This document shows positions 1-36,240 of a DNA stretch of 36,240 nt, in pieces. Every line of letters starts with the position of its first letter. Positions within the stretch are counted from its first letter, which is position 1. The DNA is taken from positions 1 through 36,240 of the IMG/VR virus record IMGVR_UViG_3300032665_000106, one strand, 5' to 3'. Source of the DNA: a virus. Made by a program: the position numbers and the translations under genes. Below the pieces are notes generated by a model. That model was given only the letters and a program-made list of their open reading frames with translations. It was not told the origin of the DNA and did not search any database.

Positions 1-132
1 GCGTGGGACATCCTGCCCTACCCGCTGGAATGGATCGCGTACTATCGCTTCGATAAAACCTTGCACAGAATCCCTCTTTCAGTTGTAAGGCGATATACCC
101 GACATGAGCATGAAATGGCGCAGACAGATTGA
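1..132 (+). CDS. C-terminal fragment of an unidentified phage gene
   Basis: An open frame enters from the left edge and ends at TGA 130-132, giving about 43 residues that include the aromatic-rich stretch WDILPYPLEWIAYYRF near the window start. It overlaps the next start (104) by 29 bases, in keeping with the compact packing of the rest of the strand. The gene lies upstream of the portal gene, where podoviruses often carry small head genes or packaging genes, but nothing in the fragment identifies a family. It could be the tail of a larger protein; only the 3' end is visible. Confidence 0.5.
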   Translation, partial: AWDILPYPLEWIAYYRFDKTLHRIPLSVVRRYTRHEHEMAQTD

Positions 133-373
133 GCAGCAGCAGCAGGGGGGCGGAGGCGCGCCCGAGAGCCCCACGGTCCCGCCGCCTACGGCCCCGGCTA
201 GCCCCAACAACGCGGCGAGCTTGGCGGTCGAGCAGGCGACGTTCCGGCAGCAGCTTCGGCGCAAGTCGATCAACTCCACGATAACGGGCGCGGGAGGCGG
301 ATACGTGCCGCCGGCCGGAAGCGGCCCCATGTCGCCTGGGGGCAACGGCCCGATGACGCCGCCAGCGAAATGA
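104..373 (+). CDS. Small Pro/Gly-rich protein of the head module
   Basis: The product is 89 residues: a basic start (MSMKWRRQIEQQQQ), a proline-rich low-complexity middle (about 16-38), a short charged helix (about 42-54) and a segment RRKSINSTITGAGGG near residue 52. A basic patch followed by a T-[IL]-[LT]-G loop and a glycine/proline tail recurs in small proteins encoded just before portal genes in podoviruses; no function is established for them. An AAGG sits about 12 bases before the ATG. Its stop overlaps the next start as ATGA (370-373), implying translational coupling. Unknown function; probably a minor virion or packaging accessory protein. Confidence 0.6.
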   Translation: MSMKWRRQIEQQQQGGGGAPESPTVPPPTAPASPNNAASLAVEQATFRQQLRRKSINSTITGAGGGYVPPAGSGPMSPGGNGPMTPPAK

Positions 374-675
374 TCGACGGCCTCCTCAATTCACCCGAGG
401 CGCACGGCTTCGAGAAGATCGTGCCGGATAGCTGGCACGAGTATTTCAAGCGCGAGATGAAGCGCCCGATGGACGCCTTCGAGCTGCAGACGCTTGAGAA
501 GATGAAGCAGGATCTTGACCGCGCCAACGCAAAGCTCGTGCGGCACGGGGCGGCGCACATGGTGCATGGGCACGAGGATTTGCTCGAGCTGTTCGTGGTG
601 CGCGTGAGGGCGCACGAGGCGGAGGCGGCGACGCGCAAGATCATGGTGGGATACACGGGAGGGCGACGTGGCTGA
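370..675 (+). CDS. Small helical protein upstream of portal, unknown function
   Basis: 101 residues, mostly charged helix (about 28-80, with the LQTLEKMKQDLDRANAKL segment) and several histidines (HGAAHMVHGHEDLLELF). No signal peptide or membrane segment. It is joined to the preceding gene by an ATGA overlap and overlaps the GTG start of the portal gene by 8 bases, so the three are translated together. I do not recognise a family. Position next to the portal suggests a head-assembly or packaging role, which is inference. Confidence 0.6.
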   Translation: MIDGLLNSPEAHGFEKIVPDSWHEYFKREMKRPMDAFELQTLEKMKQDLDRANAKLVRHGAAHMVHGHEDLLELFVVRVRAHEAEAATRKIMVGYTGGRRG

Positions 676-2458
676 GGCCGACAGCCTAGGGATGCGGCTC
701 TTTAAGAGGGCCGATGGCCTGCGCGCCAAGCGGTCGTCCGTCATGGACCCGCAGTGGCAGCAGATAAGCCAATACTTCTGGCCCGACGTTTCGGACATCA
801 ACACCGAGAAAACGGAGAGCACGGAAAACTGGTTTAATCGAATCTACGACACGGCGCCGGTCAGGGCGGGTCAGACCTGCTCGGTTGGCGTCAGGAATTG
901 GGTGACGCCTTCGACCGAGCCTTGGCTTGACCTGTCGCCGCCCTACAACCTGACGAAGCAGGCGTCGAGCGCGCCGTCGCAGAACCCGAGGATCAACCGC
1001 ATCTCGAAGCCGCCGAGCGACCCCGTGGACGATCAGGGCCAGGACGACGCCACGCGTTGGACCGCCGACACGGCAAGCCAGATCCTCAACTGGTTCAGCG
1101 AGTCAAACTTCTACTCGGTCATTCAGCCCTACAACCGGAGCGCCTGCACGTTTGGCACGGCGCTGATGTTCATGGAGGAGGGCAAGGAAACGACCTACAA
1201 TTTCGAGCAGTTCAAGGTCGGGACGTATTGCATCGCTGAGAATGAGGAGAAGATCGTCGATACGGTGTTTCGCTGGTTTAAGCTCACGGTGAGGCAGGCC
1301 GACCAGCGGGGCTTTGACCTGACGCCGAAGATGGCGAAGGCTCTCAAGGCCGGGAAGTTCGACGAGGAGTATAAGTTCATTCATTGCGTGTTCCCGAACG
1401 CCGACAGGGTGAAGGGCGCCGTTGGCGACGAGGGAATGGCGTTCAAGAGCTACTACTTGGCCGAGGACGAGAAGAAGATCGTCAGCGAGGGCGGCTATGA
1501 GGAGATGCCCTACTTCTGCGTGCGCTGGTCCAGGTGGGGCAGCGAGAACTACGTGTGGGGGTGCTCGCCGGGTTTCGAGGTGCTGGCAGAGGCGAGACAG
1601 ATCAACTACGTGACGCAGTACAACGACGCGCTTGTCGAGCTGAAGGCCTACCCGCGCGTGTTTGTGCCGGACTCGGTTGACGGCAACGTCGAGATGGCCT
1701 CTGGTGCGGCCACGATCCTGAAGGCCGACGACATGGCGCGAGGCGTGGAGCCCAAGGAATGGCTAACGGGGGGCGACACGCAGGAGATCGCCGTTATGCT
1801 GGAGCGGAAGGAGAAGGCCATCAACAGCGCCTTCTTCGTGGACATCTTCAAGGCGCTCTCGCAACTGGAGGAGAAGATCACCGAATCGACCTACGGAGCG
1901 ATTGCGCTCCTTCAGGGCGAGAAGTTAGACCAGTTCACGGGGACTTTCGACCAGTACCGCACCGAGCTGATTAACCCGCTTGTGCGGCGTGCCATCGGGA
2001 TCGCCTACCGCAACGGGCTGCTGAAAGACCCGCCGCAGTCCTTGATGGTGCAGGGCAAAGACCCGAAGGCCGAGCCCGAGCTTGCGGCGCCGAAGATCAC
2101 GATCAAGAGCCGCGTGACGCTGGCCTTGTCGCAGGCCAAGATCGTCGGCACCGAAAAGACGCTTCAGATGCTTGCCCCCCTGATGGAGCAGCGCCCCGAG
2201 ATCGCGGACAACTTCAACTGGAACCAGCTTTCGCGGAACGTGGGGCGCGGCAACGGCATGGCCGAAAACGACTTCCTGCCGCTAAAGACCGTGCTGGAAA
2301 AGCAGGCGAAGCGCGTCAAGATGCAGCAACAGGAGCTGGAGCTGAAGAAGGCCGAGATCGCCGCCAAGAGCGCGGGTGCGCTCGGCAAGGCTCCCCCCAA
2401 GTTCCAAGAGATGGCAGGCGGGATGCTCGACCAGGGCGCCGCCGCCCCCGCAGCTTAA
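668..2458 (+). CDS. Portal protein (head-to-tail connector, T7 gp8-like)
   Basis: At 596 residues this is the usual size for podoviral head-to-tail connectors (T7 gp8 is 536). The dodecameric ring formed by this family is the vertex through which DNA is packaged and ejected. The N-terminus has the family's layout: a helix with repeated Arg/Lys (MRLFKRADGLRAKRSSV), then WQQISQYFWPDVSDIN and the RIYDTAPVRAGQ region that leads into the wing/stem. The C-terminus (about 550-590) is a Gln/Glu/Lys helix followed by an Ala-rich tail. Translation starts at GTG 668, overlapping the preceding gene. It is followed by small structural genes and the scaffold, as in T7-like head operons. The family call is firm from order and sequence character. 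Confidence 0.9.
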   Translation: MAEADSLGMRLFKRADGLRAKRSSVMDPQWQQISQYFWPDVSDINTEKTESTENWFNRIYDTAPVRAGQTCSVGVRNWVTPSTEPWLDLSPPYNLTKQASSAPSQNPRINRISKPPSDPVDDQGQDDATRWTADTASQILNWFSESNFYSVIQPYNRSACTFGTALMFMEEGKETTYNFEQFKVGTYCIAENEEKIVDTVFRWFKLTVRQADQRGFDLTPKMAKALKAGKFDEEYKFIHCVFPNADRVKGAVGDEGMAFKSYYLAEDEKKIVSEGGYEEMPYFCVRWSRWGSENYVWGCSPGFEVLAEARQINYVTQYNDALVELKAYPRVFVPDSVDGNVEMASGAATILKADDMARGVEPKEWLTGGDTQEIAVMLERKEKAINSAFFVDIFKALSQLEEKITESTYGAIALLQGEKLDQFTGTFDQYRTELINPLVRRAIGIAYRNGLLKDPPQSLMVQGKDPKAEPELAAPKITIKSRVTLALSQAKIVGTEKTLQMLAPLMEQRPEIADNFNWNQLSRNVGRGNGMAENDFLPLKTVLEKQAKRVKMQQQELELKKAEIAAKSAGALGKAPPKFQEMAGGMLDQGAAAPAA

Positions 2459-2470
2459 CCCAACAATCCT

Positions 2471-2869
2471 ATGGCAAACGTAGCACCACGCACACCACTT
2501 CAGGCGACTTCCGGCGTCACGCCCCTTGCGAGCGCCTCGGCAGTACAGGTCTTTCCCGCGCAGCAGATCGCCGCAGTCGGCGGCGCAACCGGCAACCCCA
2601 ATGTGACAAACACGGGCGCGGAGCCGCGTTCGCTCCGGTCGTACATCACCGATATTGTCCTGTCGAACAGCGCGGCCACGGCTGCGGTCGTATCGATCCT
2701 TGACGGCGCGGCGGTCATCTTCGCTGTCAACATGCCCGCCACGAGCAGCCAAATCTCGGTCAACTTGACGACCCCGCTCCGCGGTTCGCCCAACACGGCG
2801 GTCAACATCCAATCCTCTAGCGCATCGGCCAACATCAACTGGACCGTGACGGGCTACGCTGCGCAGTAA
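2471..2869 (+). CDS. Small beta-rich structural protein, possible head decoration
   Basis: 132 residues with no charged helices and a strongly alternating Thr/Ser/Val/Ala pattern after about residue 50 (SYITDIVLSNSAATAAVVSI, LTTPLRGSPNTAVNIQ), as expected for a compact beta-sandwich. The size, lack of cysteine and position between portal and scaffold suggest a capsid-decorating or stabilising protein. That is inference; no family signature is certain. The start ATG has no Shine-Dalgarno and lies 12 bases after the portal stop. Confidence 0.65.
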   Translation: MANVAPRTPLQATSGVTPLASASAVQVFPAQQIAAVGGATGNPNVTNTGAEPRSLRSYITDIVLSNSAATAAVVSILDGAAVIFAVNMPATSSQISVNLTTPLRGSPNTAVNIQSSSASANINWTVTGYAAQ

Positions 2870-2876
2870 CTCTCCA

Positions 2877-3182
2877 ATGGCTGAATCCAACCAGCCAGCG
2901 GAGACGCCCGCCCACGCGCTCGCGCGGGCCTATCACCGCGTCTTTGGGGTCGAGGGCGCCCGCAGCGCCGACCAGAAGCTCGTGTGGCGCGACATCGAGA
3001 GCTTCTGCTGCGCCTACCGCCTGACCGTGCAGGCGTCAAAGGACGGGGAATATCTTGAGAACAATTTGCTTGTAAACGAGGGCCGGCGTTCCTACTGGTT
3101 GCGCGCAAGGGGGCAAATCCTCCTGGGCAGCGAGCCGCAGGCCAAGCCCTTGAAAGTCAACAGGGCTAGGCGAAAACCATAA
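2877..3182 (+). CDS. Bbp19-like small phage protein
   Basis: 101 residues. The pattern RAYHRVFG near residue 17, then DIESFCCAYRLTV (about 42-54), then GRRSYWLRARGQIL (about 72-85) resembles the small Bbp19-like family found between portal and scaffold genes of podoviruses, whose members have an F-x(3)-G start, a short L-x(2)-C helix and a GRR-x(3)-L-x-I close. The biochemical role of that family is not known. The C-terminus is basic (KVNRARRKP). The ATG follows the preceding stop by 7 bases without a Shine-Dalgarno. The family match is made by eye and is moderately sure. Confidence 0.6.
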   Translation: MAESNQPAETPAHALARAYHRVFGVEGARSADQKLVWRDIESFCCAYRLTVQASKDGEYLENNLLVNEGRRSYWLRARGQILLGSEPQAKPLKVNRARRKP

Positions 3183-3188
3183 TCCAAC

Positions 3189-3908
3189 ATGGCTGACAAG
3201 ATCACCGAACTGGACATTACGGACAAGCACGAGCTTGTCCTGTTGCACGGGCTGAACAAGGGGCGCAGGACTGTCTTGGCGCGCCTCGACCCGCCCGGGG
3301 GCTACCACACGATCTTCTGGGTGAGCCGCGAGCTGCGCGACATCCACCACAAGAGCGTCACGGCGTACCTGCCGACGCAGAACATCAAGATCACGACGCA
3401 GCTCATCGAGGGGCAGAAGCCGGACGTGATCCCGCAGAAGGCCCCGCCCGAGCCCAAGATGCACCCGCTTCAGGGCGACCTGACGCCCGACTACTTGGAT
3501 TGGCTCCTGAAGTGGGCTCCGGTTCGTTTCGAGAACACCCTCGGCGTGTACCTGAAGGACTTGGAAGCGGGCGAGAAGCCGCCCGCAGATCCGCGCGATT
3601 TGTGGGTGCGCGACACGGTGGTCCGCACGATCAACCAGCCGGTCGAGGGAACGAACGGCGGGCAGTACCTTTCGACCAAGTTCACCGCCGAGGACCAGAT
3701 CATCGCGCGTCGCGCGTCGCACCTCACGTTCACCAAGAACGAGATTTACAAGGAGCGGCGCGGACCCGACGGCGAGATGGAGCAGGTCACGCACGAGCCT
3801 TTCCGCAGCGTCTACGCCCACGACCAGCTTGAAAAGATGGAGAAGCAGGGCGCCATCAAGGTCTTGTCGAAGCGCCCCGGCGTGGCGTCGGCGGGCAGCG
3901 CGTTCTAA
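3189..3908 (+). CDS. Unidentified head-module protein, 239 aa
   Basis: A soluble, mixed alpha/beta protein with no signal peptide or membrane helix. The N-terminal third has alternating strands (HELVLLHGL, RRTVLARLDPPGG, TIFWVSRELRD), followed by a proline-rich linker (about 82-92, QKAPPEPKMHPLQGD), and a charged C-terminal half with a helix near YAHDQLEKMEKQGAIKVL. It sits between the Bbp19-like gene and the scaffold gene. I do not recognise a family. The start ATG lacks a Shine-Dalgarno. Its TAA stop is directly followed by an in-frame ATG opening a further small frame (3909-4118). Confidence 0.6.
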   Translation: MADKITELDITDKHELVLLHGLNKGRRTVLARLDPPGGYHTIFWVSRELRDIHHKSVTAYLPTQNIKITTQLIEGQKPDVIPQKAPPEPKMHPLQGDLTPDYLDWLLKWAPVRFENTLGVYLKDLEAGEKPPADPRDLWVRDTVVRTINQPVEGTNGGQYLSTKFTAEDQIIARRASHLTFTKNEIYKERRGPDGEMEQVTHEPFRSVYAHDQLEKMEKQGAIKVLSKRPGVASAGSAF

Positions 3909-4118
3909 ATGTGGAAGCTCTTGAAGGTCACCAAGACAGGCAGTGACGGCAAGGTGACGACCCAAGAGTTCGCCAAACCCGAACCCATTTCAAAAGATGA
4001 GCGACGCAGCAGCAGCATCAGCGGGAGCCAGCCTGGACCCGAACGCACCGCCCCCGGCCGAGACCCCCGCCTCAGGAAGTACGGCCCGGGCGGGCGGGTC
4101 AGCCCCTTCTCAGACTAG
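3909..4118 (+). CDS. Possible small gene overlapping the scaffold start
   Basis: The ATG immediately follows the TAA of the 239-residue gene and lies in the same frame, so this is either a coupled small gene or a rare readthrough extension. The first 30 or so residues (MWKLLKVTKTGSDGKV, then TTQEFAKPEPISKDE) look like ordinary protein. From about residue 31 the frame overlaps the scaffold gene by 122 bases and becomes Ser/Arg/Pro/Gly-rich, as expected when a GC-rich gene is read out of frame. It may be a real 69-residue gene with a large overlap, or the remnant of a longer one. Confidence 0.4.
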   Translation: MWKLLKVTKTGSDGKVTTQEFAKPEPISKDERRSSSISGSQPGPERTAPGRDPRLRKYGPGGRVSPFSD

Positions 4119-4998
4119 CGACTATTGGGGCAAGGGGCTCTTGAAGGAGGACGGTAGCCTAGACCATTCGCGCTGGGAGAAGTCTCCCGAAGACATTCGT
4201 GACGTGGGCAAGGACTTGTCCAAGTACAAGACCTTCGACGATTTGGCTAAGGCTTGGAAGGCCAAAAACGATTTGCTCGGGAAGAAAGGAATTGCGGAAC
4301 CGCTCCCGAAGGATGCGACGCCCGAGCAGCGGGCCGAGCATCTGGCGCTGGTCAGGAAGGCGGTTGGCGCCCCCGACAAGCCCGAGGGCTACGTGATCGA
4401 GCGCCCCAAGGAAGTGCCTGAAGCGGCATGGGACGCCGCTGCGGTAGCCAATGCGGCCAAAATAGCCTACGAGGAAGGCGTTTCTCCCGCCGCCCTGCAG
4501 AAGTTGGTGGCCTACGAGACGGAGAGGCAGCTAGGGGCACAGAAAGCCCAAAGCGAGGCCCTTGAGCAGATGTGGGCGGGGCAGGACAAGCTTGTCAGGG
4601 AACTGGCGGCCAAGGAGGGGCTGGAATACGGGAAGTACCTTGAACTGGCCGAGCAGGGCGCAAAGCGTTGGGCTGGGGTGGATAAGGACAACCCGCTCAT
4701 GAAGAATGCGACTTTCGTGGCGGCGATGGCCCGCCTAGGCAAGCAGGGCAAGGAGGCGGGGCTAGTGAAGGGCGACACGACCGACGACACAATGGCGAAG
4801 CACAGCCCAGAGACCGCGCAGAAGGCGCTGGATGCGATCCGCTACGACAAGACAAACGCCGACTGGTTCGCCTACTGGAACCGCGACCCCGAGAACCCCA
4901 CCAAGGAGAAGCCGCACCCGCGGCATGACGAGGTGGTCGCCACGGCCAAGGGGCTATCAATGATAGCAAACAAAAACCGTCCGGTGCGAGGCAGATGA
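3997..4998 (+). CDS. Capsid scaffolding protein (T7 gp9-like)
   Basis: 333 residues with the standard scaffold layout. A disordered Ala/Pro/Ser-rich N-terminus (1-42) is followed by the KYKTFDDLAKAWKAKNDLLGKK region (about 76-97), then a P-x-DATPEQRAEHLALVRKAVGAPDKPEGY segment, and then long amphipathic helices to the C-terminus. Podoviral scaffolds carry the same K-[TS]-x-[DE]-[DE]-L-A-K and G-x-P-x(2)-P-E-G-Y elements. The protein directs procapsid assembly inside the head and leaves before maturation. It precedes the capsid gene, but here a co-chaperonin and a glycan cassette intervene. It ends with an ATGA overlap onto the next gene. Confidence 0.82.
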   Translation: MSDAAAASAGASLDPNAPPPAETPASGSTARAGGSAPSQTSDYWGKGLLKEDGSLDHSRWEKSPEDIRDVGKDLSKYKTFDDLAKAWKAKNDLLGKKGIAEPLPKDATPEQRAEHLALVRKAVGAPDKPEGYVIERPKEVPEAAWDAAAVANAAKIAYEEGVSPAALQKLVAYETERQLGAQKAQSEALEQMWAGQDKLVRELAAKEGLEYGKYLELAEQGAKRWAGVDKDNPLMKNATFVAAMARLGKQGKEAGLVKGDTTDDTMAKHSPETAQKALDAIRYDKTNADWFAYWNRDPENPTKEKPHPRHDEVVATAKGLSMIANKNRPVRGR

Positions 4999-5429
4999 GC
5001 GACGAACACCTTTGGCGTGAACTCCGCGAGCAGGAGCAGGAGGAGGACGCCCGCTACCGGCAGAACCAGGCGCCCCAGATCGTGAACAAGGTGCAGCCGA
5101 AGCCCGTGGACTACAACGCGGCCATGAGGCGTTTCAACGAGGAGGTGAAGCCCGTGCTGGCCCGCCGCGAAAAGGCGCGGACCTCGAAAGCCTATCGCCT
5201 GTTCCTGAAGGCCACAGGCCAGTGGACCGACCTTGACGCCGCCGAGGCCATCAACCCGACCAAGGGGCTGACTCCTGACGGCCTGACCGCCGAGGAGCTT
5301 GCGAAGCAGGTGCAGCAGAATCCCGAGGCATACAAGCACCTTTCGGTGGCCGGCCTGCCAAAAGCGGAGCCGAAGGCCGCGGAATGGCGCACCATCCAGC
5401 CCAAGTGGGGGGAGGACGAGGGCAAATGA
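4995..5429 (+). CDS. Charged helical protein between scaffold and GroES, unknown
   Basis: 144 residues, rich in Glu, Gln, Arg and Lys at the N-terminus (LWRELREQEQEEDARYRQ), with a second helix near AAMRRFNEEVKPVLARREKAR and a C-terminal PKWGEDEGK. It is soluble, with no catalytic motif I can recognise. It is coupled to the scaffold by ATGA (4995-4998) and to the GroES-like gene by ATGA (5426-5429). The tight linkage suggests it is made in step with scaffold and may be a scaffold accessory; that is inference. Confidence 0.6.
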   Translation: MSDEHLWRELREQEQEEDARYRQNQAPQIVNKVQPKPVDYNAAMRRFNEEVKPVLARREKARTSKAYRLFLKATGQWTDLDAAEAINPTKGLTPDGLTAEELAKQVQQNPEAYKHLSVAGLPKAEPKAAEWRTIQPKWGEDEGK

Positions 5430-5707
5430 ACGAGCACCCCCAAGCCCTAGGGCAATTCATCTTTGTGCAAAAGGACGCCGCCCGGGAGACGATGGAGCAC
5501 GGCGTCATCATCCCCGCCAATGCGGAGCGCACACCCCGTTTCGGTCCCTCAGTGTTTGCGACGGTGGCAAGCGTGGGGGCGCGTTGCACCGTGCTCAAGC
5601 CGGGGGACCGAATCTGCCTCAAGGACATAGCGGGCGACGACCTACTCTACAATGAGCGAACTTACACCAGACTTAGAGAAAAAGACATCATCGGACGACT
5701 TGGTTGA
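5426..5707 (+). CDS. GroES-like (Cpn10) co-chaperonin
   Basis: The product is 93 residues, the normal length of a Cpn10 subunit. The fold's landmarks are in order: an N-terminal strand (LGQFIFVQKD), the mobile-loop position after ETMEHGVIIP, the FATVASVG strand and turn where GroES has G-x-V-x-A-V-G-x-G, then LKPGDRICLKDIAGDDL where GroES has V-G-D-x-V-[LF], and a closing TRLREKDIIG where GroES has [IL]-[MR]-E-x-[DE]-I-L. Phage GroES analogues (gp31 of T4, CocO of RB49) replace host GroES to fold capsid protein. Location in the head operon fits. The ATG at 5426 is chosen because it forms ATGA with the preceding stop and removes a non-homologous N-terminal extension. Confidence 0.75.
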   Translation: MNEHPQALGQFIFVQKDAARETMEHGVIIPANAERTPRFGPSVFATVASVGARCTVLKPGDRICLKDIAGDDLLYNERTYTRLREKDIIGRLG

Positions 5708-6419
5708 AACAAAGACCAAGATCGGCGTGTTAATAGCAACGCCGATGCGGGCCCTGACAGGCTTTGCCGAGCAGCACGCCGCCTTCCTTGCCGAGCTTGC
5801 CGCGCTTTCGACCGACGAGACCTGCCCGTACGAGTTCATCCAGGCGGTCGTGACGGGTGGCCGCACGTGGGGCAGGTGCCAGATGATCGCCAACGCCCGC
5901 AAGCTGAAGGCCAAAGAATACCCGAACTTGAAGTGGATTTACTGGCATGACGACGACGTGGAGCAGAGCGCGGCGGGCCTTCTTCGCCTCCTGTCCCACA
6001 AGCTGCCTGTCGTGGGAGCGATGTACACCGTGAAGGGGAAAGATCCCCACTGGTGCGCCAACTTCCTGCACGAGGTGGAACTCCAGAAGAACGGGCTCCT
6101 GCAGGTGTACGAGCTGGCGATTGGGGCGCTTCTCACGCACATCGAGGTTTACGACCACATTGAGAAGAAGTTTCCGGCCATCCTCTACACCGACCGCAAC
6201 ACGGGCGAGCGGCATAACGGCTACTTTCAGGAGGTGGTGATCGAGCGCGTGCCGTACAGCGAGGACTACTTCTTCTGCTGGCTCCTGCGGCACACGGGGA
6301 TCGGCATCTTTGCCGATACGGAACTGAAGCTCAAGCACCGCGACTCGGCCGGCAAGCTCTGGCCCGAGGAGTGGCCGCCCATCCCGATTGACGAAGTCGC
6401 CAAAGAGGCGACCGACTAG
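5652..6419 (+). CDS. GT-A-like glycosyltransferase 1
   Basis: 255 residues. A first beta strand KIGVLIATPMRA (about 23-34), an R-T-W-G-R-C-Q-M-I-A-N-A-R helix, and an acidic metal-site motif WHDDDVEQ (DxD at about 100-102) followed by SHKLPVVGAMYTVKG are features of phage and bacterial GT-A glycosyltransferases that bind a nucleotide-sugar through Mn/Mg. Sugar and acceptor cannot be read. The gene overlaps the GroES-like gene by 56 bases, abuts the next glycosyltransferase and is soluble, so it works in the cytoplasm, on virion protein or on surface-glycan precursors. First member of a 4.3 kb cassette. Confidence 0.75.
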   Translation: MSELTPDLEKKTSSDDLVETKTKIGVLIATPMRALTGFAEQHAAFLAELAALSTDETCPYEFIQAVVTGGRTWGRCQMIANARKLKAKEYPNLKWIYWHDDDVEQSAAGLLRLLSHKLPVVGAMYTVKGKDPHWCANFLHEVELQKNGLLQVYELAIGALLTHIEVYDHIEKKFPAILYTDRNTGERHNGYFQEVVIERVPYSEDYFFCWLLRHTGIGIFADTELKLKHRDSAGKLWPEEWPPIPIDEVAKEATD

Positions 6420-7088
6420 ATGAAGCTGACCGCGATCACCTGCACGACCCCCGAGCGCGGCGAGGCCATGGAGCTTTGCCGCCTGTACGTTGCGCGGCAG
6501 ACCAGGCCGCCCGACCAGTGGCTTATCTTGGACGGCCCCGAGCCCATGCAGAACAAGCTGGCGACGGCCATTGCCGAAGGGAAGGTCGAGGGCGACTACA
6601 TCATTTTCGCAGAGGATGACGATTGGTTCAGCCCGCATTGGTTCAAGTGGTGCGAGGACAAGCTCGCCAAGGGCTTCGACATGGTAGGGCAGGGGAACGC
6701 CCTCTACTACAACGTCTCCCATCGCTGGTGGTCCAACTGCGGCAACGTGCGCCACGCCTCGCTTTGCCAAACGGCGATACGCGCCAAGCTGCTCGCCCAC
6801 GTCTGGAACATCATCACCGACTTCAACTGCCCGTGGATCGACGTTCAGCTTTGGAACGTTTACTGCAACAAGTACCTTCACCTGCCGAGCGAGAAGGAAA
6901 TGCTGCTCGTTGGCATCAAGGGGCTCTGCAAGGGGTACAGCCGCGAGCACCGTCAGGTGGCCGGCGACTTGAACAAGGTGGACTACGACCTGTCAAAGCT
7001 GCGGGAGCTGATCGGCCCTGACGCCGAGAACTACGCGAGCGCATGGCACGGCGAGGAGGAGATGCTGCGGCTCGCAGGCGCTTTATGA
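6420..7088 (+). CDS. GT2/GT-A-like glycosyltransferase 2
   Basis: 222 residues. It opens with LTAITCTTPERGEAMELC, equivalent to the nucleotide-binding T-x(2)-R-x(4)-L start of GT2-type enzymes, continues with Q-W-L-I-L-D-G, and carries the metal motif FAEDDDWFSPHWF (E65-D66-D67-D68). A conserved GT2 trait is that an aromatic residue follows the DDD. Two Cys-rich and Trp-rich segments follow (HRWWSNCGNVRH, FNCPWIDVQLWN). The start is directly after the TAG of the first transferase (6417-6419). Acceptor and donor are unknown. Confidence 0.78.
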   Translation: MKLTAITCTTPERGEAMELCRLYVARQTRPPDQWLILDGPEPMQNKLATAIAEGKVEGDYIIFAEDDDWFSPHWFKWCEDKLAKGFDMVGQGNALYYNVSHRWWSNCGNVRHASLCQTAIRAKLLAHVWNIITDFNCPWIDVQLWNVYCNKYLHLPSEKEMLLVGIKGLCKGYSREHRQVAGDLNKVDYDLSKLRELIGPDAENYASAWHGEEEMLRLAGAL

Positions 7089-7236
7089 ACGTGTGCGTAA
7101 TAGGCCAGGGGGTACTTGCCGCGACGACCAAGGAGGCGTGCGCGACATCAAGCACATGGAGGCAATAGCCCGTGGCCGCGCCATCCCGCTCCCCATCATC
7201 ACCCACATCCGCGAATCCAATGAGTACCAAGCCTAG
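7085..7236 (+). pseudogene. Small gene broken by a one-base frameshift
   Basis: An ATG overlapping the preceding stop (ATGA 7085-7088) starts MNVCVIGQGVLAATTKEA, which reads like a Rossmann-type beta-strand and glycine loop, but the frame stops at 7168. Another frame from GTG 7138 continues with VRDIKHMEAIARG and then PLPIITHIRESNEY, stopping at 7236. Joining the two by one base back at GCG|TGC (around 7138) gives a 50-residue protein. I interpret it as one small gene with a one-base deletion, a sequence error or a -1 shift. It might be a trimmed nucleotide-sugar enzyme; function unknown. Confidence 0.4.
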
Positions 7237-7975
7237 CGTCGAGGTTCACACGCTCCGGTACGGGGACGACTGGCTTGTCCCGTACGTGATCCGGCACTAC
7301 CTGTCCTTTGCCGACAAGCTGGTCTTTCACGACGCGGGCGGCGGTGCGCCGATCCCGTTGAAACCCGGCGTCGAGGTCGTCCCGTGGGACTGCCCCGAGG
7401 TGAACGATCTCAAGTACGCCGAACTCCGCAACTCCTGCTGGAAGGGCACAAAGGCGGACTGGTGCATCGTGTGCGACTTGGACGAATTGCTGTACTTCCC
7501 GATGGGCGCCGAGGCGACCCTTGCCGAGTACGAGAAGATGGGGGCCGCGGTCCCGAAGCCCCACGGTTTCGAGATGTTCAGCGAGACCTATCCCACCGGC
7601 GGCGGGCAGATATGGGACGAGATCAAGATGGGTGCTCCCGACAACAAGTGGTACTCCAAGGCCATCCTGTTCAACCCGCGTCTCGTGTCCGACATGCACT
7701 ACGGCCTCGGCTCCCACGAGTGCGCCCCCTACCTGCACGACGGGCGCTCGTTCCACTGCGGGCAGCGTTGGCCGCACGCGAAGCCCCCGTGCTGGCTTCT
7801 CCACTGCCATCACATCGGCCCCGCCGAGGACATCGGAGCCAAGTACGACGCCAATATTACCCGTATGTGCAAGGAAAACAAGCAGAACCACTGGGGCAAC
7901 CTTGAACCGGGCCTAAAGCACGTTGCCGACAAGCGCGCCAACATTGTTCCCAACCTCCGTCAACTCATACCCTGA
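7220..7975 (+). CDS. GT2-family glycosyltransferase 3 (DLDE type)
   Basis: 251 residues from ATG 7220. The sequence HTLRYGDDWLVPYVIRHY, a strand with DKLVFHDAGGG, and the signature WCIVCDLDELLYFP (D86-L-D88-E89) match the GT2/GT92-like group in which a D-x-D-E-F/L binds the metal-sugar complex. Histidines near the C-terminus (LLHCHHIGP) are also usual there. Catalytic residues look intact. An upstream GTG (7172) is in frame but would add a Ser/Pro-rich segment lying over the broken gene, so I prefer 7220. Stop and next start share one base (TGATG). Confidence 0.75.
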   Translation: MSTKPSVEVHTLRYGDDWLVPYVIRHYLSFADKLVFHDAGGGAPIPLKPGVEVVPWDCPEVNDLKYAELRNSCWKGTKADWCIVCDLDELLYFPMGAEATLAEYEKMGAAVPKPHGFEMFSETYPTGGGQIWDEIKMGAPDNKWYSKAILFNPRLVSDMHYGLGSHECAPYLHDGRSFHCGQRWPHAKPPCWLLHCHHIGPAEDIGAKYDANITRMCKENKQNHWGNLEPGLKHVADKRANIVPNLRQLIP

Positions 7976-8463
7976 TGGGCTCCGTACGCTTTGGCATCCC
8001 GCGTGACTTGGTCCTGGCCCTCAAGGCCAAGTACAACGCGCACGACTTCTTTGAGACCGGCACGCTTGAGGGGCACACCTCGGCGTGGGCCGCGGATCAC
8101 TTCTTTCGGGTTACCACGGTGGACATCGTCGAGCACCCGAACGCCCCGGGAAACTTGGACGGCAAGATGAACGTCAAGCGCCACGTCGCGCCGTCCTCCA
8201 AGTTCCTGACGACCGAGCATTTCTACTACCCGACGCTTTTCTGGCTGGACGCGCACACGGACACGGACTGCCCGGTCCTGCTCGAGATCAAGGAGATCAA
8301 CCGCTCGGACGCCGACCACGTGATCTTGGTGGACGACGTCCGCCTGTTCGACAAGCTCCCCGACTGGCCGAAGCTGGAGAAGGTCTGCGTTGCGCTGCGC
8401 GACGGCGGCCGGCGCGTCACCGAGATCATTGAGGACGTAATCATAGCCACCCCATGCCCTTGA
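7975..8463 (+). CDS. Class I SAM-dependent methyltransferase-like protein
   Basis: 162 residues. The beginning has FFETGTLEGHTSAWAADHF (about 25-43), a glycine-containing motif I, followed by RVTTVDIVEH with the acidic residue expected after strand 2. A second motif YPTLFWLDAHTDTDCPVLLEI (about 85-103) matches the W-L-D-[AG]-H segment seen in a group of small methyltransferases found in glycan operons. The C-terminus has HVILVDDVRLF. It is shorter than a full 200-residue domain, but the core looks complete. It probably methylates a sugar or another small acceptor made by the neighbouring transferases, which is inference. Confidence 0.65.
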   Translation: MGSVRFGIPRDLVLALKAKYNAHDFFETGTLEGHTSAWAADHFFRVTTVDIVEHPNAPGNLDGKMNVKRHVAPSSKFLTTEHFYYPTLFWLDAHTDTDCPVLLEIKEINRSDADHVILVDDVRLFDKLPDWPKLEKVCVALRDGGRRVTEIIEDVIIATPCP

Positions 8464-9269
8464 TCGAAGCCGTCATTGGAGGCGGGCTAGGCAACAAGCT
8501 CTTTGGTTACTGCTTCGCTCGAGCCTATGCCGAAAAATACAACTGCGAGCTACACGTGCAGGGTGGCCTCTATCCGCAGAAGTGGAACATCATCTTTGAG
8601 GGCACGGACCATCCTCCGGTTACGCATAATCTTCCTATCCGGCAATCGTTCGACCTTGAGCAGTGGGACGGGCAAACCGACATACGCATCGAGGGGTTCT
8701 GCCAGCACCAAAAGAACCTAATCTACACGAGATCGCAGGTAAGGGAGTGGCTCAGGTTCAAGCCTCAGGTCGAGTACATGGTGAGCGGGATCAAGACCGT
8801 AGAAATCCTCTGCAACCAGCGCCTAGGGGACTATTGCCTGCCGTGCAACCCGTTCGCATGGGTGAGCCAGCAGTCCTATGTGGAGTGCTGCTGGCGCTAC
8901 GGGCTCGACCCCAACAAGATCACCTGGCAGGACGGCGACAACCACTACCCTTGGCCGGACCATGATGCGTCGCTTTTCAAGCGGCACGAGCACCATGCGG
9001 AGTTCGACGAGCGCATGGACTTCCTGCCCGACTTGGTCGTGATGATGCGTGCCAAGAACCTGCTGCGCGCCAACTCGACCTTTGGATGGTGGGCGCACGT
9101 CCTTGGCAACAATGAGCGCGTGTTCTGCCCCGACGTGACCAAGGTGGACGCGAACAAGGGAATCGTCGGCCAGCAACGCGTCCCGCAGTTTGTGCCGTTC
9201 GTCGAGGGGAACCACATGCCCGTCGTTCCGAACATTCCCTATCTGTCCGAGCTTCACCTTGCGCCATGA
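8454..9269 (+). CDS. GT11-like (alpha-1,2-fucosyltransferase family) enzyme
   Basis: 271 residues. The N-terminal motif GGGLGNKLFGYCFARAYAEK (about 9-28) corresponds to G-G-L-G-N-Q-M-F-Q-Y-x(2)-A-R-x-[LM]-A of GT11. Mid-protein ILCNQRLGDY (about 118-127) aligns with the donor-binding H-x-R-[RL]-G-D-Y, with Asn in place of the usual His. LLRANSTFGWWAHVLGN (about 203-219) aligns with the N-S-[ST]-F-S-W-W-A-A-x-L motif. GT11 enzymes transfer fucose from GDP-fucose to galactose. The altered His leaves donor specificity open. Overlaps the preceding gene by 10 bases and ends at an ATGA. Confidence 0.75.
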   Translation: MPLIEAVIGGGLGNKLFGYCFARAYAEKYNCELHVQGGLYPQKWNIIFEGTDHPPVTHNLPIRQSFDLEQWDGQTDIRIEGFCQHQKNLIYTRSQVREWLRFKPQVEYMVSGIKTVEILCNQRLGDYCLPCNPFAWVSQQSYVECCWRYGLDPNKITWQDGDNHYPWPDHDASLFKRHEHHAEFDERMDFLPDLVVMMRAKNLLRANSTFGWWAHVLGNNERVFCPDVTKVDANKGIVGQQRVPQFVPFVEGNHMPVVPNIPYLSELHLAP

Positions 9270-9370
9270 AGGGCGAATTGGTCGTTGCGCACTACAGGGA
9301 GAACGTGGCGTGGGAGTTTGAGCGCCTCTGGGCCTATCTCTGGCGCCCGCAGGACAAGCCCCGCCTCTAA
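9266..9370 (+). CDS. 34-residue stub resembling a glycosyltransferase N-terminus
   Basis: ATG 9266 forms ATGA with the fucosyltransferase stop. The peptide begins MKGELVVAHYRENVAWEFER, where V-V-A-x-Y-x-E-[ND]-x-x-W resembles the first strand and loop of DUF3431/GT-A-like proteins, then adds an aromatic helix and ends at TAA 9368-9370. Two bases later the FkbM gene starts. It is either a true micro-protein or what remains of a transferase lost by deletion. Coupling on both sides supports translation. No catalytic motif is left. Confidence 0.45.
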   Translation: MKGELVVAHYRENVAWEFERLWAYLWRPQDKPRL

Positions 9371-9372
9371 CC

Positions 9373-10002
9373 ATGGACATCCTATCCCACTACAAGCGCG
9401 TGATCGAGAACACCGACAATCCGGTTGTCCTGGAGCTGGGTGCCGCCGAGGGAGAGGACACCGTCCGCTATGTCGAGTGCCTGAAGACGCTTGGCCGTCC
9501 CTACCGTTACATCGCCTTTGAGCCTGACGAGCGGAACGTGTGGCACTTGAACCGCTTGGTCGAGAAGGGCGGATTTGAACTGGTGCCGCACGCCGTAGGG
9601 GATCGCAGCGGGCTGGTAGGCTGGCGGGCGTCGAATCACCCCTATTCAGGCAGCGTCAAGGAACCCAAGGAGCACATGGCCCTATGGCCCCACATCAGCT
9701 TTGCACCGCCGTCCCAAATTTACATGGAGGAGCTGGACAACGTCGCCGCCCGCATGGGGATCGACAAGGTGGACTGGATATGGTGCGACGTGCAGGGGGC
9801 CGAGGACTTGGTCGTCGCGGGCGGGCTAAAGACCTTTGCCAAGACGCGCTTCTTTTACACCGAGTACATCGAGGCCGAAGCCTACGCCGGCCAGATCGGG
9901 CGCGACGAGATCCACCGCCGCCTTCCCGGCAAGTGGCGCATAGCCGAGGACTACCGATCTTGGGACAAAGGCGGGGATTGTTTGTTTGAACGCTTGACAT
10001 AG
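9373..10002 (+). CDS. FkbM-family methyltransferase
   Basis: 209 residues. Motif I is VVLELGAAEGEDTVRYV (about 18-34), strand 2 ends in YIAFEPDERNVWHL with the ribose-binding acidic residues, then comes LVPHAVGDRSG. The FkbM signature VDWIWCDVQGAEDLVVAGG (about 133-151) is clear, matching the family's [IV]-D-x-[IL]-K-[IM]-D-x-[EQ]-G-x-E. These SAM-dependent O-methyltransferases act on sugars and polyketides and are frequent in phage glycan cassettes. It closes the cassette. Its last codons contain TTGACA (9994-9999), a match to a -35 box for the capsid unit. Confidence 0.82.
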   Translation: MDILSHYKRVIENTDNPVVLELGAAEGEDTVRYVECLKTLGRPYRYIAFEPDERNVWHLNRLVEKGGFELVPHAVGDRSGLVGWRASNHPYSGSVKEPKEHMALWPHISFAPPSQIYMEELDNVAARMGIDKVDWIWCDVQGAEDLVVAGGLKTFAKTRFFYTEYIEAEAYAGQIGRDEIHRRLPGKWRIAEDYRSWDKGGDCLFERLT

Positions 10003-10021
10003 GTCACCCGCTGGCAATAGA
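9994..10021 (+). promoter_or_regulatory. Candidate promoter for the capsid transcription unit
   Basis: TTGACA (9994-9999), an exact sigma-70 -35 match, spans the last codons of the FkbM gene. At 16-17 bases lies AATAGA/ATAGAG (10016-10022), a poor -10. The position, just before a 161-base untranslated region and the capsid gene, is where T7-like phages place a strong late promoter. The weak -10 makes this uncertain; a phage-polymerase promoter may be used instead. Confidence 0.25.
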
Positions 10022-10048
10022 GGTCAGGCAGAGGAAAGCGATGGATAC

Positions 10049-10104
10049 CCGCGCATAGCGCGGCCCGGTGGCTCCTCGGACTTACAAGCCGAGAACCAGA
10101 CCGG
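10049..10104 (+). promoter_or_regulatory. Structured leader of the major capsid gene
   Basis: Two stem-loops sit in the leader. The first is a perfect 6-bp stem (CCGCGC 10049-10054 / GCGCGG 10058-10063, loop ATA). The second is nested: outer CCGGT 10065-10069 / ACCGG 10100-10104 and inner CTCGG 10075-10079 / CCGAG 10089-10093. A further CCAGA/TCTGG pairing is possible downstream (about 10096-10121). Such leaders commonly protect capsid mRNA ends or act as processing sites. No riboswitch or ribozyme core was recognised. Confidence 0.4.
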
Positions 10105-10163
10105 ATTTCCCGACACTCTGGCGGTAGGCGGCACAGCTTAACGCATTTCCATCACTAATTTCC

Positions 10164-11072
10164 ATGGCAACAGGAGTAGTCACACTACCTCCACATTACG
10201 AGCCGGATTTCGATGCCGTTTGGCATGAGATCATGGCTCAGCAGATCGACCATCGCCTCGCTGGTTACTACATCAGCGATGTCGTCGTCGGCAACTCGAA
10301 GCGGTACAGCCAGATGGGTTCGCAGTCCTACGCGATGAGCCAGAAGACGGCTCGCGCGGCTTGGACGGAACCGTCTGATGTCCCTTCCGCAATCCGCTGG
10401 GTGCTCCCCACGGGTTACCAGAAAGCAACGTGGATCGACGAGGATGACGCGGCCCTTCTGGGCTCGCTCCCCGATCCGCAGAACCAGATTGCGATGAACC
10501 ACGCCATCGCCGTCAACCGCCTGAAGGACCAGCTGATCATCAACAACGCGATCGGCGTCAACTTCACGGGTGTCTCGGCCTCGACCCAGACGGCGCTTCC
10601 CGCCGCGCAGCAGGTCGGCGTCCAGTTCCCGGGCGCAACGAACACGGGCATGACCCTCGCCAAGATACTCCAGGCGCTGTTCATCCTCGATTCCAACGAC
10701 GTTCCCGAGATGGACCGCGTCATGGTCTACGCCGCGAAGCAGCTCTACGACCTGCTCCTCAACGTGGATCAGGTTGACTCGGTGCTGTACAACGACGTTC
10801 GCGCGCTGATGAAGGGTCGCTTCGACGAGTTCGCGGGTTTCCGCTGGATTCGCACGCAGCTCCTCCCGACGGTCGGCACGCCGTCCATCCGCTCCTGCAT
10901 CGCCTACCAGAAGAAGTTTGTGCTTTTGGGCGAGCTGAAGGGGCAGAGCACGAAGATCGACATCCTCCCGCAGCAGTCGCACGCGATTCAGGTCCGCACG
11001 ACCTACACCGCCAACGCGACGCGGCTTGAGGAGGCGGGCGTCGTCCTCATCTCCACGGATGAGACGCAGTAA
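10164..11072 (+). CDS. Major capsid protein
   Basis: 302 residues. The protein has an N-terminal helix (PDFDAVWHEIMAQQIDHRL), strand-rich middle, ALFILDSNDVPEMDRVMVYAAKQLYDLL helix-strand and a VALLGEL-like strand near the C-terminus, consistent with the HK97-fold capsid proteins of podoviruses. The length, lack of N-terminal signal, position after scaffold and co-chaperonin, own leader and following terminator all agree. It would form the icosahedral shell. The ATG has no Shine-Dalgarno, which is surprising for the most abundant protein. The identification rests on context plus general pattern; motif-level certainty is moderate. Confidence 0.83.
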   Translation: MATGVVTLPPHYEPDFDAVWHEIMAQQIDHRLAGYYISDVVVGNSKRYSQMGSQSYAMSQKTARAAWTEPSDVPSAIRWVLPTGYQKATWIDEDDAALLGSLPDPQNQIAMNHAIAVNRLKDQLIINNAIGVNFTGVSASTQTALPAAQQVGVQFPGATNTGMTLAKILQALFILDSNDVPEMDRVMVYAAKQLYDLLLNVDQVDSVLYNDVRALMKGRFDEFAGFRWIRTQLLPTVGTPSIRSCIAYQKKFVLLGELKGQSTKIDILPQQSHAIQVRTTYTANATRLEEAGVVLISTDETQ

Positions 11073-11102
11073 CGTGTAACCATCAAATAAGGAACAACTA
11101 CC

Positions 11103-11756
11103 ATGGCAACTACACGCTACACTCAGAACGTCGCAGTCATGCAGGCGCCGTTCTCAACGGCTCCCATCGGGGACTACGTCGGTGGCGGCCCGCTCCTCGG
11201 GCCGACCTTCGGCGCGTTTCCTGTCCAGTACAACGACGCGGGCGTGGAGATTGGTCAGGTGCGGGAAGTCACCGCCATCTACCAGCTCTACGGCAACGAG
11301 TCGGTCAACGACATCATCAACATCTACCTCGCGCAGCCGGGAGACATGATCGACCCGGCGTACAGCTCGGTGTCGGGCGGCACAGCCGTCGCCTCGACCC
11401 TGACGCTGAACGTGGGCGACGATGACATCACGGGCTACGGTCTCGTGTCGAGCAATCAGGCTTTCAGCCAGACTGCCCTTCCCGGCATCACGAGCCCCGG
11501 TGCCATCACGCCGCAGGGCGCGAGCGCGACCCGGTACGCGAGCGCCATCGCCGCCGCGGGCACGGCCCCGACCGCCTTCGCGGGCGGTTCGGCGTTCACC
11601 GACCCGTACGTCATCGGCACCTACGCCGTTGAGCCGGTGGGCGGTTCGCCGGGCACGGGCGTCTCGGGCTCGTGGATTCAGGCGACCATCACGGCCATCG
11701 TGGGCCAGGTCGCTGGCAAGGTCTTGGTGTTTCGCCTGCGGGTTGTGAAGCCCTAA
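11103..11756 (+). CDS. Virion structural protein downstream of capsid gene
   Basis: 217 residues of Gly/Ala/Ser/Thr-rich, beta-type sequence with few charged residues (VASTLTLNVGDDDITGYGLV in the middle, a low-complexity Ala/Gly/Pro segment at about 125-165 and a terminal WIQATITAIVGQV strand). It follows the capsid gene by 30 bases with an AAGGA Shine-Dalgarno, and the terminator lies right after it, so it is co-expressed with capsid at high level. A head-decoration, fibre or minor capsid role is likely; no family is certain. Confidence 0.65.
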   Translation: MATTRYTQNVAVMQAPFSTAPIGDYVGGGPLLGPTFGAFPVQYNDAGVEIGQVREVTAIYQLYGNESVNDIINIYLAQPGDMIDPAYSSVSGGTAVASTLTLNVGDDDITGYGLVSSNQAFSQTALPGITSPGAITPQGASATRYASAIAAAGTAPTAFAGGSAFTDPYVIGTYAVEPVGGSPGTGVSGSWIQATITAIVGQVAGKVLVFRLRVVKP

Positions 11757-11781
11757 CAGCCAGTAACACCACAGAGTATAT

Positions 11782-11831
11782 GGGGCACCCTGCTGAGTTG
11801 GATCTCTGGGCGGGGTGCCCCTAACTTTTTT
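11782..11831 (+). terminator. Intrinsic terminator of the capsid unit
   Basis: A perfect 9-bp stem, GGGGCACCC (11782-11790) with GGGTGCCCC (11813-11821), is followed after four bases by a run of six T (11826-11831). The loop is long (22 bases) but may fold. It is in the position of T7's T-phi terminator after gene 10. It probably lowers expression of the tail genes relative to capsid. Confidence 0.85.
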
Positions 11832-11834
11832 ACA

Positions 11835-12746
11835 ATGCAGCAACTATCGCAAACTGACATCGCCAACTTGGCCCTGATGCAGATCGGGCAGGGGAAGATC
11901 ATGTCGATCTCCAACCAGAGCGACGGTAACGCCGTCGCCTGCAACGTCGCATGGAATCAGGCGTTTGGAAGCGTGGCGCGGGAGACGCCCTGGAACTGCC
12001 TAAAGGCGATTGCGTCCTTGGGTCAGGCCATCATCCCGAATCCGGCGAGTGCGACCTACGGCACGAACATCCCGTCGAGCGCGACCACATGGACGCCCGG
12101 GACCAACTACGCCGTCAACGGGTACGTCATCTACGCGGGCTACCTGTACCAGTGTTTGATCGCCAACACATCGAGCGCGTCCTTCACGGTCGATTTGACG
12201 AAGGGCTACTGGTTCCAGACGAACACCTACAGCCCGAGCTTCTTTGGCGTTCCTGCGGGCAATACGGTGAGCGGGGCGCCTTGGCTATACGCCTACGCCC
12301 TGCCGGCCGACTTTATCGCGCTGGTGAGCCTTAACGGGGCCGGGTGCTGGGGTGGGTGGGGATGGGGGTCGGGTCAGGGCGGTTGGGGCGGGGTGGGCGC
12401 AAGCTGGGGTGGCGGCAACTCCTCGCAGGGGTCGCCGCACGAGATCTTCGGGCGCTACCTGTACACGAACGACCAGTTGGCAAACATCGTGTATGTCCAG
12501 TACCAGACCGACACGACGGTCTACGATTCGCTCTTTACGGACTGCCTAGTCCTAAAGCTGGCGGCGATGATCGCCACGCAGCTCCGCAAGGACGACATGA
12601 GGTTGTCCACTCAGCTCGCGCAGGCGTACACGCGGCGCATACAGGATGCTCGGGTCAAGAACGCGGGCGAGGACAAGCTGCGGCGCTTCAACCCCATCGG
12701 CAGTTCGCGCTTTGTGCGGTCAAGGAGATATTCAACCAACGGGTAG
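11835..12746 (+). CDS. Tail adaptor / tail tubular protein A (T7 gp11-like)
   Basis: 303 residues. The opening QTDIANLALMQIGQGKIMSI, with DGNAVACNVAWNQAFGSVAR and TPWNCLKA, is the typical start of gp11-like adaptor proteins, which ring the portal and connect it to the nozzle; YALPADFIALVSL also belongs to that family. Unlike T7 gp11 (about 196 residues) it has two insertions: a W-x-P-G-x-x-Y ... Y-Q-C-L-I-A ... GYWFQ module (about 84-128) resembling small carbohydrate-binding folds, and a Trp/Gly-rich loop (about 168-195, CWGGWGWGSGQGGWGG). The ATG lies 3 bases after the terminator's T-run and lacks a Shine-Dalgarno. Confidence 0.85.
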   Translation: MQQLSQTDIANLALMQIGQGKIMSISNQSDGNAVACNVAWNQAFGSVARETPWNCLKAIASLGQAIIPNPASATYGTNIPSSATTWTPGTNYAVNGYVIYAGYLYQCLIANTSSASFTVDLTKGYWFQTNTYSPSFFGVPAGNTVSGAPWLYAYALPADFIALVSLNGAGCWGGWGWGSGQGGWGGVGASWGGGNSSQGSPHEIFGRYLYTNDQLANIVYVQYQTDTTVYDSLFTDCLVLKLAAMIATQLRKDDMRLSTQLAQAYTRRIQDARVKNAGEDKLRRFNPIGSSRFVRSRRYSTNG

Positions 12747-15584
12747 ATGAGTAATTCGATCATCCCGCTGGTGCAGTTCACGGGGGGCGAGTTTTCGCCT
12801 TCGATGGACAACCGTCTAGATATCGAGAACTACCGGAACGCCTGCCGGAAGTTGCAGAACATGATCCCGACCAAGCAGGGCGGGGCGCAGCGCCGCCCTG
12901 GGTCTCAGTGGATCGCGCAGGGAAAGATCAACTCGGCGGGTACGGCGTCGATCTCCAGCTTCCGAAAGTTTCAGGTGGCCCCCGGCGTCTCATTCCAGCT
13001 TGAGTTCTGCGACCAGGGGATAAGGTTCTGCGCGAGCGGGGCGCAGATCACGGTCAACCCGACAAGTCTACCGAATTGGACGAGCGGCAACAGCTATGCG
13101 GCGGGAGCGTTCGTGCAGCTTTCGGGCATCCCGTACTACCTCTACAACGGCCCGCTGAACAATTCCATGACGTCTCCCAACATGGACACGGCGCATTGGA
13201 CGCTTCAGGCGACGTACGAGGTGCCCGCGCCGTACAGCGGGACCAATTTCACGGCCCCAAACTACTGGACCGCCGACGTGTGCAACGTGCAGCTTCAGGT
13301 GATTAACGACGTGGCGTACATCGTCCACCCGAACTATCCGGTCTATAAGCTCACGCGCTACACAAACGTCTACACGGGCGTTCCAAACACCGGATGGGTG
13401 ATGCAGCAGGTTCAATTCCTATTGCCGCCCATGCTGGACGAGAACGCCACGGACCAGACAATTGCGGCAAGCGGCGTGTCGGGGAGCGTGACCCTCACGG
13501 CAGCGGCAAACGCCGCATGGTCGGGAGGCGTCGTGTACGTTCCCGGAAACACCGTTTTAAGCGGCGGCATCCAATACAACTGCCTCGTGACGCACACGAG
13601 CGGAACCTTTAAAGACGACGTGGCAAGCGGGTATTGGCAGGTCGTTACGAACTTCGTGTCGTCGCAGGTAGGAGGTTACTTCCAGTTGGCCTACAACCGC
13701 CCGACGGCCTACATTCAGGCGCTCGCTACCGGAATCTCGTCCAGCTACACGCTGCCGACGGTCACGCTCAATTCCTCGAACGGCTACCAGCTTTACTTGG
13801 TCGGCACGTGGGAGGTGCAGACCTACGGCACATGGACGGGGGTGGTCACGATTGGCGTGTCCTACGACAACGGGACCACTTTCCAGACGATCACGAGTCT
13901 GACCAGCCAGGGTGATGCCAACTATTCCATCTCCGGCGAGGAATTGCAGGGGGGCATCTACTCGTTTGGGATCTCGGGCACGGCGGGACTTGCCAGCACG
14001 ACCCCGCCGCGCATTGTGCTGACGGCCGAAAACCAGTTCGTCTACGGGCTGGTGCAGATCACGGCGGTCGCGTCGGCGTATTCGGCCACGGCCACGGTCG
14101 TCGGTGCGCCGCTTTACTCGACCAGCCCCACAATCTATTGGAGCGAGGGCGCATGGAGCGCCTACCGCGGCTACCCGCAGGCGATCACGGTCTTTCAGGA
14201 GCGGGTCTGGTACGGGTATTCGTCCTACCAACCGCAGAACGTGTGGGCCAGCCAAACGAACGACATCGAAAACTTTGCGCTCTACGACCAGTCGCAGGCG
14301 ACCTACGGGCTGGCCTTCACGCTGAACGCGCCGGGGCGTGGGCCGATCCAGTGGCTTGCCGCGCAGACCGATCTGTTTGTGGGCATGGCGTCAGCCGAGT
14401 GGATCATCTCCTCGGGCGGCACGACGACCGCCATCACGCCGACGCAGATTCAGGCGCTAGAGCATACGGTAAATGGGTCTGCGCCAAACCTTCCCGCGCT
14501 CATCATCGGGCAGGCGTGCATGTACGTCCAGCGCCGCGGTCGCACGTTCCAGCAGATGATGTTCAGCGTGTTCACGAACAAGTACATGTCGCAGGACATG
14601 CAGACCACCTCGCAGCACTTGACGAACGCGGGGATCATGCAGTTCGACTACCAGCAGCAGTGGCAGAACCAGCCGATCCTTTGGGCGGTCTGTGGCGACG
14701 GCACGCTGATCTCAATGACCTATGCCATGGAGCAGAAGGTCTTTGCGTGGGCGGGGCACTCGACGGGTCAGGACGCAGGCGACAAGGTGATCTCGGTGCA
14801 GGTGATCTACGGGGCGAACGGCGCCGACGACGAGGTGTGGCTCACGGTGCTCCGCGACATCGGCACCAACAACGGCAAGGGGTGCCAGCTTGAGCGGCTT
14901 TGGCCCGTGGACTGGCAGACCTACAACACGGGCGCCCCGCAGCTAAACCAGATGTGCTACGCGGATTGCGCGAGCTTCTCGACCTTTGCCAGCGCGTACC
15001 CCATCGGTCAGCAGATCGGCGGGATTCCGTTCTGCCTCGTTGGGCGTACCTGCGTTGCGTCCATTGTGCCCGCCTCGGGGTCGGGCGCTTGGGCCATTCG
15101 AGGCCTTGTGCCGGCCATAGCGGGGAGCGGGCCCTTGACGGGCTTGCCCTACGTCGTGATCCCCAACTACGCGCCGGCAATAGGAGACGTAGTCTGCGTC
15201 GGGCTTCCCATCAACTGGCAGCTTCAGCCCATGCGGATCGACATTGACCCAGCTCAGGGGCCGACCATCGCGGAGTACAAGTCGGTGGAGGCGGTGTATA
15301 TTCGGATGCTTAACTCCATCGGCGGTCAGTGGTCCTCCTACGTTGCCGCCGTGTCGGGCCCGCCTGTCCTTCAGGTAAACGACATCCAGGTTTACCCCAT
15401 CACGACCTACAACAACGCACCGCCTCCGTTTGCGGCCAACGTGCCCGACGACCGCGAGATCAAGATTGGCGGCTTCCAAGGCTATTCGCTGGACCCGCAG
15501 TTCTCCATCCAAGGGTACGACCCGCTCCCCATGTATATCCTTGGCCTTGGGGTGCAATACCAGATAGACCAGACCCGAGAATGA
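12747..15584 (+). CDS. Tail nozzle / tail tubular protein B (T7 gp12-like)
   Basis: 945 residues, close to the size range of gp12-like nozzles (T7 gp12 is 794). The N-terminal signature FTGGEFSPSMDNRLDIENY and LQNMIPTKQGGAQRRPGSQW is diagnostic. Later parts contain ERVWYGYSSYQPQNVWAS and HTVNGSAPNLPAL segments with the family's repeating beta-propeller-like character. Two small modules with W-[TS]-x-G-x-x-Y ... G-x-x-Y (about 110-152 and 258-300) resemble each other and the one inserted in the adaptor. It abuts the adaptor gene (TAG then ATG) and ends with ATGA. Hexameric nozzle that closes the tail. Confidence 0.9.
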   Translation: MSNSIIPLVQFTGGEFSPSMDNRLDIENYRNACRKLQNMIPTKQGGAQRRPGSQWIAQGKINSAGTASISSFRKFQVAPGVSFQLEFCDQGIRFCASGAQITVNPTSLPNWTSGNSYAAGAFVQLSGIPYYLYNGPLNNSMTSPNMDTAHWTLQATYEVPAPYSGTNFTAPNYWTADVCNVQLQVINDVAYIVHPNYPVYKLTRYTNVYTGVPNTGWVMQQVQFLLPPMLDENATDQTIAASGVSGSVTLTAAANAAWSGGVVYVPGNTVLSGGIQYNCLVTHTSGTFKDDVASGYWQVVTNFVSSQVGGYFQLAYNRPTAYIQALATGISSSYTLPTVTLNSSNGYQLYLVGTWEVQTYGTWTGVVTIGVSYDNGTTFQTITSLTSQGDANYSISGEELQGGIYSFGISGTAGLASTTPPRIVLTAENQFVYGLVQITAVASAYSATATVVGAPLYSTSPTIYWSEGAWSAYRGYPQAITVFQERVWYGYSSYQPQNVWASQTNDIENFALYDQSQATYGLAFTLNAPGRGPIQWLAAQTDLFVGMASAEWIISSGGTTTAITPTQIQALEHTVNGSAPNLPALIIGQACMYVQRRGRTFQQMMFSVFTNKYMSQDMQTTSQHLTNAGIMQFDYQQQWQNQPILWAVCGDGTLISMTYAMEQKVFAWAGHSTGQDAGDKVISVQVIYGANGADDEVWLTVLRDIGTNNGKGCQLERLWPVDWQTYNTGAPQLNQMCYADCASFSTFASAYPIGQQIGGIPFCLVGRTCVASIVPASGSGAWAIRGLVPAIAGSGPLTGLPYVVIPNYAPAIGDVVCVGLPINWQLQPMRIDIDPAQGPTIAEYKSVEAVYIRMLNSIGGQWSSYVAAVSGPPVLQVNDIQVYPITTYNNAPPPFAANVPDDREIKIGGFQGYSLDPQFSIQGYDPLPMYILGLGVQYQIDQTRE

Positions 15585-15985
15585 ACGTAACACTATTCGA
15601 TCCCCCGTTTGACTATCCCGAGCTTTGCAAGTGGTGGGACATACGGGGCGTTCCGCACGTTCCGCAGTCGATCCTTACTTCCCACGGAGCCGTCGTGTCG
15701 GCGGGTGCTCCGATTGCAATGGGTTTCTGCTATTTCGACACGGGCGGGAAGATCGGTGTCGTGGACTTCATCAGCACGAATCCAGCGGTCGCGGCCTCCA
15801 GCACCACGCTTGAAGCCATCGCCACGCTGTTCAAGTTTTTCGAGCAGATCGCCAAAAAGCGCGACTGTCCAAACCTCATCAGCTTTGTGGCGCAAAACAC
15901 GGGGCTTCACCGTTACATGGTAAAAGCGGGATGGACTGATCCTCGGGCTGTTCCTCACGTCTATCTGCTAAAGCACCTCACCTAA
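15581..15985 (+). CDS. GNAT-like acetyltransferase
   Basis: 134 residues from ATG 15581 (ATGA overlap with the nozzle). The strand-helix order (AMGFCYFDTGGKIGVVDFIS, a Thr/Ala-rich helix LEAIATLFKFFEQIAKKRDC, then NLISFVAQNTGLHRYMVKAGW) matches the C-terminal half of the GNAT fold, where N-x-x-[AL]-x-x-x-Y-x-x-x-G-[FW] closes the acetyl-CoA site. The usual Q/R-x-x-G-x-[GA] pyrophosphate loop is not clear. GNAT-like genes are common in the tail region of podoviruses, role unknown. A longer in-frame start inside the nozzle gene was rejected. Confidence 0.6.
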   Translation: MNVTLFDPPFDYPELCKWWDIRGVPHVPQSILTSHGAVVSAGAPIAMGFCYFDTGGKIGVVDFISTNPAVAASSTTLEAIATLFKFFEQIAKKRDCPNLISFVAQNTGLHRYMVKAGWTDPRAVPHVYLLKHLT

Positions 15986-16521
15986 TGGCTATCCCGGCAA
16001 TAGGCTTCACGGCATTTGAGACGGCGGTTGTAGCAACCTCCGTTGCGGCTACTACCGCTTCTACCACTATTGCCCTTGAGGCGTCTTCGCGGCAAGCGAC
16101 AGCAGCGTCACAGGCTGCCGACTACAACGCCAAGGTCGATCAAGCGAACGCGCAGCAGATTGCGATGAACGCAAACGCGAACATCGAGAAGCAGCGCAAG
16201 GACGACCAAGCCTACCAGTCTAACCAGCGGGCGGCGCTCGCGGCGTCGGGCGTTTTGTCCGACACGGGAAGCCCCATGCAGGTCGAGGCGACGACGGCGG
16301 GGCGGCAGGAGCAGGACATCCAGACGTATTGGGCGAGCGTGCAGGAGAAGGAATCGCAGCTTTACGCCTCGGCGCAGGAGGGGGTCTATGAGGGGGCTGA
16401 GGAAGCCGACATTTATCACCTTCAGGGGGCAGGCGACATCTTCAGCGGCATCGGTTCCATTGCCTCGACCTTCGGGCGTTTCGCGCAACCGGGACCAAGC
16501 ACAACCTCAACGAGCGATTAA
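15985..16521 (+). CDS. Internal virion protein (T7 gp14-like)
   Basis: 178 residues. A hydrophobic Ala/Thr-rich helix at the N-terminus (about 5-30) is followed by a Gln/Asn/Ala-rich helix (AADYNAKVDQANAQQIAMNA), NQRAALAASGVLSDTGSPMQV and a Ser/Thr/Gly-rich C-terminus. The A-A-L-A-A-S-G-V-x(4)-G-S-P motif is the hallmark of gp14-like core proteins that enter the host envelope during ejection. Start shares one base with the preceding stop (TAATG). Its size is like T7 gp14 (196). Confidence 0.78.
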   Translation: MAIPAIGFTAFETAVVATSVAATTASTTIALEASSRQATAASQAADYNAKVDQANAQQIAMNANANIEKQRKDDQAYQSNQRAALAASGVLSDTGSPMQVEATTAGRQEQDIQTYWASVQEKESQLYASAQEGVYEGAEEADIYHLQGAGDIFSGIGSIASTFGRFAQPGPSTTSTSD

Positions 16522-16533
16522 CGGCTTATTCTG

Positions 16534-18066
16534 ATGGCTGAGATCCCCACAATCCCCGGAAGCGCCCGCGTCCAAGACCAGCAGATCGGCGTCAAGCGTA
16601 ACGTGCAGCCGCGCCTTCAAGCGCTCGGTGCCGTGCGTGGGCTGGCGAAGGAAGCCGACAGCGGGGTGCAGCAGGCCATCGGCGCCGTTGCCGACTACGA
16701 GGAGAAGAAAAGGAAGGCCGAGGAAAACGCCTTTTTTACGAAAAGCTCGGTGATAATGCTTAAGGCTACGACTGAAGGGCTGCACGACATGAAGAAACAG
16801 CCTGACGATCAGATTGTCACAAATTGGACGCAAACGGCTCAAGCCACAAAGGACACTATAAAAAACCTGCCCGAGTTTGGGAAAATGTCGCCCGTAGCCC
16901 AAAAAAAGCTTCTGGCCCACATGGATTTATGGCAGGGAAAAAGCACGGCTGAGTTTCAAGAAAACGCTGACATCTTGGGCATCAAGCGCAGGGCGCAAAC
17001 TGCGATTCAGGGAAAGAAGGCTTTTGCGGCAACCGGAGATGACGCCTACCGAAAGAACGCCGTCGCCGCATTGGACGCCCAGCACAAGGCCGGGGATTTG
17101 ACCGACGAGGCTTACAACGACGAAATCGCCACGATGGATTCTGATTTTGAGAAGGGCAAGATAGAGAATGGCATAAACGCCGATCCGTACAAAACCCTAA
17201 AGGCCATAGATGCAGGGGAGTTCCCGCACATCTCAGACAAGGAGATAGGGGTGCTGAGAAACAAAGCCGAGAAGCAGGTGGCCTTTGTGCAGCGGACGAC
17301 CGCCAGCGATTTCATCAACGACTTTTCAACCAGCGGCCTGCCCAAGAGCGACAAGGAGTTGCAGGAGGCCAAGGAGGCGGGCAAGGTCACGGGCGAGTTC
17401 GTCAAGAATTACAAGGCGATGGTTGAGCGGCGGGACTACCACGAGGCACAGGACAAGCAGGCGCTACTCCTGACGCGACTGCACGACATGGACCTAGCCG
17501 ACTCGGACAATCCAGAAAAGGACGTTGCCGCAGTTGTCGATCAAGCGGGCAGCCTGCCCCCGCAGTTGCAGAAGGAGATACATACGCTGGCTGATACCAA
17601 GATCAAAAACGCAAAAAGGGCACAGACCACGGAATCCCACGCCGATCAGCTTCAGCTTATGCAGGAGGCCCATGAGCAATCTATGGGTCAAATCCTCATC
17701 ACGCCTGCAAGCGATACCGAGCCCGCACGCCGAGCCGAAAGCGTGGAATCCATCGAGCGCATGGATAATGAGAAGTTCTTCGCCAACTTTGGGGATAATG
17801 TCACCCGGGCGCAAGTGCTCAAGACCGCCAAGGAGTTTGAGGCATCCGAGAAACTCCGATATGCCAATGCCCAAAAGGCGTTTATCAACTGGACAAAGAC
17901 CAAAAAGGGAGCCGAAGCCACACCCGAGCAGGCTGCGGCAGAACGCGAGCGGTTGGGCTTTGGACAGTATTCTTCCACTGCAGACGTGGCAGCCTCCTTC
18001 AAGGCGGGTAAGATTGATGCCGCCACAGCCAAGGAAATCCTCCACAGGCAGTTTGGAGTACCGTGA
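16534..18066 (+). CDS. Internal virion protein (T7 gp15-like)
   Basis: 510 residues, almost entirely charged helix with coiled-coil tendency (for example QQAIGAVADYEEKKRKAEEN at about 45-64). No membrane segments. The protein lies between gp14-like and the giant gp16-like protein, and its length is similar to a gp15-type ejection protein (T7 gp15 is 747, smaller forms occur). Assignment is by position and helical character, not by strong motif. Ejected into the host periplasm/cytoplasm channel according to the T7 model. The ATG has no Shine-Dalgarno; its stop overlaps the next start as TGATG. Confidence 0.65.
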   Translation: MAEIPTIPGSARVQDQQIGVKRNVQPRLQALGAVRGLAKEADSGVQQAIGAVADYEEKKRKAEENAFFTKSSVIMLKATTEGLHDMKKQPDDQIVTNWTQTAQATKDTIKNLPEFGKMSPVAQKKLLAHMDLWQGKSTAEFQENADILGIKRRAQTAIQGKKAFAATGDDAYRKNAVAALDAQHKAGDLTDEAYNDEIATMDSDFEKGKIENGINADPYKTLKAIDAGEFPHISDKEIGVLRNKAEKQVAFVQRTTASDFINDFSTSGLPKSDKELQEAKEAGKVTGEFVKNYKAMVERRDYHEAQDKQALLLTRLHDMDLADSDNPEKDVAAVVDQAGSLPPQLQKEIHTLADTKIKNAKRAQTTESHADQLQLMQEAHEQSMGQILITPASDTEPARRAESVESIERMDNEKFFANFGDNVTRAQVLKTAKEFEASEKLRYANAQKAFINWTKTKKGAEATPEQAAAERERLGFGQYSSTADVAASFKAGKIDAATAKEILHRQFGVP

Positions 18067-21000
18067 TGCCTACGGCTGATGAGATCCTTTACGGCACAGG
18101 CACACAGGGAACGGCGCCGGCCGCTAGCCCTGCCGACGCCATCCTGCACGGCACGCCCGAGGTAAAGAAGGTGGCCCCCGTCAAGGCGCCGGGAAAGGAC
18201 GGGGCAAGCGAAGGCGACCAGATGCTCAAAGCCCTTGAGGTGGGCTTTGGAACGTCGGCAGGTCGTTCGTTCCTGTGGCAAATGGCAAATACCCCGATGG
18301 CTAAAGCCCCTGCGGCCAACCTGGAGGACCTGCCCGACAAGACCTTTATCGTTCCGATTCCCGGGGGTCCGATGATTCCGGTCAACCCACAGATAGCAGG
18401 GGCCGTGTATAATGCCACGAAAGGGGTGCTAGAAGGGGCTACGAGCCCCTTGGGTATGGCTGCTATGCGGGTAGGGGGTCCTTTGGCCACCTTGGCAAAG
18501 GAATACCCCTTGGCGAAGGCAGCGGTCGTTGGTATGGCTGGCGGCTTTACCTACATGATGGGCAAGGGCACGAAGGAGGCGTTTGACAACCGCAAGCGGG
18601 TGATGGACGACCCAAACGCTTCATGGGCCGATAAGTTACAGGCAAATCTTGAGGTCACGACTTCGGGGGTGATGACAGTGCTTTCGGCTCTTGGAATGGT
18701 GGAAGCCTTGCATCCCCAAGTGCTTCCGAAATTGGAAGGGAAAACCCCGCAGGAGGCCACTCACATCTTGGCGGCAGAGGCCGCGGATGCCGAAAAGCCC
18801 GAGGCAAAGGCGGCGCTAATGAACGCAGCAGACGCCTTGCATGAGACGGGACCACAGCCTGCACCCGTGCTGCCTGATCCTGCGCCCGTTGTGACGGTCC
18901 CTGACGGCGGCGGCAAGACGCCCCCTCCGGATAGCCCTCAGGAAAGTGCCGCACTTGAGGCCATCAAAGAGCCAAGTGTGTCGGGCCAGCCAAAGGAGGA
19001 ACCGCCGAAAGCCGAGGAAAAGCCCGAGCCGACGGACCAGAATCTAGTCGGCATCAAGAACGCGGCCATAGATCAGGCCATGAAGGACATGGGGATTGAA
19101 CCCGGGGAGCATGGCGAAACCACGACCGCCAAAGCCGAGAACGTAAAGGCGCGCGCTATCCTTGAGGCTGACCCCGACGCGGGCCGCAGGCTGGTCGAGG
19201 AGATTACCAAGAAGCCCCGCCCCCTAACGCCAACCGAGGATTTCGTTTTGCTCAACGAGATGAACCGCCTTGCCATAGAAAGGCGCTCGGCATCGGCAGC
19301 ACTTGAGGCGGCAAGGAAGGCGGGCGATCCCATCGCAGAGCAGAACGCCCGCATACGCTCCGCCACGGCCCGAGACAATTACATCGCCGCAGGCCATGCC
19401 TCGGACCTGGTTGGCACCGTGAACGCGCAGGCGCTCGCCCTTCGCCGCTCCATGATACGCGAGGATTATTCCCTTGCCGAAATGGAGCGCACGCTTACCG
19501 AGGCCACAAAGGACGGGAAGCTCACGCCCGAGCAAGAGGAGAAGGTCGCCAAAAGCCAGAAGCGAATCGAGAAGTCGCAGACGGAGCTTGAAAGCCACGA
19601 GGCAAAGAGGCTTAGGGAGTATCAGGACCGAAAGAAGCAGGCAAAGCCCGACAGGCTTGCGCTAGGCAAAGGGATGCTCAGGGCGCAGATAGAGGATCTC
19701 ACGGACCAAATCGTTGCCGGGGAAAAGAAGGCCAAGGAAAAGGGCGGCCTTAAAACCGATGCCGAATATGAAAAACTGAAGGCGCTCCGAGATCATTTCA
19801 AGGAGCAGTATGACGCGCTGTTTGGGGACGAGGAAAGGGACTTCACCCCTGAGGAGAAGCTAAAGAAGGCCGTGGCTTCTAAGGATCGACAAATCGAGGA
19901 GCTAGAGCGCCAGCTCAGGAACCGAGAGCCATTCGTCCCGGAACGGAAGGGGCCGCCTACAAGCGACGAACTGGCCGCACGACAAGCCAAAATCGATGCG
20001 CTAAAGGAGGAACGTGAATATTTGCGCGAAAGCCTACAGCCGCGGGAGGAACCGACACGCAAAGAGCGCGACGAGTTCAAGACAAGGGAATCGGCCTTAG
20101 ACGCCCAAATTGCCAAGATTGAGCAACAGCTAAAGGACGAGGCGCCATTTTCAAAGGGAGCCAAGGAGGGCGTTACCAACCCCAAGATCGAGGCAAAGCA
20201 GCAGCAGCTTGAAGCCCTAAAGCAGCAGAGAGAGTATCTACGGGACAGGCTACAGCCCAGGCCTGAACCAAAGACAGCCCAAGAAAAGGCGCTAGACGCC
20301 TATAAGAAGCGCACAGCCAAGTCCACGGAGGATTTGCTGAACCGCATAAAGAACAAGGATGTTTCCCCTAAACCCAAGCCCGAGCCTGTGAAGCTGGACG
20401 CGGAGGGTGAAAGGCTGAGAACTGAGCACGAGCGCGCGAAGCAAGAGTTTCAGGAGATGGTCGTGAAGGCACGCCTTGAAGGGCGGTCGCTCTTTGAGAA
20501 GTCGCAGGACGCCCTTGTTCAATGGGTACGGGGGCTGCAACTAACCCGTCTTTCAACGCTCGCCAAGCTGTCGATGGCTTCGGCGTATAGGACCGTAGGG
20601 ACTCCGCTTGAGGAGGCGGCCGGAGCCGGAATCGAACACATGCCGTTCATGGGTCGCATCGCGGCTATGGCGCCCCGGCAAGGCGGCATAAACCTCGCCG
20701 CCGAGGCACATGCCTTGACCGAGGGCGTCACCAAGGGGTTGCAGGATTCCCTTCAAACCCTCAAGACCGGACAGAGCGACCTAGACGTGATGTATGGCAA
20801 GGGAAAGGACGCCGCCGTTGGCGAGAGCGATGTCATGCCCCGCAGCATGGTGGACTTCTTGGGGTCGGTATGGCACTCTGTGATCAAAGCGCCTGTAAAG
20901 CGCATGGAGTTTACCCGCTCCTTTGAGAAGCGGATAGCGTGGAAGGCCACACAGGGCATAGACGTACACAACCCGCTTGTCCAAACGCAGACCATCGCGG

Positions 21001-21854
21001 AGGCATACAGGGACGCCAACCGCTCGGTGTTCCTTCAGGACAACGCGCTCGTCGATGCCTACAAGCGTTTCCTTTCACGGTTCGAGCAAGTGGACAAGGC
21101 AACTGGAAAGGCGCCCCTAAAGTTTGTGGCGACAGCCGCCAAGGTCGTCATGCCATTCGTCAAGGTGCCCACGAACGTCATTGCCGAAACCGTCGAGTAT
21201 GCCTTTGGAACGGCAACGGGATCGGCAAAGGTCGCCGCCGCCTATGCCCGAGGAATCGACAAGCTGACACCCGAACAGGCCGATGTTATCATGCGCCTGA
21301 TGAAGAAGGGCAGCATTGGCGCAGTTTCGATGGCACTAGGATACATGAACTATAAGAACGTGGGCGGCTTGTTTCAGCCAGGAGTACGCCGCATCAAGAA
21401 GGAAACACCTTACGGAGCCATCAACGTCATGGGGGAGAACGTTCCGAGCTACCTGCTTGAGCACCCTGCCCTGAACGCCCTTCAAGTGGGCGCCACGATC
21501 CACCATGTCCTAGACGAGAAAACCAAAAAGAGCGACTTGGGAGGACAGGACTTGGGCACTGCAATAATGGTTTCCATACTGGGGCTGGGCGAGGAAATCC
21601 CTATGGCGCGCGGCATGGAGAACATGACCAAGATTTTAGGGGGCAACCTAGGAACCAAGAAGGCAGCCATAGGCGACACCATCAAGAACGCCGTAGTCCC
21701 GGGTGCGGCGCAGGAGGCGGCAAACAAGCTGGACGAGGACTCCCGAGGCCACACGATCAAGCGCAAGCAAAATACGATCATGGAGCACGTCCAAAGCGGA
21801 GTGCCGCTGTGGCGCGAAAACTTGAAGCGCAACATCGACCACTCCGAACGCTGA
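18066..21854 (+). CDS. Large internal virion / ejection protein (gp16 position, LPD38-like)
   Basis: 1262 residues from ATG 18066 (GTG 18063 is also in frame). N-terminus: Gly/Ala-rich hydrophobic helices (about 105-165, 200-215) that could insert in membrane. Then a Pro/Glu-rich linker (about 260-325) and a long coiled coil (about 485-765) with a duplicated unit of about 72 residues (ALKEEREYLRESLQPREEP at 645, ALKQQREYLRDRLQPRPEP at 717). The C-terminal region has LDAYKKRTAKSTEDLLNRI and RSLFEKSQDALVQWVRGLQL, a pattern known from large polyvalent phage proteins (LPD38). No lysozyme-type transglycosylase motif is visible, unlike T7 gp16. It is probably an ejected channel component. Confidence 0.75.
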   Translation: MPTADEILYGTGTQGTAPAASPADAILHGTPEVKKVAPVKAPGKDGASEGDQMLKALEVGFGTSAGRSFLWQMANTPMAKAPAANLEDLPDKTFIVPIPGGPMIPVNPQIAGAVYNATKGVLEGATSPLGMAAMRVGGPLATLAKEYPLAKAAVVGMAGGFTYMMGKGTKEAFDNRKRVMDDPNASWADKLQANLEVTTSGVMTVLSALGMVEALHPQVLPKLEGKTPQEATHILAAEAADAEKPEAKAALMNAADALHETGPQPAPVLPDPAPVVTVPDGGGKTPPPDSPQESAALEAIKEPSVSGQPKEEPPKAEEKPEPTDQNLVGIKNAAIDQAMKDMGIEPGEHGETTTAKAENVKARAILEADPDAGRRLVEEITKKPRPLTPTEDFVLLNEMNRLAIERRSASAALEAARKAGDPIAEQNARIRSATARDNYIAAGHASDLVGTVNAQALALRRSMIREDYSLAEMERTLTEATKDGKLTPEQEEKVAKSQKRIEKSQTELESHEAKRLREYQDRKKQAKPDRLALGKGMLRAQIEDLTDQIVAGEKKAKEKGGLKTDAEYEKLKALRDHFKEQYDALFGDEERDFTPEEKLKKAVASKDRQIEELERQLRNREPFVPERKGPPTSDELAARQAKIDALKEEREYLRESLQPREEPTRKERDEFKTRESALDAQIAKIEQQLKDEAPFSKGAKEGVTNPKIEAKQQQLEALKQQREYLRDRLQPRPEPKTAQEKALDAYKKRTAKSTEDLLNRIKNKDVSPKPKPEPVKLDAEGERLRTEHERAKQEFQEMVVKARLEGRSLFEKSQDALVQWVRGLQLTRLSTLAKLSMASAYRTVGTPLEEAAGAGIEHMPFMGRIAAMAPRQGGINLAAEAHALTEGVTKGLQDSLQTLKTGQSDLDVMYGKGKDAAVGESDVMPRSMVDFLGSVWHSVIKAPVKRMEFTRSFEKRIAWKATQGIDVHNPLVQTQTIAEAYRDANRSVFLQDNALVDAYKRFLSRFEQVDKATGKAPLKFVATAAKVVMPFVKVPTNVIAETVEYAFGTATGSAKVAAAYARGIDKLTPEQADVIMRLMKKGSIGAVSMALGYMNYKNVGGLFQPGVRRIKKETPYGAINVMGENVPSYLLEHPALNALQVGATIHHVLDEKTKKSDLGGQDLGTAIMVSILGLGEEIPMARGMENMTKILGGNLGTKKAAIGDTIKNAVVPGAAQEAANKLDEDSRGHTIKRKQNTIMEHVQSGVPLWRENLKRNIDHSER

Positions 21855-21973
21855 TGCCCGAGCAACTGACAGACGACGTGCAGGCCATAATTGACGCCGC
21901 GGAGACGGGCGAAAAGGGGTGCCTTTTGCCCGAGCGCGACGACCCACGGGAGGGGGATGATGAAGGCGAATGA
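21854..21973 (+). CDS. Small acidic peptide 1 (39 aa)
   Basis: ATG 21854 shares a base with the preceding stop (TGATG). The product has 14 Asp/Glu out of 39: MPEQLTDDVQAIIDAAETG, then a single Cys in EKGCLLPERDD and an acidic tail. Too short for family assignment. It overlaps the next micro-gene by 17 bases and the ATP-grasp gene follows. I cannot tell if it is a regulator, a substrate of the neighbouring enzyme or a plain virion peptide. Coupled start makes translation likely. Confidence 0.45.
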   Translation: MPEQLTDDVQAIIDAAETGEKGCLLPERDDPREGDDEGE

Positions 21974-22046
21974 ACACTGGATCAACGGAGACGACGAGGA
22001 GGACGACGACGATGAGGACCCCGACTTCGACTGCCTCGAATCTTAG
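21957..22046 (+). CDS. Small acidic peptide 2 (28-29 aa)
   Basis: A GGAGGGGG tract directly before two successive ATGs (21957 and 21960; the second has the better spacing) gives a clear Shine-Dalgarno, rare in this window. The product begins MKANEHWINGDDEE and continues with a run of Asp/Glu, ending DFDCLES at TAG 22044-22046. 13 to 14 of 28 residues are acidic. The frame overlaps the start of the ATP-grasp gene (22012) by 35 bases. It might be a substrate or inhibitor, but no function is known. Confidence 0.45.
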   Translation: MMKANEHWINGDDEEDDDDEDPDFDCLES

Positions 22047-23322
22047 CGAGCGCACGGCACTTGTCGTTTGTAGTGGGCTCTTTGTGTCCATCGCGGAACG
22101 TTTAGGGAGGGATTTTTCAAGAGTATATTTGTACGTTCCCTACGCTGGCAACTTCCCGACGATGAACAAGGGGATGCTTGGGCATGGTCTAAAGAACGTG
22201 GAGCGGGTGGACGGGGTGTTCGGCAAGCACTTCGACTCCATCGACCTTTTCGTTTTCGTGGACCTCGGACACGCAGCCCTTCAGATTTACCTTGAGAAAC
22301 TGGGCCGCAGGGTTTGGGGCCCACGTAACGCCGAGGAGCAGGAAATATACCGCGAACTCTGCAAGGAAAAGATGGAGGAATTGGGGCTCCCCGTGCAGCC
22401 GTGGACGATCGTAAAGGGCGTCACGGAATTGGAGGCCCACCTGCGCGCCCACAAGAACCAGCTTGTCAAGATCGACAAATGGCGCGGGGTGACGGAAACC
22501 TTCTTCGCCAACGACTTCGAGACAGTCGAGCCCAAGGTCCACGCCATTGCGGAAACGCTTGGGCCGTTCAAGGAGGAGCTGGAGTTCATTGTGGAGGACG
22601 AGCTACCCGACTGCGTAGAGGCGGGCATCGACACGTTCACCGTTGACGGGCGATACCCCGAGCAAACCCTTGTTGGAATCGAGGTTAAGGACTGCGGCTA
22701 CCTAGGACAATTCGTGTCCTACCCCTCAATCCCCGAGGAGTTGCGGCGATGGAACGACTCATTTGCCGCATTGTTTGCGGTCTACGGCGCGCGCAGCACC
22801 ATCTCCAACGAGGTCCGGATCGGCAAGGACAAGGTGCCCTACATGATCGACGCGACGATCCGCGCCCCCTCGCCGCCGTCCGAACTCATGCAGGAGCTTT
22901 GGACCAACTTCTCGGAGATCATTTGGGAGGGGGCCGACGGCAACCTAGTCGAGCCCATCCCCGCCGCAAAGTGGGGCGTCGAGGTCATCGTCAAGAGCGC
23001 ATGGGCCGAGCACAACCTGCAACTCGTGGACTACCCCGAGGAGTTTGATAATCAGATCAAGCTCTACAACAAGGTCGTTGTGGACGGCAAGCGGTACGTG
23101 GTCTGCCAGGACGACGAAATGACCGAGATCGGCGCCGTCGTCGGTTGGGGCGACACCCCCGAGGAAGCCTTTGACCACTGCCGGAAGGCGGGCGAATCGC
23201 TCAAGGGCTACGGCATCAAGTTTGAGATGGGGGCCGCCGACAAAGCCTACGAGCAGATCGAGGAACTGGCGGCGCTCGGCGTCTCGCCCTTCAAACTTGA
23301 AAAGCAAGCAAATAACAAATAG
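22012..23322 (+). CDS. ATP-grasp enzyme, PurD (GAR synthetase)-like
   Basis: 436 residues from ATG 22012; an earlier in-frame ATG (21970) would add a Thr/Arg-rich stretch that is only the shadow of the acidic peptide. Domains: a pre-ATP-grasp Rossmann-like domain (ALVVCSGLFVSIAERLG at about 16-32, to GRRVWGP at about 98-104), ATP-grasp lid and lysine strand NQLVKIDKWRGVTETF (about 149-164), metal-binding strand NEVRIG...YMIDATIR (about 266-284, E267 and D280), and a C-terminal PurD-type domain with IGAVVGWGDTPEEAF. ATP-grasp enzymes join a carboxylate to an amine using ATP. Similar genes occur in phage structural regions with unknown substrate. Confidence 0.75.
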   Translation: MRTPTSTASNLSERTALVVCSGLFVSIAERLGRDFSRVYLYVPYAGNFPTMNKGMLGHGLKNVERVDGVFGKHFDSIDLFVFVDLGHAALQIYLEKLGRRVWGPRNAEEQEIYRELCKEKMEELGLPVQPWTIVKGVTELEAHLRAHKNQLVKIDKWRGVTETFFANDFETVEPKVHAIAETLGPFKEELEFIVEDELPDCVEAGIDTFTVDGRYPEQTLVGIEVKDCGYLGQFVSYPSIPEELRRWNDSFAALFAVYGARSTISNEVRIGKDKVPYMIDATIRAPSPPSELMQELWTNFSEIIWEGADGNLVEPIPAAKWGVEVIVKSAWAEHNLQLVDYPEEFDNQIKLYNKVVVDGKRYVVCQDDEMTEIGAVVGWGDTPEEAFDHCRKAGESLKGYGIKFEMGAADKAYEQIEELAALGVSPFKLEKQANNK

Positions 23323-23331
23323 GAGCACACC

Positions 23332-24048
23332 ATGTCAGTTTCCTCACAAGCACCCTTTTGCCAGTACACCGTGACGGTATTGTCGCAGACGCTTACGGTC
23401 ACGTTCCCGTTTGCTCAGGCGTCGGATCTGGCGGTCGTGGACGGAGCGGTAACGTGCCTCTTGGGGGGCGACTACACGGTCACGGGCGGCGGCTACAATG
23501 CCGCGAACCAGATGCAGACCGGCAGTATAACCATCGTCAGCGACACGGCCCCGGGTGCCGCCAACATACAGATTGGCGACATCATCTCCATTTCTCTGAA
23601 CGTCACGGCGAACCAGACGACCAGCTTCATATCGACGGGGCTAATGACGCCGGCGATGATCGAGCAGGACGACGACAAGCTGACGCAGCTCATCAAGCAG
23701 GACAGGCAGGGCGAGTACAACCCCTTCCCGGCGGCGGGGGCGATCATGTCCACGTCGCTCGGCACACAGATCATCAGCGGAACGACGGGGGCGATCTACC
23801 TTGGATGGATCACTGCGCAGACGGGCGGCATAAAGACCTCGATTGACTCGCTGAACATCGTCGGCATTTCGACGCTCAACCTGCCGCTCCTCATCCAGAC
23901 GACGATCAGCTACACGGGCGGCGGTTACGTGCTGCAAACGTGGATGCTTCGCCCGATGCAGATTGGCGATCCGTCGTCAAGCGTGGCGGGAGCGTTCATC
24001 GTTCCGGTCACGAATCCTAACTCGCTAATCTGGCAGGCCGTCCTGTAA
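23332..24048 (+). CDS. Tail fibre anchor / adaptor (T7 gp17 N-terminus-like)
   Basis: 238 residues. The start CQYTVTVLSQTLTVTFPFA with LAVVDG and GGDYTVTGGGYN resembles the N-terminal tail-binding domain of T7-type fibres (Y-x-x-[DN]-[GA] ... F-x-[VF]-x-F-[PE] ... V ... G-x-[DE]-Y-T-[VL]). Midway TSFISTGLMTPAMIEQDDDKLTQL also follows that domain in podoviral fibres. The rest is beta-rich. It has AGGAG 8 bases before its ATG, one of the few good Shine-Dalgarno sites here. It likely docks the fibre or spike of the next gene to the tail. Confidence 0.7.
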   Translation: MSVSSQAPFCQYTVTVLSQTLTVTFPFAQASDLAVVDGAVTCLLGGDYTVTGGGYNAANQMQTGSITIVSDTAPGAANIQIGDIISISLNVTANQTTSFISTGLMTPAMIEQDDDKLTQLIKQDRQGEYNPFPAAGAIMSTSLGTQIISGTTGAIYLGWITAQTGGIKTSIDSLNIVGISTLNLPLLIQTTISYTGGGYVLQTWMLRPMQIGDPSSSVAGAFIVPVTNPNSLIWQAVL

Positions 24049-26057
24049 TGCCTTCTACCGTCAGCCCGAATCTCAAGTTTAACCAGACGGCAGTCCGGTC
24101 GGGCGGGGCGCATACGAACGCGACGACGCAGCAGCCGGCAAGCGGGGGCACGGGTGGCGGCACCGTCAATAGCGTCGGTGCGGGCACAAACGTAAGCATA
24201 GGTGGCACGGCGACAAATCCCGTTGTCAACGTGCCAAACCTAGCGGGCGACGTTACGGGCGCCATTGCGACAAACACCGTTGCGTTGCTTTCAGGCGTTG
24301 GGTCTATCCTGCAAACGCCCGTCGGCTACGCCACAGGCGGCAACATCCAAGTCCGCTTTGACCTTGGCAGCTTTGCCTACATTGGGCTGACGGTGAACGC
24401 GTCCTTTAGCCCAAGCGGGTCGGCTGGTATCGCTGCGGGCAGGGTGCAAACGATTGACCTGACAAACACGACAGGCGGCACGCTAACCCTTACTTGGAAC
24501 GCTTCGTGGAAGCTGGCCGACGGCGCGCTGCCGACCAGCATCACGGCGGGGTCATCCTACCGCATTGAGCTTCGCTGCGGCAGCACAACGGAGGGCAGCA
24601 TCATCGCTTCTTGGTTTCAGACGGGCAGCGGGATCACGCAACTAACGGGAGACGTTACGGCCGGGCCGGGCTCCGGATCCCAAGCGGCGACGATCACCGC
24701 GGGCGCCGTGACCTTGGCCAAGATGGCGAACCTCCCGGCGTATTCGGTGATGGGGAACAACACCGCCGGCGCCGCGGCGCCCCTCGCGCTCACGGAAAAG
24801 CAATTCCGGACGATGTTTTTCCAGCAGCAATTTTACGTGGATGACTATATCACCGCGGCCGGCGGGGTGGTGCTAACCGGGATCAATGCGGCTATCTCGG
24901 ACTTGAACACGGCCACCAAGGGGGTGCTCGTGTTCGGCCCGGGCACCTACGCGGTCGCCGGGGCAATCAACGCGATCACGGCCTCCGCCTATGTGAAGGG
25001 GTGCGGGTGGTACATCACGCAACTCGCCCAAGGCAACTTTGATGGGCTCACCTTCACCTCGGCAAACCCGTGCACCCTACGGGATATGTGGATCTCCTGC
25101 GGGGCCTCAAACCAATGCGTGGTGTTCGGCAACGCCGGCACGGCCAACTCGGGCTCCCTGGTCGATTCGATCCAGACCACCGGCGGTTTGGCGGGGATCT
25201 CGTGTTGGAACACCACCAACCAATTCACGATCTCCAATTGCACCCTCGGGTGCACCCACAACATCCTTGTGGGGGGCTACGTGAACGCCGGCGTGGTGAC
25301 CACCGGCGTGCGCAGCGCGTGCATCATCCAATGCAACAACATCGGCGGGGGGTCGACCAACGGGATTTACGCGCTCCACCCGGACGGGCTCTCAATCCAA
25401 AACAACCAAATTGTTTCGACCACCACCGCGATCAATATGGTGTTCCCGAACCAATCGGGCCGGAGCGATCTTTGGGTGGTGGGCAACCACATAGAGTCCG
25501 CGGACGGGCTCTACATGAACACCACGAACCTCACGGGGGCCACCACCTCGAGGTTTAACAACATCGTGATTGTGGGGAACGAGTTCGGCACAACCGCGAG
25601 CTACGGCGTGCACACCGATGCCCACGCCACCACGAGCCCCAACTTCTGCTTGGCCCACATGGTGATCACCGGCAACGTGTTTACCAACTGCCCCCTCGGG
25701 CCCATCAACATCTATTCGGTTTATGGGGGATCCATCCAGGGCAACCTCATCCAGACGAACGGGAGCGTGGACAACATCTACATCGACTCCTCGTGCAAAT
25801 ATGTCCGCTGCGACCCCTCATCAAACGGTCTCATGCTCGGCACGGATACCGCCTTTGACGGCCTCGGGCTCGGGATCTTCGACATGCAGGACCACACCGT
25901 GGCCGGCCTACAGCAAAACAGCCGGATGAAGGGCACCACCACGTGGGTGAGCGATTCCAACCAAACCCTCGCCGCGGGGATCGGGGCGGTGGTGGCCGGC
26001 GGCGGTGCCAATGTCGTCCCTGTTTTTAGCGACGGAACCAATTGGAGAATCGGATGA
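24048..26057 (+). CDS. Tailspike with parallel beta-helix
   Basis: 669 residues. An N-terminal Gly/Thr/Asn-rich part (1-260) contains [20 protein letters not shown] and ends in [16 protein letters not shown]. From about residue 262 ([20 protein letters not shown]) a right-handed beta-helix begins, with successive turns of type x-N-x-I-x-I-x-x-N ([50 protein letters not shown]). The fold is that of pectate-lyase-like depolymerase spikes, which bind or degrade capsular or O-antigen polysaccharide; no catalytic acid pair is evident. The start overlaps the anchor stop (TAATG). Codon usage differs in the helix part (see findings). Confidence 0.78.
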
Positions 26058-26584
26058 AAAAACTCTACGAATACCTGCCCCTGCTGCTCTTGGCCGTCGC
26101 GCTGCTCTTGCCGCAGTTTGTGCGCAGCCAGTCGGCCCCTGTCGCGGGCGGGCGTCAGTATGCGGTAGTGCTGGCGTCGATCCCTACGCCGACCCCTACG
26201 CCTAGTCCGACGCCCAGCCCTACCCCGACGCCGTCGCCTACCCCGACACCTTCCCCGACACCGACCCCCAGCCCGACGCCAACCCCCACAAGCTCGCTCA
26301 CGGTTTCCGCAAGCCCGACAAGCATCTTCGGCAGCGGGGTTTACTCGGCAAATACCAATACGACGATGGCGACACCTGCGGGCGGCGTCGGCCCCTACAC
26401 CTATTCGTGGACCGTGCAGAGCGGGACTACGGTTGGCATTATGGGCAACCTTACCGCTACCGTCTCAGCCAGCTACGGGGGCGTGGCGGGCACTTATACG
26501 AGCGTCCTCCTCTGCACCGTAACCGACTCCCTTAGCCACACGGCAACCTGCACCGTCAACTCAACGATCATCCTTTCACAATGA
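26054..26584 (+). CDS. Exported fibre-like protein with signal peptide and PT-repeat spacer
   Basis: 176 residues from ATG 26054 (ATGA overlap, GGAG upstream). A Sec-type signal is clear: [20 protein letters not shown], charged n-region then a 12-residue hydrophobic core, cleavage expected near FVRSQS. It is followed by a Pro-Thr-Ser spacer (44-79) like those in extracellular bacterial proteins, then an Ig/PKD-like beta domain with [12 protein letters not shown] near residue 115 and paired Cys in [16 protein letters not shown] phage virion assembled in the cytoplasm normally carries no exported part. The domain may be a receptor-facing or cell-surface protein. Confidence 0.72.
26183..26290 (+). 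repeat. Pro-Thr/Ser coding repeat
   Basis: Residues 44-79 of the preceding protein are an almost perfect alternation of Pro with Thr or Ser, coded by imperfect ccn-acg/agc/tcg triplet pairs. The DNA shows no perfect tandem unit, so the repeat is under protein-level rather than slippage selection. It would form a stiff extended spacer. Confidence 0.85.
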
Positions 26585-28776
26585 AGAAGCTACTCCCATT
26601 CCTCCTTGCGGTGTTTTTGCCGCTCACCTCGCAGGCGCAGCATCAGGCGGTGACGCTTCTGCCGAACGGCCTAGGCGCGGGCACGCTGAACACGGCGGGC
26701 ATCTCGTACTACTCTATGGGGCCGTTCACCTACGATTTCACGGGAAGCACGCTCCTTAACGCAGGGCTTGTGGCGACAGGCACGACGATCACGCAGACCA
26801 TCACGCAGGCCAACAGCTTCGTGGCGGGCCAGCCCGTGACGATCAATAGCAGCGGCGTTTGGGTCGGCGCTTCGGCCAATTCAACGATTGCGCTGGCAAA
26901 CGCCCTCGGTGTCGTGTCCTCGACCAACCTCAGCGGCACGCAATTTACCGTCGTCCTAAACGGCGTGTGCGTCGTGAACGGTGGAAGCTTCACGGTGGGG
27001 GCAATCTACTACGTGCCGCTATCGGCAGGCATCGTCACAAGCACGGCTCCGTCCAGCACCGGCCAGTATGTGTATCCGCTGGCGACGGCGGTGTCGGCGG
27101 GGGTGCTGTGGGTTTCGACCTCGACGCCCTCGGTGGTCACAAACTCCCTTGGTAGCTCGGGCGCATACACGCTGCTCGCCAACAATACCAACGCGACGGC
27201 TCCCGCTGCGGCGCTTCAAAACAGCATCATCCTCGGCACTCCCTCCATCACCGACACGGGCATTGGCATACAGGAGACCAACAGCGTCACGGGTTATTTC
27301 CAAAACCTAATCCAGAACACGTCGAACAACGCTGCGGCTTCTGCCGATACCGTGGTCGCTAACAACCTCGCAACCGGGTCCAACTACTACGGCGACTTTG
27401 GGATCAATAGCAGCAGCTTTACGGGCACGGGCAGCTTCAACCTTGCTAACGCGGTTTACCTCTACGCGATTCCTGGCGACCTGGTTCTGGGGACGTGGAA
27501 CACAAGCGGTACGACGCGAATCGTTGCGGCAAGCAACACGGGGACAAGCAGCGCCGACATTGCCGACTTCGTTGTGTCGGGCGAAGCCCTCAGCGGCATG
27601 CTGTCGATCGGCAACAATACGACGGTTACAGGCTATCAGTTGGAGCTTCACGGGAGCACGCCGATTGTTGCCAACGGCGGCGCGGGCATACAAGTCAACA
27701 CGCAGCTAACGGCTGCTGCTACCAACACGTACAACTTTCTTAACTTTACGCCGACGTTCAACACTTCGACTTACACGGGCAACTCGCTTAACTCGATCAA
27801 CATTGGCACCGCGACGGTCAGCACGACCGGCGGCGGCACGCTGACGGGCGGCTACCAGATCAACGTCGCTGCCCCCGCAGCGGGACAGGCTGGAGCACTC
27901 AACATTGCCAGCGGCGCGGTGAACCTCGGGAGCGGCGCAATCACAAGCTCGGGCAGCGTCGTCCTTAACTCAGCCACGGGAGGCTCTCAGGGTGCAGGGA
28001 CGATCAACGCCACCGGGCTATACGTGAACGGTGCCGCCGTAAGCTCGCCGCTTGCATCAAACAACACATGGACGGGCACGAACACGTTTAACAATACGGT
28101 GAGCGGTACAGGTATAACTTCGCTATTCGCCAGCCCGCCCGCGATTGGCGGTACGGCTGCTGCCGCTGGTAGCTTTACCACGCTCTCCGCATCTTCCACC
28201 GTCAGCGGTACGGGTTTTTCTACCTATCTGGCTTCGCCCCCTGCGATTGGCGGTACGGCTGCTGCCGCTGGTAGCTTTACCACGCTTGCGGCAAGTTCCA
28301 CGCTCAATGTCACCGGCACCTCGACGCTGACGGGCAACGTTACCTTTGGCGGCAATCTCACAAGCGCCGGTTCACTTACGTTTCAGACCAACGGCACGAC
28401 GACGGCGCTAACCATGGACGCCAGCCAGAACGCGACGTTCGCGGGGAAAGTCACCTCATCCAAAGCCTCCATAAGCGGATATTCATCCCTCACGGAATCT
28501 GCTAACGCAGTTACCATCGACTGGTCTCTAGCCAACACCTTTGCGCTCACGCTGAACGGCAACCTGAACACGGTCACGTTCAGCAATGCGGCGAGCGGTG
28601 AGACCATCGTGGTGGCGATCACCAACACGGCGTCCAACTACACCGTGACTTGGGGTAATTCGATCAAGTGGGTGGGTGCTTCCCAGCCCGTCCAGACCAT
28701 AGGCGCCCACACCGACGTTTGGACGATCATCGACGTGAACGGCACCTACTACGGCAGCGTGGTGCAGAACTTCTAA
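26581..28776 (+). CDS. Exported tail-fibre-like protein with signal peptide
   Basis: 731 residues, ATG 26581 inside the preceding stop (ATGA). N-terminus [20 protein letters not shown] is a canonical type I signal with S-Q-A before the cleavage site. Residues 20-200 form a beta-rich part; the middle (200-480) is Thr/Asn/Ser/Gly-rich; from about 500 it has typical trimeric tail-fibre repeats ([20 protein letters not shown] twice) and a C-terminal head domain with [16 protein letters not shown]. Such P-P-A-I-G-G-T repeats are known in phage fibres. The combination with a signal peptide is the surprising part. Host-surface export or an unusual virion route are both possible. Confidence 0.75.
28141..28286 (+). 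repeat. Two 44-bp exact direct repeats in the fibre gene
   Basis: Copies at 28141-28184 and 28243-28286 are identical over 44 bp and lie 102 bp (34 codons) apart, coding the [13 protein letters not shown] segment of successive fibre repeats. DNA identity beyond what protein conservation needs suggests recent duplication or gene conversion. Confidence 0.85.
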
Positions 28777-28779
28777 GCC

Positions 28780-29760
28780 GTGAGAAAATTACCAACGTGG
28801 CTGGCCCTGTTTTTGGTGCTATGCGCGCCGCTGTTTGCCTGTGGTGCCTCGGGTGGTTCCGGGGCTGGTTCGGGCAACGGCCATGCAATTCTGGCAACAT
28901 CCCCGTTTCCATTTTCGTTTTGGAAAAACTCTGGTCCCGTTGCAACTCCATCGGTCCACGTTGTTGTAGTGGGTGCCGGTGGTGGTGGCGGTGGATACGC
29001 TTATGGCGGCGGCGGTGGTGGAGGCCAGGTTATCACTACTTACGATTTAGGGGGGTCTTCTTATTCCGTGACCGCGGGCACTCCCATAACGATCACCATC
29101 AACTCGGGTGGTGCGGGCAGTACGACTAGCGGAACTCAGGGCTCTACGGGAGGTAGTTCTGTTTTTGGATCTTTGACGGCAACGGGCGGCGGCGGCGGTG
29201 GATCTTTCACCAATGGCTCTGGTGTCTCGGCCGTCAACGGAGGCGGTGGAGCCGGAAACGGCTCAACCATGCAGTCCGGGGGCGGCACAACCGGGGGAGG
29301 GTATGCCGGAGGATCTGGATCTGTAGGGGGGACCCCTGGCGGCGGCGGCGGTGGGTCTAGTGCTGGTGTCGGCGCTAATGCCTCGAGCGTAAACGGGGGT
29401 AATGGGGCAAACGGGGTGTCATCCAGCATCAGCGGGTCGGCGGTTACTTACGGGGGCGGGGGAGGCGGTGGAAACGATGGCGGGTCTTTGGGGTCTGCCG
29501 GTACAGGGGGAACAGGAGGAGGCGGGGCCGGGGGGCACTCAGGAAACGGGGCCTCTGGCTCCGCGAACACTGGAGGAGGCGGTGGTGGGGCGGCGTATAA
29601 TTCGGCGCCATATAACGGCGGTGCTGGCGGCTCCGGCATTGTGATCGTTTCTTATCCCAACACCTACAGAACCGCGACGGTGACAGGAAGCCCCGGCTTC
29701 TCAAATACCGGGGGAAATTACGTTTATACTTTCACCGCATCTGGTACCTTTACCCCATAA
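28780..29760 (+). CDS. Glycine-rich fibre-tip-like protein with lipoprotein-like signal
   Basis: 326 residues from GTG 28780, three bases after the preceding stop. N-terminus: VRKLPTWLALFLVLCAPLFACGAS, basic start, 15-residue hydrophobic core and L-F-A-C lipobox-like cleavage site (Cys21), so either lipoprotein or type I signal. The body (from about residue 62) is a poly-glycine domain (HVVVVGAGGGGGGYAYGG, many GGGGG runs) ending SGIVIVSYP and a terminal YVYTFTASGTFTP. The same glycine-rich domain with G-I-V-I-x-[RS]-Y and T-x-S-G-T-F ends occurs in phage receptor-binding tips and bacterial surface proteins. The third consecutive gene with an export signal. Confidence 0.72.
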   Translation: MRKLPTWLALFLVLCAPLFACGASGGSGAGSGNGHAILATSPFPFSFWKNSGPVATPSVHVVVVGAGGGGGGYAYGGGGGGGQVITTYDLGGSSYSVTAGTPITITINSGGAGSTTSGTQGSTGGSSVFGSLTATGGGGGGSFTNGSGVSAVNGGGGAGNGSTMQSGGGTTGGGYAGGSGSVGGTPGGGGGGSSAGVGANASSVNGGNGANGVSSSISGSAVTYGGGGGGGNDGGSLGSAGTGGTGGGGAGGHSGNGASGSANTGGGGGGAAYNSAPYNGGAGGSGIVIVSYPNTYRTATVTGSPGFSNTGGNYVYTFTASGTFTP

Positions 29761-29773
29761 CCGTTGGAAACCC

Positions 29774-29827
29774 ATGACAGAGCAGCCCGTGTTCAACTTC
29801 ATGGTCGATAAGGGCTCTGCCAACTAG
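29774..29827 (+). CDS. Possible 17-codon micro-ORF before the holin-like gene
   Basis: ATG 29774 with a GGAAA four bases upstream starts MTEQPVFNFMVDKGSAN and stops at TAG 29825-29827. It is isolated (14 bases after the previous stop, 38 before the next start), so support is weak. It may be a leader peptide or chance. The rest of this 105-base gap shows no stem-loop or promoter I trust. Confidence 0.2.
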   Translation: MTEQPVFNFMVDKGSAN

Positions 29828-29865
29828 GTTGCCTTTCCCGCCTCGACGTCCCATACCCTATTGCC

Positions 29866-30114
29866 ATGCAGCCGAGTTTCCTGACAGACGCGAACGGCAA
29901 GCCTAGCCACACGAGGCTTTTGGTAGCGGTCTGCGTGCCGCTGCTTGTTCTTGTCCCGCTGGCCGTGTGGGCGTTCCTAGCCGTCTCCAAGGGCCAGTTT
30001 CTCGCCATTGACCCAACGGTGCCACTCTACATCGGTACGTCCAATGGCATCATTCTGGGGTATGCGGGGTACAAAGCGTACAACGAGCCTGACCCGACAC
30101 CCCCCGCCAAGTAG
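29866..30114 (+). CDS. Small two-helix membrane protein, holin-like
   Basis: 82 residues. Cytoplasmic start QPSFLTDANGKPSHTRL, a first hydrophobic helix (about 18-43, LLVAVCVPLLVLVPLAVWAFLAV), a loop KGQFLAIDPTV and a weaker second helix (about 56-70, GTSNGIILGYAGYKAY), then a short Pro-rich tail. The F-x-D-x-x-G-K-x-S-x-x-R start is shared with phage membrane proteins annotated as holins or holin accessories. It precedes a 3TM-type holin, so the pair may be holin and regulator. No Shine-Dalgarno. Confidence 0.55.
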   Translation: MQPSFLTDANGKPSHTRLLVAVCVPLLVLVPLAVWAFLAVSKGQFLAIDPTVPLYIGTSNGIILGYAGYKAYNEPDPTPPAK

Positions 30115-30116
30115 CC

Positions 30117-30575
30117 ATGTGGAGCGTCCTGTCACCGATCCTAGGGCCGATAATCGACAAGGCCCTCGGCTTTATTCCCAACCCAGAGGAGCGCCAAAAG
30201 GCCAAGCTCGACCTGGAGGCTCAACTTCAAGCGGCGGTCCTACAGGCCCAACAGTCCCAACTGGACATCGACAAAGCCGAGGCCGCCTCACCTTCAATGT
30301 TTGTGGCGGGATGGCGGCCGGCGGTGGGCTGGATATGCGGTTTCGGGTTCGCGTGGCAGTTCGTGCTGCAGCCCTTTATCGCCTACGGGATCTCGATCTA
30401 TTCGACGTACTCCCATCAGGCCATCCCGCCGCTCCCCACGCTGGACACGCAGACCATGATGACGCTGCTCCTGTCGCTCCTCGGGCTTGGCGGCATGAGG
30501 ACCGTTGAGCGCGTCCAAGGCGTTGCCCGCGACAACCTTTCATCGCCCGCACCGGGCATCAAAACCACCGACTAA
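30117..30575 (+). CDS. 3TM-type phage holin
   Basis: 152 residues. An amphipathic start (VLSPILGPIIDKALGFIP), a Gln/Ala-rich helix (about 25-58), then FVAGWRPAVGWICGFGFAWQF (about 62-82) followed by two more hydrophobic segments (PFIAYGISIY and MMTLLLSLLGLGGM). S-x-[FV]-[VR]-[AS]-G-W-R-P-[AF]-[VI]-G-W-x-C is the hallmark of the three-helix holin superfamily found also in gene transfer agents. It would make the membrane lesion that starts lysis. Start two bases after the previous stop; no endolysin is found next to it. Confidence 0.8.
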   Translation: MWSVLSPILGPIIDKALGFIPNPEERQKAKLDLEAQLQAAVLQAQQSQLDIDKAEAASPSMFVAGWRPAVGWICGFGFAWQFVLQPFIAYGISIYSTYSHQAIPPLPTLDTQTMMTLLLSLLGLGGMRTVERVQGVARDNLSSPAPGIKTTD

Positions 30576-30576
30576 A

Positions 30577-30756
30577 ATGACACACACCGACATCGTCCTG
30601 CTCCTTGCCAGCCATGCCGCCGCCTTTGTTGGCGGCTCCGTCCTTACATGGAAACTGCGCGGCCATTTGTCCGACCTCGAAAACAGCTTCCACGCCAAGG
30701 TCGCCGCCGTTGACGCCAAGGTCAGCACCGTCGTCGCGAACGTAAAGAAGCCGTAA
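30577..30756 (+). CDS. Small single-span membrane protein, possible lysis accessory
   Basis: 59 residues from ATG 30577, one base after the holin stop. One N-terminal hydrophobic helix (about 5-25, IVLLLASHAAAFVGGSVLTW) then a short charged coil (LSDLENSFHAKVAAVDAKV). The layout (N-terminal membrane anchor plus coiled periplasmic part) is like an inner-membrane spanin subunit, although it is shorter than most. Spanin assignment is inference; no outer partner is adjacent on the same strand. Confidence 0.55.
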   Translation: MTHTDIVLLLASHAAAFVGGSVLTWKLRGHLSDLENSFHAKVAAVDAKVSTVVANVKKP

Positions 30757-30763
30757 AATCGCC

Positions 30764-30781
30764 CTACGTCTTTTGACGTAG
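30764..30781 (+). promoter_or_regulatory. Perfect hairpin in the intergenic gap
   Basis: CTACGTC (30764-30770), loop TTTT, GACGTAG (30775-30781), a 7-bp palindromic stem, 14 bases before the ATG of the next gene and directly after the small membrane gene. No T-run follows, so it is not a terminator. It could be a binding site or mRNA end-protector. Confidence 0.4.
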
Positions 30782-30795
30782 ACGACTACGTTGCG

Positions 30796-31044
30796 ATGAC
30801 ACCCGAACCAGACAGTCCTCACGGCATGGGATACGATCCCAATTCCTATGACTCCTCATTCGCACGCATCTTCCAGCGCATGGACACGCAGGATGCCACG
30901 GCTAACCGCATTGAGGCAAAGCTCGATGCTTATGTGGCGAAAACGGACGCACTCGAAAAGGAGAAGTGGCTTCATAGGGGTTTCAGCCTGTCAGGGGTGC
31001 TTGCCGCGGCGCATCATGTGTTCACCCGCATCGGCGGGGCATAG
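30796..31044 (+). CDS. Small charged protein in lysis region, unknown
   Basis: 82 residues: an acidic, Pro/Ser-rich start, a helix SFARIFQRMDTQDATANRIEAKL-type (about 21-43) and a weakly hydrophobic segment near the C-terminus (GFSLSGVLAAAHHVF, about 63-77). The helix followed by KEKW and a hydrophobic end recalls XhlA-like holin accessory proteins, but the match is weak. It abuts the metallophosphoesterase (TAG then GTG). Confidence 0.5.
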   Translation: MTPEPDSPHGMGYDPNSYDSSFARIFQRMDTQDATANRIEAKLDAYVAKTDALEKEKWLHRGFSLSGVLAAAHHVFTRIGGA

Positions 31045-31890
31045 GTGAAAACCGGGGGCGTCTTTACGTTGCACGAGTACCGTGTGACGCTTGAGACGAT
31101 CAAGGAGCCGCTGCGGATCGTTTTCTTTGGCGACGTTCACCGGGACTCGCCCGAACACGCGGACGGGGCTTGGCAGGAGTTCTTGGAGTACGCGCAGAGG
31201 CTCCCAAAGCAAAGCACCGTGTTCCTTGGGATGGGGGACTATCTAGACTGCGCCTCCACTAGCGAGCGAATCGCCCTCACGCGGGCCGAGTTCCACGAAT
31301 CCACGAAGCAGCACATCGAGGACAGCGCGACGAGCAACGTGGGGCGGCTCGCCCGCGAGCTAGGCTTCATGAAGGGCCGGCTTATCGGCCTCATAAACGG
31401 CAACCACTTCTACGACTACCCAAATGGCATCAATTCGGACCAGCGCCTTTGCGAGAAGCTGGGGTGCAAGTACCTCGGGGTGTCGGCCTTCATTCGCCTT
31501 AACATCCTCTTTTCCGGCCGCTACTTGACCTTTGACATCTGGGCGCACCACGGGGCGGGCGGGGCGCGTCTCCCGGGCGGGTCCATCAACCGCGTCGATC
31601 AAATGCGTGACCACGCCGAGGCAGACGCCTACGTCATGGGGCATGACCACAAAAGAGGCGTCTTTCCCGCCAATCCGCGACTCAGTTTGGAGCGCACCCG
31701 CAACAAGGAGCTTCGCCTAAAGCAGCGCCAATCCTGGCTCATTCGCTCCGGTAGCTTCCTCAAGTCCTACGAGGACGGGCACCGTTCCTACAACGTGGAC
31801 GCGGCGCGCGGGCCTTCGTCGCTTGGGCACGTGGAGCTGGAGCTAAAGCTGAACGGCCAACACGAGCTTACGGTCCGGGGAATAGCATAA
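31045..31890 (+). CDS. Calcineurin-like metallophosphoesterase
   Basis: 281 residues from GTG 31045. The dimetal motifs are all present in order: RIVFFGDVHRDS (D30, H32), VFLGMGDYLD (D64), LINGNHFYDY (N120, H121), IWAHHGAGG (H168/H169) and VMGHDHKRG (H200, H202). Its substrate cannot be told: families include cyclic-nucleotide and nucleic-acid phosphatases. No signal peptide, so cytoplasmic. It follows the lysis-type genes and ends the rightward block, meeting the leftward operon. Confidence 0.85.
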   Translation: MKTGGVFTLHEYRVTLETIKEPLRIVFFGDVHRDSPEHADGAWQEFLEYAQRLPKQSTVFLGMGDYLDCASTSERIALTRAEFHESTKQHIEDSATSNVGRLARELGFMKGRLIGLINGNHFYDYPNGINSDQRLCEKLGCKYLGVSAFIRLNILFSGRYLTFDIWAHHGAGGARLPGGSINRVDQMRDHAEADAYVMGHDHKRGVFPANPRLSLERTRNKELRLKQRQSWLIRSGSFLKSYEDGHRSYNVDAARGPSSLGHVELELKLNGQHELTVRGIA

Positions 31891-31931
31891 CGGGACCGAT
31901 TCACGACGACCCTAGGAATGGTACGCCTAGC

Positions 31932-31950
31932 AGGCAATAAGATGCCTTTT
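31932..31950 (+). terminator. Weak candidate terminator between convergent blocks
   Basis: AGGCA (31932-31936) pairs with TGCCT (31943-31947) around a 6-base loop, and TTTT begins at 31947. The 99-base gap 31891-31989 separates the end of the rightward and leftward units; a terminator is expected. The stem is only five pairs. The rest of the gap holds no open frame I would support. Confidence 0.35.
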
Positions 31951-31989
31951 ACGCCACAAAGCAGCCTATAAGCGGCATTGGGGTATCCC

Positions 31990-32157
31990 TTAGCAATAGG
32001 CCAGAAGGCCAGGGAACAGGGCTAGGATACCCCCGACGGCACAAAAGCCCACCAGGAACCACAGAACGCCAGTATAGGCCCACCTAGCAAGCGGGTCATA
32101 AAACTCGCGCTGGTCCTCGCGGTCAGGGGGTTCGACGACGCGATCTCTTGTTTTCAT
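31990..32157 (-). CDS. Small membrane protein, 55 aa
   Basis: Starts at ATG 32157 and ends at TAA 31990-31992. A charged N-terminal half (MKTRDRVVEPPDREDQREFY) precedes one or two close hydrophobic helices (about 28-55, YTGVLWFLVGFCAVGG and ILALFPGLLAYC). The start lies inside the preceding gene (35-base overlap). Last gene of the leftward operon. Unknown function; a small inner-membrane effector, for example in superinfection exclusion or lysis timing, is possible but unproven. Confidence 0.55.
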   Translation of the reverse strand: MKTRDRVVEPPDREDQREFYDPLARWAYTGVLWFLVGFCAVGGILALFPGLLAYC

Positions 32158-32266
32158 GGTATTGTTTGTAGGTCATGTAGGGGTAGCAGATGCCGTCGGC
32201 GATGAAAAGGATGGCGACGGCAAGCAGGAAACCGATGTAAACGATGATGTTGGCGACGGTTTTCAT
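32123..32266 (-). CDS. Small membrane protein, 47 aa
   Basis: ATG 32266 overlaps the preceding stop as ATGA. Residues 5-24 are a hydrophobic helix (ANIIVYIGFLLAVAILFIA), followed by ICYPYMTYKQYHENKR and a basic tail (RSRRRTP). It has the plan of single-span phage membrane peptides: short outside start, helix, positive inside tail. No family recognised. Coupled to both neighbours. Confidence 0.6.
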   Translation of the reverse strand: MKTVANIIVYIGFLLAVAILFIADGICYPYMTYKQYHENKRSRRRTP

Positions 32267-32460
32267 GGCGTGTCGGTGGGGTAAACGCGGACCCAAGACT
32301 TAAAAAAGCCGATTTTGGTCTGTACCCCCTTGCGCGCGTCGTAGCCTAGGACCGTCCAGCGTGCGTGGCCGACAAAGGCGGGCTTTTTGAGGCGTGGCAG
32401 GGCAGACCAGCAGATGCGGATTTCCGTGCCGCGCTCGGGGATGTGGGATAAGGGTATCAT
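32263..32460 (-). CDS. Small basic protein, 65 aa, unknown
   Basis: ATG 32460 forms ATGA with the end of the lipoprotein gene, and its stop forms ATGA with the next. The sequence MIPLSHIPERGTEIRICW, then a basic KKPAFVGHARWTVLGYDARKG and a C-terminal SWVRVYPTDTP is soluble and beta-like. A longer upstream extension in the same frame (to 32724) is open, but crosses the lipoprotein and the 88-residue genes in another frame and looks random (Arg/Pro-rich), so I reject it. Function unknown. Confidence 0.5.
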   Translation of the reverse strand: MIPLSHIPERGTEIRICWSALPRLKKPAFVGHARWTVLGYDARKGVQTKIGFFKSWVRVYPTDTP

Positions 32461-32555
32461 GGCTTCAAGGTGTAGTACGGCAGCGGCGTGCCCTGCGTGC
32501 GGTAGGGAACAATGCCGCATCCGCACAGGGCGAGGCAAAGGGCAACCAGGGCCAC
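32457..32555 (-). CDS. Tiny lipoprotein, 32 aa (possible outer spanin-like)
   Basis: GTG 32555 follows AAGGAAA at a normal distance and begins VALVALCLALCGCGIVPY, a hydrophobic core ending in a lipobox-like A-L-C-G-C, followed by a short Pro/Thr/Tyr mature part (RTQGTPLPYYTLKP). It ends at TGA 32457-32459 overlapping the next ATG. The signal lacks a basic n-region if GTG is used, so the exact start is open. Small outer-membrane lipoproteins are the o-spanin class of lysis proteins; size fits, but it lies in the opposite-strand operon. Inference only. Confidence 0.45.
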   Translation of the reverse strand: MALVALCLALCGCGIVPYRTQGTPLPYYTLKP

Positions 32556-32570
32556 GCCCTTTCCTTCCAG

Positions 32571-32837
32571 TTAGCCTGCGGCGCTCCATGATGCTGAAAT
32601 GTGCAACTTGATGAACGCGCAATCCTCGAAGCCGCGCTGGTCGTTGTAAGGGCGGAGTGCGTAGGCGGCGGGATGCCCCAAACAGCTTTCCGAAAACCCA
32701 TCCGCGTCGAGGGGGTCGTCGCAAAATCCCACTCCGCTACTCGAACCTGGACCGCTGCGATCCTCCCATCTTTTTACGTATTTGCCATCATTGCGGCGGC
32801 AAACGACCTTGAAGAACGTTTTTGAGTCGGTGCTCAT
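32571..32837 (-). CDS. Hypothetical protein, 88 aa
   Basis: Start ATG 32837 overlaps the stop of an upstream micro-ORF (ATGA). The first part FFKVVCRRNDGKYVKRWEDRS has a short beta-hairpin look, and the rest is Ser/Gly/Asp-rich with several Cys (GFCDDPLDADGFSESCLGH, EDCAFIKLHI). No membrane segment. The lipoprotein gene starts 15 bases after its end. I do not recognise the family. Confidence 0.55.
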   Translation of the reverse strand: MSTDSKTFFKVVCRRNDGKYVKRWEDRSGPGSSSGVGFCDDPLDADGFSESCLGHPAAYALRPYNDQRGFEDCAFIKLHISASWSAAG

Positions 32838-32884
32838 GCTAGGGCGTGCGGGTTGGCGGGGTTAAGGACGTTTTTGGTGTTCAT
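32834..32884 (-). CDS. Micro-ORF of 16 codons joining methyltransferase and 88-aa gene
   Basis: ATG 32884 sits in the stop of the methyltransferase (ATGA) and its own TGA sits in the start of the 88-residue gene (ATGA). It reads MNTKNVLNPANPHALA. Being exactly fitted between two 4-base overlaps argues that it is translated, at least as a coupling device. Too short for a function. Confidence 0.4.
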   Translation of the reverse strand: MNTKNVLNPANPHALA

Positions 32885-33255
32885 GGTATTTCGTCAACTT
32901 GCGCTATCCGTTTCCCGATCCAGGCCATAACAGGGACGGCCATTGAATTGCCGAGCGCCTTGTAGAGCGGCCCGTCTGCGGCCATCTTCTTGCCGACGGG
33001 GATCAGCGTATAGTCGTCGGGAAAACCTTGCAGGCGCTCGCACTCCCTAGGAGTGAGGCGACGGACAGCCATGCCGTGAATTGCGGTTGATACGTTCATG
33101 CCGCCATCCCCTTTGTCGCCGGAATGTGAGGCGGTAGAGCGCAGGGCGTGCGCCAATTCCCCCCCCCCGATTCCGCAGGCTATGACATTTTCGCCCCGTG
33201 ATGACGGAATGTTTTTGCGCCCGCCCGATTTTAATGTGTCAGCTATAGTTTGCAC
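32881..33255 (-). CDS. C5 DNA methyltransferase, C-terminal part (other frame)
   Basis: From GTG 33255 the frame codes the missing end of the cytosine methyltransferase: motif IX VRRLTPRECERLQGFPDDY (about 64-82) and motif X YKALGNSMAVPVMAWIGKRI (about 98-117), which completes the SAM-binding core. The start QTIADTLKSGGRKNIPSSRG also reads as a normal continuation of the upstream frame. A run of ten G on the coding strand (33159-33168) lies inside. The whole enzyme needs both parts: either through coupled translation of two chains, a -1 shift near 33255, or correction of a one-base deletion. Confidence 0.75.
   Translation of the reverse strand: MQTIADTLKSGGRKNIPSSRGENVIACGIGGGELAHALRSTASHSGDKGDGGMNVSTAIHGMAVRRLTPRECERLQGFPDDYTLIPVGKKMAADGPLYKALGNSMAVPVMAWIGKRIAQVDEIP
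33159..33168. repeat. Ten-base poly-C (poly-G coding) tract
   Basis: Ten C on the + strand, inside the C-terminal methyltransferase frame where it codes Gly-Gly-Gly. Slippage by one base would remove motifs IX and X. Homopolymers of this length are the classical phase-variation switch in restriction-modification genes. Confidence 0.9.
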
Positions 33256-34160
33256 GTTATGAAAGTTTCAGTCTCCCAATCCTGACGCCCCATCCCGCCT
33301 GCGTTCAGGCACCGGGATAATTCGTCCTGTGTAGGCGTCTTGGCCGTTAAGCCCCCCCCGTTGTGAGCGCCGTCCGACAGCGTGCCGCAGACAAGCGGTA
33401 TGCCGCGGCCAGTGCCGTCCTCGCTGGCGTCGTATTCGGCCTTGAGGGTGTGGGTGACATAGGTTTCCTGATCTTCGGCATGGCTTGAATTAGGCTTACC
33501 CAAGAGCGTTTTCGCTAATGAGGTGCCCCCTGCGTCTTGGACTCCGAGACTGAGGCCAGTGCGTGCCGTAACTGTGCCGGCAGTTCTTTCCCCCGGTTCG
33601 CGGCTCGGCGCAGAATCCCAGCGCAGGCTTTCGGGCTCAAATAGAACCGCTGCGGCACGCTGCCACTGTCCTCCAGAATGTCCGACAACAAACACACGGC
33701 GGCGTCTCTGGGCCACTCCGAAGTATTGAGCGTCCAGGACTCGGTAGGCCCACCCGTACCCGAGTTCCCCCAACCCTCCGAGGAGGGAGCCAAACGCCCC
33801 TGTTTTGTCCGACAGGACACCGGGCACGTTCTCCCAAACGATCCAGCGGGGCCGAAAGTGTTCAGCCATTGCAAGAAAGGTAAGCGTGAGGTTGCCGCGA
33901 GGGTCTGCCAGTCCCTTGCGGAGTCCGGCGACTGAGAAGGCTTGGCAAGGCGTTCCTCCCACGAGAAGGTCGATTGGCTCATTGAGTTTCCATTCCTTGA
34001 ATTTGGTCATGTCGCCCAAGTTGGGGACGTTCGGGTGATGATGAGCGAGAACCTGGGACGGGAATTTCTCGATCTCGCTGAACGCAACGGGTGTCCAGCC
34101 GAGCGAGTGCCAAGCGACGGAAGCGGCTTCGATTCCCGAGCATACGGACAGGTACTTCAC
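33243..34160 (-). CDS. C5 cytosine DNA methyltransferase, N-terminal part
   Basis: 305 residues from GTG 34160. Motif I KYLSVCSGIEAASVAWHSLG (2-21), motif II AFSEIEKFP, motif IV LLVGGTPCQAFSVAGLRKG (catalytic Cys72), motif VI WENVPGV (109-115), and motif VIII AQRRRRVFVVGH. The variable region (about 185-300) would choose the target sequence. The frame ends at TAG 33243 before motifs IX and X, which lie in another frame. The enzyme adds a methyl group to cytosine C5 to protect phage DNA from host restriction. Start overlaps an upstream micro-ORF stop as GTGA. Confidence 0.85.
   Translation of the reverse strand: MKYLSVCSGIEAASVAWHSLGWTPVAFSEIEKFPSQVLAHHHPNVPNLGDMTKFKEWKLNEPIDLLVGGTPCQAFSVAGLRKGLADPRGNLTLTFLAMAEHFRPRWIVWENVPGVLSDKTGAFGSLLGGLGELGYGWAYRVLDAQYFGVAQRRRRVFVVGHSGGQWQRAAAVLFEPESLRWDSAPSREPGERTAGTVTARTGLSLGVQDAGGTSLAKTLLGKPNSSHAEDQETYVTHTLKAEYDASEDGTGRGIPLVCGTLSDGAHNGGGLTAKTPTQDELSRCLNAGGMGRQDWETETFITCKL
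33352..33359. repeat. Eight-base poly-C (poly-G coding) tract
   Basis: Eight C on the + strand in the variable region of the methyltransferase, coding Gly-Gly-Gly (AHNGGGLTAK). The present length keeps the frame. Confidence 0.85.
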
Positions 34161-34198
34161 GCTGGCTTCCCCTCCCCCTGCGGCGTTTCGGGGGTCAT
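34157..34198 (-). CDS. Micro-ORF of 13 codons before the methyltransferase
   Basis: ATG 34198 lies in the stop of the preceding micro-ORF (ATGA), and its TGA lies in the GTG start of the methyltransferase (GTGA). It reads MTPETPQGEGKPA. Exact fit at both ends supports translational relay. No function can be assigned. Confidence 0.35.
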   Translation of the reverse strand: MTPETPQGEGKPA

Positions 34199-34257
34199 GG
34201 CGTGCCTCTGCCTCTCGCCGTCTCGCTTGGGGTCGTGTGTTTCGTTTCGGTGCTCAT
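34195..34257 (-). CDS. Micro-ORF of 20 codons after the Imm5-like gene
   Basis: ATG 34257 overlaps the stop of the Imm5-like gene (ATGA), and its TGA 34195-34197 overlaps the next micro-ORF's ATG. It begins MSTETKHTTPSETARG; three more - strand genes nearby begin with Met-Ser-Thr or Met-Asn-Thr. Basic and Thr-rich, no structure evident. Confidence 0.35.
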   Translation of the reverse strand: MSTETKHTTPSETARGRGTP

Positions 34258-34844
34258 GTGGGTAGGGTCGGGTAGTGTTTGCGGACGATATCCGCGCATT
34301 TCTTGAGGCTGGCTGTGCGGGCGTAGGCGGCGTAGGCGGCGTAGGAGGCGTCGTCGGCGGAGGCGGCGGAGACGGCGTCGGCGGCGCAGGTGTAGGAAAC
34401 GTAGTCGGCGGACGAGGCGGCGTCGGCAGAGGCGGCGGCGTAGGCGGAGGTGGCGTCGGAGGCGTCGTTGATGTTGTTGGTGGCGACGGCGTAGGCGGCG
34501 TCGTAACAATTTTGGCGCGAAACTCGCAACGCCTCCAGCGTTGCCTCATTTTTCGCCCACTTCTCCGCTGTCTCTATGCACTCGCTCACGCGCTTGTCGT
34601 CGGGATAACGCTTCTCCCAAACAGGGAGCGAAAGCCTAGCGCACTCGCACGCGGCCAAGACAAGCCGCTTGCGCCTTTTGTCGCCCACGGGTCCGGCCTT
34701 CTTTGCGGCGTACCACAGCATCCAGTCCCCGCGCTCGCAATTCTTCCACGCGGATTCGAGGGACCGACACTTCGTTGACTTGACCCAAGCGACGGCTTCG
34801 CTGCACGCGCTGATTTTGGACAGGTGGCTAATGGGGGTGCTCAT
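34254..34844 (-). CDS. Imm5-like Ala-rich protein
   Basis: 196 residues. The segment ERGDWMLWYAAKKAGPVGDK (about 37-56) with KRLVLAACECARLSLPVWEK (about 59-78) and DKRVSECIETAEKWA follows the Imm5-type pattern (C-x-x-x-W-[ML]-L-W ... A-[AC]-x-C-A-R ... P-x-x-[AC]-[IL]-E). Residues about 118-180 are a long Ala/Ser/Asp/Tyr-rich repeat (DAAYAVATNN, SAYAAASADAASSADY, SYAAYAAYA) typical of related phage proteins. Imm5 is a predicted immunity domain of polymorphic toxin loci; in phages its role is unknown. Start overlaps the exonuclease stop (ATGA). Confidence 0.6.
   Translation of the reverse strand: MSTPISHLSKISACSEAVAWVKSTKCRSLESAWKNCERGDWMLWYAAKKAGPVGDKRRKRLVLAACECARLSLPVWEKRYPDDKRVSECIETAEKWAKNEATLEALRVSRQNCYDAAYAVATNNINDASDATSAYAAASADAASSADYVSYTCAADAVSAASADDASYAAYAAYARTASLKKCADIVRKHYPTLPT
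34317..34505. repeat. GC-rich degenerate triplet repeat
   Basis: About 190 bases of irregular GGC/GTA/GTC-type repeats (units such as GGCGTAGGC, GGCGTCGGC) coding the Ala/Ser/Tyr/Asp-rich part of the Imm5-like protein on the - strand. Copies are imperfect and in frame, so it reflects protein repeats, with possible slippage. Confidence 0.75.
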
Positions 34845-35443
34845 GTCAGTTTTTGTAGCTGCGTTGCAAACGTCGCGCTGAATTGCGCGACGGCTTCCGC
34901 CAGTTTGGCCTGGATGCCTTCGTCACGGTCCACGCGGAGAACGAAGGGCGTCAGGCGTTCGTTGTAGGAAACGAAGGTCCAGTACGGAGCCCCTGTGACG
35001 AACATGCTGAAATGGACCTGCGGCGCGTAGTCGTCGGGCAGCTTGCCGTCGAGAAGGTACTTGATGTGATTCGGTGCCTGCGGCGATTTGATCTCTAGGC
35101 CGCTACCGTCCTCTAGCATCCCGTCTGGACTGCACCCGTAGCGCCCGCAGTCGGTGGTGATGAAGCCGACGCGGTTGACCTTCTTGCCCGTCTCAAACTC
35201 ATACCACGGAATGGCGATGGTTTCGAGGATCTTGCCTTGATCGACCGCGAACCCGCCCAGCATCTCGGGCGACCAGTTTACCAGCTTCTCAGCCAGCTTG
35301 CGGCAGATGTACGAATCGACCCCGGCACCCTCGCGGACCTTCCATTTGGGCGTGATAAGCGCGTCAACCTCGCTGGCTGTGACGACGCCCATGCGCGCCA
35401 AATACCAGCTAGGCGACCCCTGCTCTACGGCGTGGACCTTCAC
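34841..35443 (-). CDS. YqaJ/lambda-exonuclease-type recombination nuclease
   Basis: 200 residues from GTG 35443. Features: EQGSPSWYLARMGVVTASEV (about 7-26), FAVDQGKILETIAIPWYEFE (about 65-84), FITTDCGRYGCSPDGML with catalytic Asp107, then GSGLEIKSP with the E-x-K pair (E117, K119), and VHFSMFVTGAPYWTFVSY. This is the D-(D/E)-x-K two-metal core of YqaJ-type phage exonucleases, which chew 5' ends for single-strand annealing. It pairs with the ERF gene through a GTGA overlap. All catalytic residues appear present. Confidence 0.88.
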   Translation of the reverse strand: MKVHAVEQGSPSWYLARMGVVTASEVDALITPKWKVREGAGVDSYICRKLAEKLVNWSPEMLGGFAVDQGKILETIAIPWYEFETGKKVNRVGFITTDCGRYGCSPDGMLEDGSGLEIKSPQAPNHIKYLLDGKLPDDYAPQVHFSMFVTGAPYWTFVSYNERLTPFVLRVDRDEGIQAKLAEAVAQFSATFATQLQKLT

Positions 35444-36192
35444 TTGGCACCCCGCTTCTTTTGGAGGGACCGGAATAGGCCGTCGTAGCGGGCTGATCCA
35501 ATGTCCTCAAACTTGGTCGCACCCGCGTACTTGAGGAACGCCGGCACGTTAGCGCCGACCTCCTGGCACAGTTCCTTGAGCGTCTGCGCCTGTTCGTGCG
35601 TGATAGGCGATCCCTCGTTGCGTGCGTCTAGGCCGTCGCTGTCGCGCTCGACTAGGATGTTTAGAGCGTTGCACAGGGCGTATCGCTTCGCGTACGTCAT
35701 CGCCGCCCCGTCGGCTTGGCTTTCGGTGGCACCGTAGGGACCAGCCCCCGCCCGCACAAACGCCTTGTAGTCCTTTGAGTGCCCCGAAACGTGCTGGATC
35801 GTGCAGGTCTGTACGATGCGCCCTTCGGCAAAGTCGGTTGAGAAGCTGATAGACAAGCCGTGCTTTTCGCACAGGGGGCGCACCTCGCGCATGATCTCCT
35901 CGTAGGGCAGGAAGTGGTATTTGATGCTTCCCGGCTCCTTGCCGGGGACCGCCTTCGTCGGCTTGAAGGACTTCATCTCGTTTTGCAGCGCCGAGAACGC
36001 CCTCGCGTACTCCGCAGCCGCAGCTTCCTTCTTCATGTCGCGGTCAAGCGCGACCAGGCGCTCCATAACGCCTACGCTTTCGGCGGTGATGCCAGCGGCG
36101 ATCACCTGTTGCATGAGGGCGAGCGGGGTTGGTGCGGGCGATTCCTTGCGCGGGTCGTCCGAGATCAGGTCTAGCGTTTGTGTTTCGCTCAT
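35440..36192 (-). CDS. ERF-family single-strand annealing protein
   Basis: 250 residues. ATG 36192 has GGAGG at normal distance. Centre: IKYHFLPYEEIMREVRPLCEKHGLSI-type helix-strand (about 89-115), TCTIQHVSGHSKDYKAFV (about 128-145) and GAAMTYAKRYALCNALNIL (about 162-180), followed by D-S-D-G. These are the conserved ERF signatures. ERF proteins form rings on ssDNA and anneal complementary strands, acting with the nuclease above. C-terminus is a helix with GAK-basic tail. Its stop forms GTGA with the nuclease start. Confidence 0.9.
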   Translation of the reverse strand: MSETQTLDLISDDPRKESPAPTPLALMQQVIAAGITAESVGVMERLVALDRDMKKEAAAAEYARAFSALQNEMKSFKPTKAVPGKEPGSIKYHFLPYEEIMREVRPLCEKHGLSISFSTDFAEGRIVQTCTIQHVSGHSKDYKAFVRAGAGPYGATESQADGAAMTYAKRYALCNALNILVERDSDGLDARNEGSPITHEQAQTLKELCQEVGANVPAFLKYAGATKFEDIGSARYDGLFRSLQKKRGAK

Positions 36193-36240
36193 AGGGCCTC
36201 CAGGTTATTAAGCTCATCGTTAAGGGATTTGATGCGGCGT
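36189..36240 (-). CDS. C-terminal fragment of an upstream operon gene
   Basis: A frame from the right edge ends at TGA 36189-36191, overlapping the ERF ATG as ATGA. The visible residues RRIKSLNDELNNLEAL form a leucine-heptad-like coil. Its last codons contain the ERF Shine-Dalgarno. Identity unknown; only the 3' end is in the window. Confidence 0.5.
   Translation of the reverse strand, partial: RRIKSLNDELNNLEAL

Follow-up and report, generated by a model that had tools for sequence, protein, structure and literature searches.

Predicted export signals on tail-fibre-type genes of an uncultured T7-like phage and of at least eight other phage lineages

The uncultured phage of IMG/VR virus record IMGVR_UViG_3300032665_000106, whose 36,240 bases are the whole stretch of DNA analysed here (the window), carries bacterial export signals on runs of tail-fibre-type genes, as do eight or more other lineages of phages, and the proteins of these runs probably leave the cytoplasm. 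Judged from the sequences, the export step taken by itself is very likely; that the exported proteins also act on an envelope receptor or glycan, as in receptor masking and superinfection exclusion, is a reading which we favour tentatively and would rate a little below an even chance. The prevailing view is that tailed-phage fibres are cytoplasmic products assembled before lysis, and the data suggest that phage fibre proteins also have a use outside the cytoplasm which has gone unrecognised. If the proposal is true, the recurrence of a signal-bearing class would mean that phage fibre modules also serve as envelope or secreted proteins, with consequences for the annotation of fibre-like genes, for the mining of receptor-binding proteins, and for views of superinfection exclusion and debris avoidance.

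Three signal-bearing genes at the end of the fibre operon

The window has the gene order of a T7-like podovirus, from portal through major capsid, tail tubular proteins A and B, and internal virion protein to fibre adaptor (PHROG 332, 3437, 394, 376, 418, and 1640, in that order); an Erf annealing protein, a RecE/YqaJ-type exonuclease, and a DNA methyltransferase are encoded on the opposite strand. The features needed here are as follows, with a slash marking predicted cleavage.

668-2458: portal
10164-11072: major capsid
from 11835: tail tubular A
from 12747: tail tubular B
from 15985: internal virion protein
23332-24048 (+): fibre adaptor, T7 gp17 N-terminus-like (phrog_1640 tail protein, E=4e-6, N-terminus), without signal peptide
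24048-26057 (+): cytoplasmic fibre protein without signal peptide; shares 4 bases with gene 1
26054-26584 (+): gene 1, predicted exported protein, Pro/Thr linker and Ig/PKD-like
26054-26128 (+): signal peptide of gene 1, score 43.5; predicted cleavage VRS/Q, an [AGS]/Q site
26581-28776 (+): gene 2, predicted exported fibre-like protein with conserved mature N-terminus, beta-repeat body, and fibre-tip domain
26581-26637 (+): signal peptide of gene 2, score 37.2; predicted cleavage SQA/Q
28507-28773 (+): C-terminal phage fibre-tip domain of gene 2 (alignments A1/A3/A7, AlphaFold, BFVD)
28780-29760 (+): gene 3, predicted exported glycine-rich tip-like protein (PF21722, E=2.1e-17; phrog_2295, E=2e-30)
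28780-28839 (+): signal peptide of gene 3, score 45.0; LFA/C by eye, lipobox doubtful
28939-29655 (+): Gly_rich_2 domain of gene 3, residues 54-292
29866-30114 (+): small membrane protein, encoded after the signal-bearing run and before the holin; hydrophobic segment scoring 57.9, no convincing cleavage region
30117-30575 (+): holin GTA_holin_3TM (PF11351, E=8e-17; phrog_3427), lysis module after the signal-bearing run

Signals were scored with a purpose-written n/h/c-region scorer that looks for a positively charged n-region, a hydrophobic core of 7-18 residues, and small residues at -3/-1 within 14-45 residues, a score of at least 30 counting as a pass. On the two 49-kb stretches of E. coli K-12 used for calibration, all 20 annotated exported proteins passed, as did 6 of the 63 other proteins, every one an inner-membrane protein and none cytosolic. 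Genes 1, 2, and 3 all carry Sec-type signal peptides by this measure, the cleavage site of gene 3 being uncertain; among the roughly 31-35 window genes read from their usual start, the only further pass is the membrane protein at 29866, and the gene at 21970 reaches 31.1 with an alternative start only. When every six-frame ORF of the window is scored, 5 of 210 pass, four of which are genes 1-3 and 29866, and genes 1-3 are the only clear signal-peptide genes of the structural module. The reading frames and starts that the preliminary description gave for 26054, 26581, and 28780 are correct, the calibrated scorer bears out its signals, and its argument that three such genes in a row are no accident holds up as well, given the rarity of passing ORFs and the conservation described below: the three adjacent signals are not due to chance. 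Nor does the result depend on the choice of start codon, since the starts are coupled to the preceding stops and relatives start at the same place. Of 25 signals, 20 share the [AGS]/Q cleavage pattern.

Spacings between the fibre gene and gene 1, genes 1 and 2, and genes 2 and 3 are -4, -4, and +3 nt, and the genes are translationally coupled. Because of this coupling, because no promoter-like site was found in window 23200-31000, and because the holin comes next, the products would act late, at the envelope and lysis stage. Gene 3 starts with GTG (N-terminus MRKLPTWLALFLVLCAPLFA/CGASG); the starts of genes 2 and 3 have no clear Shine-Dalgarno motif, and the GC3 of gene 3 is lower (0.54), that of genes 1 and 2 being unremarkable. 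The LFAC box noted earlier in gene 3 does not stand: PLFAC fails PROSITE PS00013 (P at -4) and homologues have no Cys there, so that gene 3 is not a conserved lipoprotein.

The three proteins, 176-731 aa long, were all called fibre-like in the preliminary description, which fits the PPAIGGT repeats of gene 2 and the glycine-rich tip of gene 3, but not gene 1, a Pro/Thr-repeat linker followed by an Ig/PKD-like domain (Pfam match sub-threshold). In gene 2 a conserved mature N-terminus (VTxxPNGxGxGT...ISYY) is followed by a repetitive body, and at the C-terminus comes a domain that AlphaFold models with pLDDT 90. This domain has 201 BFVD matches with E<=1e-3, including fibres of Roseobacter phage CRP-4 and Synechococcus phages S-SM2 and S-CBP2; its best PDB match is a phage capsid spike (E=1.3e-3), with tailspike TSP4 of CBA120 also found, at weak E-values. 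Together with the A1/A7 alignments and the PHROG tail fibre matches of the homologues L003 and L056, this identifies it as a genuine phage fibre-tip domain. Gene 3 matches Gly_rich_2 (PF21722) at 64.3 bits against a Pfam gathering cut-off of 24.3, and its signal is followed by FPFSFW, a motif that recurs as FPYSFW/FPFSFW after the signal peptide in homologues from G001, G002, and the unrelated phage G014; AlphaFold gave no usable fold for gene 3 (pLDDT 36). A PDB sequence search provided no lead, a scan with the mature N-terminus of gene 2 recovered only known relatives, and one with the N-terminus of a gene 3 homologue had no matches.

Conservation of the signals and exchange at the adaptor

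Every readable relative keeps the signals, down to 45% adaptor identity and over a nucleotide divergence of 20-50% across the comparisons. Specifically, i) G001, whose portal is 90% identical to that of the window, has signals on gene 1 (MKYLKTLVPVCLMFALIFAPSFLTFG/Q), gene 2, and gene 3 (MKRVLKRLPRFVSALLFTASFSFASA), the last being the same in G003; ii) G002 (portal 52%) has them on gene 2 (MKKLLLLSLLALAGSALWDTTGNA/Q) and gene 3 (MKSLFSYLTALFMSAAMAVA); iii) G021, which was located via its adaptor alone (45% identity) and not via a signal-bearing gene, has a gene 2 signal (MKRLFLFLLTALGLSA/Q) behind its fibre; and iv) counted by gene, the signal of gene 2 is kept in G001, both G002 alleles (A and B), L132, and G021, that of gene 3 in G001, G002, and an unrelated phage, and that of gene 1 in G001. 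The adaptor stays upstream of signal-bearing genes in G001, G002/L132, and G021, and the G021 homologue of the window fibre at 24048-26057 (L139:10698-13100) matches PHROG tail fibre and tail spike families. In simulations of drift at the observed divergence a passing signal was retained in only 7-29% of runs per comparison, and in 3-12% for the two G002 alleles described below. Because drift so seldom keeps a scoring signal, the suggestion that the signals are non-functional relics is rejected. The preliminary description had also looked to homologues lacking the signal as evidence against its proposal, and here the outcome is divided: the signal persists in close relatives, but is lacking from distant proteins whose only shared part is the tip domain, those of the cultured phages checked among them.

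A gene list of G002 gives the appearance of a tandem duplication of adaptor and gene 2, an interpretation we abandoned: the ends of the contig overlap and represent two alleles of one locus with flanks 97-100% identical. The block in which the alleles differ takes in the adaptor together with ~35 codons at the start of gene 2, with ~47% nucleotide identity in the signal part, and both alleles encode complete signals (MKRLLFCFLLSGPIAFA/Q and MKKLLLLSLLALAGSALWDTTGNA/Q). L132, a contig assembled independently and binned with an Armatimonadetes MAG from a fen, has arisen by recombination within the adaptor, and in it the 3′ half of the adaptor stays with its gene 2 N-terminus; in G002 and L132 alike, gene 2 directly follows the adaptor. 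As a host pointer, the Armatimonadetes bin of L132 is only a hint.

In L003, L030, and L132, adaptor alleles are strongly divergent within one phage population, both flanks being identical; because the alleles differ so strongly between identical flanks, the sequences suggest frequent exchange at the fibre adaptor. G001-G003 encode a further putatively exported phage protein, a small lipoprotein (...GLTAC / ...ALTAC) beside their lysis genes (L002:2118-2588, L003:2956-3384), which was not seen there in the window.

Recurrence in unrelated phages and likeness to known fibres

A scan with the tip-domain alignment found 80 loci, of which 9 have a convincing signal directly before the tip-domain protein and 62 complete ones, many of them near-copies, do not; one of ten automatic signal calls (L068) was discarded as an internal false match. 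G004 and G012-G018 have the same tip domain behind a signal, mostly in runs of 2-4 signal-bearing genes whose content varies and whose other members carry LamG and GDSL lipase, SASA esterase, or Gly-rich domains. Outside the lineage of the window, the loci with signals belong to unrelated phages, a portal match, and a weak one, being found only in G018. Rows with and without a signal are interspersed on the tip-domain tree; parsimony counts 7 changes, but no more than 2 are forced by well-supported branches. None of the six cultured phages with the tip domain that were checked has a signal, and a search for a cultured phage with signal-bearing homologues found none. No unsignalled copy of the tip domain was found in any of the signal-bearing phages searched. 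Because each phage has the domain solely in signalled form, the signal-bearing tips are not spare decoy copies, and the earlier suggestion of a decoy loses favour if the decoy is taken as a copy of the tip on the virion itself.

Three loci may be recorded here in their own right. The G013 run of three signal-bearing genes (L043:3704-7628) lies in an apparent head-gene cluster, an assignment that PHROG matches did not bear out, with no recognisable fibre or lysis module adjoining. G018 encodes a signal-bearing 212-aa protein (MKKLLVSTALLLGLVAPAFA/Q; L079:2777-3415) near its major capsid gene, with no cultured-phage match. In an Armatimonadota genome, L159 (G157:C251) joins a signal-like N-terminus and a phage fibre-tip domain (E about 1e-20) in one chromosomal protein, so the tip domain also occurs on predicted exported cellular proteins; the gene adjoins another signal-bearing gene and GalT- and PIN-like genes (by eye only).

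Tail fibres with a homologous or structurally matching tip (PHROG 9017, 7760, and 22179; Roseobacter CRP-4/CRP-603, Caulobacter Lullwater, Microcystis Mel-JY34) are flanked, like the genes described here, by the virion genes on one side and the lysis module on the other. The cultured examples examined have no signal peptide, whereas here the tip lies behind a signal and the neighbours are signalled too. Tailspike esterases and lectin-like spikes contain the domain types (GDSL, SASA, LamG) that are encoded next to the tip-domain gene in the related runs with signals; known spikes are put together on the virion while still in the cytoplasm, but the spike-type domains here carry export signals. 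Like the glycine-rich distal tip adhesins of the Gly_rich_2 (PF21722) or S16 gp38 type, gene 3 is a glycine-rich repeat protein closing a fibre operon; it differs from them in having a signal peptide and an FPF/YSFW motif at the mature N-terminus. The signal-bearing class is a novel variation within known fibre and tip families. In the open-access literature we found no description of signal peptides on tailed-phage tail-fibre-type genes; what turned up was no more than citations of SignalP-type tools or treatments of lysis genes.

Possible roles of the exported proteins

We favour, tentatively, a scheme in which the distal part of a late tail-fibre operon, genes 1-3, would have been converted to encode exported proteins. 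Each would be translocated across the inner membrane before lysis by a normal N-terminal Sec-type signal, with signal peptidase I cleaving the products of genes 1 and 2 to leave Gln as the new N-terminus, and all three would reside in the infected cell's periplasm or envelope, for which the sequences give strong support. There the fibre-tip, glycine-rich tip, lectin, and esterase modules might bind or alter a surface glycan or protein receptor during its periplasmic assembly, and remain on envelope debris at lysis, so that both the cell and its fragments would stop absorbing virions, amounting to superinfection exclusion and debris masking. We prefer action on a receptor or glycan because the cargo is adhesin-, lectin-, and esterase-like, because the run precedes the lysis genes, and because of the T5 precedent: Llp is a periplasmic phage lipoprotein that blocks the receptor FhuA, and proteins of superinfection exclusion keep phages from adsorbing to debris as well (PMC9586334). 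The likeness is that of a phage protein, here a predicted exported one, acting in the envelope at or against a receptor, and an Llp-like working of the products of genes 1-3 is possible by this analogy; the difference is that Llp is a small lipoprotein without a fibre domain, whereas these are larger fibre and tip proteins of a late operon, without a conserved lipobox or lipid anchor. Weighing against the favoured role, superinfection exclusion would call for earlier expression than a late operon gives, and neither a conserved lipid anchor nor an outer-membrane secretion route was found in the window. That gene 2 binds the receptor of its own phage has to be assumed, since its tip does not copy the one on the virion fibre.

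Close in probability to the favoured envelope role, though doubtful, is delivery to virions at lysis: the proteins would fold and undergo processing in the periplasm, then attach to the adaptor of completed virions at holin opening or just after lysis. Genes 1-3 stand where Microcystis phage Mel-JY34 and Caulobacter phage Lullwater have virion fibres, which favours a virion role, as do the signalled-only state of the tip domain in each signal-bearing phage, the direct succession of adaptor and gene 2 in G002/L132, and the tailspike-type enzymes on signal-bearing neighbours. Adaptor, signal, and first mature residues are moreover swapped as one block, the 3′ half of the L132 adaptor keeping its gene 2 N-terminus; but such block exchange may be plain linkage, in the window and in G021 the adaptor is also followed by a fibre without a signal, and we know of no tailed phage that adds Sec-exported fibres. 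The corresponding proposal of a second fibre-assembly route in tailed phages, whereby Sec-exported, periplasm-matured distal fibre and tip proteins would join virions only at holin opening or after lysis, seems somewhat less likely still.

It is unlikely that the genes are cargo for the host or its community, exported adhesins or glycan-active accessory genes that would alter the surface of the infected cell or lysogen (conversion, biofilm, public goods) with no part in adsorption. The chromosomal Armatimonadota protein with the same signal and tip architecture, the integrases in G013 and G016, and the variable content of the runs agree with such a use; against it, no integrase was found in the window, G001, G002, or G003 (all possibly incomplete), and the genes lie inside a late structural operon with coupled starts, with only gene 3 deviating in GC3. 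The fibre-operon position would suit hydrophobic N-termini that stay uncleaved and serve virion assembly or oligomerisation with no export, and signal peptides can fail when cytoplasmic folding outpaces targeting. This is nevertheless quite improbable in view of the complete n/h/c architecture with its prevalent [AGS]/Q site, the preservation of differing primary sequences as signals, and the homologous fibres of cultured phages, which have no such N-terminus. Wrong starts or chimeric non-phage DNA might be suspected where there is no cultured relative and two genes start without a clear Shine-Dalgarno motif, yet an artefact is scarcely credible: the relatives already contradict it, with the same order in several contigs and in an independent MAG assembly, starts are coupled to upstream stops, and the signal residues are conserved at the protein level.

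Apart from the fibre operon, a run of sugar-modifying genes lies inside the head module (window 5652-10002), with two GT2-like genes, weak Anp1 and GT11 matches, and an FkbM methyltransferase, of which FkbM alone is above its cut-off; these genes might modify surface glycans or virion proteins.
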